A stretch of 64,000 nt of DNA from Blakeslea trispora (lineage: Eukaryota > Mucoromycota > Mucoromycetes > Mucorales > Choanephoraceae), in the NCBI GenBank assembly GCA_025331445.1, contig JAIWNE010000001.1:124001-188000 (forward strand). The letters run 5' to 3'. The position numbers were made by a program, and so were the translations under genes. The notes under the pieces are model-generated. The model was not told where the DNA came from. It saw only the letters and a list, made by a program, of their open reading frames with translations, and searched no databases. How positions within the stretch are numbered: the stretch's first letter is position 1; each line of letters begins with the position of its first letter. This document shows positions 1-64,000 of this stretch, piece by piece.

Positions 1-1523
1 AGAGTCGTATGGGTGATATTGGAGGTTCTACTTATCTTGGCTTCTGTGGTGCTCTCTTTAGTCCTGATGGCAAGAGCATTGTATCGCATGGTGCAAATGG
101 TTCTTTCCACCTTTGGCAAGAACAGGCTACCCAAGGACATTGGGCACCTGAGGTGGCCATCAGTGGACACTTCAAGTCTGTCGAAAGCGTAGCTTGGGAT
201 CCTCGTTCTCGTTATTTACTGTCAGCCAGTTTGGATCAAACCACTCGTTTGTTTGCTCCTTGGAATAGATCGTCTGGAGAAGGTAAAGTGACAACATGGC
301 ATGAAGTAGGTCGTCCTCAAGTCCACGGTTACGATATCAAATGTATTGCCTTTGTTCATGATTGGCAATTTGTCTCTGGTGCCGATGAAAAGGTATTGCG
401 TCTTTTTGATGCACCTCGCTCCTGTGTTCAGAGTTTGGCTCAATTGACAGATGATGCTGAAGTACTGTCAGGCATTGAGAGCCGACCTGTGGGCGCCAAC
501 TTACCTGCTCTTGGTTTATCCAACAAAGCTGTCTTTGAAGGCGACTCTGTTCCTCAACAAGAGCAAAGTCAAGAAGTCGGTAGCCACTCTGCTACAGCTG
601 CTTCTGCTGAAGCATTAGCTCAAGTAATGAACCATCCTCCTTATGAAGAGCATTTGCTGCAGCACACTTTATGGCCTGAAGTTGAGAAGCTTTACGGTCA
701 CTCCTATGAACTCATAGCTGTAGATGCTACACACGATGGTCAATATGTCGCTTCCGCATGTAAAGCTGCTAATCCCGAATACGCTGTTGTGCGTCTGTTT
801 GATACCAAGCACTGGAAAGAAGTACCTACAAAGATTGATGCTCATGCCTTGACAGTAACTCAAATTCGATTCTCTCACAACGATCGTTATCTCTTGACTG
901 TCTCTAGAGATCGATTCTGGAGCATCTCAGAACGTACAGAAGATCCAGAAACACCTTACCGACTAGTAGCCAAAAACAAAGCACACGCCCGTATCATTTG
1001 GGATTGTTCTTGGTCTCACGATGATAAGTTGTTTGTAACAGGATCACGTGATAAGACCTTGAAGGTTTGGTCAAAACAAGATGACAAATGGGATTGTGTT
1101 GCTACTATTAAGTGTGAAGAAGCCATTACAGCTGTCGATTTTGCTCCTGTATTGGTGAATGATAGGTAAAATAGAACACACAAGGGTCACATGCTTAAGC
1201 TCGATGAATTCTAATGTGTTTATTTTAGATATGTTGTTGCTGTGGGCTTAGAAAATGGTCAAATTCAATTATTGACTAGCGTAGAACAACAGATAAACCA
1301 ATGGGAGACATGGCAATGTTTAGATGCAAGGTATAACTATAAAATAATCAATGAAGATATCCACAAAAGATACTGACAGTAAAAAAAAAATGATAGACTG
1401 TGTCACTTTGGTGTTGTTCGATCTCTATCATGGCGTAAGCCCAGTTCAACAGAAGCCAACGTATTGCAACTAGCCTCTGGAGGAGAAGACCATGCTGTTA
1501 GAATTTTTAATGTAGAATATTAG
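1..1523 (+). CDS. ELP2: Elongator complex protein 2, 3' part
   Basis: This is the C-terminal part of the WD40 protein Elp2, a subunit of Elongator, which modifies wobble uridines in tRNA. The 5' end lies outside the window, so the Met at 9 is internal. Exons are <1-1165, 1229-1330 and 1397-1523, joined in frame through GT-AG introns. Visible WD repeats include FSPDGKSIVSHGANGSFHLW, SVAWDPRSRYLLSASLDQTTRLF, the block ending VTGSRDKTLKVW, and the terminal repeat GGEDHAVRIF. The run with split WD repeats around a long middle insert (SRPVGANLPALGLSNKA) matches my memory of the Elp2 double propeller. The stop codon overlaps that of the convergent gene on the minus strand. The family call is by recognition, not by search. 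Confidence 0.9.
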
Positions 1524-2158
1524 TCCACAGACTCAAGAACTTTCTTGACTGTTTTGTATAGTTGAAGGCGTTCAGACAAAGCTGATTGAACTGTAGAATC
1601 AATAGCTGCCTCTGTAGTCCAAAATTCAATAAAACTCTGCATTTGATCAGAGGCTTTTGACATGTAACTTGGTAGAGTCATCCAAAGTGTGTTCTTGTAG
1701 GTGTATTCTTTCTGATACATAAAAGCTAACTGAGCAATCATCTCATGCACCTCCATGGGCGTTAGGACTGTGACTTGGATTAGAGATTGTGTTGAGAGAG
1801 CAACAGGCTTTGAAGGGGAAGGTGTCCAAGTCTTGTGTAGGTGACGAGTAGCCTCTAATTCAAGCTGCCTCCAGTCATTTGTCACCTTCTCAAACATAGA
1901 CATGATTTGCTTTAATTGATCAATTGATTTCTCGGCAGATTTTGTTTGTTTGAAAATAAGACGCGAAGGATCAACATGATGCTGCTCAACAACAGAGGGA
2001 TGTTCTAGAGTAGCTGTCTGTTGCGAAATAAGGTTACTGATAGACTGCAATACATTAAATGAACTGTTGAACAGACGCTGCCACGTGTTGCATAGCACAA
2101 GTCCTCTATTGAGTAGGCTGATTGATACGCTACGTTCTTGAAGCTGGCTTTGTTGCAT
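1520..2158 (-). CDS. AIRIM/C1orf109-like protein (tentative)
   Basis: This is a single-exon gene for about 212 residues, predicted to be mostly helical. I chose the Met at 2158 because a CT-rich leader, typical of this genome, lies immediately before it; the frame is open further upstream to 2242. Order and motifs resemble animal C1orf109/AIRIM, a partner of the AFG2 AAA-ATPases in 60S ribosome maturation. An N-terminal helix has a W-Q pair and a run like LQSISNLISQQ. A middle helix follows, then a proline before a helix containing YQKEYTYKNTLW and SYMSKASDQM, which correspond to a HYRKSYLKRKYLL-like block in the human protein. This is a remembered similarity over about 200 residues and could be chance between helical proteins. 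Otherwise it is a conserved hypothetical protein. Confidence 0.5.
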   Translation of the reverse strand: MQQSQLQERSVSISLLNRGLVLCNTWQRLFNSSFNVLQSISNLISQQTATLEHPSVVEQHHVDPSRLIFKQTKSAEKSIDQLKQIMSMFEKVTNDWRQLELEATRHLHKTWTPSPSKPVALSTQSLIQVTVLTPMEVHEMIAQLAFMYQKEYTYKNTLWMTLPSYMSKASDQMQSFIEFWTTEAAIDSTVQSALSERLQLYKTVKKVLESVD

Positions 2159-2775
2159 TTGGAAAGAAGAGAGAGAGAGAAAGAGAAAAACAAGACAGAC
2201 AGATCTTTTGATTTCCGGATCGAGACGTATTCTTTCCTCCAATCAAAAGCTAAATTATTTCAATTTCCGACACATTCTTTGGGTGGGAGGTTAATCCCAG
2301 CTTCATATGGACACCGTTACAAACTTCCTCTTCTCCTCCCCTCACCTAATAAAGGGTATGTATACAACTAGCATGTCCTATTCTCGATTTGATGCAATGA
2401 TGTGGCCACTCTACCTGTTTCGATGATGACGATGAATGAAGCGATAGCATGAAAGACAATGGATGGATGGATGAATGAATGAATAGATTTGATCAGACCA
2501 GCATGTTCAAAGTACGATAATATGTGTGGCAGTTCTTTAAAGTATATGCACTCTCTTTTTCGGGGCATCAGCAGACTGGCCTCAAGAAGCCACACACTTT
2601 TAGCTTATTCATTCACTCAGCAACCAAAAACATACTTCTTTTTTTCTATCTGCTTCATCAGACATCTTCAGGATCATCTCATTCATCACAATCGGATAAA
2701 TAGATCAACTGCTTCTTTTTTGAAACTTCTGTAAACATGAACTAACCTCATGACTTGTATTAGATTTGAATCAAG

Positions 2776-3597
2776 ATGGGTCGCGTCATTCGTGCTCAAA
2801 GAAAAGGTGCCGGAAGTATCTTCAAGTCTCACACCGTTGGCCGTAAGGGTGCTGCTCAACTCCGTGTTTTCGACTTTGCTGAACGTCATGGTTATATCCG
2901 TGGTATTGTCAAGGAAATTGTTCACGATCCCGGAAGAGGTGCTCCTCTTGCCAAGGTTGTCTTCCGTGACCCCTACAAGTAAGTTCTTTTTATTTTTTAA
3001 TGTGCCTGATCAAGGAAACTTATGATTGCTGATAGGTACAAGCTCCGTACCGAAACCTTCATTGCCACTGAAGGTATGTACACTGGTCAATTCGTCTATG
3101 CCGGTAAGAAGGCCTCTTTGAACATTGGTAACGTCTTGCCTTTGGCTTCCATGCCCGAAGGTACCGTTATCTGTAACGTCGAAGAAAAGGTTGGTGACCG
3201 TGGTGCTATTGCCCGTACCTCTGGTAACTACGTTACCATCATCGGTCACGGTGATGACGGTAAGACCCGTATTCGTTTGCCCTCTGGTGCCAAGAAGATC
3301 ATCCCCTCTACTTCTCGTGCCGTTGTCGGTATCGTTGCTGGTGGTGGTCGTATTGACAAGCCCTTGTTGAAGGCTGGTCGTGCTTACCACAAGTTCAGAG
3401 TTAAGCGTAACAGCTGGCCCAAGACTCGTGGTGTTGCCATGAACCCCGTTGATCACCCTCACGGTGGTGGTAACCATCAACACATTGGTAAGGCCTCTAC
3501 TATGGCTCGTGACTCTCCTGCTGGTCAAAAGGTTGGTTTGATTGCTGCTCGTCGTACTGGTCTCCTCCGTGGTACCAAGAAGATCAAGGATGCTTAA
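2776..3597 (+). CDS. RPL8: 60S ribosomal protein L8 (uL2)
   Basis: Large-subunit ribosomal protein uL2, which sits near the peptidyl-transferase centre. Exon 1 is 2776-2978 and exon 2 is 3036-3597, separated by one 57-nt GT-AG intron in the DPYK/YKLRTE segment. The mature protein is about 254 residues, the usual eukaryotic length. The N-terminus is [16 protein letters not shown]. The hallmark block [14 protein letters not shown] carries the conserved histidines, and the C-terminus is [13 protein letters not shown] possible 5'UTR intron may end at TTGTATTAG just before the ATG. The C-rich, biased codon use is typical of a highly expressed gene. Near-certain identification. Confidence 0.98.
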
Positions 3598-4636
3598 ACT
3601 CTTTAATTAAGCAAGTTCTTGCTTTTTTTGTTTAATTTTTTTCTTTCCTTTAAAAAAATAAAAGCTAACCTCTTCCTTATAATTTTGTTTCCCTTTGTTG
3701 GCTGTTTTGGTTTATTAAAGCATTTGATATGAATTGCCATTTGTGTAGCGGGTTATTTGATCTTGGCCTCATATTTCGATTTTTCCTTTTTCAGGCATAC
3801 TTGACAGTCTATGTTTATTCAAATTGAACATATAAAGTATATGCATCAAATTGTATTCTAAATCCATTCTCTGTTCAGATGAAGCGTACGAGTAATGAAC
3901 GTCACAGAATAACAGGTGCCTTAGTTACTATATTTCAATCTAGTACAATCGCCGAGCTTCATTCATGTTGTGGTGAAAAAAAAAAATGTAGAGGCTCTAT
4001 ATAGCTCACAGATTATTTCCACTAGAGTTTTTCTTTTATCTACCTAACGAGTTTTGTTTGTTTTATTTGTATTTTATCTTTTAGTTTATACTAGAATCGT
4101 TGTGATTAATTGTACCTGTGATAATTGAAGGCTATGTTAATCATGCTTAGGTAAATGAAGACCCAAATTGCTTGTAATTCATTTGATAGCTATAAACTTC
4201 TTTTTTAAAAAAAAGAATACAAGTACATTTTGAAGCTACATTTGGTTCGCTTGCTTAGAAGAAAGTAAGCTCTGTAAATACTATCTCCATCATGTTAGGG
4301 CTTTGATAGATTGAAACATGAATTTTGGTTGAACCAACTGCAAACGAGCAAATGAAATTGGCAAAGGATGACCACTCTTTTTCCTTTTTATAAAACTAAA
4401 TATACGCTTATCAAGTTGGATCTATTTCACATGATTGATTAAACTGCACAAAGAACATCATATAGTAAAATTACCAACGGGCTTTATCCATTTGTCCGCT
4501 TTATTTTTCTCTGGTGGTGTCAGATCTTCTAAAGTAACAAACAAGGTCTTTATTTTATCTTTCTTGGGCAATTACGCTTTTCCTTTCTTTTCTCTTCTCG
4601 TTTAATTGTTCTCTCTGTTTGTAGTCAGCATTTACT
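3598..4636. other. Intergenic, no gene seen
   Basis: About 1 kb of AT-rich sequence between RPL8 and the next plus-strand gene. AATAAA-like signals occur near 3655, consistent with RPL8 3' end formation. No credible ORF, tRNA or repeat was recognised. Confidence 0.6.
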
Positions 4637-5766
4637 ATGCCAGCTTCAAAGCTCCTATCATCAGTTCTGAACACATCAGAACTGAGCAAACCTAATGATC
4701 CTATACTTTCACCAACTTTGCCTCCTAGTCCTATTCAAACCACATCCACCAATGTAATTCGAATTCAGATGGCACTACCTGAGGATGAAAACAGAGAGGA
4801 TGAGGAAATAGATGATGGATTACCAAGATCGATTCCTACCACACCAAAATTAGTTTATCAGCAGCAGACACTCAGACTTGCAGACAAAGAGGAAATTCAC
4901 TTGCCTGCAGTAAAACATATGCATATACAACGAAAGGAAAAGGAAGTTTCCAGCAAAACTACAGATCCTATATTGAAAGCTATCGAGAAGAAGCGAAATT
5001 TAGTAGAAAAAAAGCAAACAAACCGAGCTAAGGAATCGAAGATTGAGCAAATGTCACAAATATCTATATCATCTACTTCGCTTTATCCACTAAGAGAAGA
5101 TATTGAACTCGATTCACCAACCCCAGCTGCCTTAGATATGGATTCATACGACCTATCTTATTCCGATTTTAAAATGAGAAGATCGTTTGCTAAAGCGTCT
5201 CTTTATCATCGATTGAAACAAAGAGTTAAATATACATTTGCAAGACTATTTGGTCAAAGACATAGAGCTCATAAAGTAAGCGAAAAAAAAACTAACCCTC
5301 CTACAGAGAATAAGCACAATTAACTATCTATATCGCTCATTAGTCAAATCATTCGAGGCGAATGAGGTCTGATGAACACATTCCCTCGGAGCTCAAAGAA
5401 TTAACACCGAATACAAGTCGATATTGTAAGTATATTCTGTTTATATTAGAAAACAAGATGATTGAAAAGGAACACACAATTATAGTGTCAAGATCTATTT
5501 CTGCTATCGCTATTGCTGGAAAAGATAGCGATATTGAGGAGGATGAGGATGAAAGCGAAGAAGAAGAGGAGCAGGAAGTGGAAAAAGTTCAACCAAAGAA
5601 ACTTGAGGGTCCGCCTATCTACTGCCGTAATATTGCTACTTCTATACTTTATAACCTATCAAAAACAGAACCTGTAGCTGGCCATTACTCGTCGCCTCAA
5701 GTAGGGTCTGGCGATGCATATAACATCAAGGTTCTTTGCGAACAAAGCTTCTTTGGAACCTCTTGA
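4637..5766 (+). CDS. Hypothetical low-complexity protein
   Basis: Two open segments join in frame through a consensus intron: exon 1 4637-5275, intron 5276-5343 (GTAAGC, an ACTAAC branch site, CATTAG), exon 2 5344-5766. The product is about 353 residues. It has Ser/Pro/Thr-rich stretches (LSPTLPPSPIQTTS), a basic block (KASLYHRLKQRVKYTFARLF) and an acidic tract of about 25 residues (DSDIEEDEDESEEEEE). There are no signal peptide or transmembrane segments and I recognise no domain. A CT-rich leader precedes the ATG. It is probably a lineage-specific regulatory or nuclear protein, but no function can be given. Confidence 0.6.
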
Positions 5767-5951
5767 TGAGTTTCTCCGAGGTCAATTTCTTGCCTATTTG
5801 TGTTTTACTATTTAGTTTGATTAATTACAAATAAACGTTTTCAGAAAGCTCAAAAAATAGCATGTAATCTTTTATTTATTTACAAGTGAATAGTAACCTC
5901 AGTAAGAGAAAATGAATAGACTCGCTATGTATGTATGTATATGTGTATATA

Positions 5952-8296
5952 TTATAATGCAGATTGCTGTTGTTGAAAGCCCGGTTGATCAAGACCTACA
6001 AAGTATGTCATTAAGGTTTTCTTCAATTCACCAAAATAGGCAGATGATGTGTTTTGATCACCAGTCAAATTTGTCTCCATCGCTAAATCTTGTGTGCTTA
6101 AGCTTGCTTCAGATCCTGAAAGACTACCTGTGGTAGTGCTATTATCCAAAGGTAGCATACTTGTCCAGAAGCTAAGGTCGGTATCGGCTTCATTATGTGT
6201 AGCATCCTTGCCTCCAATTTGATTAAAGCTACCAGCCTTTTGAACTCGCTGCATAAGCACCTTTAGAGTAAGATACAAATTGTTTTGCGCTCTTGCCCTA
6301 ATATGAGGGTTTTTGGCTTTCTTTAGCATGGACATGGCATCGCTTGCAATGAGAAGCCAATGTAGTTCTACAGTACATGGCAAGCGGCAGTACAGTACAT
6401 AGAAAATTTTGGCAATAGCATCGCAGCAGACAGACACAATCAAAAGTGCGCGGTCACCATCAAAGCGTTCCATGTTGGCACCCATCAGATCAGTACCACC
6501 AGGAGATTGCATCACACGGGTCTCTAAAGCAAGCCAATATGCATAGTAGAGTTGATTAAGATAGATAGCATAAGGATTTTGACATTGTTGAATTCGATCT
6601 GTTTGAAGATACTCTAAAGGCGATTCGGACAGACGTAAATCAGGTGGCAAACTCTTCCAAAAACTGAGTAATTGGTTTTCAAGATGTTCAATATCGCTCA
6701 CAAGCACTGAGGCTCGAGTACCTGCCAAGAGCTCCCATTTCAACTCGTTTGCCTGTACTGACATTTGCGAGTTGTGTAGTCGTACTACATGATAAAAAAC
6801 TTGAACTGCATCCTTAATCTCTTGATTGTTGATTTCATTCGCCAGTAAAGTTGGTGACCCAATTCCGTTTTCGTACAGAATCGATGAAAAGTCGCAGAGA
6901 CCATCGTAAGACATGTACATGTAAACTTCAAGATAGCGTATGGTGTAATACATTCGTCGCCACGATTCGGCTTCTGCAATTTCAGGTGTGACAGGTGTTT
7001 GAGAAGTGATATTTTGTACAATATGAATGTATTTGTCTCTAAGTTGACACACCATGCGCCAAGCCATATTGACATATGTTCTAGCTTCTGAATTAAACAA
7101 CAAGATCATGGCACTTTGAGCTAAAAGCATTAATGTGGCTGCTATCATCAAGTTGGGTTCTTCTTCAAACAAGACATCTTCCAGCTGATTTTTTGCCTCT
7201 TGACGAAAAATCTCGGCTAAGCCCTCACGTGTCAGTGGCGGAGAGATGATCATGACATGACGGCACTGAGAGTAGGCAATGAAGGCTGCCATGGCAGAAG
7301 CTGTCATGGAAGATGGATTAGATTCGAAAAGCGGGAGATAATAAGGCTGACAAAAAAGCGGACTTAGTAGACCCTGACATTGAAAATATGACCTGATTAA
7401 TTGTTGCTTTATAAAGGTTCGTGTTATATAATCGCAATTGATGTTTTCGATAAATTTAGTCTTTTTTGGCTGGTGCTTGTTTTTGAAAAAACTGTGCAAG
7501 ACATATTCCACTTTTAACATCCGATTGGTAACTTCAAGCTGCTGTTGAGATCTGTTGGCAAAGTAATTGGGTGTCCTTTGAGGGAAGACTGTTGCATTGA
7601 AAAATGGCAAAGACTGAGAGAGGAAGGCGGCAACGTCTGAGATAGTTTTGATAGAAGTTTGGAAAGACATGCCTTCTGGACCTTGTGTAATGGTCAATTT
7701 CCATTCATTTTCAGACGAATAAAGTTTAGAGCGCTTTGTACTTGTGTGAACACAATGTACTGGATCAGTACATTCACACGTTGGAATACTGGTATTCTGA
7801 CTATAGCGTCTATCACTACAGCTGCTGAAACAACTGCCACTGGCCGTACTACTACCACTTGAGCTCATAGCATCACTTATGTCTTGATAGTCATCCTCTT
7901 GGGTAAATGGAAGTGATAGATAGGGACTTGACGAAACAGGATTGGATGATTCCAATCGAATTTTCACGTTAAACAATCTTAATTGCTCTTCCATATTGAC
8001 CATATCTTGTTCCATTAGCCGAACTTGTTCTAGTAATCTATTCTTCTTGCTGTTAGGGACAGTCTTCTTAAGAACTGTGGGCTTGGCAGTGTATTTGAAG
8101 ACACAGGCTAGCTTCATCTTAATGCATCTTTCACATTGATGCCCTTGCGTTACTTTGCACTTTCTCCGGTGAGCACGGCAGTTTTCGCCTAATGAAAAAG
8201 AGATTAACTTCGCAGCTTCAAAACAGACGCAAAAGAAGAGACTTTACAAGGTTTGTTTCGCTTTTGTTTATTGTTCTCATCATAAACAGAAGACAT
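5952..8296 (-). CDS. Zn2Cys6 transcription factor
   Basis: Fungal binuclear zinc-cluster regulator of about 761 residues. Exon 1 is 8248-8296 and exon 2 is 5952-8188, with a 59-nt intron splitting the first zinc-cluster cysteine codon. The assembled cluster has Cys at residues 17, 20, 27, 35, 38 and 45 (C-x2-C-x6-C-x7-C-x2-C-x6-C), preceded by basic KQKRNKP. A short coiled-coil-like linker (LLEQVRLMEQDMVNMEEQL) follows. The remainder is helical and fits the fungal-specific middle homology domain, with landmarks such as ESWRRMYYTIRYLEVYMYM. Target genes cannot be inferred. It is divergent from the F-box/Kelch gene and shares a 680-bp spacer with it. Confidence 0.9.
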
Positions 8297-8976
8297 AATA
8301 GCAGAAGCTCATAGCCTTTCGTGCGTGCACCCAGAAATAGAAAAGAAGAAAAAGGGAAGAAAAAACAAAAAATAAAATAAAAAAAAAAGTTTAAAAATAT
8401 AAGGGTAACTTATCAAAAAAGGAGAAAAGTAGAAAAAGGAAATTCAAGTGTCGAAACAAATTCTGGCAAAACTGGTTGAGACCCTCGAGCACATGATTGC
8501 CCCATATTTTATTTAAAGGCAGAGAGAATTCTTGACAGTCAAAGTTCGTACAGCCTAACTTGTTTCTACAAAAAGCTAATTACAAAAAGAGAAGAAACCG
8601 CTCTTTTTTTTTTTGGCTGTCTGATAAGCTTACATCATTTGCTATTGGAACTTTTTTTTTCTTTTTCTCGATTGTCATGTTTTTTACAGTCATGTGTAAT
8701 AGACTTATTAAGACAGAAAAATTGTGTCGATTCAAGACAAGCTAGCTAATTTCAACTTCCTCTAGACATGACTGACCAAGTTTAATCGATTCATGAACAA
8801 TGAGAACTTGAAGGTTTCAAAACCATAGTAACAAAAATGTCCACACCAACAAATTTAGAATAGTCAAAATAACCAGATATGCAAAATTAGTAAAGTGACA
8901 TCACAAAAAGAATAAATTTTATGCATTTTTCTCTTTTTCCTTCCCTTTCTTTCTCTTGTCTTATTTTACGCTAAAG
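8297..8976. promoter_or_regulatory. Divergent intergenic promoter region
   Basis: A 680-bp AT-rich spacer lies between two divergently transcribed genes and must contain both promoters. Poly-A/poly-T tracts are visible near 8340-8400, 8600 and 8655, and a CT-rich leader at 8930-8960 precedes the plus-strand ATG. No specific operator was identified. Confidence 0.4.
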
Positions 8977-11026
8977 ATGTCAACAACTAACATTTTCGAT
9001 CTAAGCTTGGATATCAAATATATCATCCTTGCCTGTTTAGACAACAGGTCGTTGGCTCGCTTGGCTCAGACGTGCACTTACTTTGGTAATCATTATTTTT
9101 TGCTATTTGCATATATCACTTGCAGTTTATTCATTATTCTCTATAGGTCGTCTTGTACGCAAAGTCATGTCTTTTCGCAACGCACGAGTCACTATTGCCA
9201 ACAACATTATGCCTAAACCACCACCCTTCCTGAACTACAGGGCAGGCGTTTCAATTGGATCTATTTTCTATATGCCATTTATCAACGAAAGTCCATTTTG
9301 TTATTGCTATGATCTTGATCGTCATATTTGGACAATACACAAGTTGACCTTGATTGGCATGACTCATATACAACCCCAAATTACCTGTGCTTCGGTAATT
9401 GGCAATAAGATTTACCTTGTTGGCGGTCGCTTGTTGAATTCGTACATCTTGTCCAATGCGGTGATAGAGATTGACACAGATAATTTTAACACACGTATTA
9501 TTAATGATGCTGAGGGCTCTCCACCGAGGCCAAGGCACGAGCACTCAGTCGACGCTATTGCCAATCGATTCCTAGTTGTTTTTGGTGGGCTTTGCTACAA
9601 TTCAGTTGGTAAGTTCTACTCTGTTTGATGTTGAGACCAATTTAATCATATCAGCTTTTAGGTGAAAATGACGTATACGTATATGACAAAGTTGACAATC
9701 GATGGTTTGTACCTCCTGTTAGTGGGTAAGTGCTTACATTAGGTTTGGAAGCTAAAAGAAGAAAAAGTTAAAAAAGTTTCTATAGACATTTACCTCATCT
9801 ACGATTCGGTCACGCAAGTGCAGTTATAGGCACTGATCTGTATATTCATGGAGGAGCACAGTTAGAAAACGATAGTAGCTATACTGTCTATGACGATCTC
9901 TACAAATTGGATTGCAAAGAATGGGTATGGTACAAGTATGAGCATCCTGAAGTAGAACGATATTTAAGAAACCAAGATGTGTCCCTTGGAGAGCCATCTC
10001 TCCACAGAGAACATCTAATTGCTACCAACGGTGATAGTCCTTATGACAGATTCCAGTCATACATGTATAGTTATGGGCATAAACTTATTATTTTTGGTGG
10101 CCATTCAATACGTGAAGACGAAGATGACAATGAAATTCTCTGCAGTTATTCATTAGATGAGCTTTGTGTATTCAATGTAAAGCGAAACGCATGGAGCCTA
10201 CTCCATGCCTCAATACTGCAGGAAGGGCCCTTGGAAGAAGACAATGCAAAAACCACAGAAGAATCCGTGACAGTTTCTGATATGAGTATTGCTCCTGTCA
10301 TGCTAGACGGGTATGGTATTCGCATATACATTTTTGCTGGTCATAAAGCTGCCGAAGTACCAAGATCAACGGAACAATTAATAGAAACAGATCGTTCTTC
10401 CCATTCTTCCAAACACTCGCTTGACAGTAACGTTTTTTCTGATCAGCATTATACCACACTTCCAAGTATCACTGAGCAAACACAGTCAAGCGATACTATG
10501 GATGACTCAATGCAGTCTTATGCAGCCGGACAAAAAACAATTGAACAAACAGACGGCCTCAAGTTTGAAGACAGTGATACTAAATCAATAAACACAGAGC
10601 AGGCAAGCATTAAGATTCCACTCAAAGTTATGCTACGTTCTAAATATGCGAATTTAGGCAGATACACGAACTCCTAATCAAAATGGTATCTCATCCCATG
10701 TTCAGGAGCTTTTTCAAACTGTTGATCCGGATATGGTCAACAGGCATATTGAAAATGACCCTATGGAAGCTAATGAAGAATCTGAAATTATTGCACAAAA
10801 CAGTACAGACCATTCCCATAGTGGAAAGAAAGACAGCCGTCGAAGACCATCCATCAGTGTTATTCATCGAAAGCAACGATCTAATGAAGAAGACCCTCAT
10901 CGCTCCTTACCAGCTTCTTCATCAAGCCATTCTTCTATTGATAGCAGCAACAGTTCAGGTCTTTGGAAATCAAACAGACAGCGCAAGATAACTCCCTGTT
11001 CCATTGTACTTGAACTAATAGAATAA
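8977..11026 (+). CDS. F-box / Kelch-repeat protein
   Basis: Probable substrate adaptor of an SCF ubiquitin ligase, about 598 residues. Exons are 8977-9085, 9147-9608, 9662-9725, 9786-10626 and 10706-11026; their total is divisible by three. The N-terminus (FDLSLDIKYIILACLDNRSL) fits an F-box. Kelch-type blades follow: IGNKIYLVGGR, ANRFLVVFGG, RFGHASAVIGTDLYIHGG, HKLIIFGGHS and GIRIYIFAGH. The C-terminal 200 residues are Ser/Thr/Glu-rich and disordered. The last intron (10627-10705, GTTATG...TTCAG with a CTAAT) is inferred because the frame changes there. The F-box call is weaker than the Kelch call. Confidence 0.75.
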
Positions 11027-13774
11027 ACTGCATGTATATATGTATGTATATATCTCAAGTTGTAAATACTCTGTAATTTCTTTTCTTTTTCACGTGTAAT
11101 ATCAATAAACTGATAAAATAAACATCATTACCTACTTTAAAGATGAAAATGGGAATATATAATGAGGTGTTTGATCCAAAAAGAGGAAAATTCCAATTTG
11201 TGAGTAGTAAAAAAAAAAAAAAAAAAGATTGGGCTGGAACGCCATACTATTGTTCTCAAAATGCATAGGAAAATATGCTTGCTCAAATATTCTCTAGTTA
11301 TTCTATCATGAATCTTCCAAATACTTTAAAAAACAAGGTAACTCACATAACGTCAGAATTAATTGAAACAAGATTGGATGATTTTTTTTGTTTATTAAAA
11401 GCAATCAGTTTCGTCAATCGATAAACAAATAAAACGTCAATTCGGTTACGGCTTTAGCTTGTTTTGTTAGGGCTCCTTTAATAGACTTTACACATTGATG
11501 GTCTAAGATGAATTTGCATGCTAAACATTTAAGTCGGAAAGTTACACAAATAGGATATATGTACGACAAAACAGTGTCCAAGCGTTGATGCATTATACCT
11601 AAATTTACGAGATACAAAACAATAAATAAATATGCAACCGGTACTCTCTTTAGCAAGCTTACATTTCTACCTGTGTAAAATGGAGATCTTTAGTTTAGAT
11701 TGTTGCTTGGGAATGAACCTGCAAATGCTTGTGATAGTTGACACTTCTCACTATGAGGCCTCTGTTTTTATAGTAATATCGTGATTCTTTTGTCTGTCTT
11801 GTTTTTGCATTGATTTTGGGAGATCCAAACTGAGAAAAAAAAAAGAAGTGGGTAGACACTAATAGAAGTGAAATTGCGAGGTATATTCTCTGGCCATAAG
11901 AATACCTTTGCTTCCTTTCATAGGAGAACTTGATTCAATATTATCGTGCTTATGGTGCTCTCTCTTCCGCAGGATTTGCAGAGAAGATATTTTAGAAATT
12001 GAACAAGGTATGAGACAATCTGAAATAAAGATCATCATTACCAAGACCTTTGAAGCATACCGGTACATTTTCTGCACTTTCTGTCTATCAAAATCTTCAT
12101 TATTTCTTTAACTCTTGCAATTTCCACACTCTTACCATCAGCACTAAAACAGTCATTGACTACTGGCATCGACATCTTCCTCAATGACTCAAATAGCACA
12201 GAAAAAACATCGTATACACAGACAGTTTCATGGTGACTGACCTCCTGCTTCTCTTGTTGTCTTGAGATCGACCCACCGTAATCAGTTTGATGAAGGTGAT
12301 ACGGTTTTGGTACCTTGGAGCAAGTTTGATAATAGCATCAAAAACAGAAAAAAAAACAAATTTTGCTCTATAATCACCAGCTTATTCATCTACAACAAGT
12401 GTAATATCTACAAAAGTAAGAATACCGTGGCTGTCAAAAATATGTGAGCCGTTGCCAAGCACATCTTGCTATCCTCATCCGACAACAATTACCATCATCA
12501 TAAACAGCACTTATGTTCTTGACAATGTGCCACCATCAGTGTTAGAACCCTTCTAGCAATTTATAGATTTTACACCAACTTCGTTATGCTAAATTATCAC
12601 TATCATTTGTGCTATTTCTCTGCTTTAATAACATTGTCTTCTTTGTCAATCAACAACATTTCTGTTTAGCTTTCAATCATCTAAATCTGCTCCCTCTGAA
12701 TTTTTACTAACCCAGCTAAGATTCAATTTGACATGCTATAGTTAATAGAAATGTATTCAAAATCATCGTCTATAATTCTTGTTGTTCAAAAAATAGACAC
12801 AAGGTAATTGGTCTAGTATTGCCCGATAGTACGCACTTTTTTTTCCTTATCTATAATTAAAGTGCCCTTGCCATTGTATCTCTTAGTAGAGAGCAATTGT
12901 TACTCACAGTAAATATGTCTTTACGCTAATGTCTTCACAATGTAAAATATGTTTTCAAGGTACGCCTGGTGTGTTGTAACCAAACTTTACTACAAACTTT
13001 TTTTTTTGCTGAGCAAGCATATGTTTTTTCCAAGACAACAACTCGAATATGTCATAGTCTTGGAGTCTGTATGAACACTGTTAGCAGAGAGTTTTCAAGT
13101 TAATGCTACTACACAACACTGTTAGTATTTCTTCTTTTTTTTCTTATTGTTTTTTTTTATCTTACACTGTCAATTTAGGTTTAATCTTTTGTATCAAAGG
13201 TTACATTATCATAAGTTTTCTATGGCCGACATTTGTTCTTTCTTTTTCTTTATTATTATTGCTTGGATCGGCCATAGTAGCTCAGCTGTACAATTCGATG
13301 CTTAGAAGAGGAAGATGGTGATGATTACAAACAAGAAAGACCAGTTAGCTTTTCTGCGATAGTCAATAAAACGGCTGCTAGTATCTGATTTAGTGTATGT
13401 TTTATTTTAGAGAAATTAAGTTTACTAACCAAAGAAATTAAACATCTATTACATACTGTGAAACATCATTCTTATAACGGGCCAAAGAGCAAGCTGTATT
13501 TTAATTGGCCGCATTACTGTAACTAGAATTTGTCCTACCTTGGAAGTACCTTTTTCCCTCTTCTATTGACTCTCTCACACACACACAGCCTACACATTAT
13601 ACTCTTTCTTTTTCCTTGTTATTTACATCTTTCACTCCTTCCCACTCTCTTCTTCTTCTTTTTTTTTTCTTTCCTAACTGTGTCTGTCTCTCTTTTTCTT
13701 TGTACACATTTTCAAACAGACAATTTATAGAGAGTGTATATATATATATATAATAAAGTAGAGGCGGTTTCATT
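11027..13774. other. Gene-poor intergenic region
   Basis: A 2.7 kb stretch with no gene I can support. Around 11960-12450 there are short coding-looking runs (EDILEIEQGMRQSEIK; QFDEGDTVLVPW) broken by stops. They may be remnants of a gene or mobile element, but they match nothing I recognise. From 13560 to 13720 the sequence is CT-rich and leads into a TA microsatellite (13737-13752) just upstream of the Bem1-like start. Confidence 0.4.
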
Positions 13775-15720
13775 ATGTTTCTTCCAAAAGACAAGATAAA
13801 ACCACCCAAGAGTTTGCGATCAGCTCGACTTTCAGTTGTTAAGAATCAGATCTCTACACCTGTCATACAAGCCTCGAATACAGCACCTAAAAAAGTAATC
13901 AAGGCATTATACGACTATAAAGCACAACAACCTTTCGAGCTTTCCTTTTCCAGAGGTGATTTTTTTCTCGTCAGTCCTGGAACAGAAAGCAATCCAAACT
14001 ATTATGAAGCATTCAACCCAATCACTAATTCAAGAGGCAAAGTGCCTGTCACTTACTTTCAAGCTCTAGAAAAACATGAAAAAGCTATGGTGGATTCTGC
14101 CAAAGTCCAAAGTGAGTTGTTTATCGATGGGATAGACTTCAGGTTTGATAACCCTGTTTTTTTTTCTTAGCTTTTCCTCAATCATCAAAAACACAACAAC
14201 CATCTTTTGATTCCAATCAAAAGTCGCATCCCCTTTATGCTGTTGTACGATATGATTTTGTAGCTGAAAGATCAGATGAGTTGACAGCAAGAGAAGGTGA
14301 ACCTATCATTATTATTGCTCAGTCAAATGCGGAATGGTATGTCGCCAAGCCGATTGAGCGGTTAGGTGGCCCAGGTCTTATTCCTGTTTCTTTTGTGGAT
14401 GTTCGCGATGCCACAGGTCGAACAATGACAAATGGTCAACCATTTCCCAATGTTCGAGAATGGAAAAAGCAAATCAAGGGCTATGAAGACAACAGTGCAG
14501 AAATCCACGAGCAATTACAACACATGCATCTTCAAGAGCCTGAGAGGCAAAAGGAGATCAGCATACCAGAAGAAGAAGAAATTGATCCAGTTGTGGATTA
14601 TTATCACTCAGCTCAACCAATGACTGAAGAACGCAAGTTTAGAGTTCTGTCTGCTTATATTGATTCTTTTATTTTGGAAGGCGACCAATACTGGTTTATT
14701 GTGTTTGCACGCTTATCTAATGGCATGTTTCGTGTTTTATATCGTCTTTATGAAGGTAAGAAACCAGAAAAAAAAAACTCAAATGACAACAAAAAACTTG
14801 AACATATACATTAGACTTTTATGATTTTCAAATGAGTTTCCTACAAGCATATCCTGCAGAGGCTGGAAAACAAGATCAAGAACGTATTATACCTTTTATG
14901 CCAGGCCCATTAGAAGCTGTAGATGATGATATCACAGGTAAAGAGAGAGAAAGAGAAAGAGAAAGAGAAAGAGAGATCCATATGAAATCAAAGTGTATGA
15001 GAGTACTGAGTTTTATCTGCATCTCAATGTTCACGTGCTTTAGCGGATCGAGCTCGAGACCTATCAGAATACTGTGATAAATTACTTAAATTACCCAGCT
15101 ACCTGTCTACCAGTACGTGGGTTCAAGACCAATTGTTTGGCATACATGAAGGCGACATAGAGACACACATTGACCCATCTATGGGTTATATACCGAACGA
15201 GAATGCTTCCACTGATACCATGGATGTCTTCACTCAAGGGCCTGCTGCGGCTTTGCCTGCACCACCTCTGCCGCCCTTGCAGCAGCAACAGCTACCACCA
15301 CCTCATCCTCCTCCAAACACAACACCTCCACCTTTGCCTTCCTCTCTACCTACTGTTCCTAATCAAATTAATACAGCTCTTACTAACAAAAGCAATAATT
15401 ACCATACTAATACTAATTACGATCATTCAAGCTTCTATGCTCCTAAAACGCCTTCTACACCTGCCACACCAGCTACACCAGCTACACCTCTCATGCATCA
15501 AGGTCATGTCATCAAGGTGAAAATCAAATATGGTGACGAAATCTTTGCCATCAAGGTTCCCATACCAATCACCATTGAGCTCCTACGCAACAAGATTATT
15601 GATCGTATTGGGTTCGAGGTTGAATTGTTCTATAAGAATGGCGATCCCCTTTTGGATCTCAATACAGAGGCCTTTGAGTCAGCTGTCAAAATAGGCAAAT
15701 TAACAGTGTTGGCTTCTTAA
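13775..15720 (+). CDS. BEM1: Bem1/Scd2-like polarity scaffold
   Basis: Scaffold that brings the Cdc42 exchange factor and PAK kinase to sites of polarised growth. Exons are 13775-14111, 14171-14755, 14815-14937 and 15044-15720, giving 573 residues. Domain order is SH3 (ALYDYKAQQPFELSFSRGD), second SH3 (AVVRYDFVAERSDELTAREG, with the GGPGLIP turn), PX (YDFQMSFLQAYPAEAG followed by IIPFMPGP), a proline/glutamine-rich linker and a C-terminal PB1 (KVKIKYGDEIFAIKVPIPIT). The SH3-SH3-PX-PB1 order is diagnostic of Bem1/Scd2, and the length agrees with yeast Bem1 (551). Intron 3 contains a GA-rich microsatellite. Rho-GDI follows 254 bp downstream on the same strand. Confidence 0.95.
14940..14977 (+). 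repeat. (GAGAAA)n microsatellite in intron
   Basis: A run of AAAGAG/GAGAAA units lies entirely within the third intron of the Bem1-like gene, immediately after the donor site. The tract starts 2-3 nt into the intron, so length variation could affect donor recognition. Confidence 0.8.
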
Positions 15721-15974
15721 GCTATTTTTAAATCAGGACCACAAGAAATAAAGCAAACACGTTTTTTTTCGAATCTTGGATTATAAGCCTGTCGATTAAA
15801 CTCCGCTCACCATTTTCTAATACTTTTTGCATGTTAGTTCTTACTGCTTGTTGTTTACGTGTGTATCTATTTTTTTTTTTTTATAACTTTTAGACTTTTT
15901 CTTCCCTTTTTTTTTCTTCTTCTTCTCTCTTTTTTTTTTCTTTTTCATAGTGAATTTTATAAAACTAAACAAAA

Positions 15975-17002
15975 ATGGCTGACCGCGTTGAAGATGAACT
16001 TGCACCCACACAAACCACTGGTTACAAGCCAGGAGAAAAGAAGTCTTTGCAAGAATACCAAACTTTAGATGCTGAAGACGAATCCTTGAACAAGTGGAAG
16101 GAATCTCTTGGTTTGAATGGCTCCAAGCAAGGTAATCATACCCTTAAATGATGGTTCTCATAAACTGATTCTCTCTTTCTCTCTTATCATAGTTGGCCCC
16201 CATGATGATCCTCGTAAGGTAAGCTATTGAAAGAGGGGGGGGGAGGAACTGGATTAAGGTACCTTTCGTATTGACCGCTTGTTTACTAGGTCATTGTTGA
16301 ATACCTTGCTCTTGAAGTTCAAGGCCGTGAAGATGTAAAGGTTGACTTGTCTACTCCTCGTAAGTACCTTGTGTATATGTATATATATTTATATATAAAT
16401 TAAGGATATATTTAAAAAATAATTAACTGGATTTTAAATTTTATTTTAATATAACAAAGATGCTTTGGAACAGGCCAAGAACACACCCTTCACCATTAAG
16501 GAAGGTGTTGAATACCGTATGAAGGTCAAGTTCAGGTAAGTTCATGATCAACAGCTATTTCTCGATTCCTTTTTTTTTCTTAAATGTCTTTATAGAGTAC
16601 AACATGATGTCGTCTCTGGCTTAAAGTACTTGCAAGTTGTTAAGAGAAAGGGTATTCCAGGTAAGAAAAAAAAGAGAGAGCAAGAGCGAGAGAAAAAAAA
16701 AAGTTAAAATACACGCTTTTCTTATTTGTTTAATTGACACGTTTACTTTATTGCAGTTGACAAGATTGAAGAAATGATTGGTAGTTACGGTCCTTCTGCT
16801 GAAGCTTATGAAAAGAAGTTTGCACCTGAAGAAGCTCCTTCAGGCATGCTTGCTAGAGGTCATTATGATGCCAAGGTAAGAATAGAACATGTCTTTATCT
16901 AAACAGTTACTCATGCCTTTTTTTTAGAGCAAATTTGTTGACGATGATGGTGTTACTCATATGGAATGGAACTGGTCTTTTGATATCAAGAAGGACTGGT
17001 AA
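15975..17002 (+). CDS. RDI1: Rho GDP-dissociation inhibitor
   Basis: Extracts prenylated Rho/Cdc42 GTPases from membranes and holds them in the cytosol. Seven exons: 15975-16131, 16193-16218, 16290-16359, 16460-16535, 16596-16660, 16757-16875 and 16928-17002, giving 195 residues, the family length. Exon 2 is only 26 nt. The N-terminal regulatory arm has the conserved KKSLQEYQTLDAEDESLNKW. The C-terminal immunoglobulin-like fold shows VIVEYLALEVQGREDVKVDL, FTIKEGVEYRMKVKFRVQ, the GGY-like segment GSYGPSAEAYEKKFAPEEAP, and the terminal WNWSFDIKKDW. It lies directly downstream of the Bem1-like Cdc42 scaffold. Confidence 0.97.
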
Positions 17003-17232
17003 ACCAGCCATTTTTTCTTTTATTATTTCCCCTCGATATCTTTTTTTTTTTTCCTTTGAGGATTAAGAAAAAAAAACTATACACTTTTTTTTTATACATA
17101 TACAAATACGCACTCTTTTTTTTTATAACTCCCTTTCTTTTTTAAAAAAAAAAAAAGCTTTTTTTCACCCCCTTTTTTTTATATATAAAAGAAATAACAC
17201 CAATAAAAATAAACGATTTTTTATTATTATTA

Positions 17233-18182
17233 TTATTCACCTGGATACAACACATCAGGAAACATATTTAGGTGGTCTGTCAATTCACAGAAATGATGAA
17301 TAAATCGAATGGGGTAAATAATATCAATAAATAAATTAAGATTAGCCAACATATAGTCTTCCAAAGTGACATTGTGCATCATGTAATAGAGTTCCAAGAT
17401 AATATAGATACAAACAAGGCTGGCAGCTGTAATAGGCAACAAGATTTCAATAGGATCCATCTCATAAATGTATCTCAGCCAGAGAGAAGTAAGGCAGATG
17501 GCGCCCAAGCTACATACAAATGGGAAGGCGCCTGAAAAGGGGAATCGCTTTTGAAGGGTATAGAGTATGCAACAAGTCAGACCAAAAATCATCATGATGA
17601 GAACAGATTGACCTTCTTCATACATAAATTTAGCAATCACATTAGCCAACACAAGTGAAACGCATGCTGAATAGAGTGATAGCAGTATAGTACGGGTGGA
17701 TAGAGAAAGGTGAAAAAATTGACTGTACAGTTGCCACATAATTAATATAGAGATCACAGTGAATGGTACCACAGGTATCCACCAAGCCCATGTGCTGAAA
17801 CAAAAAAAAAATGAGCATTTTTTTTAAACTTTTTTTTTTTTTTTACTTGTTTTACCTATCATTTAACCATTCAAATAATGGACATATATGAACAATAAAA
17901 AAGACAATGGATGAGATAGCAACACATTGCCCAGTGGTTATAATCAATACTCTACGAACAAAATCTATAAAGTGAACAATAAGTTTGCTTATCTACACAT
18001 GAATTGCTTTGCTTACCCATTTGCTGAATAAGTGCCAGCCGAGAAACAAAAGTGCCCAAAACGTCTTGGTCGAGATGACCTGAGCCATACCTTTCTAGAG
18101 GGTCAGGAGGTATAGCTACAGGATAATATGCATTATTCGATGTATGCTGTGTAATGGTATGATAGTTTTTGTGAGGGTACAT
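17233..18182 (-). CDS. Bax inhibitor-1 / Lifeguard-like membrane protein
   Basis: Multi-pass membrane protein of 278 residues, exons 18017-18182, 17856-17964 and 17233-17794. The segment FVRRVLIITTGQCVAISSIV corresponds to the first transmembrane helix block of the BI-1/TMBIM family (FIRKVY...TVQL pattern). The C-terminal ANLNLFIDIIYPIRFI corresponds to the family's ALNLYLDIINLF. About seven hydrophobic segments are present. Family members sit in ER or Golgi membranes and modulate calcium and stress-induced death. Two family positions are less typical here (an extended hydrophilic C-terminus and no DD loop that I can see), so this is a divergent member. It converges on Rho-GDI. Confidence 0.75.
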
Positions 18183-19337
18183 ATAAATTGCATATAAAAA
18201 TAAAAAAGAGAGAGAGAAAGAAAAAGTAAAATGATGAAACTGTTTAAGGCTTTACTATTTTTTCTTTTTTTTTTTTTTTTTTTCTTAACCCCTTATTTAT
18301 AAAACGAATAGCGTGCTTTCAAAATAATGAAAATTGTTTCACTGTCATCTTTATTGTTAAATCATTGGCTTCCCCCTTTTTTTTTATAATTGTTGTAAAA
18401 AAAAAGAAAAAGCAGCAATAAATGACACTACAGAAAACAATGCATTTTTTCTCTCTTTCTTTTTTTTTTATTGTTTACCTCTCAAACAAGGAAAAAACAC
18501 AAGCGCTATTTCAACTCTAAAGGAAAGGCAACAATGGCGGAGAGAAAAAAAATAAAAAGAATAAAAAAAAAAAGCATGCATGAATTATATTCAAAGCCTT
18601 TTATTTATCTTCATTAAAATCTCACAATATTTGCTTGCTTTAATTCTTTGGTTTAATTGATTGCTTTGATATTTCGATGGGCTATACATATCTCGAAATA
18701 GTACGTGAAAGATGATGATGATTGGTATTGCATCATGTTCTTCAATTTGGTTAAAATGAAGCATATGCTCCGCCAGTGGCGGAGGTGGTAAATGACATTT
18801 CACAAAATAAAAAAGCCTTTAGAATGTCTGCTTTAAGAAATTTGCGTATCATTTACAACAGTCGATTTAAAAAAAAAAAGTGTTCTTATTCTTTAGAAAT
18901 GCTACTCTTATATATTCTTATATCAAGCAAACTCTTAAATCAAGTAACTTATCTTATATTTAGCCATGGTTTTATCTCTATCAGACAGGTTGTTTCCATA
19001 GCATTCGATCTTTTTCTTTTTAGCTTTCTTTATACATTCACTGATCTATAACACTACACAATCCCATAGACCTAATATCACTTGGATATTCCCTGTTGTC
19101 AATCGATTCAAGACATCAAGAAAAGACGAGGAGATCAAGAAAGTGACAGAAGGGGAGGAGGGGGGGAGAGAAGTGAGAAAAGGGAGGATGCATAAAGATA
19201 AAAAGAGAAGAAGGGGGGGGGGAAGGGGGCAAGAAAAGAATGATGTTTAGTTGTTGCTTTCATCCTATTGTGAAAAATGTGTACTTTATTCTTGTCATTA
19301 TTCACGTTCTCTTTTCTCTGCTTAATTTTTCAACAAG
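18183..19337. other. Intergenic with homopolymer and purine tracts
   Basis: About 1.15 kb between divergent genes. Several long T or A runs occur (18258-18283, 18457-18470, 18549-18572). From about 19140 to 19230 the plus strand is almost purely purine, with repeated GGGGGA runs, and lies 110-200 bp upstream of the RAX1-like start. No gene recognised. Confidence 0.5.
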
Positions 19338-20350
19338 ATGAATCAAGAATCCAACATTCTGGCAATGATGGATCAATTGCCTACTCTGGCAGAGGTTCTC
19401 TCAAGACAGACCCAACCACCTATTTGCCTTTACAACTATTATATCGTACTACGAGATAGATTGGATATGGAAATTTTGCTTGATTTTTGGCTAGATATCT
19501 CTCAAGCTGAACTATTGTATAAACGTTACATCAAACATGCTAGGCAGATCAGTGTCCTTTCAACACCTATCACACCCATACCTCAATCCAACCCAGATCA
19601 TCTCTATCTAGATCAGCGTAAATCATTGTTGACTCAGATGGATATGACAGAGGTCTTGGAACGTATCTATGTTAGATACATTGTACCTCATGCAGAAAAA
19701 GAAATTCGTCAACTGCCCTTGTTGATTAGACAGCCCATCATCAACTATTTTCATCAGAGTACACTAGACAAGAGCCTGTTGATTGATAACCCAATGGTGC
19801 TTTATACAGATGCCAAGGAGTTTGTCTATCAGCTACTTGAAACTACCTTTCCTCTCTTTCTTCAGTATAAAGTCTTGATGAACATGACGTTGCCTCAGCA
19901 AATTGGGCGTGTAGGAGTTGGTTTGTTTTTATTGCTTTTTGGGTTTTCATTTGAATTCTCCTTGATCTTTTTAGATATCCATCCCTGGGAAAAACGTTTA
20001 TGGGTAAGAGAGAGAGGCTTTGATGTGAACGATTGTTGCTTATGTATCTTATTAGGGGGTTTTACCTATTCTTTTGGGTGTGTTTTGTTTGATAACATCT
20101 ATTACTGGTATTGATCCTATTTGGGTCCTTGTGTTCAATTTAAGGTACAGATAGTCAACATTCTCTCTTTTTTTGTATATATAATTCACACCTTGGTAGT
20201 GAAACAGTGCCATTTCAATTCAATTCAATTGTACAACCCCAAGTCAAGAAAATATTAAGAAAAAGATCTTTGCTAAGCTTGTTGTTGATTGTTCTAATAA
20301 CCACTCTCATCATGACTGTATTCTGTTTATCACCTGGAAGACGTCTTTAA
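19338..20350 (+). CDS. RAX1: RGS-domain membrane protein, Rax1-like
   Basis: Exons 19338-20003, 20056-20144 and 20200-20350 give 301 residues. The N-terminal two thirds is an RGS-like helical domain: LPTLAEVLSRQTQPPICL, then YYIVLRDRLDMEILLDFWLD, and later DAKEFVYQLLETTFPLFLQY. Three or four hydrophobic helices follow (VGLFLLLFGFSF; GVLPILLGVFCLITSITGID; SLLSLLLIVLITTLIMTVF). This arrangement matches yeast Rax1, which with Rax2 marks cell-pole and division sites. It faces the UPF0658 gene tail to tail with a 163-bp gap. Confidence 0.85.
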
Positions 20351-20513
20351 ATGTACATTAATTTATAAAAGAAAATAATATTCACTCTTTAATCATATTC
20401 TTATTTAAAAAAGTATATATATATTGATATGCACAGAATAGACAAAAAAAAAAAAAATAGCGATAGATATAGTTTGAGGTATCATTTAAATTTGTTATAA
20501 GCAAGCAACTGAC

Positions 20514-22156
20514 TTATTCAATTGACCAACGTTCTGGACTGACATTTGTCTTTTCTGCTCCTGATCCAGTGAGTTGCATTGGATGAGATGAAGGTGAGAG
20601 TGCTGATGCATGAGATACTAATACAGTACAGTTAATGAGTTATAAAGACAATCTCATGTTGAACTTACTATGATTCATTAACCCATGGTTGAAATTCCTT
20701 GTACAGATAATAGAACAAGGTAGAGAAGCCTATCAAAGCGATATGTTAGTCTCGATCTTGGCATGATATTATTGAAATTTACCAAAATGAGTACCAAATC
20801 GACACATACTTATGAACAGACATGGTTAGCTTGCTTTTAATTTATATGTAGTCACTTACAGAAGAAAGTCAAGAACACTTTAGAGCCAACAAATCGTTCT
20901 GGATTGTTTGAGATGGTAGCCAACATGTATATGAAATAAGCCATACTTGCTACTGCTAAAGCCATAAACAAATACATGTGTATTTTTCCTTCCCGACGTA
21001 ACTTTAAAATAAAATAAATAAACACATATACATATATATATTCTTCAACTTACTCCCCAATAAGCAACTGCCAACATGACAATAGACACTACACAACTGA
21101 GAACAATATGCTCAATCAGCTCATGTATGATAATCTGCCTAGCCTCGGTTGTTGATGCTTCTGGTAACCAAGTGACAATCAATAAGACAAGATATTGTAT
21201 AGAAAAGCCAAAGAAGAAAAAGAAATCGAATTTCAATAACATCATGAAAATCTGATACATTTTATAACGGTCTATTGTAGCCCAAATTTTTGAATTGTTT
21301 TTTTTAGGGCAAATTTTTCTTTAGATTCTATCACCTTTAAGCTTTTCTCTCTTCTCCTTTTACACTCCTATCTTTCACCTCGCTCAACGATAGAAGCCAA
21401 AGAAAAAACGATCCCCCCACTCTCTTTTTTTTTTTTCTTTGTATGTGTTTTTTTTTTTACCTCGCATCGACAAGTCAGCTCCAATTTTCTTATAGATTTG
21501 CCAACCAAACTCAAGATAGAGTTTGTAAGCCAAAAAGATAAAGACAAAGGTGGACAGCAACATGATACATATCTGAGTGATTTCTGCCCATCGAGAAGCA
21601 TGATAAGTATCCCCTAAGAATGTCAGTACCAGCTTTACACTGGCGTCTTCTGTGTTACTGAAGAGTGTTGAGGATTGGTGGTATTGGATGATACTATAGG
21701 CACTAAGACCTAATTCAAAAATGACCAATGCAATTAATTCAATTGTATTTTTCTGAATAATCTATAAGCATCTTAGTTAGTTTAAATTCTCTCCTCGCTT
21801 TTTCTTTCTCCTGAACAGATGAACCTACAGCATCCAACACAAGAATGACAGTGAATAGTTGGGCAATCATGAACAAGACAAAATAGACAAGCAAGGATCG
21901 AGCATTTGCATAGGCTGCAATCAAAGTGGTACCAAATGCCTTTTGATTCAGTCTCTCTTGGTTGATGATGTTGATTTCATTCACATGGTAACCAAATATA
22001 AACCCTTCAAACAATATGGCCAGAAGGGCCTGTAACAAGACTGTCATTAGAATAGCGCGTGTCCATTGAGAATCACCAAACTAAGAGAAAATCAATCATC
22101 CTGTCTAGTTTCTTTATCACTAAACTTACAATCTGAGCTGTCCACAGTCGTTCCAT
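20514..22156 (-). CDS. UPF0658 Golgi membrane protein
   Basis: Multi-pass membrane protein of 373 residues in eight exons: 22130-22156, 21829-22080, 21461-21752, 21271 down to 21054, 20860-21001, 20783-20808, 20669-20729 and 20514-20617. Family landmarks are [71 protein letters not shown] and a terminal CTRNFNHGL motif. The 26-nt sixth exon is supported by canonical sites and branch sequences on both sides, and by restoring the LTFF...CTRNF block. Function of the family is unknown; the fission-yeast members localise to the Golgi. Confidence 0.85.
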
Positions 22157-22589
22157 TGTTGACCTCTCTTCAAGTCGTTTTTAAAGAATAAAAAATAAAT
22201 AAATAAATAAAAAGGAAGAAAGTGGTTGAACCTTGTTACTTTTTTTGGTGATTGAATTACAGTGATTTGCGTTTTTTTAAAACCAAGTTTCTCTATAATT
22301 AAAATTAAGAGCTTTCTTGACCAATCAAAACCATTTCAACTCATTCAAGATGTTATAAAAAGAAAATTACTCGTCACACTCAGAAAGGGGAGTAGGCTAG
22401 AATATCATGATCCCAAAAAAAAAAAATACACTCTTTCTGGAAAGTAAAATTGCCCTGGTGCAAGAACAAAATTCGTCTTGCGGCAAAGAATTATTTGGTA
22501 AGACAAAGTCTCGGCATTTCTTTGGGTATAAGAATGTGCCAAGTGCTTGTGCTCGTTTTATTTCGTTTTCACAAATACATCAGAGATTA

Positions 22590-23540
22590 CAAGTAATGAA
22601 CATTCAATTCTTATTTGAAAATGGGAAAGGTTCTGTCGTCGATGAATATGGCAGACCTGAATCAATGGACTATATTGTTGATGAGGAGCAGTTTTGGCTT
22701 GAAACGTTGAGCTCCCATACACAATACTCGGCTCGATTGCCTCAAGAGGCAGAAGCAATGCAGGTAGAAAAAGAAGTTGTAAAGCATCGTTGTGATATTA
22801 AAATGAAGGATGCATCAGTGAAATAAAGTTACACACGCTATTCTGATCAGGACAAATTAGAGGTTCTTCAAGCTGTTGTTTGAGAAATGCCTGAGTGCTA
22901 CTGCTGGTGCTGTTGCTGCAACGCAGCTTGGAATTCACATCTGCACAGCACAGAAATGGGCTAAACAATAGAAGAAGGATCCTGACAGTATCATTGAGAA
23001 ACAGAGAAAGACTGGTCGCCCATGTATTTTCCATGAGAAGCACAAAAGTGTTAAACTCGAGGGCATTGATGAGAATCCTTCCGTTGTCCTAGACAAAGTA
23101 GTGAAGAAGTTAAAACAAATATCTATAGAATTAAAAGTATTCAAAACTACTTTGTTTGGTTTTGTAAAGCAACATTGCAATTTGCTTCTCAAAAAAAAAA
23201 AGCTCATCTTCAGGCCTATAGACCGGAATAGCAAAGAAGAGATTCAAGAACGCCTAAATTGGGTTTGTAAGTGGGGGGGGGGAAAGACAGACATGGATTT
23301 TTATGAGAAACTGTGTCTTTCTTGACAAATCTGCTTTCCATATTAATTTGAAACGTAGTATGGCATGATCAAAGAAAGGCACACCAGCAGTGCTCACAGT
23401 TACCCAAAACACGAGCGACTACAACAGTCATTTTGGGTACGACTTCCGCTGAAGGTTTAATTAAATGCAGCCTTAGACTTCCTCAGCCTCCAACAGTCGC
23501 CGAAACGAAGACTGAGATATGTGGTACTAGGCTTTCCAGC
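22590..23540 (+). pseudogene. Dead IS630/Tc1-superfamily transposase
   Basis: Frame-broken remnant of a DDE transposase. Coding blocks appear in changing frames: YSDQDKLEVLQAVV, then ATAGAVAATQLGIHICTAQK (helix-turn-helix), KQRKTGRPC, FRPIDRNSKEEIQERLNWV, and the catalytic neighbourhood FLDKSAFHINLKRSMAWSKK followed by GTPAVLTVT. In typical relatives the block starts FLDESAFH; the remaining catalytic residues fall in shifted or stopped frames. At least four stops or shifts are visible, so it cannot be translated. I could not define terminal inverted repeats. The plus-strand ORF from 22407 supplies the N-terminal part. It sits in the spacer upstream of ArgRS. Confidence 0.75.
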
Positions 23541-23648
23541 CATGCTTAATATTTGCTTGAATTGACAGTTTTTTTCTTTTTTCTTTATGGAAATCCCGTC
23601 TTTTTTCCCCCTCCCCCCATTTTATAGACCCTTAAGAGAAAAAAGGAA

Positions 23649-25546
23649 ATGACAGCTTTGTTTCGATTTAAGCAAGCCATTGCTAAGCAAATCTCGAAAC
23701 ACACAACATGTCACACTCAAGATGTCATTTCTTGTATGCGTACACCAGCTCAACTCAAAGAAGGTCATGTGACTATTGCCATGCCCAAACTAAACGCATC
23801 GCTGACTTGTCCTCAAGATCAGTCATCGCTTTTACCTTGGACTAAAGAACTGGCAAACAAGGCAAGTCATGTCGCTTTATTCTCATGGACATTACCTCTA
23901 ATTATGCTTCCTATAGTTAGAAACCAATGAATACATTGACCAAGTCAAAGTAAAAGGTACAAAACTGACATTTCGATTCCGAGATGCCGAGTTTATCAAA
24001 CAAGTCTTACAACAGGCTTATCAAGAAGACACAGCTTATGGTTGGTCTCATATACCAAAGCCTAAAGAACAAAAGACAGTTGTGATTGACTATAGTTCTC
24101 CCAATATTGCTAAACCTTTTCATGCTGGTCATTTAAGAAGTACTATTTTGGGTAGTTTTGTTCAAAAGATACATGAAGCCCTGGGTTATCGTGTGATTGG
24201 TATCAACTATTTAGGAGATTGGGGCAAGCAATATGGTAAGACTCTTTTGTACAGAAGCAAAATGACAATACTCCTGACGCTGTTTCCACTCTTAAAAAAA
24301 AAGGGTTGCTTGCTGTTGGATTTCAAAAGTATGGTGATGAAGTGAAACTAAAGTCAGATCCCATTCATCATCTCTATGAGGTCTATGTCAAGATCAATGC
24401 GGATGCTAAAATAGACGCTCATGTCGATAAACTTGCCAATGAATATTTCAAACGAATGGAACAAGGTAAGAAAGAAAGAAGCAATGACTCAATCATACTC
24501 AACTCCCTCTCCCCTCCATTTATACTCAAGGTGATCCCGAGACAATTGAACAATGGAAACGATTCAGAGATCTGAGTATAGAATCCTATGCTGATATTTA
24601 CAAACGACTAAATATTAAATTTGATGTCTACTCGGGAGAATCTCAAGTCAATTCTTATATTCCTCAAGTCTATGATCTACTTGAACAAAGACAGCTCATT
24701 CAATCCACAGCCGAAGGCGCCTTGGCTACAGATGACAAGATAGTCATCCAAAGAGCAGACGGCACTTCACTCTATATCACTCGAGACTTGGCTAGTCTGT
24801 TGATGAGAATAGAGAGATACAAGTTGGATAAAGCCATCTATGTGGTAGGCAGTGAGCAAGCCAACTATTTTAAGCAACTCTTTAGTCTAGCCAAACGTAT
24901 GCTTCCCGACACTTCCATCGATCTAGAGCATGTTGACTTTGGTCGAATCAAGGGCATGTCAACTCGAAACGGAACTGTTGTGTTTCTAGAAGATATGTTG
25001 GACACAGCAAAAGAAAAGATACTCGATTACATGAGACAAGACACCAAAAAGAGTCAGATAGACCATATTGAGCATATTGCCGATCAGCTAGGCATGTCTG
25101 CCATTTTGATTCAAGACATGAAATCAAAACGAGGCAAAGACTATGAGTTCTCTTGGGATCGCATGACGGACGCACGAGGCGATACAGGTGTGTTTCTACA
25201 GTATGTCCATGCGCGATCCTGTAGTATTGAGGACAAGACGCTTGTTCAAGTGACACCTGATTGCGACTTTAGCATCTTGAAGGAAAAAGAGGCTGTTGAG
25301 CTTGTGCATTCGATTGCTGCTTTCCCAGATATAGTCGATACAGCATTCAACACGTTAGAGCCGAGTGCCATTGTCAATTATCTGTTTAAGCTATCTCATG
25401 CTACCAGTCAAGCCAATCATGTCTTGAGAGTGAAAGATATGGATATAGAGACTTCAAAAGCACGTATGCTCTTGTTTTGGTCTGCTCGGATCACTCTTCG
25501 TAATGGTCTTTCTCTTCTAGGTTTACAACCTATTCATCGTATGTAA
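23649..25546 (+). CDS. Arginyl-tRNA synthetase
   Basis: Class I synthetase charging tRNA-Arg, 569 residues, exons 23649-23861, 23917-24235, 24304-24465 and 24531-25546. The HIGH-type motif is SPNIAKPFHAGHLRST, and the KMSKS region is the eukaryotic GMSTRNGTVVF form. The anticodon-binding C-terminus ends GLSLLGLQPIHRM. The first intron has a GC donor (AAG/GCAAGT). The N-terminus (MTALFRFKQAIAKQISK) is basic and could be a mitochondrial presequence or dual-targeting signal. The segment between GESQV and the DGTSLY motif is a few residues shorter than in yeast. Yeast has separate cytosolic and mitochondrial enzymes; which one this is cannot be settled here. Confidence 0.95.
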
Positions 25547-25689
25547 AAATAAAATAAAGGAACCTTTGTGACTTTGTTCGCGAATTCCTGCTGTCATTTT
25601 TTTTTCGTGTCTACGTGTTTTTTTTTTCTTCTTATCATCCTTTCCCCCCTTTTTTTTTAAATATTTAAACTTTTTTAAGAAAAAGAAAC

Positions 25690-28263
<2,574 letters not shown>

Positions 28264-28459
28264 ATCTTTCTTATTTATACATAATTTTATTAATATAACA
28301 AATCCATCATTGTGAATACATTCATCATTCAAGTTCTTTCTTTCTAATTCAATGTGTGTGCAATATTCATAAAAAAGGACTCTTTTTTTCCACTAATCCG
28401 TCATTTTTAAACATGCGACAAGATAAACAATTTTTTTCTTTTTTTTTCGTGTATAAATT

Positions 28460-29231
28460 ATGTATTCTATTTGGGGAAAAAAGTCAAAGGAAGCAGAGGC
28501 TGAAAAGAAGAAGCCTAGAACAAGTGCAGCACAGATTCGTGTTCAAAAAGGTAAGGTCGCAAACTTATAAGTTCTGAGGTTTCTTATGTGTTCCTCTTCT
28601 TTTTTTTTTTTGTAGATTTAGCAGAACTTGATATTCCTGATACCATCAAATTAGACTTTCCTGACGCATCCAACATTCTCAACTTTAATGTCACCATTCA
28701 CCCTGATGAAGGTAAAGCGTTCTTTATTCACACCAAACAAACAAGAGAACCTAATCCATCCTAGGCTTCTATACAAAGGGCTTATTCAAGTTTACTTTTA
28801 CTATCAATAACAATTATCCACATGAACCACCTAAAGTACACTGCACACAAAAGGTAAGATGCTTATTATGACTTCGATACTGTGATTGACACACAATTCC
28901 TTGTTAGATTTATCATCCCAATATCGATTTAGAGGGCAATATTTGTCTTAATATTTTACGTGAAGATTGGAAACCTGTCCTTTCTTTACAGGCTGTTCTG
29001 GTTGGGCTTCAATATCTATTCCTTGAACCTAATGCAGATGATCCATTAAACAAAGGTAGGAGAAAAAAAAAGAACTATTTTAATGTAATGTTTTCTAATG
29101 AGAAACCTATTCAATAAGCTGCTGCTGAAGTGCTTCGAAACAATCGAAAATTATTTGAAGACCATGTTAAAAAATCATTGATGGGAGGCCAATTTGATGG
29201 TGTTCAGTATGATAATGTATTGGCAAAATAA
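28460..29231 (+). CDS. UBC12: NEDD8-conjugating enzyme E2 Ubc12
   Basis: E2 that transfers NEDD8/Rub1 to cullins. Exons 28460-28550, 28616-28711, 28765-28853, 28908-29055 and 29119-29231 give 178 residues. The catalytic Cys is residue 105 in [20 protein letters not shown], with the downstream [19 protein letters not shown] block specific to Ubc12/UBE2M. The N-terminal extension [18 protein letters not shown] is the E1-docking arm typical of this E2. It follows MCM5 by 196 bp on the same strand. Confidence 0.96.
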
Positions 29232-30471
29232 CAATAAACGATTTGTCTAATAAGAAGAGAATATAGCTTTGTGTGTGTGTGTTGATGAAAGATAAGTGTT
29301 TGTTTTATTGCCACTTTCTTTTGGCATGAAATTCCCTTTCCTCCCTCGTTTGTGTAACCATCATTTCTTTTTGCTTGATACTGAAAAAAAAAAAGCCTTG
29401 ATTTAAATACTAGGCAACTAGTTGGTAACTTTGAGATAATTGTATTAACAAAAAGCACATGTATTTTTCTTTATTTATTGCCAAGGTAACAGAGGGAAAT
29501 AATGCGGGAGGAAATTCTATTGGATGTCACTTTTATGCACCTGTCAGTAGCAACAATCCTAAAAAAAAATAAAGAGGTGGCAAGCTTTGTTCTCCTTCTT
29601 TTCCCCTTTTCTTCTTCTTTGATCAGTTTTTGACTTGAAACCATATGTTTGCTAATGATAAGGTATAATGTTATAAAAAAAAAATATGGTGTCCCTTATA
29701 GTAGACTTGGTGTGATTTCACAAGCAAAAGAATAAGAAAACTGACTAGAACAAAGTTGATGAAAATTTGTTGCTGCATAGTGAGGTTGGTAGCATAGATT
29801 GAAGGAATAAGATTCAAATGAAAGAATTAATTTCAAGAAATGTTCATTTCTTTACTTGATCTATGAAGAAGGGGTTAAAGACACGTGATAGAAAATAACT
29901 AGCCTTCCATGCAGAAAAGAGCCAAATTACAGTGCTAGTGAAAATGATATTTGTGCCAATGAATATGATTTATTATGTGAAATCATGATTTGCACCATTT
30001 ATTTCTTGTTTAGAGAACGTTGTCTATTTTATTTTGATGATTTCTCAGTCCACTGAAAATGGCTTTGACTCCATAATGGTTTTGTCAAAAAAAAAAGAAT
30101 GGATCTCAATAGTCTTTTATGTATTCAATAAAGTGATCATTGTCGGAGCACAGTGCAAATTCTGGGGGCTGGAACAGTAAGATGGTTAAAATCAATTTCC
30201 GACTTCACATTTGCCTTAAAAGAAAAGTTAAAGTGCCACGCTCTCTTTTCATTGTCCGCTTATTTTCATTTCAAGAAACTTGATCCCCCCCCCTTCACCT
30301 TATTTCTTCGTAAGGTTATTTGATGTAGTACTTGATTAGTATTTTTAGTGCTTCTTTCCTTTTTATTTTTTTATTTATTTCTTTTCTCTTGTACATTCGC
30401 TTTTCACCTATAGAGTTCTTACCTCCCTCCTCCTTTATTTTTCTTTCTCTCTTTTTTTTAATATAGAAAAT
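29232..30471. other. Intergenic, no gene seen
   Basis: About 1.24 kb of AT-rich sequence with a (GT)n run at about 29268-29281 and scattered A or T runs. The last 100 bp before the next gene is CT-rich leader. No ORF or RNA gene recognised. Confidence 0.5.
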
Positions 30472-33400
30472 ATGGTCTCTGGTCAATTATCTGCTCTTTT
30501 AGTTGACTGGACCACAGCAGTGACAGAACTCGATCTCGATCAGACAAAGTCGCTTTTGGAAAAAGAACCCGAGTTACTATGGACACCGATCCCACACATC
30601 ATTGACGATCATCTTCAACGCCATCTACTCGAACTCAATAAACTCGGCACTACTTTTCAACCTGTCAATGCTATCCAATTTACCTGTCTATTCAATCAAG
30701 ATGCCAATGAAGCACAACAACGGTTTGATTTCCTTTGTTTTTTAATTGAGGTAAGACAAAAAGAAATAATAAGAATAATAATAACTGATCATAATACTAC
30801 AAAAAACCAGCAATCTTCACTTCATGATTTAGATACTCGTTTTTGGGGTGAATTTAACAATACTACAATGCATCTTGTCTGTTTTTTGGATTATGAGCCT
30901 ATTGTTCAACTGTTGATTGAAAAGGGAGTGTCAGTGACCCCTCGAAATGATCTGGGGTACTTGCCTCGAGATACCACCACGCATGAGTCCATCCTGGATC
31001 GCTTGACACAAGCTCAACAGAAACAAAAGCAGAAAAGGGACATGACTCGAGCCAAGTCAGTTCGACCAAACTATAGTACACCCGATCGTTTCAAGTTATT
31101 AAGAGAATTGGCAGAGGAAACCAGTGGGGCTGCTGAGGAACCCAAGATGTTGAATATCACCATTGATCGTAAGAAATCCGAAGGTCATTATTTCAAAAAA
31201 GGAAAAGTGAAGGAGACGCAACAAAAGGTATTGACTGAAGAAGAAGTGGTCGAACTGGAGAAACAGCGTCAGAGACGACAGTTGGAAGTAGCTCAGTTGG
31301 TCAAGAAATCTGCAGTTAAAAATAACCCTCTCTTCAAAAAATTGGAAAAACGTGCTTATCCATCCCTTTCTCGAGCCAGCACTAAATCACAGACAACACT
31401 CGTTGTAGAGGAATCAGAGGAAGCAACAGAACAACAAGAGGCCCTGGATTCAGATGCTCTAGAGAGTGAGAGTGAGGAAGAGTCTGATCATGAAGAGAAG
31501 CCTTCGAAACGTAACTCAAAGGTTATTTCTTCTCTCTTGACTCGATCTTGTGTCTCTTCAAGCATCTTTGTTCAAGCAGATGAAGATGCGCCTACCACAC
31601 CCACCAGGCGATTCTCTAAAGCACCTATTGATACAAGCCATACCCATTTACCCATGAGTCCAACTAAAGTCATCAGTCCGACTGCTACCATGACCATTAA
31701 TGAATTAGAAGGCACCATCACATTCACTGATGAAGAAGAGGAAGAAGAGTTTTATGATGGTCAATTAAGTCAAACAGATCATTCAATTGAAGATGAAGTG
31801 AAGAGTTATTATACACTTGCATTAGAGAATGACAAGTACTATGCAGTAGACAAACAAGATCAGGTATCTTTGTTTGATTCACGCGATAGTACAGAAGAAG
31901 ATGAAAAGGAAGTGTATCCAGATATCGAAGAAGAAGAAGAGGAGGAGGAGGAGGAGGAGGAGGAAGAGGAAGAATTAACGCCAGTTCAAGTAGCCAAGCG
32001 TCTAGTGCCAACGACTTATCAACCAGTCACTATCTACCACAACACAACACCATTGGACAAACTCTCAAGAGACTCTGGTGTTGAAATTGAGGAAGAAGCT
32101 TTACCTAAAGAGCAGCAGGATATAAAAGAAGAAGCCTCATCAGAATTGACATTAACAATTCCGAATGCCGCAAATTATGTACAACCACCTGTGCGACCTC
32201 AACGTTCTGAACTCCGAAAGAGTACTTTTGCTATTGTCAAACCAGAACAAGATGAACAGGATGATATCAAAAGTAAGCGTATGAGTGGTAGCCAAAAGGC
32301 CGCTTGGACCATGAGTATGAGTTCTTGGGCTGCCATTCTAGACAGAGAATTCAATCTAGACGAATTGGATCCTACTAAAAAATACAAGGAACAACAACGA
32401 TTGGCACAAGAAGAACAACAAAAACAAAAAGAACTTGCCATAGTAACAAAAGCAACAGCAGAACAAGAAGAAGAAGAACAGGAGACGGGCTTGGCCATCC
32501 CTTCTTTTAGTAAGGCCAGAGCAAGAACCTCAAGTCTGATTGGTCTGGTCAGTAGTGCAAGTAGCACATTCTCCAGGTCGTCTACATTGCATTCCAGCAG
32601 TCTATTGTCTATTGAACAATCCACAGCTACCTTAGTACCACCTCATGCATTACCCAAACTTTCAAATAAGTCGATCCGTCGTAAGCCAATCAGCACTCTG
32701 ATACCAACAGAATCCATGGCTTCCCGTCGATCCTCCTCCCTCATCAACTTGACAGATGCCAAATCCATTCATGATATACCTTCTTCTCCACCCACTTCCC
32801 CTACCTCCCCTACTTCACCCATGTCTGTTGCATCCAAACCTATACCAAGACCATTGATCTCAAGAAACAACAGTACAAGTCATGGCAAACTCTATCTTCA
32901 TGTCAATGGTATCCAAGATATCCTGTTACCCTTACCAAAGGATCGCGCCTATGTCCGTTGTGTCGTAAGCGATGGACGGTTTGAATACATGTCGCGGTAT
33001 GAGATCTTGTCTCAGAGTATTGTGTTTGATTATGAATGTGTGATTGATACACAGCCCGATATGATCATCACCATCTCGCTACATGTTCGACCGGACTATG
33101 TCATGAAATCCCGTTTACCGTTCTCTCGACTGTTCTCATCCAAAAAGAAAAAGAAGGAGTGTCTATCAGGCTATGTCAATAAAGAAGATGGTGCTATTGG
33201 ACAAGCACGGTTTGCATTAGCGCATATGTTGCCTGTCTGTTCAGAGACATCGTATATGGCTGGTTTCCATTGCTTCAATGCGTGGTATTCAAGATCCTTT
33301 AGAGAGCGTCATCGACAAAAGAAGCGAAGTCAAGTTGATCCAGATCAAGATGTACTTAAAGTAGTTGGTAATTTTGATGTTGAAATGTTTTATTTACCTA

Positions 33401-33542
33401 CTTTTGATACAACTCAGGTAAAGTTTCTCTCTTTGTTTACTCAACATAAGCTCATATTTCTCATTTATAGCCTGTGCCTCGTAATTTACGTGAATGCCAT
33501 CAAATCATGAAACAATCGAAAACCATGATAGCTTCATCTTAA
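30472..33542 (+). CDS. Ankyrin + Bud4/anillin-like protein
   Basis: About 985 residues after removing two introns (30751-30810 and 33418-33470). Exons: 30472-30750, 30811-33417, 33471-33542. The N-terminus holds an ankyrin-like unit (NNTTMHLVCFLDYEPIVQLL, then IEKGVSVTPRNDLGYLP). A disordered middle has acidic repeats, including a run of 17 Glu near 31925-31975. The C-terminal 200 residues begin GKLYLHVNGIQDILLPLPKD and continue with FRCTL-like RCVVSDGRFEY, resembling the anillin-like/C2-like domain of fungal Bud4 and Mid2, which act in septum and bud-site organisation. The PH domain that normally follows in those proteins is not present. The 60-nt first intron has no stop and is a multiple of three. 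Confidence 0.65.
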
Positions 33543-33626
33543 TTTATAATAGTAATAGTAAATAATAATAATAAAATGGTGTATGTTCATGTATGTTATG
33601 TGTGTGTATATGTATATGAGGTCTGT

Positions 33627-34431
33627 TTAGAAATCATCTCCTTGATGAGCAAAGAAATGAGTATAAGCAATGATGGTACCATAGACCAAAATGCCACCAG
33701 AGATACTCATGATCATAGCAGCTACTGTGATCTAAATGGAAATTATTAGACGAAACGTGTATATTCATGCAATGGACTTACCACTTCAGCATGAGCCAAA
33801 ACAAAAGGTAAACCTATGGTTTTATATAAGTAATTGCGAAAGGAGAGACATCTGCTTAAACTTACAGAATCCAGTCACCATCAACATGCCAGTCATAAAA
33901 TGTCCTGCATCAATGATTCCACTACAGTAGACATTAGTCTATCTTTCCTAGCAGAGTATGAAAAAGAAAAGTTTACCTGTTGTAATCTGACATGATATCA
34001 TCATCGCCTGCACATCGACTGCATAGGGCATTGGGTAAAGGTGCAAGTATAAACACGCCCACTTTGAAGAGAGAAATGAACTTGGATTATGTCATCTACT
34101 TATTGATCTTTTTCTTACCAACTGCTAAGGGTGTCCAATTACTAAATCGAAAACAGTCATAAATACAACTTGGAACTAGTCTCCTTATAAACACTTACTA
34201 AAAGAGTGCACAAGAAAGAATGACAAGTAAAAATCCAATAGCTAAAACGAAAGCAAGTGCAATAATGCTAATATCGGATGAGTTTAGCTTCCCTTTTTTT
34301 TTTTCTTTATTCACAATCTAACTTACGCTATTAAAAGTCGAGTCAAGTGTTACAGCAAATAGAAAGAAAAGGGGAGAATAAGTCAAGACGTATACATTGC
34401 TTCAATAGAGATTACTTCTTAAGCCTGCCAT
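33627..34431 (-). CDS. VPS55: Vps55/LEPROT endosomal protein
   Basis: Late-endosome/Golgi to vacuole sorting protein of the Vps55/OB-RGRP family, 128 residues with four membrane helices. Exons are 34416-34431, 34327 (one base), 34199-34267, 34119-34141, 33977-34061, 33866-33921, 33782-33813 and 33627-33731. The protein starts MAGLRTIIALAF, followed by the family signature VLAIGFLLVILSCALFYNW. It then has FILAPLPNALC, MSDYNSGIIDAGHFMTGML and LAHAEVITVAAMIM. The length matches yeast Vps55 (140). The one-base exon is required to keep the frame between exon 1 and exon 3; see findings. Confidence 0.93.
34327..34327 (-). other. Predicted one-nucleotide exon of VPS55
   Basis: On the minus strand the sequence reads TTTTAATAG, C, GTAAGTTAG. 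The C is flanked directly by a consensus acceptor and a consensus donor. Including this base joins A (last base of exon 1), C, and C (first base of exon 3) into ACC, Thr6 of MAGLRTII. Omitting it frameshifts the conserved protein. The flanking introns are 88 nt (34328-34415) and 59 nt (34268-34326). Confidence 0.7.
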
Positions 34432-34632
34432 GTTCAACACCAAGAAAGAGAAAATAAAATAAAGGAAAATATACACCAAAAAAAATAATAATCAGTATGC
34501 TTAAATATTTAAAATGACGATGCCAAATTTTGATATTTCAAAGAAAGCTCTTTTTTTTTATGAGTGTATAGATGTGTTTATTAGGTTGTAAATAAAGAGT
34601 AATAACAAAACAAAACAAAAAGAGAAAGTCTA

Positions 34633-35310
34633 TTAGAATTTTCCTTGAAGGAGCTCCTTAACAACAGCCTTGCCATAAAGACGGAAAGTGTTAAAGAGGG
34701 TCACAAAGTCAACGGTGGAGAAAAAGGTATCAAACAAACCAAAAGGCAACATGGCAGGAACCCAACCACGAGCATATTCAAGAGCCCAAGCATGTTCATG
34801 GATCTTGTATTGTTGAGACATACCACGAGGCAAATGGTGCATCTCTCCAGGCTTGAAAACAGTACGTTGAAGATCACCAGGATAAGCAGCCCATTGTTCA
34901 CCTTCCAAGATAATAAAGTAATCATCAGCCAAGAAGCGACCGGTATGGCCCTCAGTACCGACAGGTGTACCAAAGATAATAACATATTCAGTAATAGAAG
35001 CATGCAAGATCCACATAGAACCCATAGCACCACCAGCATTGTTAAAGACCCATTCTTCCTTGATGGAGACATGGCCTGGGTATTCCTTTTCCAGATCCAA
35101 GGCAATGTTTTGGATCATGGCACGAGTGTCATTTTGGCCATACTTTTCAATGTTACGTTGAGCTACCTCTTGAAGCTTGTGTTGATCAAAGACATAACAA
35201 TGATGTTTCACTTGATCCAATCCAATGAAAATAGCAATGAATAAAGTCAATAAGAACAAGCATTTAGACCAGCAGCTTGTCTTTTTTTGTTCTTGTACTT
35301 TGACAGACAT
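34633..35310 (-). CDS. ERG2: C-8 sterol isomerase
   Basis: Ergosterol-pathway enzyme converting fecosterol to episterol in the ER; homologous to the sigma-1 receptor. Single exon, 225 residues (yeast Erg2 is 222). An N-terminal membrane helix spans residues 17-31 (CLFLLTLFIAIFIGL). The conserved cupin-like core includes NNAGGAMGSMWILHASITEY, FGTPVGTEGHTGRF, DDYFIILEGEQWAAYPGD and HLPRGMSQQYKI. The C-terminal hydrophobic region WVPAMLPFGLFDTFF is typical. It lies 200 bp upstream of VPS55 on the same strand. Confidence 0.97.
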   Translation of the reverse strand: MSVKVQEQKKTSCWSKCLFLLTLFIAIFIGLDQVKHHCYVFDQHKLQEVAQRNIEKYGQNDTRAMIQNIALDLEKEYPGHVSIKEEWVFNNAGGAMGSMWILHASITEYVIIFGTPVGTEGHTGRFLADDYFIILEGEQWAAYPGDLQRTVFKPGEMHHLPRGMSQQYKIHEHAWALEYARGWVPAMLPFGLFDTFFSTVDFVTLFNTFRLYGKAVVKELLQGKF

Positions 35311-35561
35311 AGTAAAGTATAATAACCTAAAGAGAGAGAAAAAAAGGGGGGGAGAAGGTACAAAAAATTTTAAATTTATTACCGAGCTTATCGGAAATTC
35401 AATACGCTTTTATAAGCAAAAGTCTGCAAGTAGATCCGATAATCAGATTAGAATAAATAAAATAAAAAAAAAAAGAGAGAGAGAGGATGCAAGAATAAGA
35501 AAATGCAAGAAAAAGAAATGAGATAAGGTGTGTTGTATGGATATTTGAAGGGGGAATTGAT

Positions 35562-38500
35562 TTAGGGTTGTGGTTCAATGGGTTTAGGCTGTTCTGGTTT
35601 TGCCACTTCACCTTCTTCTTGTTCTTTCTTTAAGCGCTCTTCTTCTTCTTGTTTGCGACGTGCTTCCTCATCTCTCTTTTGGCCACTTGAGGTAACTTCT
35701 GCTGCCCATGCATAGGCATCTTCAGCAGTTATGCCAGGCGTAGGCAAAACGCGGTGATAACGATGAGCACCAATGGCCTTTTGTGCCTCTTTTAGGAACA
35801 CGGCTTGTTTCAAGACAGCTACATGTTTATCTGCCTCTGCTTCCTGTCCTAAATCATACTTGTAAGATTTTGAGCTGAGAGGCAAGTCGATCTGAAAGAC
35901 AATGGTACTCGAATTGGCATTGTTCTTAATTAGCTCATTGCGTTCTAATTCATCAGGAGGAAACTTGTGGCAGTCAATGTCCAATTGAGATCGTTCACAT
36001 TCAGCACGAGTCCATTTTTGTCCACCATAGCTTAAATGGGATAGCCGAGTGAATTGGATGATAGCGGCAAACAGGAGACCATAAAGGCAGAGGCGACGCC
36101 AGAGGGATGGCCAGCGGTGAGTACATGCTTCAAGCATGACACCTGTCAGATTTACACCATAGTAGACTGCGCTCAGAATATCGGACATGGAAACAGCATG
36201 GCTCGGGATAAAGCGAAGACAGACTGTTTGGACGATAAATGAACTGAGGAAAAAGAAAAAGGACTTTGTGTAACGATCATGCACAACAGCATCCATACCT
36301 AACATATCGCACTTAATCGCCGAACTCATCTTTGTTTTCTCTCTCTTTTCTTACCTGTTGCATTAAGCCAAGATACATAAGAAGGTAATTTGATCTGTCG
36401 TTTGACAAGGAAAGCATGGAGAGCAAAATAACAAAAATAGATAGCGACCATGGCCACAAAGACTTGCTGAACAATAGGATTGAGCACCATGAAAGTAGCA
36501 TGACCCACCATCAATGTCCAGAAGGGAGTAGCGAATCGCTTAAATAACCAACTAGAGGGTGTTCCCTTGTTATTGTTGTTATCATCAGGGCGAATAGCAC
36601 CTTCGTTTTTACCTCCGGATTTCAATCTGTCATAGACAATGGTCGGATAATGATACATCAAATGATGAACCTCTTTCATTGTTTCAGTCAAGGTAGGTGC
36701 TCCATAAGAAATCAGATGAGACTCTTCCACTATCACCAAGACAATTAGTTTGTTTCAAGAACATCATCTATGAACTTATAGCTTACATTGATCATGAAAA
36801 GCAGACTCAACAACCCAATTTGAAATCTTTGGACTGGCACTGGCCATACAAGTGACCTCTTGATGGTTTTCACCTTCAGGAGGAGGATAGTGAACATAAT
36901 GACTGATCAAGGCACAACCACGAATATGTTGTAGGCGGAACTTTTGTTCAAGAGGTTTCCATTCAATCGTTTTATCCAAAGAAGGGTAACCTTGCTCATC
37001 AATAAGGTGAACTACCCAAAAATCATTATGATCCACTATGTATCGATCACCATAGGCACTATCCGTTTTGATTATATGTATGGTTTAAAAAGATACCTCT
37101 AATAATACTGTGATTTGCGATACTTACGTTACTTCACTATGTTCCTTTCGATTGGATATTTGAGGACGAACATCATGTGAATGAAGTCTGCGAGTAGAAC
37201 TGAAATGCTCAAGTCGAATCATATCTCTGTTATGAACCTTTTGTAGAGGCTGTGAAGCATTCCAGATCTCACCTGCCTTATGAACCGTCCAGATATTGTT
37301 GAGATCGACATAAGGATAGAGTGTCACTTCTTGTTCTATAAGAAACATATCAGCAAACTATTCTCATTCAATACATACTCGTATTGTAATACTTTACGAG
37401 TGCTACCGCCAGAGTATCGTTTCTTGTGAGAATGAAGATAACCACCTACACTTCCATCATGCTTGATAACAATTTGAGAACCATAGGCAATTTCTGTAAG
37501 TGTTCTTTGTTAGTTAAAAAAAACAAAGAAAGAGTAAGGAATCTAATTTACCTGATTGACTTGTATCATGCTGATTTCCTACAAGCGAATAACGAAGCTT
37601 TGTACTCAACAATAAATCGTGGTCACCTTTGTTAGGAATGAGTTGTAAATGAAGATAAAAGACCAAAAGATAGACAGCCAAAGGAACAAGCCCTACAGTA
37701 AAGATATAACCAACTATCTGTAGCAGAACAGGCTTGACACGATTCTTCTTATCACACAACTTGTACCATGTATCCATAGCAATAGAAGACCAAATGACTG
37801 GAAAGATTAACAGACCTGTCCATTTTGTACTAATCATAGTAGAATATGAGATTCTCTTTTTTTGGGTCTGTTTTTAAAGTTTAAAAAAGAAAAATTCCTT
37901 TACCTAATAGCACAACCCATAGAGAAACCTGTAGCTATTTGCCATGCAGTCTTATGCAACATACTTTGACTACAACAATAAAAACAAATAAATACATTTG
38001 ATTTTTAAGGAGGGCGTGAATTACCTTTTTTGACTGACTTTATGCATAAAAGTCCATACACAAGTAGCCAGTGCACTAAAAAACAGCACGTATATTTCTG
38101 GTGTTGCATATCTCGACTGAGTTACAATTCCATTCTCTATAAGACAAGTTAGGTTTGATTTTGAAATCTACAAGAATGATACATACCAAAAACGAGCAAA
38201 GCAGCTGCCATTGTAGCAGTGGATCTTGAATGGTTCATATTTCTCAAAGTCAAATAACATAAAGGAACTAAAAGGGTGCCTAATAAGGCAGAGAGCCGAC
38301 GCATAGCCACCATAGGAAATTCTGTAAATGGTCTATCCTGAATGTCTTAGATCACATCTTTGTTTATTTTATCCTCTCACTTACTGTCCAGGATAGATGA
38401 GATCTTCAGTTCCATAATATCCAACAATACGAGTGACTCCAGAGGCAAGCATACCAAAAAGAGGTGGAAATCTGCCTATGAAGAATTTACTCGCCATATA

Positions 38501-38749
38501 CCAATTGATCTGACGTGCGGTTTCTAATTCTGCCTCAATCGCAAAAGCAGGGAATTCTAGGTTCATTATACGCAGATAGAATCCGAGAGATGTCAAGATG
38601 AGCAAGCGAAATTGATCCTGCAACCTATCTATCCAAACGGGTTCCTTGTAAGCGTAATGCTTCTTGTCATACTTTTCATATTCATCCTCTACTACAAATG
38701 GATCCTTTTCCTGCCTATCCAATACTTTTCTGGATCTGACAGAAAACAT
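35562..38749 (-). CDS. Divergent PMT-like O-mannosyltransferase homologue
   Basis: About 889 residues in ten exons: 38385-38749, 38187-38332, 38025-38136, 37904-37969, 37552-37853, 37407-37493, 37128-37335, 36787-37058, 36355-36729 and 35562-36298. The architecture is that of ER protein O-mannosyltransferases: N-terminal helices, MAMRRLSALLG-like block, lumenal MIR domain (IAYGSQIVIKH, EQEVTLYPYVDLNNIW, FRLQHIRGCALISH), then multiple C-terminal helices. In the first lumenal loop the catalytic Asp-Glu is replaced (IEAE at residues 71-74), and HPP reads FPP (94-96). It may be inactive, accept a different substrate, or act as a partner. The tail is Lys/Glu-rich. Junction 6/7 is uncertain. Confidence 0.8.
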
Positions 38750-38937
38750 GTCGTTTACACAATAGAGTAAAAAAAAAAGAGAGAGATAGCAAAAGAAAAA
38801 GAAAGAGAAAACGGTATGGCATTTTTTAAGTTATTAAAATATTGTTCATAAAGTTTAATTGTTGCATTCTTTCCAGTCCATGGTAAATAAACACTGAAAT
38901 GCTACCAAGATATGTAATATCTCTGTTTGTGTGCTTT

Positions 38938-39966
38938 TTAAGCAATGAAAGGAAACATGGCAGCTCTGTTACGAGGGTATTCCTTGAACTCTTTTCTGTA
39001 ATTCTTGTGCTTCTTGACAGCCCAAACGTACATTTGTCCAGTAGCAACAATATTGAAGAGGAAAGCTAAACAAATCATCAGTGATTCTTCTTCATCTAAA
39101 CACATGAAAACGTACCACTCCAACTGGTTGTAAGGAAACAGACAGCAGTCCAGCCGATGAATTCAAAGAAATAGTTGGGACAAGAGACCAAATCGAAACC
39201 ATAACCATAAGGAATAGCGCGAACACGAGTACCAGCAGGACGAAGATTACGAAGTGTAATATGTGTAATCAAATTAGATAATTGAGCCCACTAATAAACA
39301 ACAGATAATCTATATCAGTTTCTCTCTTTTCTACTATTTCTCTTTTTCATGACTTACAACCCAGACAGCAACAGTACCATAGATCCAGACATCACTTCGA
39401 ACAGCCAAACCCTTACCTTGAGAGAACCAAGGACCATAAACCCAGAAAGCCAAATTGACGCCAGACAAGAACCAATAATGAGCAGAGTTCTTAAAGACGT
39501 TGAAAAAGGGCATTGTGCCATGAGAGAAACGGTGAACAAAGACAGTCTCGAGTTCACGCTTCAAGAAATGAGCCATCACCATATAATAAGTGACTTCTTG
39601 CATACGGGAATGGGTAAAGGAAGAACCATAGACCAGTTGAGAGAGATAGTAAAAGATAGGGTGGATCACAAGAGGACCAGCATATTCAATCATAAAGACA
39701 GTACGCCAACCAATTTGAGGACCGAGGTCCTTAAAGTAGACGGTTGTCTCTTCCGTGATGCCTTGCTCTTTTAAAGTCTTGTCGACATCAAGTGCCTTCT
39801 TATCTTCTGTTGTCAAACGTTGACGATCGGGATAGTATTTAGGAAATGTCTTGTGAAGGGCTTTATTGAGGTCGCTTGTCTTTAATGTCTCGGGAGTGCC
39901 GTTCAGTTCCAAGGTGACTGGAAACTTGTTTGACTTGGAGTTACGTGCAGCAACAGTAACCTTCAT
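38938..39966 (-). CDS. TSC13: Very-long-chain enoyl-CoA reductase
   Basis: Last step of very-long-chain fatty acid elongation in the ER. Exons 39358-39966, 39116-39290 and 38938-39065 give 303 residues, close to yeast Tsc13 (310). An N-terminal ubiquitin-like region (VTVAARNSKSNKFPVTLELN) is followed by the steroid 5-alpha-reductase-type core: YYMVMAHFLKRELETVFVHR, SHGTMPFFNVFKN, GTRVRAIPYGYGFDLVSCPN, YFFEFIGWTAV, and the terminal YPRNRAAMFPFIA. The ORF is open for another 98 codons upstream, but the start at 39966 matches the family and follows a CT-rich leader on the coding strand. Confidence 0.97.
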
Positions 39967-40266
39967 CGTAAGAACAATTTTGAAGAAGAAAAAAAAAAAG
40001 AGAGAGTAAGTTTCTCGGGGAGACTTGTTGTTGGGGGAGAATAGAAATAAGCCAATCAGATTGATTTCTTTTTTTTTTTGGTACCTGTCTCTGTCTTTCT
40101 TGTTTTGTGCTACTAGAAAATAAAATAAATAAAGTATAGAGAAATGGTGCCTACTTAAGCTTGATTTAGATGAACCATTTTCATTCTTTTGAAAGAATTC
40201 ATAAGCAGTGTTAAAAAAAAAAGTAGTGAAATATGCCAAATTCAGCCAATCAGATAACAAATGCTT

Positions 40267-40268
<2 letters not shown>

Positions 40269-40295
<27 letters not shown>
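40269..40295. repeat. 27-nt poly-T tract
   Basis: A pure T run in the 382-bp spacer between divergent TSC13 (start 39966) and the SPF45-like gene (start 40349), about 55 bp upstream of the latter. Poly(dA:dT) tracts commonly exclude nucleosomes at fungal promoters, so it may serve both genes; length may also be unreliable in the assembly. Confidence 0.6.
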
Positions 40296-40300
<5 letters not shown>

Positions 40301-40348
40301 TTGGTTACCTTTTATTTTTATATATTGTTACTTTTGCTAAAGATAATC

Positions 40349-41887
40349 ATGTCTTTTTCTTTGTATGGAGCATTGCCTCCTTCCAAGACAGCAAAGGACT
40401 CTGAAAACAACAAGACGAGCCAGTCCAATGCCAAGTCGGGTGGGCTTTATTCGTCTTTACCTGCTCCTGAAACAGGGTCAACTCATTACCAAAAGACTGA
40501 GACGACAACAGAAGATTCAACCAACACACCTTCTCCTGTTATCACGCCTCCTATTCAACCCGCCAATGATACACCAACAACAACAGCAACAGCAACGGGT
40601 AAGAAGGAAGAAAAATCATGAGAGAGACAAGTTTACCATTCTAAACAAATAGGATAGGTTGGTCTGCTATCAGCAAATTTAGACCTGTTCTACGTCGACC
40701 CACCATCCAAGCAAAACCCAAGTTGAATAAGCCCTTTATTCCTACAGGTGCTACTGTTGTGTCCACAAAGACAATCACCAAAGAGGAAAGAGAAACGGCT
40801 CCTTCAGTTGTAGAACCAGAGCCTAAACAACAAAAAACAGATCAGTCTACTGTTCAGGTGGACTTAGGATCAATCCCTCTTTTCACTTCTACAGATGATG
40901 TAAACGGCTTTCGTAATACAGCACAGTATAACAAGAAGAAAAAGAAAAAGGGGAAAATAGCTGATTTAAACGAACAAGCACAGCCTATTGTATTTGATAT
41001 GATGGAAGATTATGATCCACACAAACCCAATGATTATGAACAATACAAAGAGGAACGTAAGGAATTACGTGAGCAACAGAAGCGAAAACGGGAATGGGAG
41101 AAAAAGCAACAAGAAATACAGCAAAAGCAACACTACGATTATTCGAGATCTCGATCGCGATCTCGGTCCTATTCACTTCATCTCGGTCTTATTCACCTTA
41201 CAGTCGATCCCGTTCACGATCGCGTAGTCCGGAACGTAAGAAGAAGAAAAAGAAAGAATTTTTTCTTAGAGAGAAAAGACTAAGTTTCTTGCCAATAGCT
41301 CCTTATCACTCACCACCTAGACAAGAAGCACCCTCTGTTCGAATCAATGTGAATGAAACAGCAGATGATGCTTATAAACGTAGAGCTATGTTGACTCAAC
41401 AGACAATAGCAGATCCAACTAAATCTGCTCAAACAATGGCGTCTCAAATAGCAGATAAAATAACAGCAAATCAAAGTAATACACATGGATAAAAGCAAAA
41501 GAATGAGAACATACTGAAAAGATTTCTCAATTAGACAAACAGGATGTACCATTTTCTGAAACACCTACGCATGTCGTTTTACTAACCAATATGGTTGGAC
41601 CGGGTGAAGTGGATGATCTATTACAACAAGAAACTGCTGAAGAATGCTCCAAGTATGGAAAGGTAGAACGGTGCCTTATTTTCGAGGTGCCTAAAGGTCA
41701 AATCCCTGACGACCGTGCTGTACGTATTTTTGTGAAATTTGCAGGCATTGAATCTGCTAAACAGGCAGTGAATGATTTAAACGGTCGTTTCTTTGGTGGA
41801 AGAGTTGTTTCAGCTTCCTTTTTTGATACCATTCGATTTGAAAAGCTAGATTTGGGCCCTACAAGGCAAGAATTTTCAAAACAATAA
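40349..41887 (+). CDS. SPF45/RBM17-like splicing factor
   Basis: Splicing factor ending in a UHM-type RRM: THVVLLTNMVGPGEVDD, EECSKYGKVERCLIFEVP, RIFVKFAGIESAKQAV, NDLNGRFFGGRVVSASF. This is the SPF45/RBM17 signature. The N-terminus MSFSLYGALPPSK, the GWSAISKFRPVLRR block and the YDPHKPNDYEQYKEERKE region also fit SPF45. Probable exons are 40349-40598, 40658-41165, 41204-41235, 41299-41475 and 41535-41887 (439 residues). The 38-nt intron 41166-41203 in the Arg-Ser repeat is doubtful; a one-base indel would also restore the frame. The G-patch of human RBM17 is not found. The next gene starts 32 bp downstream. Confidence 0.85.
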
Positions 41888-41919
41888 ATCTACTTTTTTT
41901 TTAAAAAAAAAAAATTATC

Positions 41920-44900
41920 ATGTCATTGATCACTGTTCATGAACTTTTGACATGGGAAAACACAAGTCATGAATGGACAGAATCTGATTTGTTTGGCACA
42001 TTATTTGTTGTGACTACCGAGACAGAGTACCCAAGAGGTACTCTATTGTTAAAAGACGCCATTACAGACACTTGTTTTCCTTGTCACATCAACTACTTTC
42101 ATCCTCGTCTTCTTCAGACCAACATCATCATCAAACGATGGCACCTCATCTACCAGCAACAGGATCTTGCCTGGATCGAGTTTTCTGCCACAGATAGTTA
42201 TTTTATCAACCAAGACCAATCTGCGCTAGAAGCATGCTTAGATGTCGATCGTGTTCTGTTTGAAGTGTCGAGTCGATCTCTTTTGTATACGAGCTCAACA
42301 ACACATCGTATCGGCAGAGTAGAGTCAGTCAGTCCACTTTATGCCATTAAACCTGATGAGCCAGCCATATTTCTGATTCAACTCAAACAAGGCAGAGAAA
42401 CGATCGATCTGATGTTTCAGGGCGATGACTGTATTCCATATTATGCCATGTTTCATGTCAATCTCTTATGTGCATTTCAACACTTGACATATTCGCCTAC
42501 CCTCGCTGTCTTTTTGTTTAAGCCCAACACATCGGCCTGTCAGGTCATCCCTCAATCCATACCCTCTTCCCTAATACCCCCTACAAAGACGCCTTCATTG
42601 TCTGGTACAATCACGCGTGTGTTTGATCCCATGTTTGGCCTCTATGAGGTGGATCATCGCTTCTTGTTATCTCTCTTTCATTCACCGAAATATTCTCCTG
42701 CTCAACCTTTACGTGTTCAGACACGCATTCGACTCTATCAAATCCATTCAGTCTCTCTTCAACTTGATCTACAAGAGGGTTTCACAAGTTACTTTTTAGA
42801 TGGTCTACTTAAGGCATGCCCATCGCACGATACATTGGCCCATTATCCTTGTCTGGTAGGCTGTCCCAAGACAGATCTAGAGATTCTTTCGTTTCCAACC
42901 CATTGTGATTGGGTGCCACTCACTCGTCCTCTGTTGGAAGATCAGCTCAAGTGTCATGTTTATCTGGATAGTCTATCTGACCAAGTGAGCTTTGGTGACC
43001 TGATCCGTCGGTTAGAGATCTATGCTAGCTTGATCACACTTTTTCCCAAACAACCCGTAGAACAGCTCAAGAATGTGTATGATCGATTAAAGGGCTCCGC
43101 CAACCCTAGAACACCTTGTGATTGGAAGACTCAATGGAGAGATCATCAGCCTTGTATCGCAGGCCTCTCTCCCTTGGAACGGAAGCAGCGAGAAGTGGTG
43201 ACAGTAGAGAACTATACTTCATTCAGCCAACTATTAGCCTATCACCAAGCGAATCAGAATACACCACAACCCTATACCTTATCCTTATCAGGTGCAAGCG
43301 ATCGATTCGAGATTGATCATGTCTATACAGAGGCAATGGAGTTTGTACCCAAGGACCTCTTTCTGTTGGTCCAACTCAAGATATCATCCGATGGCCGCGT
43401 TCATCTTGTCGAGACTGACTCTGACTCGCGTATCTTGTTGTTGGCACCCTTCGAGATCACTCTAGACGGCTTTTATCTGATTCGACAGGCACATTGGATT
43501 CGAGAGGATCTATCCTATCTCTCTACCAATCAACAAACAGAGGCAAGTCGACAAGAACTCTGGCATGAACATCTTGTCTGCCCTGAGCCTGACAGTATCC
43601 AGCTGTTGAGTTCGGCAAGAGCGTGTGCCCAGCTTGCCTTTCATATTGCCAATCCACATCTGTTTGGCCCAATGCAATTGACTGAACAAGATCTACCTAC
43701 ACCTCTCACTCGACTTTGTGTCACACGTGTCTTTCCGATCCAAGCCTGCTTTGATGCTGAGGGTCGCCTTTATTTAGAAAGCCGTTTGCTTGTGAAATGT
43801 GCCCCTGTGGATCCAGTTGAAACAGAAGTCAAAGAATGCATCCTCGTGTTGAGCTCCAAGGCTCAGAGTCTTCAGTTTCATTCACTCCTGATCATGGACT
43901 CGCAATGGATCATCCATGGCTCACTTCAAGGCGATGCATCAACCCTTCTTCAAGCTGCTCACAGACGACGACCCGTCATTGTACTGAATAGTCAGCATTG
44001 TCTTTACCCTGTTGTCTCCTCTTTGGATTATCCCGGCAGACGTCTTGTGTCATTGGTACCCAGGCATTCAGAGACGTTGACACCTACAACAGTCTATCAG
44101 ATAAGTCAGCTGGTCAACGCCAAGTCGATACCAGTCAAAACAGTCTTGATGAACGGGCTCTATGAGCAAATGGTGAATATAGAGGGTGTGGTTTTGTTGA
44201 AGCGGTTTGTAGATGGGTTTGGCGATAGCTCACTAGATGAGCATGCACTTTCGCTCTATCAGAACTTGGGTCTAGGGACAGGTAAGCCACGTCGTAAACT
44301 GTTTGTTCAGCTACGTCAAGCCAATAGTCTTGATCTGGTCGAGATCTATCTTGATGTTCACAAGCTACACTACCCATTGGGCCTGATTGTGGGTGCTACA
44401 GTCATTTTTTACAACTTGACTCGAAAGACAAGACAGACTGCTTCTGGAGGATCGTTTTTCTGTTTGGCCAACGAATCTACGACTATTCGGATGACCAAAC
44501 TAATGCCTGACCGTGATACACTTTTGTTGCCTCCTAACTCAATCAAGACAGAGCCATTGATTCATTTTTATAGAAAAGACAACGATGATGAAGAGGATGA
44601 AGAAAAGAAGAAGAGTATGAAAAAAGGTGTAAAACGATTGCTGTGTCAGGTCAATTCAGTGATTCATTTGGTGTTAAAGTGGGAGTGCAATGATTGTGGT
44701 TCCATTGTGCAACATGATGAGTGTTATCGTATGTGTCAAAATGCTCACCGTGTATTTATAGCCAATGCGTTTGTCGAGATTAGTGATGGTACAGCTGCTG
44801 CTAATGCCTCTCTAGATGGGGAACGGCTTGTGTTTCAACTGTTGCAGCTGACAACCAAGCAGAGGGATGCATTAAAGCGAGCCATTCTTGACTATGGCAT

Positions 44901-45252
44901 GGTTTCTTTTCATGGTTGGGCCAATGCAGGTCAGACCCTTACAGTCAACGGTGAAGGGGAATACTCTGATTTTATACCACCTGATCAAGAGCAAAGGAAG
45001 GCCATGTTTGGTTACACAATTGACGATCTTGTTCAGAGAGCTAAAAAAGCAGGACAGTTTTGGATGTATGGTGTGATACAACCTTCTATACCCTATCAAG
45101 GAAATGATGCTTCAAATCACCGAATCAATCTATCCGATCATGGTAGTCTTGTTCGGATCATAGAGCGGACCAAGGTACGCTTCAAGATCATCGAACTTGA
45201 ACTTGCTGATGCACGCCTTGTTGCTTATGATTTGTTAAATCAACTTTTGTAA
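41920..45252 (+). CDS. CTC1: Probable CST complex subunit CTC1
   Basis: A single-exon gene for 1110 residues. The overall length, absence of other domains, and repeated OB-fold-like beta patterns fit CTC1, the large subunit of the CST telomere-capping and fill-in complex (human CTC1 is 1217). The N-terminal module shows GTLFVVTTETEYPRGTLLLK and NIIIKRWHLIYQQ. Near residues 922-940 a zinc ribbon CNDCGSIVQHDECYRMC is set in a C-terminal OB-fold, followed by EISDGTAAANAS and LLQLTTKQRDALK. The identification is from memory of the family's loose pattern; it could be another OB-fold protein. Confidence 0.6.
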   Translation: MSLITVHELLTWENTSHEWTESDLFGTLFVVTTETEYPRGTLLLKDAITDTCFPCHINYFHPRLLQTNIIIKRWHLIYQQQDLAWIEFSATDSYFINQDQSALEACLDVDRVLFEVSSRSLLYTSSTTHRIGRVESVSPLYAIKPDEPAIFLIQLKQGRETIDLMFQGDDCIPYYAMFHVNLLCAFQHLTYSPTLAVFLFKPNTSACQVIPQSIPSSLIPPTKTPSLSGTITRVFDPMFGLYEVDHRFLLSLFHSPKYSPAQPLRVQTRIRLYQIHSVSLQLDLQEGFTSYFLDGLLKACPSHDTLAHYPCLVGCPKTDLEILSFPTHCDWVPLTRPLLEDQLKCHVYLDSLSDQVSFGDLIRRLEIYASLITLFPKQPVEQLKNVYDRLKGSANPRTPCDWKTQWRDHQPCIAGLSPLERKQREVVTVENYTSFSQLLAYHQANQNTPQPYTLSLSGASDRFEIDHVYTEAMEFVPKDLFLLVQLKISSDGRVHLVETDSDSRILLLAPFEITLDGFYLIRQAHWIREDLSYLSTNQQTEASRQELWHEHLVCPEPDSIQLLSSARACAQLAFHIANPHLFGPMQLTEQDLPTPLTRLCVTRVFPIQACFDAEGRLYLESRLLVKCAPVDPVETEVKECILVLSSKAQSLQFHSLLIMDSQWIIHGSLQGDASTLLQAAHRRRPVIVLNSQHCLYPVVSSLDYPGRRLVSLVPRHSETLTPTTVYQISQLVNAKSIPVKTVLMNGLYEQMVNIEGVVLLKRFVDGFGDSSLDEHALSLYQNLGLGTGKPRRKLFVQLRQANSLDLVEIYLDVHKLHYPLGLIVGATVIFYNLTRKTRQTASGGSFFCLANESTTIRMTKLMPDRDTLLLPPNSIKTEPLIHFYRKDNDDEEDEEKKKSMKKGVKRLLCQVNSVIHLVLKWECNDCGSIVQHDECYRMCQNAHRVFIANAFVEISDGTAAANASLDGERLVFQLLQLTTKQRDALKRAILDYGMVSFHGWANAGQTLTVNGEGEYSDFIPPDQEQRKAMFGYTIDDLVQRAKKAGQFWMYGVIQPSIPYQGNDASNHRINLSDHGSLVRIIERTKVRFKIIELELADARLVAYDLLNQLL

Positions 45253-45500
45253 ATATAAAATCCCTTATTATAATTGGTCAATTCCGATTTTTTTTTTAAT
45301 AAACAAACACAGTAGATGTGTGTGTGTGTACATATTTGAAAAGAAAGACAAAGTAAATGAGTCCTTTTTTTTTTAATATATCGAATTTTTATTTTTATTT
45401 TCTAATTTAAAGAAAAACACACCCTAGTGTAGATAGTGTTAATTTCTAATTTTTCTATATAGTTTTTTTCTTCATTTTATTTATCTTCACTTATCATAGT

Positions 45501-45791
45501 ATGCCTGAACATGGCTTCTCTCTGTTTCCTTATCACTATGTCAGTTCTCGAGTGATAGCAGCAGCAGCAGTAGCAGCCTCAAATAGCCCTAGTTCTAGTC
45601 TATTGGTTGAGTCGCCCTCTTATCTCGGACATATTGTCATGCAGTTCACAAGACAAGTGATGCGACCCAAAGTAGTGCTACCCATGTTCTTTATGATTGT
45701 ACTGTTGTTCGACCTCGATGGCTCTTTTGATCTAGATGATGACTTGTTTGCTGAAGAGAGCGAAGACTCAAATGAATCAGGTCATTCATAG
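45501..45791 (+). CDS. Small hypothetical membrane protein
   Basis: Ninety-six residues starting MPEHGFSLFPYHYVSSRV, with an Ala/Ser-rich segment, one hydrophobic helix (VVLPMFFMIVLLF, about residues 58-70) and a highly acidic C-terminus (LDDDLFAEESEDSNE). A CT-rich leader precedes the ATG and a likely poly(A) signal (AATAAA) follows the stop. No homologue recognised. The codon pattern resembles neighbouring genes, which makes it more credible than random ORFs of this size. Confidence 0.45.
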   Translation: MPEHGFSLFPYHYVSSRVIAAAAVAASNSPSSSLLVESPSYLGHIVMQFTRQVMRPKVVLPMFFMIVLLFDLDGSFDLDDDLFAEESEDSNESGHS

Positions 45792-47604
45792 TCATAATAA
45801 AAGGATATCTTATTGTTATTATTAGCTGTATTTCTTTTTAGTCTAGAAGGCGGACAAGAGTTGGAATAGGTACAGAAAAAAATCCATTATGCGGCCAGGA
45901 TGCAATAGAGAGAGCCAATCATAAATCATGCCGTTGCTTTTTTTTTTTTTTGACAAACTTCAATTTATTGTTTGATTTCACCTTAATTGTGCATATTGTA
46001 GAAATAGTATTTGTTCAGTCGATCTTTATGCATAACAACCAGTAGGCACTTCTCTTCTTTTTCTTTCTTACTGTAGCACATTGCCAGTCAATGCACTGTT
46101 TCAAAACAAATAAGCGAAATTAACAGACTTGCAACCAAGCCCAACAACCGTAGCAATAGTCAAAAGCAACAACGGAGAAGGAAGATAGAGAGAAGGGTTT
46201 ATGAGGTATATATGTCTGTCGTCTTGGTTGAGGGATTTTTGCGAAGGCTAAAAAAGAGACTAAATGTATCTGTCTTCGGACAAACATCTCTCTTCACTAA
46301 GTATGGTTGTAACTTTAAAAAGGTAGATGTGCTCCAATTTTCTCCTCTTTCTTTTTAATAAAAAAACATAAGCCTATTTACCTCAAATTAAGTCGCCAAC
46401 CAAGAATTTTAAGTTGCATTACGTCTACTATAACCTAACTTGCGTAAGCCTTGTCACTTAAGAGCTGTGTATTGCTGGCAAAGAGGCTTCTTGTTTTCAC
46501 ACGCTTATAGCTTTGAGAACATCTATTACTTGTGGTTGTATTTGCCTGGAGGATCTTGTTATTACCTTAATTGGGGCTTGGATAATCATATCCTTTTCAC
46601 ATGGAGCATAAATCATACAACAGGTCAATACATCATAGAGCTCTTTGCCTTCCTCCTTTGAAACAATGCAAGCACTAATTGTACTGTCAACTTGACCACT
46701 TGTTCCAAACTGACCTTACCTTTCCAAAAACAAAAGAAGGTGAAGATGAGGTGATCCCCTTTTCTGGTATCCAAGATTTTGACTAAGCCAAAGGCATGTT
46801 TGTATTTGATTTCATGCAGGAATTCTTTTATATTTATATGAAAGACATGGGATACAAAGTCTGGTTTGTCTCTTACTGTTTTTTTTTCACAAAGTAGTTT
46901 GTCAGTGATTTCTTTTCAACGTGGATTGGCAATGAACGTGATGAAGCAAGAAGGCTTTCCAAAGCTATATAACTATCGCACACATGGTTTATCAAACAAT
47001 ACAGAATTCTAGTGCAATAAGTCTCAACATGAGTCAAGCAATTTCTGTGTCATCCCAAAGATTCTATTCCAAAACGGTATCTGCTGCAAGAAAACAAAGA
47101 ACCCAACATCACCTATAAACCAGTGTATAAGCTATTTCTTCGTAGGTAAACTGTTTGTTGGCATATGGTATAACTGTGAAGAGGCATAACAAAGAATTGT
47201 CCAAGTGAAGTGTAGTAACAAAGCTCAGAAGGCATCTGAGCAATCTTTTACCTTTTTGCTCTGACAACTATGGCCTAATACAGATGTTTCCTTGAGTAAG
47301 AAAGTTATAGCCTAAAAGAAAAAAAAGTCTCTTGGAGAGTACGTATCCAGTGCAGAGCCTGTTCGTACAGATCCGCAATGTCTTGCCGTCAGGGTGATGA
47401 TATACGCGTAAGCTACCTTTGTGCAAGCCTTGAAGACTCACCTCCCGATAGCGTATGAATTAGAAAAGCGATCTTAGAAATACAGTCACTAGAAAAATAA
47501 CTTGATCCATTTCAAACTTCAACATCAGGTTGCATGAGTTGTACTTATCATAAAGGCTTCAAATTTTGCAAAATATAAGGAAATGATGTTTATTTTTGAT
47601 AAAT

Positions 47605-47710
47605 GCTAAAAAAAATACCAATTAGTATCTGGTATGCCCTCCTTTTGCCTTAATTACAGCTTTGCATCTGGAGGGCATACTTTCTACTAAAGTTTGAGGC
47701 TTCGGTCGTT
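47605..47710 (-). pseudogene. Tc1/mariner transposase C-terminal fragment
   Basis: The minus strand encodes a terminal peptide LVESMPSRCKAVIKAKGGHT ending RY and a stop. This is the C-terminal signature of Tc1 transposases; the intact element at 54275-55609 ends SMPSRMKKVIVAKGGSIDS. Nothing upstream of about 35 residues is recognisable, so it is a short relic of a related but distinct element. Confidence 0.65.
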
Positions 47711-47854
47711 GAATCGTTCTTTTATTGTCAACAAGAAATATCGAACTATCGACTAACGAATGGAAGCGAAAGAAAGTCACTCAAGAGTAATACCTGATTC
47801 ACCAAGCAAAAGATATTAGAATGAACAAAGCCATTCTTAGTAGACTTCTTGAAC

Positions 47855-48069
47855 TAGAGACATATTCAAAAAGTTTCACCCTGAAATTTATCTGTGATTG
47901 ACAACTATTCTGCAGGAAATAGACTTGCATGAATCAGGATGTCATGATCAGAAAGCTCTTTTTCTTCCCAAGCATACTATGACATCCTGATTCATGCAAG
48001 TCTATTTCCTGCAGAATAGTTGTCAATCACAGATAAATTTCAGGGTGAGACTTTTTGAATATGTCTCTA
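47855..48069. repeat. 91-bp-arm inverted repeat (hairpin)
   Basis: The left arm 47855-47945 is the reverse complement of 47979-48069 with one mismatch seen (AAGTTTCACC versus AAGTCTCACC). The loop is 33 nt (47946-47978). Transcribed in either direction, it would fold into a nearly perfect 91-bp duplex. It has no coding capacity. It could be a MITE or foldback element, or the product of an inverted duplication. Confidence 0.9.
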
Positions 48070-48378
48070 CCTCTTTCTGAAAATGTTTATACGCTTGGTA
48101 TGAGTTGGTAAGTTGATTCCCTTACTGTTTCTAGCACATACATAGTAATTCTTCTGACTTAGATGCATCCCACTTGACAATTACAAGATTAGAGATCAAG
48201 TTCGAATCGGCACAGTCCAGGGAGTTCGGCAAAAAGTACTGACGTAATTTCCACATTTATTATTACGCGTCTCAAATTCTTTGTCTTTTCTTCCTTACTT
48301 CTCAAATTCTTTACTTTATTGTTCTCAAGTTAAGTTCTCTATCTCTATTGCTTTCTTTCTCTCTTAAATTCTATTCAA

Positions 48379-50177
48379 ATGCTCCCCCCACACTTCTCCA
48401 CATTCAAAAAGTACTTTACTCAATGCGAAGAAAGTGATAATACTCCTTCCTTTGAAGGTTTCATAAAACAACACTTCCGCTTCTTGAGAAATCACGTTGA
48501 TGAAAGCATGGGTAATTTTTTTGAAATCTGGCACGCATTATTCAAGAACAGCGGCCACCATCACTCGGTAGAAGCAGTAGGTTAAATTTAATTATGATTT
48601 AAAAAAGGTGAAATCACTCACTTTTATTCGTTTTTTTTTAGACAACAGGCAATGCCAAAATAGTATGGAATGAATTGGTAAGTATAAAGAGCATCAGATA
48701 CAGCATTTACTAATGCTTGATATTTTCCTAACATCAAAGGCCGCTACTAAGCAATTCCTGAGCTTTGTGACAGCTCATGTCACAAACGAGTAAGATTCTG
48801 TTTTTGAAAGAAAAAAAAAAGAAAAAGACTTATATTTGTTTGGATAGATTGGATGGCTTGAAGGAGAACCTTGCTTCTGATGCCACCATTGGCAAAAGGT
48901 TCAATGAGATTCGCTCTCAGATATTATGCATCTGAAAAGTAGAAAGACAGCAAATCTTTCTACTTAGTTGGAAAGACTGATGTATGTATACAAGTTTCAT
49001 ATCCATGAAAATATAACTTTATTTTAAACTAACTTTTTTGTAGGATTGCACAAGGCATCTTGAAGCTGGACAAGGTGACATCTTTGTATATGGAGAATGC
49101 ATTCGGAAAGAATGTCATTTCCAATTTTGCAAAGACAAAGAAGCAAGAGCTGTACGGAAGACCAGCCGAACTTCCTGCAGCTCTTAATGCCGCTTTGGAG
49201 GTAAGCAAATGTTCATGTATTTCTTGCCTATCTATAGAAATATAACTAACCATGAACATTGCAGTGCTTTGGTGACGATAGTGACCAGAAGTCGCTGAAG
49301 AAAAAGTTGATGAAGATGGTCTTGGACGAAGAAGACGGCCCCTCCCAAAGGGTTTTGGATGTCCTAATTGCATTGTACGTACTGTATATGACTTGTGACT
49401 GACAGAAAAACTAACGCGAATGTCCTTGTGTCTAGGGCTCAGCAGATGACTGTGAAGAAGAAGGAGATGAACGAGATGCGCTTGCAATCAGGCGCAATCA
49501 ATTCGCTTTGTAATCTGTTCAAAGCAAGCGATTTTCATGAACCCCAAGGGTAAGTCAAAAAGATACAAAAAATAAAAAAAAAAAAGAATCGTTCAAAATG
49601 CAATCCTGACACTTGTTAAATAGGTACAACAAGGTCCTGTTCCCTGGCTGCCCTGCAGTTGAGAAGTGTCGTCCAGAAGTAGATGATCAAAAGCCCTACG
49701 TAAATCTTGTAGGTGAGATCAAAGGAGAAAGCAGTGAGAAAGAAGGCGTGTCTCTTGACACTTGTCGTCTTGGAGCATTTGGTCTCCACATGTTGTGGGA
49801 GTATAATCTGAAGCACTCCTTTGTATTCCAAGCCAAAGAAAGGTAAGAGATAGGCAATGCTTAGAATATGTGTATGTAAGCTAACCAAATCAATATGCCT
49901 AAAGGTTACATGCTTCGTCTGTCCTCTCTCCTTGGGCATCTGCCTCATGACAGAGGTAGAGTGTCTGAACTTACCGTCTACCTTTGACGAATTTGTTGAC
50001 TTTGGCTCGCAAGTCAACAAATTGTACAATTTAGCATGTCTGTACGATCAGTACTGTGTGCCAGGCGGAACTGTACAAGAAAAATGGTCTCTACTATCAT
50101 ACGAAGCTATCAAGCTGACATATGATGTAGATACCACTACCAAGGCTTCAACAGCTTTGGTAGGCAGTTCTTCCTAA
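48379..50177 (+). CDS. Unrecognised multi-exon gene in repeat island
   Basis: Consensus splice sites join nine coding segments into about 395 residues: 48379-48576, 48642-48677, 48740-48789, 48848-48898, 49044-49200, 49265-49374, 49436-49549, 49624-49822 and 49905-50177. Frame is preserved across all junctions. The protein begins MLPPHFSTFKKYFTQCEESD and includes ILKLDKVTSLYMENAFGKNV and LCLYDQYC-like YNLACLYDQYCVPGG. Two junctions are uncertain: the 145-nt intron after 48898, and the last one, where the better donor at 49843 would break the frame. I recognise no domain. A CT-rich leader supports the start. It may belong to a lineage-specific, possibly mobile-element-linked family. Confidence 0.5.
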
Positions 50178-52067
50178 GCTGCTTCTTCAACAGAAGTTAG
50201 TTTGTAAAAAATATTTTGTATATATGCTTCTTTTCTTTTCTTTTTTTGTAAATACTAAATATGAATACCCCCCCCCTTTTGTTTATTTCATTTTATTTTG
50301 TTCTTGTTTCATTGAATCTTAGTTTAGCTTATGGTTTTGTGTAGACTGAAAAGAAACTTAACAATTTCCACATCGTTATTGCTGACAGGACGCGAACATG
50401 CAGTAGTTGCTTAACTTAATGGTAGCCAAAGATCTCCCTCAAACAGAGAATCTCTTTGAATCAAACAACAACAACCCCCTCCAGTTGAGCAAATACCGCT
50501 GTTATGTTGAGAAGTATACTTCAAGCCTGAAAGAAGGATGCTAATAAGGTACATCTGTTCCATAAGAGCAATACTTTGCGCATGGAATTTTATATTACGA
50601 GGGCAATATTCCTAAAAATCGACTCTGCTTTTCTTATCGTGACCACATTATGAGATACGAGTGTACAGAGTTGAGAGTACTATGATTGGATAAAGCTCTT
50701 CTTTACGGTCCATCTTTGTCAAAAAATAAATAAGCAAATTGCTTCTCAGTGAGGCTTTTATACTCTCGCGATTTTGCTGATGAAACCTGCAAGTGTAATA
50801 TATATAAGGTTACAACAGAAAAAGTAAAAACAAGTAACAAATCGATTAGAATCTTGACAAGCCAAAAGTGATAGAAATGAATCTGACCTTCTCTATTTCT
50901 TTAGATGTGCCAACTATTTATACTTGATCATCGACTGAGTAACACTCCTGTATTCAAACTGAGTACGACTAATTATAGCTAATTGGGTGCATTTGGATAT
51001 GGGATGATACCATCAGAGCATTGACAATAGGCTATTATTGGTGCAGCTGCTCGATCCTATTGTTCCTGAATAATCATACATGATAGAAGGTGGATGGTCT
51101 TATCTTTTATCAAGACTGAGCTCAATGTCAATCTGACAGCAGTAGCTACCTAACTGTGAACTAGCTAGCCTAGATCCACTTGTGTTACGCTAAGGACGAC
51201 TCATATACAACACTATACCTTTAGACGGTATTTGACAGACTGTTATCTAAAGAAGCCATGGGATAAGATGCAGTTTACGACAACGCATGAAATAGCAGTA
51301 ATGCCATTAGTCTACTTTGACTACCTATAGCTTATTCAGCACGAATATGTGATAGAGGAACTGGTTGCGAATTCCTTGTTCTAAACTCCATTTTGTGTCA
51401 CTCTTGACTCGCATTAATTGGAATAGAGCAGGCCAGACTTTGCAATCAGTCTGTAGCCCATTTGCTAGACATGAGAGAGTGAGCAAACTAGACTGTAGCT
51501 ATCAGTACTGTTGTAAACTTTATGTGCAAAACTATCCAGACATAAACATAAATATGGACTGACTCGATCGGTTGAATAGCACAATTAGATACGAAATACC
51601 CAAAAGTAGTGATATTAACACACACACAACTGGGGACCCAATTCATACAAATTTTGTCATTCACGCATACACCCGTATAGATTTATTTTCAGAGAGTGAT
51701 AGAAATCTTTCTCTTTTTTTCTTGTAATACAGAAAGGCTTTACAACTACAATATAGCTTTTTGTTGTAATATCAAAAGCAGCTATCACAGGATGAAATTC
51801 CAATATGGATGGCGTCTTGACCATTTGAGTGTTTATACAGAAGAAATCAACAAAGTGCAGTTATTGTCTACAGCTTAGTTTACTCATACTAGAATATTGA
51901 TAAATCGTATAAACATATTACACACGAATCATTCAAACAATAAAAAGACAAAAAAGTAAGCATAACACAAAATAAGGCTTATGTACAATACAGGTTTTCA
52001 TAATCAAATTGACTTTTTTTTCTTTTTTATTAATTATAACAGAAAAGGGCACCAAGTGCCCCCTTCT
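50178..52067. other. Gene-poor region
   Basis: About 1.9 kb after the unrecognised gene. ORFs are under 70 codons and show no family resemblance. A (CA)n-like run (AACACACACACAACTG) occurs near 51619. Base composition is less T-run-rich than in the gene-dense half, which may reflect decayed mobile DNA, but I identify nothing. Confidence 0.4.
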
Positions 52068-52213
52068 CCCCTAACCCCAACAGATTCAGCAGAGGTATTA
52101 TTAACATGCCTATAGAGAACGCACATCCCGTTCATCTTGTCCCCTTAGCCCAACAAACTCAGCAGAGGTGTCATGACACATGCCTATAGAGAACGACCAT
52201 CCCGTTCATCTTA
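52068..52213. repeat. Two tandem ~72-bp imperfect repeats
   Basis: Unit 1 (52068-52140) and unit 2 (52142-52213) share ACTCAGCAGAGGT-like, ATGCCTATAGAGAACG and CATCCCGTTCATCTT blocks with several substitutions and small indels. Just upstream, GGGCACCAAGTGCCCC (about 52048-52063) can form a short stem. The repeats are non-coding and lie about 780 bp from the LINE fragment. Confidence 0.75.
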
Positions 52214-52989
52214 AATGGATAAAGAAGAAAAGAAGAAAAGAAGAAAAAAAAGGCGAAAAACGAAGCCTTTTTATATCTTTTTGACAGCACTCAATCACAT
52301 GTTGGTTTGGACTGCTGAAATTTGCCTGCCGATCCTTTGAGACTGTTTTTTTGTGTGTTTCCAAACATTGACTTCTTTTCCTACCACTGCTTGTCTTGCA
52401 AACAGAAATGGGAGGAAAAGAGAGCAAGAAAAGAAGAATCAAGAAAGCAAAGAAGTAAACTGAATTTCTCTGTCTTTTGCTTCACTGACTTATGAACTCC
52501 ACTTCAAAAAAAAGAATAAAAGCATTGATCATCATGACACTTGTCCAACCATCAAGATTGCTGGTTAGTGGATGTAAGCTCCGTCTCTACTTTTCTCTTC
52601 TTTTAAAGGAACTGATTATATCTTGATCAACCTCAATAACATGGCAAACCTTTTCTTTTGTTCAAGAAGAACTTGACTTTCAAAACGACACTCATGCTAA
52701 TGAATGTTGCTGCTTGTCTCAATCTGGCCTAGCTGCTTTTTTTGTATTCTGTTTGTTAATTTTCTTTCTCTTGTTAATGCTTAGCTATGATGTCTGTGCT
52801 GCTCGCTGCCTTTATCTTTCTTTCTTTTTTTTGTAAAATTAGTTTTAAAAAATTATCAGAATATCTATACATCGCTGAGAGGTAGAGCATGGTTAATCGG
52901 GCACTAAATTTTTGAAACAACTGGAAACATGGAGATTATGACATATATGAAATAAAATAAGAAAACAGAACTAAAAGAGAGGAGGAGAG

Positions 52990-54272
52990 TTATATCTCGG
53001 CACGGTGAAGTAAAGGTAGATTGGTTTCGATTGAGGAGATGGCGATGTAAGCTCCTGTAATAAGAGCAATAGCCTGGATGGAATCAAAGTGTAGACGCCA
53101 GTACGCTCGGCAGATTGCCCAGTGATCAGTGAGGGTCACTTTAAGGAAGTGACGTTTTGGGATGGAAGGCAAGGAGGAAAGCTTTCGACTTAAGATAGCA
53201 TCATAAATGGCAGACGGGTGCAAGATGCAAAACGGGAAATAAATAATGAATAATTCAGTCCAGATGCTGCAGCGTATTGGGCAGCCCACCATGAAATGGA
53301 AGGCTGAGTCAGGCACTGCAGAGCATAGGCGACATTGATTAGAGTTCACGACCCCCACAAGGACAAGACGATCGCATGATGGTAGCAAATGATGGAATGT
53401 TCGGAGCACCAGATTCCTAGCCAGAAATTGAAGTGGAAGGTCCCGAAATAGTTTCACAGTCTGCTGTGGAATCTGAAGCCTGTGGTTGCGCGATTCTGGT
53501 AGGTTAAGTTGGCGAAAGGCGATAGAAGTATGTCCCCTCCAAAGGGGATGGTCATTCACTTGTTGATGCAACGTTGAGAGATCCTCTTAGGGGCTACCCC
53601 AGTAGTTGATTGGGAGAGATGGCCAATGACAAAGGGGAGGAATTGGATAGATCGATCCGCAACAACTTCTCGATATAGCTGAAATAAAATGTTAGGGAGG
53701 CGATCATATGTGTCCGGTCGACGTATGCTCAGTTGACTAGCGTCCTGGCAAAAGTGTAAGAAGGAAGAAACTGGTACTTGAGGATGCCAATGTAGCCAGT
53801 GATTCCGAGGTATCTCGATAAAGATATGGTTAAGTGAGGAACGTAGGAGTAGCGAGAGAGGGGTGTTGTTCAGTGCGAAGTTAAGGCCAAAGTAATCAAA
53901 AGCCTTGTAAATGGTATAAATAATAAACGTTTGGTGCAAAATGGAGTATGGGCGATGTTCTCTAGAAGAGAAGGAGAAGAATGGAAGAGAGTCTGTGTCC
54001 TGTAACACAGCAAAATGATGATGGAGAATATCCCGCGTATATGATCTTTTGGTGAAAAACAAGGCAAAGAGCCACTTCATTTGTAGAACCAGATAATGGC
54101 GGCACGGATTGATGAACCCCAAACCTCCCTGGTTTCGTGGTAGACATATCATGTCAAAGACTGCTCGATGCGTTTTTCCCTTCCAAACAAAATGATAGCA
54201 TAGTAATTGAATTGTTTCCAAGGTTTTGGCAGTGACCACCATAGTTTTGTTCAAGACTGTTGATTTTAAGTG
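52990..54272 (-). mobile_element. 3' end of a LINE-type retrotransposon
   Basis: Minus-strand coding sequence of the C-terminal end of a non-LTR reverse transcriptase ORF. The upstream part (54254 to 53556) has the post-RT signature FVWKGKTHRAVFDMICLPRN followed by QGGLGFINP. The downstream part (53571 to 52990) contains the terminal zinc knuckle CRLCSAVPDSAFHFMVGC and then W. The two parts are in different frames, so a frameshift exists near 53560. The catalytic RT core and endonuclease are missing. The upstream edge coincides with the TA target site of the Tc1 element at 54273, and no LINE sequence resumes beyond it, so the copy is 5'-truncated and dead. Confidence 0.8.
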
Positions 54273-54274
54273 TA

Positions 54275-54306
54275 CAGTCAGAACGAAAAAAAAGGTTAAT
54301 TTTTTT
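54275..54306 (+). repeat. Left TIR of Tc1 element
   Basis: CAGTCAGAACG, eight A, GGTTAA, seven T. It is an exact reverse complement of 55578-55609; the next base differs between the arms, so the repeat ends at 32 bp. Confidence 0.95.
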
Positions 54307-54477
54307 GAATTCCGACAAGGTCATCATGAGGGATGAGGACCATTTTACTTGTTGTTCAGTCAATACTTCTTAGTTAACCGAGCTTTCTTTTTTCGGATCA
54401 TACACTTTCAAATGTCTAATTAATAAAATTATAAAAGAATTGGGGCAAAAGATATGTTTTATTTTTGGATTGCTTGC

Positions 54478-55485
54478 CTAGGAGTCAATTGAGCCTCCTT
54501 TGGCAACAATCACTTTTTTCATGCGTGATGGCATGCTTGAAACAGTTTTGTCGAGGTATTCGACAGTGATACTGTTCCAAGCATCCACCAGCATCTCCTC
54601 ATTGGTTTTTTGGCCCTTAAGTCTGGACCAGTCTTGATGGAAGCGTCGCTTCATTTCACTCCAGACGTTCTCAATGGGGTTGAGATCAGGCGATTGAGCA
54701 GGCCACTCTATTTTCTCAACCCCATTGAGATCCCTCCACTCCTTGGCAGCTTTGGCTGTGTGGATGCTGGCGTTATCTTCCATCAAGACCGATCCGGGAT
54801 TGCTCTGGAGAAAGCCCAGAAGAACAGGCTTGTAGACAAGGTCTACAAAGTCCTGGCTTGTTCTTCTGTCCTTTGGCAGGAACACCAACTCGGACTTGTT
54901 GCGACCACATATGGCCCCCCAAACCATAAAGCTGGTTCGGCCACTCTTGAAAGAAGGCTTCAGGCAGTCCTTGTCGTATTTTTCCTGTGGCAATCTCCAG
55001 ACTTTTTTTTGCAAGATGTCCTTGCCGATTTCCACGCTGGATTCATCTGTCCAGACGACTTGCTTCCATTGCTCTATTGTCCAGTTTCGGTGAGCTTTGG
55101 CAAATTGAAGCCTCTTCTCCATATGGGCTTCCTTTAGAAAAGGCTTCTTTGCCGCAACTCTCTTGTTGTAACCCAGACCATGCAACTCCTTTACGATGGT
55201 TTGGGTGTGCACCTTTACTGGCAGCTCTTGCTGCAAAGAAGCAAGCGTGACAGATCTGTCCTTTTGGATGGCTCTCTTCAGAACTCTCTTGCTACGTTCG
55301 TCAAGAGATTTGGGTCTTCCAGAGCCCGCAGCTCTTTCAACGGTACCTCTGGCTTGAAATCTCTTGATGGTCCTGTTAACAGTGACTGGGTTAATTCCAA
55401 GTTCTTGGGCAATTTCGATCTGTGGTTGGTTTCTTTGCCAACGATCAACGATGATAGCTTTGAGTTCAGTGGATAATTGAGACAT
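54478..55485 (-). CDS. Tc1 transposase, intact
   Basis: A 335-residue transposase; the Met at 55485 is preferred over the longer ORF start at 55551 because MSQLSTELKAIIVDRWQ matches the family start. The N-terminal paired-like helix-turn-helix (IEIAQELGINPVTVNRTIKR) and AT-hook-like GSGRPKS bind the TIRs. The catalytic triad is D147 (WTDESS), D237 (MEDNASIH) and E272 (LNPIENVW), with 34 residues between D237 and E272, giving DD34E. The terminus is SMPSRMKKVIVAKGGSIDS. No stop or frameshift was seen. Confidence 0.95.
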   Translation of the reverse strand: MSQLSTELKAIIVDRWQRNQPQIEIAQELGINPVTVNRTIKRFQARGTVERAAGSGRPKSLDERSKRVLKRAIQKDRSVTLASLQQELPVKVHTQTIVKELHGLGYNKRVAAKKPFLKEAHMEKRLQFAKAHRNWTIEQWKQVVWTDESSVEIGKDILQKKVWRLPQEKYDKDCLKPSFKSGRTSFMVWGAICGRNKSELVFLPKDRRTSQDFVDLVYKPVLLGFLQSNPGSVLMEDNASIHTAKAAKEWRDLNGVEKIEWPAQSPDLNPIENVWSEMKRRFHQDWSRLKGQKTNEEMLVDAWNSITVEYLDKTVSSMPSRMKKVIVAKGGSIDS

Positions 55486-55577
55486 ATTGTGAGTTTCAAG
55501 GAATTTTATTAAGAAAGAGAGGTAGAATGATAGGAATGTAAGACGTGTCATACATTTACCCTTCTTTTACGGAGTCT

Positions 55578-55609
55578 AAAAAAATTAACCTTTTTTTTCG
55601 TTCTGACTG
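55578..55609 (-). repeat. Right TIR of Tc1 element
   Basis: Exact inverted copy of 54275-54306, followed by the TA target dinucleotide at 55610-55611. Confidence 0.95.
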
Positions 55610-55611
55610 TA

Positions 55612-57923
55612 CAATGATGACTTCGAAAGAGAGAGTAGTGTATTAGTTTAGAATAATTACATATACAATCATGATGTATCTGGATAAATTACGATAGCTC
55701 ATCATTTTAGAAATATATCTGTTTGATCTATATTGTTAATGATCAAAGTCAAAAGACTCAAGTGATGGTGTTGGGTTAGAAATCCAATAAGCTCTTGCTT
55801 TCATTTACATGTCAGAATGAGGATCAAAACAACAAGAGTGGAATCTGATTAGCTAGGTTATACTAGCCAAGAAGCTTCTGCGGATATCGTATAGTGTCAA
55901 GTAAGCATTCATAAGAAGAAGCATTAGAAAAAAAGAAGTGTTTGGCATTCTTGAACATAAGAATACAACCAAATGTATCGCTTGCGTGAACAATAGCTAG
56001 ATTGGACTTCAAGCCTTTCATTCATAGATCTTATAGCTTGATACATATTCATAATCGCACTTGCTCAATTGCATTTAGGCTTATAAAGTCTCTGAATGCA
56101 AATATCAATGTTTATGTTACTCCAGTGATCTTCATTCTCAGCATAGTATCTTCAAAAAGCTATAAATATATATATAAAAAAAAGGGGATATTTCCGTTCT
56201 ACCCTCCACCTAAAATAACAATGATTGTTAACCTGAGGCCTCCCAAATTAGGTAGCAGCCTATTGACCTATCATCTTGTTCATAGAATGGTAGTAGATTT
56301 TTCGACTGTATATTTCCTAGGAAAAAGCAGATGTTTCATACAGCGATCATGCAAATTAATTGAATGATATGTATGTTTGATATATCGCAAGAAGTAAGCT
56401 GAACTTACACTAGCTACCCCATCTGCATTAAAAGTACAATATACTTTTTTGTAATATTGACAGAAAATGGAGAGGGTAGTTTCCCAAATAAGATACAGGA
56501 ATATCAATGAGAACGTAATATGTTCGAAGTGGTATGAATGCCCTGAGCAGTACAGTCCATATTCCTGAAGCCTTATAAATGGAGAAGCAACTATAGTCTA
56601 AGCTTAAGGATTCAATGTGAGTCGAAACTATAGCATTTTGTGTGCGGCAATAAAGTTGATTATAATTACAACAGTTGCTCAATCCTCCGTAGAAACCATA
56701 CTAGCACGATGGAAGCTCGATCAAGTAAATTAGTTTTGACAATGGTAGAACGATTGTGAGCGATTGAACTATGTGACAGGTGATTTTGGAAGTACGAATA
56801 GGCTTATGTAAGACAGCTTATTGTTAAAGTAACAGAATAAATTAAATGATTATACGAGATCCCGAAAATTGCAGCAACTAAAAATAATGTCTTCTTTCCT
56901 TTGTCCCACTTTCTAGTCGATATCAACATATGTCAGAGCTAAAAGAAAAAACATTAAAAGAGAGAAATTAAATGTTTCAGATATATTATGTTGAGATTAG
57001 CAATCTTTGGTTTAAAAAAAACACAGGTTTCTCTTTTCGGTAGATTTACATATTTTGTATTCATTCTAGATGGCCCCTGCTTTCTTCTGCTTTGAATTTG
57101 AACTGTATGGTACTATCAGGTTTTGATTGACACATATGTTGGTTTTCTATAAAGCAAAACAAGAAGGCATTTCATCAAATAAATGAAGTTGGGCCTCAAA
57201 CTATCGTAATTACCTTTTGTATGTTGCAAGTCTTGCTCTTTAGCTAAAGAAGCCTAGAGTGTATAAGAATAATTGTTGTGCAACAAAACAAGATTCTTTT
57301 TAAAAATACCCAATAAAGCAAGTCAGCTCATGAGGCTATTAAATAAAGTTGTTCGAGTAAACCAACAGGCAATGGACAGTTAAATTCAGGGCGGCACATG
57401 ATCAGTACAAGGTTTGCCTCCTAATACTCGCCAACAACAGGAAAAGGCCTGAGGTACATCCTGGCCAAAGTAAGCCTTGAATATATATATATACATATAA
57501 AAAGGGGACTGTATATCAGAGCTAGTTTAGTATAAAATTTTAAGGTTTTGGCAGACAGCTCTCCCAAATCATTTTTTCTATTAAGGTATCGTTTGGAGAT
57601 ACCATAAAGCTGATGCAGCAAGCGTAAAGCATGCCATTAATATCTCCTATACAGTCAGAGAAACACATCACGTATTGAATGTACTATTTCAAGCTCTTTT
57701 CCTTTTGTAGCAAAGAGAAGGTACTATAGTGTTTTTGGAAGACAGTCGTTTTTGAATCTCAGTAAGGATTTTGTATTCTTTGGGAAAAAAAATGCTTTGT
57801 GTTCCTTTAAAAGTCAAATCATTCTTTTTTTTTTCTCTCTTTTTATTTTCTTCTTTACTGTTAATTTTATATACTTTCTTTTTCTTATAAAAGAAAAAGT
57901 TCCATCACAATCATTTAATAACT
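55612..57923. other. Gene-poor region right of Tc1
   Basis: About 2.3 kb with no supported gene. No LINE continuation is seen right of the Tc1 insertion. The last 100 bp is strongly CT-rich and forms the leader of the ankyrin gene at 57924. No RNA gene recognised. Confidence 0.45.
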
Positions 57924-59889
57924 ATGACAATACCCTCTTCAAGCCAAATTGATTATCAATTACAGAATATGGAAAAAATGCACATTCATGACACTTTTGA
58001 TAAAAATGAAACCCATACTTACCAGCTCATGAATGCTAAGGAAAAATTGATTTACTTGGCACATCAAGTATCTAACGACGACTTAAAGCAACAAATTCAT
58101 GCTGAGATAAAAAGACTCGTTTCTGACTATGAACATATCATTTCTTCACTTCAGCAGCGAACCAGTCTCTTGGAACACGAATACAACAGTCTGATGAAGA
58201 ATGAAGAAAGCCATCAGCGCAAATACGAAAAGGCTGTTCGAGAAATACAATTCTTCAGAAAAAAATTTGACAAAGCAAACGAATTAAACAAACAATATAC
58301 AGCCACACATGGCAACCTATCACCTACTGGAAGAGCCCGTAGCCCTTCATTCGATGCAAACTATATGCTATCTTCTACAGATGGCTTCAACAGGTCTGCA
58401 TATGGCCTTCCATTAAGCCCTCCTCCTTCTTCAGGATCAGCAATACTAGAACCAGTGAACAGTTCCATTCATCAGCAATACAGCACTCTTCCTCCACCAA
58501 GCACCCCATTACCAACACCTACTCTGCCTCACTCAACACCTGTTTCTCCACTACCAACTCCAAACTCGCCACTACCTCCAAACTCACCATTGCCGCCTAT
58601 CTCTGATATCAAAACTCGTCACTTATCGAGATCCTCTTCTTCTTCAACAAACTCCTCAAGTGCATCTATTTACTGGCAAGGAGCATCATCTGAGCTGCCG
58701 CCTATACCACGTATGCATCAAAACATAGCAAGTGCTAGTAATACAATTAACTCGACTAGTTTGTCGTTTGCTGACACAGACAGTAAGATGACTACACGCT
58801 CACAGAGACAAGGATCATGGCAATCTTTTGCTACTGTATCCTCAAGCAGCTCAGGGGCAAGCGCAAGCCGAGTCGGTTCTGATCCAATTGTTCAACAAAG
58901 AAGGGTAGATCCTGTCTCCTTTGGTGGCTCTGATGCACTTTGGGACACCGTTGTCAATAACAAAGCGCAAGACACGACTATTGAGAAAATGATAAGGTAA
59001 TGAAACACCACTCATCATAAACCTTAAACCTAATTTCTTGATTCTGTAGCAATTTTTTGAGACGAGGTGGATCACCTAATACTGCCAAGCAGTCTCCTAG
59101 CAACAAAATAATTAAATATGGCTATGGTATGTTGCATGCTATGATAGCTATCAAGGCCATTGCTTCTATGGGTGTTTTGCTACAACATGGAGCTAATCCT
59201 AATGCTATGTCTCTCAGCCAAGTTGAAGAGGATAAGGTTACACCTGCTTATCTTGCAGCAAGTATAGGCTGGCTGGCCGGTCTACAAGCTTTAGTTGAAG
59301 CAGGTGCTGACCTAACACAAGCTCGTGGTGCTGGATCGAAGAATAAGACAGCACTTCATGTGTCAGCTGAAAACTGTCATACTACTGTAGTCGAGTACAT
59401 TGTATCACAGATACCATCTCAGTTCTATTCGCAAGTGGACAGTATAGGTAATTTGGACAATAGATCAAATAAATGCACTATTTCTAAAAGCGAAACAAAA
59501 TAGGTGCCAGCGTGCTTCATTACGCTGCCTTTTCTGGACATGCTGATCTTGTGTCTTATTTAATCAAAACATGTCAGCTTCAAGCAGATCTACCTGACCA
59601 ACGTGGAGAGACACCTTTACATTGGGCTACTCGCCAAGGCCACCTGGAAGTTGCTTCTTTATTGGTGGAGCGCTGTGGCTGCGACTTTAATGCATATGTG
59701 CCACGTAAGTTAGGTACACCTTACGATCTGGCTAAAGCACATGGTCATAAACGGCTCGTCGACTATTTCAAGAAGCTTGGCGCTCTAAGCTCTAAGAAAT
59801 TAGACAAGAAGAGAGAAGATATGGCTGACCCACCAGTGTCAGGACAATTGGAACTTGCATTAACTAAGAACGGGCTTTTTGATTTCTAG
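57924..59889 (+). CDS. Coiled-coil and ankyrin-repeat protein
   Basis: Exons 57924-58996, 59050-59447 and 59504-59889 give 618 residues. Residues ~50-130 form a coiled coil (HIISSLQQRTSLLEHEYNSL, then EKAVREIQFFRKKFDKANEL). A long Ser/Pro-rich linker follows (STPLPTPTLPHSTPVSPLPT). The C-terminal third has four or so ankyrin repeats: YGMLHAMIAIKAIASMGVLL, VTPAYLAASIGWLAGLQALV, ASVLHYAAFSGHADLVSYLI and ETPLHWATRQGHLEVASLLV. It is probably a cytoplasmic adaptor. The partner is unknown and no orthologue name is assigned. Confidence 0.85.
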
Positions 59890-62273
59890 CGCCACAACTA
59901 ATTGGTTTGCTTTTCTGTACACTTAATAACGAAAATAAAACAATGGGTTGGCTTTATCAGGTTCTTGTTACTACTTGACGACAAAAGTCTATATGACAGA
60001 AAAAGCTTTTTTTTTTTTCTTCTAAAAGAGAGTCAAATTTACAATCAACTCTGATCGTAACTGATCCAATCAAAAATGTAGAAATATATTGATTTTGACA
60101 AAACCTAAACCTTAAAGCTTTTTGAGTTGAGAAGTCTAAAGTGGTATGACAATTTGGAATGATGAGAATCCTCGAGATTGTGTTGTTATCTGAGTGCTCC
60201 CATATTAAGCAACAAGCAACAGCATAGCGAAATCTAGATGTTGTATGCAAGCGTTTGTTGGTTTACTTTCTCCGCATAGAACAGAACATCACCCGCCTGA
60301 ATTAGACTACAATAACATCCATTCAATCATTCCTTTTGTACAAGAAATAACTCAAAATGCTCATGTAAGTTTTCTCTTATCTGTTAGTAAGCACTTCAAA
60401 ACTAGTACACTTTAGCAATCAAAGAGTATGATAGCTTTTGAACATAGCTGAAGCTGTTGACTCAAAGATACACATAATGCTTAGTCTCTTCTCTTGACAA
60501 CTCAAATACAATAAAAAAAACATATTAATTCGTTCTTTTAGTAGCGTTATGAGTAGCTGAACATATAAGGAAACACTTAATACGTACATTGAACTGAATC
60601 TGATAGTTTACGCACAGACAACAACAAGACTCAAGTACATTTGAAAGGCGATAATTGTATTTTCTAAGGTACTGAGCATTAGTCTTTTACTTTGAGATAT
60701 GCGAAAGAGAAAGTAATCAAGTTCATGTAAATAATCCTTCTTGATTCCAAATCTAAAAGATAGATGATGTGATTAATGTGTTCCCTTTTTTTCGATTTCT
60801 AATGCATCTTAGCGCGTGGTTCACTAAGAGCGAGAACATTGTATCTTGTATTAAACCACTAAAAGGCAAGAAGCTGAACATGATAGATAGCTAGTTCAAA
60901 TAATTTGTTTATTATCGTTATTGTTAGCATTACAATTACTTTCTTTTTCATCTCAGTAATCGAGATTTCTTCTGTTTACTTGCACAAGCTCACCTGTTGA
61001 CTTGTACTAAGAAAATGTACCTTCTATACTTGACCAAGAAATGTCACATCTGATGTCAAAGCAGGAGTGGTAGGCGTCACGCTGGAAAACAAGCAAATGC
61101 CAAAAAACAAAGTACAAATGAATTTTACCTTGACACGAGTTAGGGCGCTATGAATTAAGCTTATTATATATTGCTTAGCGTCTATGAAGTTTAAATTTAG
61201 ATTCTTTACCAAACTTGTTTGGGCGTATCTTATTTTCAACAATGCCCTGCTTTTGGTTGAAATCATTACTGCTTATCGATGTAATTTTCTATTTAAAGTG
61301 TTTTATTTACTGATCGTTGCAATAAGTTCCATGACTGATGTTATTAATGATGTGATTGGTTTTTGTCAGGTTGACAAAACGTACACAGCCTTACAGAGTT
61401 CTTTGCCGCTATCCAAATACTCTTTGATTTTTTCGAAAGACACGGCATGTTTTGTCAAATAGTCTTGATTTATTTGAAGATAATATCAATGTAGTAATGC
61501 AGCTGTTCAGTACACTGTTGACCTGTATTTACAGCCAAGTTAGTTGTTCTAGATATACGAGCCCTTAAAGTAGGGCGAATCATCAGCAAGAAATGACATT
61601 ACAATGGCTCTAAACCAAGGAGAAACTCCTTTAATTTATGGATTTCAAACCAAGTTTTACATTTGTATTCCTTTGTGCTTACATCATTACGCCAACCTTC
61701 CAGTGTCAAAATAACAAAGTCTATTACGGCGCTAAAGTCTAAGAAGGCCACAACAATAACATTACACAAAGTATTGTTCTATCTTTCACTTTGCTATTAC
61801 CATTATTTACCTCATATGTCAGGTAGCTTTTGCTTAGTCCAACCATGCTTAGTAAACTGCAGCTTGACCCTCAAGAGCTCCTATATAGTGGTTGGCTGCG
61901 ACGAATATTTTGTCTTTGTTTGGTCTACTACCTTCTGTGTCTCTCCAGCAGGAGAGAGTTGCACTATAGTTGATTAATTCAGACAATTAAATTTTCTAAT
62001 TAAGAATATCCAATGCCTCTGTTACACAGAGTGTCTTCCATTGAAACGTTTTGTTGATCTATAGGCCCTTTAAGGACCTCAGCTCTTTGATTTTTTTGTG
62101 AAACTTGCAAAAGAGTCAAACAAATCCCCTCCTGTTTTTACAATAAGGCTTAAATCTTTAAATGCTCAAGTCATCAAGTCATTACTGTCTTTAATGTGTT
62201 ATTTATTGCTTTTCTATTTGTGAATCTATAGATTGGTTGCTGTTTAGCCCTTGTAGTCTTAAGGATTTCATTT
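59890..62273. other. Gene-poor region
   Basis: About 2.4 kb with no supported gene. ORFs at 61184-61462 and 61663-61977 are short, lack a leader and have no recognisable motif. Decayed mobile DNA is possible. Confidence 0.4.
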
Positions 62274-62666
62274 TTATCTCCTCCTTTCTTCTTTTCTTTT
62301 TTTTTTTTTTTTTTTTTTATAAAGTCCTAAATCTCGGAAGATTTTAGTCTTTCTTTGGCTCTTGTTATCGACTCTTTCCATCCTTTCGTTTGGTGATAGC
62401 GAATTGATGATCATCAGTGCTGTATTCTTGGATAGAGATTTTATTAATATTTCTTCTGTTATCACATTCACTTCTTCCATAATGTAGTGACCCTCTATGA
62501 GAATACGGCACATTTCAGAGAGTTTTGATACTTTTTTTTTGGCAGAGTCCTGAAAGGTTAAAAAAATTGATTCAGGACATATAAATACCTTGCAGTCTAC
62601 AGTTAATTGCTCTTCTCCCTTTCTTTGCTCACATAGTCCAAGTAGTCTTTTGGCAATTTTAGCCAT
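62274..62666 (-). CDS. Possible small basic protein
   Basis: An open frame of 130 residues, or 117 if a 39-nt intron (62550-62588, GTATTT...CTTTCAG, no stop, multiple of three) is removed. The product starts MAKIAKRLLGLCEQRKGEEQ, has helical segments (KVSKLSEMCRILIEGHYIME) and ends in a Lys/Arg tail encoded by a poly-T tract. I recognise no family. It is divergent from the kinase gene. It could be a real lineage-specific gene or chance. Confidence 0.35.
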   Translation of the reverse strand: MAKIAKRLLGLCEQRKGEEQLTVDCKVFICPESIFLTFQDSAKKKVSKLSEMCRILIEGHYIMEEVNVITEEILIKSLSKNTALMIINSLSPNERMERVDNKSQRKTKIFRDLGLYKKKKKKKRKEERRR

Positions 62667-63047
62667 ACTGATAATTAGTTAAACTACCTAGATCGAAAAG
62701 CACAGTTTTCCTTTGCCAAGCAACGATGTGGGTCAGAAAGCTGAAAATGCTCATTTTTTTTTTGGCTTTTGCTTCGACAACCTGGTTAATGGACAGCAAT
62801 TAATTTGAAAATCTATTTATGGACGGGCATTTAATTTTTGTAAAGTAACAATATTTGCCGTTTTCACTGTATCAGTTAGATGTATTACCAAAACAGGCCT
62901 TCACGATGACAATAAATGTTGGCCTGTTTCACATCACAAGTTTTTATTTCTTTTCTTCTCTTTTTCGTATTTTTCAATATTTGTAAAATTCTTTGATTTC
63001 TTATTTTTTTTTTTATCTTTTATTGAAAACAGGTTAAACCAAAAAGA

Positions 63048-64000
63048 ATGGTTCTTAATCCTTTCAGACCTACGAAATGGAAGCACAAGTCAACAACAAT
63101 TGAAATGAGAGATGATGTTTCATCCCAACCTGATACAGCTAAACCATCACCTCCTAACTCAGCCAATAGTCGAAAAGTTAAAAGACTTGCAAAGGATGTA
63201 CCTTTTAATTCGGACAGCTTGCTCAATGGCATAGGCGACTACATTTTTCAATCTCCTTTGGGTGTTGGCAAGTTCAGCAAAGTAATGCTGGCTTATCATT
63301 ACCTAACAGGAGATAAAGTAGCTATCAAAGTAAGAAAAAAAATTGTATGTATGCCTTACAAGCTAATACCATACTTGTATTCATAATAGGTGATAAATAA
63401 AAGAGCTCATATATATCGTGTTATGTCAAGACTTGTAAGAGAGATTGATCTCATGGAGGTTTTAGACCACTCAAATATTGTTCGATTGTATGAAACATAC
63501 GAAACTGCAGATGCGCTGTACCTTGTGATGGAATATATTCCTGGCTATAATCTAGAGGAATATCTTAAGTCTGTCGACAAAAATATCATTCCTGAGAGTC
63601 AAGCGCGTGATATTTTTCGTCAGGTGGTAAAAGCAGTAGACCACTGTCATTCTAAATGGGTCGTACATAGAGACTTGAAGGCATGTATAGAGCTCGCGTT
63701 GTTTTTCTCTAGAAATTAAACTTATATTGCAACAGACTCCAAATGTGCTACTCACAGCAGATCACCAAGTAAAGATAGCTGACTTTGGCCTAGGTAACAG
63801 ATTTGGCTTACAGCGTTTGAAGACTGTGTGTGGTAAAATATTAGATTATTTCTTGTTGCTTTTTCATTGTCACCACTTACTAAGACTTACCTTTTTTAGG
63901 TTCAATGCTATACTATAGTCCTGAGATCATTACTGCCCGCTCATACGTTGGTCCTGAAGTGGATGCCTGGTGCCTAGGAATTATGCTCTTCAGAATGACA
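63048..64000 (+). CDS. CAMK-type Ser/Thr kinase, 5' part
   Basis: Protein kinase continuing past the window edge. Exons 63048-63329, 63390-63680, 63736-63832 and 63900-64000+. After a 60-residue N-terminal tail come the glycine loop ([12 protein letters not shown]), catalytic-pocket Lys94 (VAIK), hinge [15 protein letters not shown], catalytic loop HRDLK (Asp189), DFG (Asp207) and a P+1 region read as SPE instead of APE. The residues after HRDLK read TPNVLL instead of PENVLL. Intron 2 has a GC donor (AAG/GCATGT). The fold is that of Snf1/Kin/Hsl1-related kinases; the exact member cannot be named from the partial sequence. Confidence 0.85.

Follow-up and report, generated by a model that had tools for sequence, protein, structure and literature searches.

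VPS55 of Blakeslea trispora is very probably assembled with a one-letter exon

Can the reading frame of a conserved sorting gene depend on an exon of a single nucleotide? The question is raised by the 5' end of VPS55 of Blakeslea trispora, within a 64,000-nucleotide stretch of contig JAIWNE010000001.1 (hereafter the window; positions are those of the window unless another accession is named), where the original prediction had read an isolated C at 34327 as an exon. VPS55 is encoded by the minus strand (34327 is a G on the plus strand), and joining its eight coding exons gave a protein of 128 residues that was identified as Vps55 by its match to PF04133 (residues 7-124; E 5.6e-43; 146 bits against a curated cut-off of 24.6). 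All seven introns have GT-AG ends and measure 50-88 nt. Coding exon 1 (34416..34431), ATGGCAGGCTTAAGAA, encodes MAGLR and the first base of codon 6, and rests on the identical deposited protein P0001. Intron 1 (34328..34415; 88 nt) runs from GTAATC to AATAG, with the acceptor TTTTAATAG and a branch-like TTGAC (YTNAY motif) 15 nt from its end. The predicted exon 2 is the single C at 34327, the second base of codon 6 (ACC), which is needed for the threonine at residue 6 (T6) of P0001. Intron 2 (34268..34326; 59 nt) runs from GTAAGT to TATTAG and carries a branch-like CTCAT, of the same YTNAY type, 11 nt from its end. Exon 3 (34199..34267), read from the sequence and from a match at 92% identity, supplies the third base of codon 6 and then IIALAFVLAIGFLLVILSCALF. 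The remainder of the gene, all on the minus strand, consists of intron 3 (34142..34198; 57 nt), exon 4 (34119..34141), intron 4 (34062..34118; 57 nt), exon 5 (33977..34061), intron 5 (33922..33976; 55 nt), exon 6 (33866..33921), intron 6 (33814..33865; 52 nt), exon 7 (33782..33813), intron 7 (33732..33781; 50 nt) and exon 8 (33627..33731), which includes the stop codon; these were placed from the sequence, with a genome match in addition for exons 5, 6 and 8. The genome search revealed no second VPS55 copy, the sole match elsewhere having an E value of 0.6, and a PDB search returned 0 matches at E 0.1.

The predicted position of the C, exactly between the acceptor AATAG and the donor GTAAGT, was borne out on the minus strand, and the introns that flank it, of 88 and 59 nt, are of usable size on both sides. 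Codon 6 draws on three exons: exon 1 gives the A, 34327 the first C and exon 3 the second. It had also been claimed that the conserved N-terminus of Vps55 can be read only with this C; cutting out a single continuous segment anywhere from the start codon to the end of exon 3 never yields MAGLRTIIALAF. As had been stated, joining exon 1 directly to exon 3 loses the frame: skipping the C gives MAGLRTLLHLLSF followed by a stop, a product of 13 residues, and the plain join was rejected on this ground. A 4-nt exon, CAAT, was likewise rejected, as it would need an intron of 16 nt. Retention of intron 1 leads to a stop after 9 residues, and the other splice forms tried (skipping and retention) end after 6, 9 or 13 residues. 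Counted against the one-base exon is the weak donor of intron 1, GTAATC. The predicted mRNA would consist, in this region, of the 16 bases of exon 1, then CC, then ATTATTGCACTTGC; a transcript that includes the exon would read AGAACCATT at the junction, while AGAACATT would be the junction contrary to it.

The protein databases provided a further line of evidence. An NCBI entry named 'vacuolar protein sorting 55 [Blakeslea trispora]' (P0001) is identical, letter for letter, to our joined protein of 128 residues, and this identity spans codon 6, which requires the single C. P0001 appears to have been annotated on the same assembly. As its N-terminus cannot be obtained by one cut, the model behind it must have used either two introns at this place or a transcript. 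A paralogue as the source of the deposited protein was ruled out, none having been found in the genome. A second protein, P0011, which is 77% identical and lies on a contig of 2,574 bases, likewise reads MAGLRTIIALAF. Taken together, these comparisons support the interpretation of the original prediction, and we consider it very likely, judging from sequence, that the C at 34327 is a real exon of VPS55 in Blakeslea trispora, one nucleotide long and constitutive.

In order to estimate how often such an arrangement arises by chance, the 148-nt stretch between exons 1 and 3 was subjected to 20,000 dinucleotide shuffles in which its first 6 and last 3 bases were kept, and a motif was counted when it was placed so that both resulting introns were at least 45 nt long. 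The bare motif AGNGT was present in 11.6% of shuffles and YAGNGT in 4.2%, YAGNGTRAG in 0.12% and WWAGNGTAAGT in 0.01%; an in-frame microexon of any kind, of 1-31 nt, with YAG...GTRAG was present in 1.0%. Counted in the genome itself, YAGNGTRAG occurred 10 times in 317,508 strand-bases, the VPS55 site included, which corresponds to 0.0047 per 148 nt. Genome-wide, WWAGNGTAAGT was found 549 times, compared with 759 times in a reversed control, so that the motif by itself does not point to a large number of one-base exons. Intron length was a further argument of the original prediction, in which a single fused intron of 148 nt was held to be unusually long. Lengths were estimated for 71 introns from the gaps between neighbouring profile hits (three families, 166 rows), and these estimates are rough because profile hits run into introns or stop short; the median was 61 nt, and of the 71 estimates 12 reached at least 88 nt and 4 at least 140 nt. 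Choanephora is a mould related to Blakeslea. The mean intron reported for it is 71.39 nt (PMC5238444). A fused intron would thus be long for this genome without being unheard of, and the argument holds only to that extent; the length is the weak argument and the match to the splice sites the strong one.

One alternative is an error of the assembly: exon 1 or exon 3 would lack a base, the two exons would be joined plainly, and AG-C-GTAAGT would be a coincidence. A single 148-nt intron would be possible given the four introns of at least 140 nt, and the Vps55 proteins of Lichtheimia (P0032) and Rhizophagus (P0124) fit AC/GT, a plain phase-2 intron at this place. Against this, the chance of the coincidence is about 0.1-0.5%, P0001 has a T6 that one cut of the assembly cannot give, and intron 1 has a normal acceptor, the branch-like TTGAC and a usable size, which together make an assembly error very unlikely. 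A different start or acceptor is more improbable still. Two statements of the original prediction, that no alternative AG works and that no in-frame ATG lies upstream of exon 3, were overstated: from the donor GTAATC, a join to either ATAAAG or AAAAAG leaves the frame open, at the cost of long inserts (KKKKGKLNSSDIS or RKLNSSDIS), and the ATG at 34397, if followed by a splice at GTCTTG, would lead to MYT-IIALAF. All of these joins are in frame and open, but each of them either loses the conserved MAGLR or inserts at least 9 residues before the core; both acceptors come after runs of A that lack pyrimidines, GTCTTG makes a poor donor, and the products disagree with P0001.

There is very little to be said for a non-canonical single intron of 147 nt, with GT-TA, TA-AG or similar ends, which would give MAGLRSIIALAF with a serine at codon 6. 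Five equivalent placements of it exist because of a short repeat, and serine does occupy this place in 8 of the 133 well-formed models among the fungal proteins listed; yet none of the five placements has GT-AG ends, and P0001 has threonine, and we regard this intron as scarcely credible. Of a different kind is the proposal that the one-base exon is real but regulated, with a short-lived skipping or retention transcript that tunes the level of VPS55. This would be compatible with the reading of the C as an exon. The early ends of all other splice forms tried are in its favor, as is the report that VPS55 of a spikemoss, a hornwort and a liverwort forms two transcripts, with and without a 1-nt exon (PMC8831610). 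On the other side, no second full protein is made in Blakeslea, because retention of intron 1 stops after 9 residues, and we give regulation a low probability.

If the C is a constitutive exon, codon 6 would be split after its first and after its second base by introns of the ordinary GT-AG type, 88 and 59 nt long, both presumably recognized by intron definition. The AG of intron 1 and the 5' splice site region of intron 2 overlap, which would keep the two introns from being spliced at once. Their removal would be sequential, as at a recursive splice site, except that a single base remains. Intron 2 would be the likelier to be removed first, since its donor is a perfect GTAAGT and that of intron 1 is the weaker GTAATC. 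Inclusion of the C would have to be efficient, because without this base, or with one of the two introns retained, the frame comes to a stop within 14 codons. A classic recursive splice site leaves no base in the mRNA, whereas in the Blakeslea model one base stays. What the two have in common is a donor that is regenerated at the junction after removal of the upstream intron (PMC4674806, PMC6224609). Stepwise removal under intron definition was argued for the one-base exon of APC11 by Guo and Liu (PMC4674806).

To explore the same junction in relatives, the best 120 of 495 hits and the best 120 of 408 hits were combined into a fungal set of 168 distinct Vps55 proteins. In 133 of these listed proteins a single residue separates G[LIV][KR] from the core, namely T in 123, S in 8, R in 2 and A in 0, the prevailing T agreeing with T6 of the joined protein; the N-terminus is odd in 25, where the residue is S in 12, A in 5 and spread over seven other residues in the remaining eight; and the core is absent in 10. 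Serine is the residue expected from read-through of the last acceptor (AG plus one base), and alanine is the one expected when the G at the end of an intron is followed by a one-base exon C and one more base. A scan of 288 proteins gave seven rows with an insert between the family start and the core; one of them, P0066, was dropped as a false pattern match. Three of the six left fit the footprint of family start, insert and alanine: those of Mucor plumbeus (P0004), Calcarisporiella (P0121) and Ganoderma (P0149). Their inserts can be written as A/GT...YAG/C/N, with retained introns of 57, 60 and 57 nt, respectively, and the donors inferred back from them are GTAAR in P0004, GTGAR in P0121 and, less tellingly, GTTCN or GTAGY in P0149. 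The annotated proteins of Mucor and Calcarisporiella, and perhaps that of Ganoderma, thus seem to carry footprints of the one-base-exon arrangement, as read back from protein to DNA, although gene finders can also go astray on a very short first exon alone. The inserts of Lichtheimia P0032 and Rhizophagus P0124 fit a plain phase-2 intron, AC/GTAY (2 of 6), and that of Geosiphon P0041 fits neither arrangement (1 of 6), so the one-base-exon arrangement would not be universal in fungi.

Many of the deposited models are faulty at this very junction. Ten from Mucoromycota and allies (P0004, P0014, P0015, P0016, P0018, P0019, P0022, P0026, P0037 and P0121) are wrong between MAGLR and IIALAF, with a retained intron, another start or skipped exons. 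A hidden one-base exon offers a reason for such faults in many Mucoromycota, and a very short first exon offers another. Two Vps55 models of Phycomyces blakesleeanus differ at residue 6, which is serine in P0027 and threonine in P0131, and a one-base exon would decide this residue. Under the name Rhizopus arrhizus, P0026 shares 96% identity with the Mucor plumbeus protein over 64% of its length, and P0015 is a Vps55 that bears the name of a histone methyltransferase.

DNA of relatives was sought in two collections. Scans of the viral contig collection with five alignments found no Vps55 DNA, and in the genome contig collection a first scan found none and a second scan found one locus. This locus (NYXK01000211.1, 2832-3559) is an ascomycete-like VPS55 with introns in which AAA ACC ATC stands uninterrupted, and it can serve as a yardstick, suggesting that exactly one codon, of the same three letters, belongs between K/R and I. 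It is filed under a Deltaproteobacteria MAG and represents eukaryotic contamination. There is a fair chance that the one-base exon of VPS55 is old and widespread in fungi. A more far-reaching scenario is offered tentatively and is itself rather doubtful: both introns would already have existed in the ancestor shared by Mucoromycota, Calcarisporiella and Basidiomycota; Lichtheimia, Rhizophagus and other such lineages would have lost the upstream one, at least one ascomycete lineage would have lost both, and the exon may even descend from the pair of introns behind the one-base exon of plant VPS55.

In land plants, the cluster 2 microexon of VPS55-1, 1 nt long and with support from RT-PCR and RNA-seq, was reported by Yu et al. 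2022 (PMC8831610), and a one-base exon is also reported in Vps55 of Zygnema (PMC11096116). The plant exon resembles ours in the gene, the N-terminal end, the single base, a GTRAGT donor and its absence from annotations (PMC8831610). The Arabidopsis product described there as misannotated is without 13 residues; if it starts at a methionine at residue 14, such as Brassica P0169 has, the plant exon probably lies before codon 14. The fungal codon 6 corresponds to plant codon 16 in ungapped register, and MAFFT places gaps in the same stretch, and the two exon positions seem to differ. Among the 120 plant proteins listed, codon 14 encodes T in 78, S in 29, M in 11, I in 1 and A in 1; apart from A, this spread would be allowed if the second base of an A-N-N codon changed, which is only a hint in the other direction. 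With one-base exons of the same gene in land plants and, as predicted, in a fungus, it becomes testable whether these are accidents or a case of very long persistence.

One-base exons had been called almost unknown. They are indeed rare, but they have already been published for plant APC11, plant VPS55 and CYP621A of Fusarium, and a placozoan mitochondrial case is also in print. Nelson and Syed 2026 (PMC12940212) call the one-nucleotide exon of Fusarium CYP621A the first in any fungal gene. This exon shares with ours the fungal host, the single base in mid-codon, exon phases that cannot be joined directly, a fused intron (139 nt) of more than twice the median length and an intronless relative as yardstick; it differs in belonging to an ascomycete P450 of unknown function, in its base, G, and in its confirmation by SRA reads, whereas the Blakeslea exon, a C predicted from sequence, lies in a conserved sorting gene of the Mucorales. 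Arabidopsis APC11 (Guo and Liu 2015, PMC4674806) likewise has a constitutive one-base exon that restores the frame, in another gene, in a plant, with the base A, and tested by mutation. The APC11 domain of the Blakeslea genome is found with 64 of 65 positions in one frame. Among the papers listed from the open-licence PMC literature we found no report of a one-base exon in fungal VPS55 or in Mucoromycota; what is new, as far as these searches show, is the phylum, a second gene in fungi and the renewed occurrence in VPS55. Judged by what we found in print, VPS55 of Blakeslea would join CYP621A as the second such gene in fungi and would be the first in an early-diverging fungal phylum. The protein-level footprint, alanine in place of threonine after a residue whose codon ends in CA or TA, can be used to seek hidden one-base exons in existing annotations.

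Two neighbors of VPS55 were also recorded. On the plus strand, an open frame of 1012 residues with runs of Glu (30472-33510) is convergent with VPS55, leaving about 116 nt between its end and the VPS55 stop codon; at E 0.001 it matched nothing in Pfam. The other neighbor, an intact gene of the ERG2/Sigma1-receptor-like type (PF04622, E 8e-91; 34633-35310, minus strand), has the direction of VPS55 and lies upstream of it at a distance of about 200 nt.
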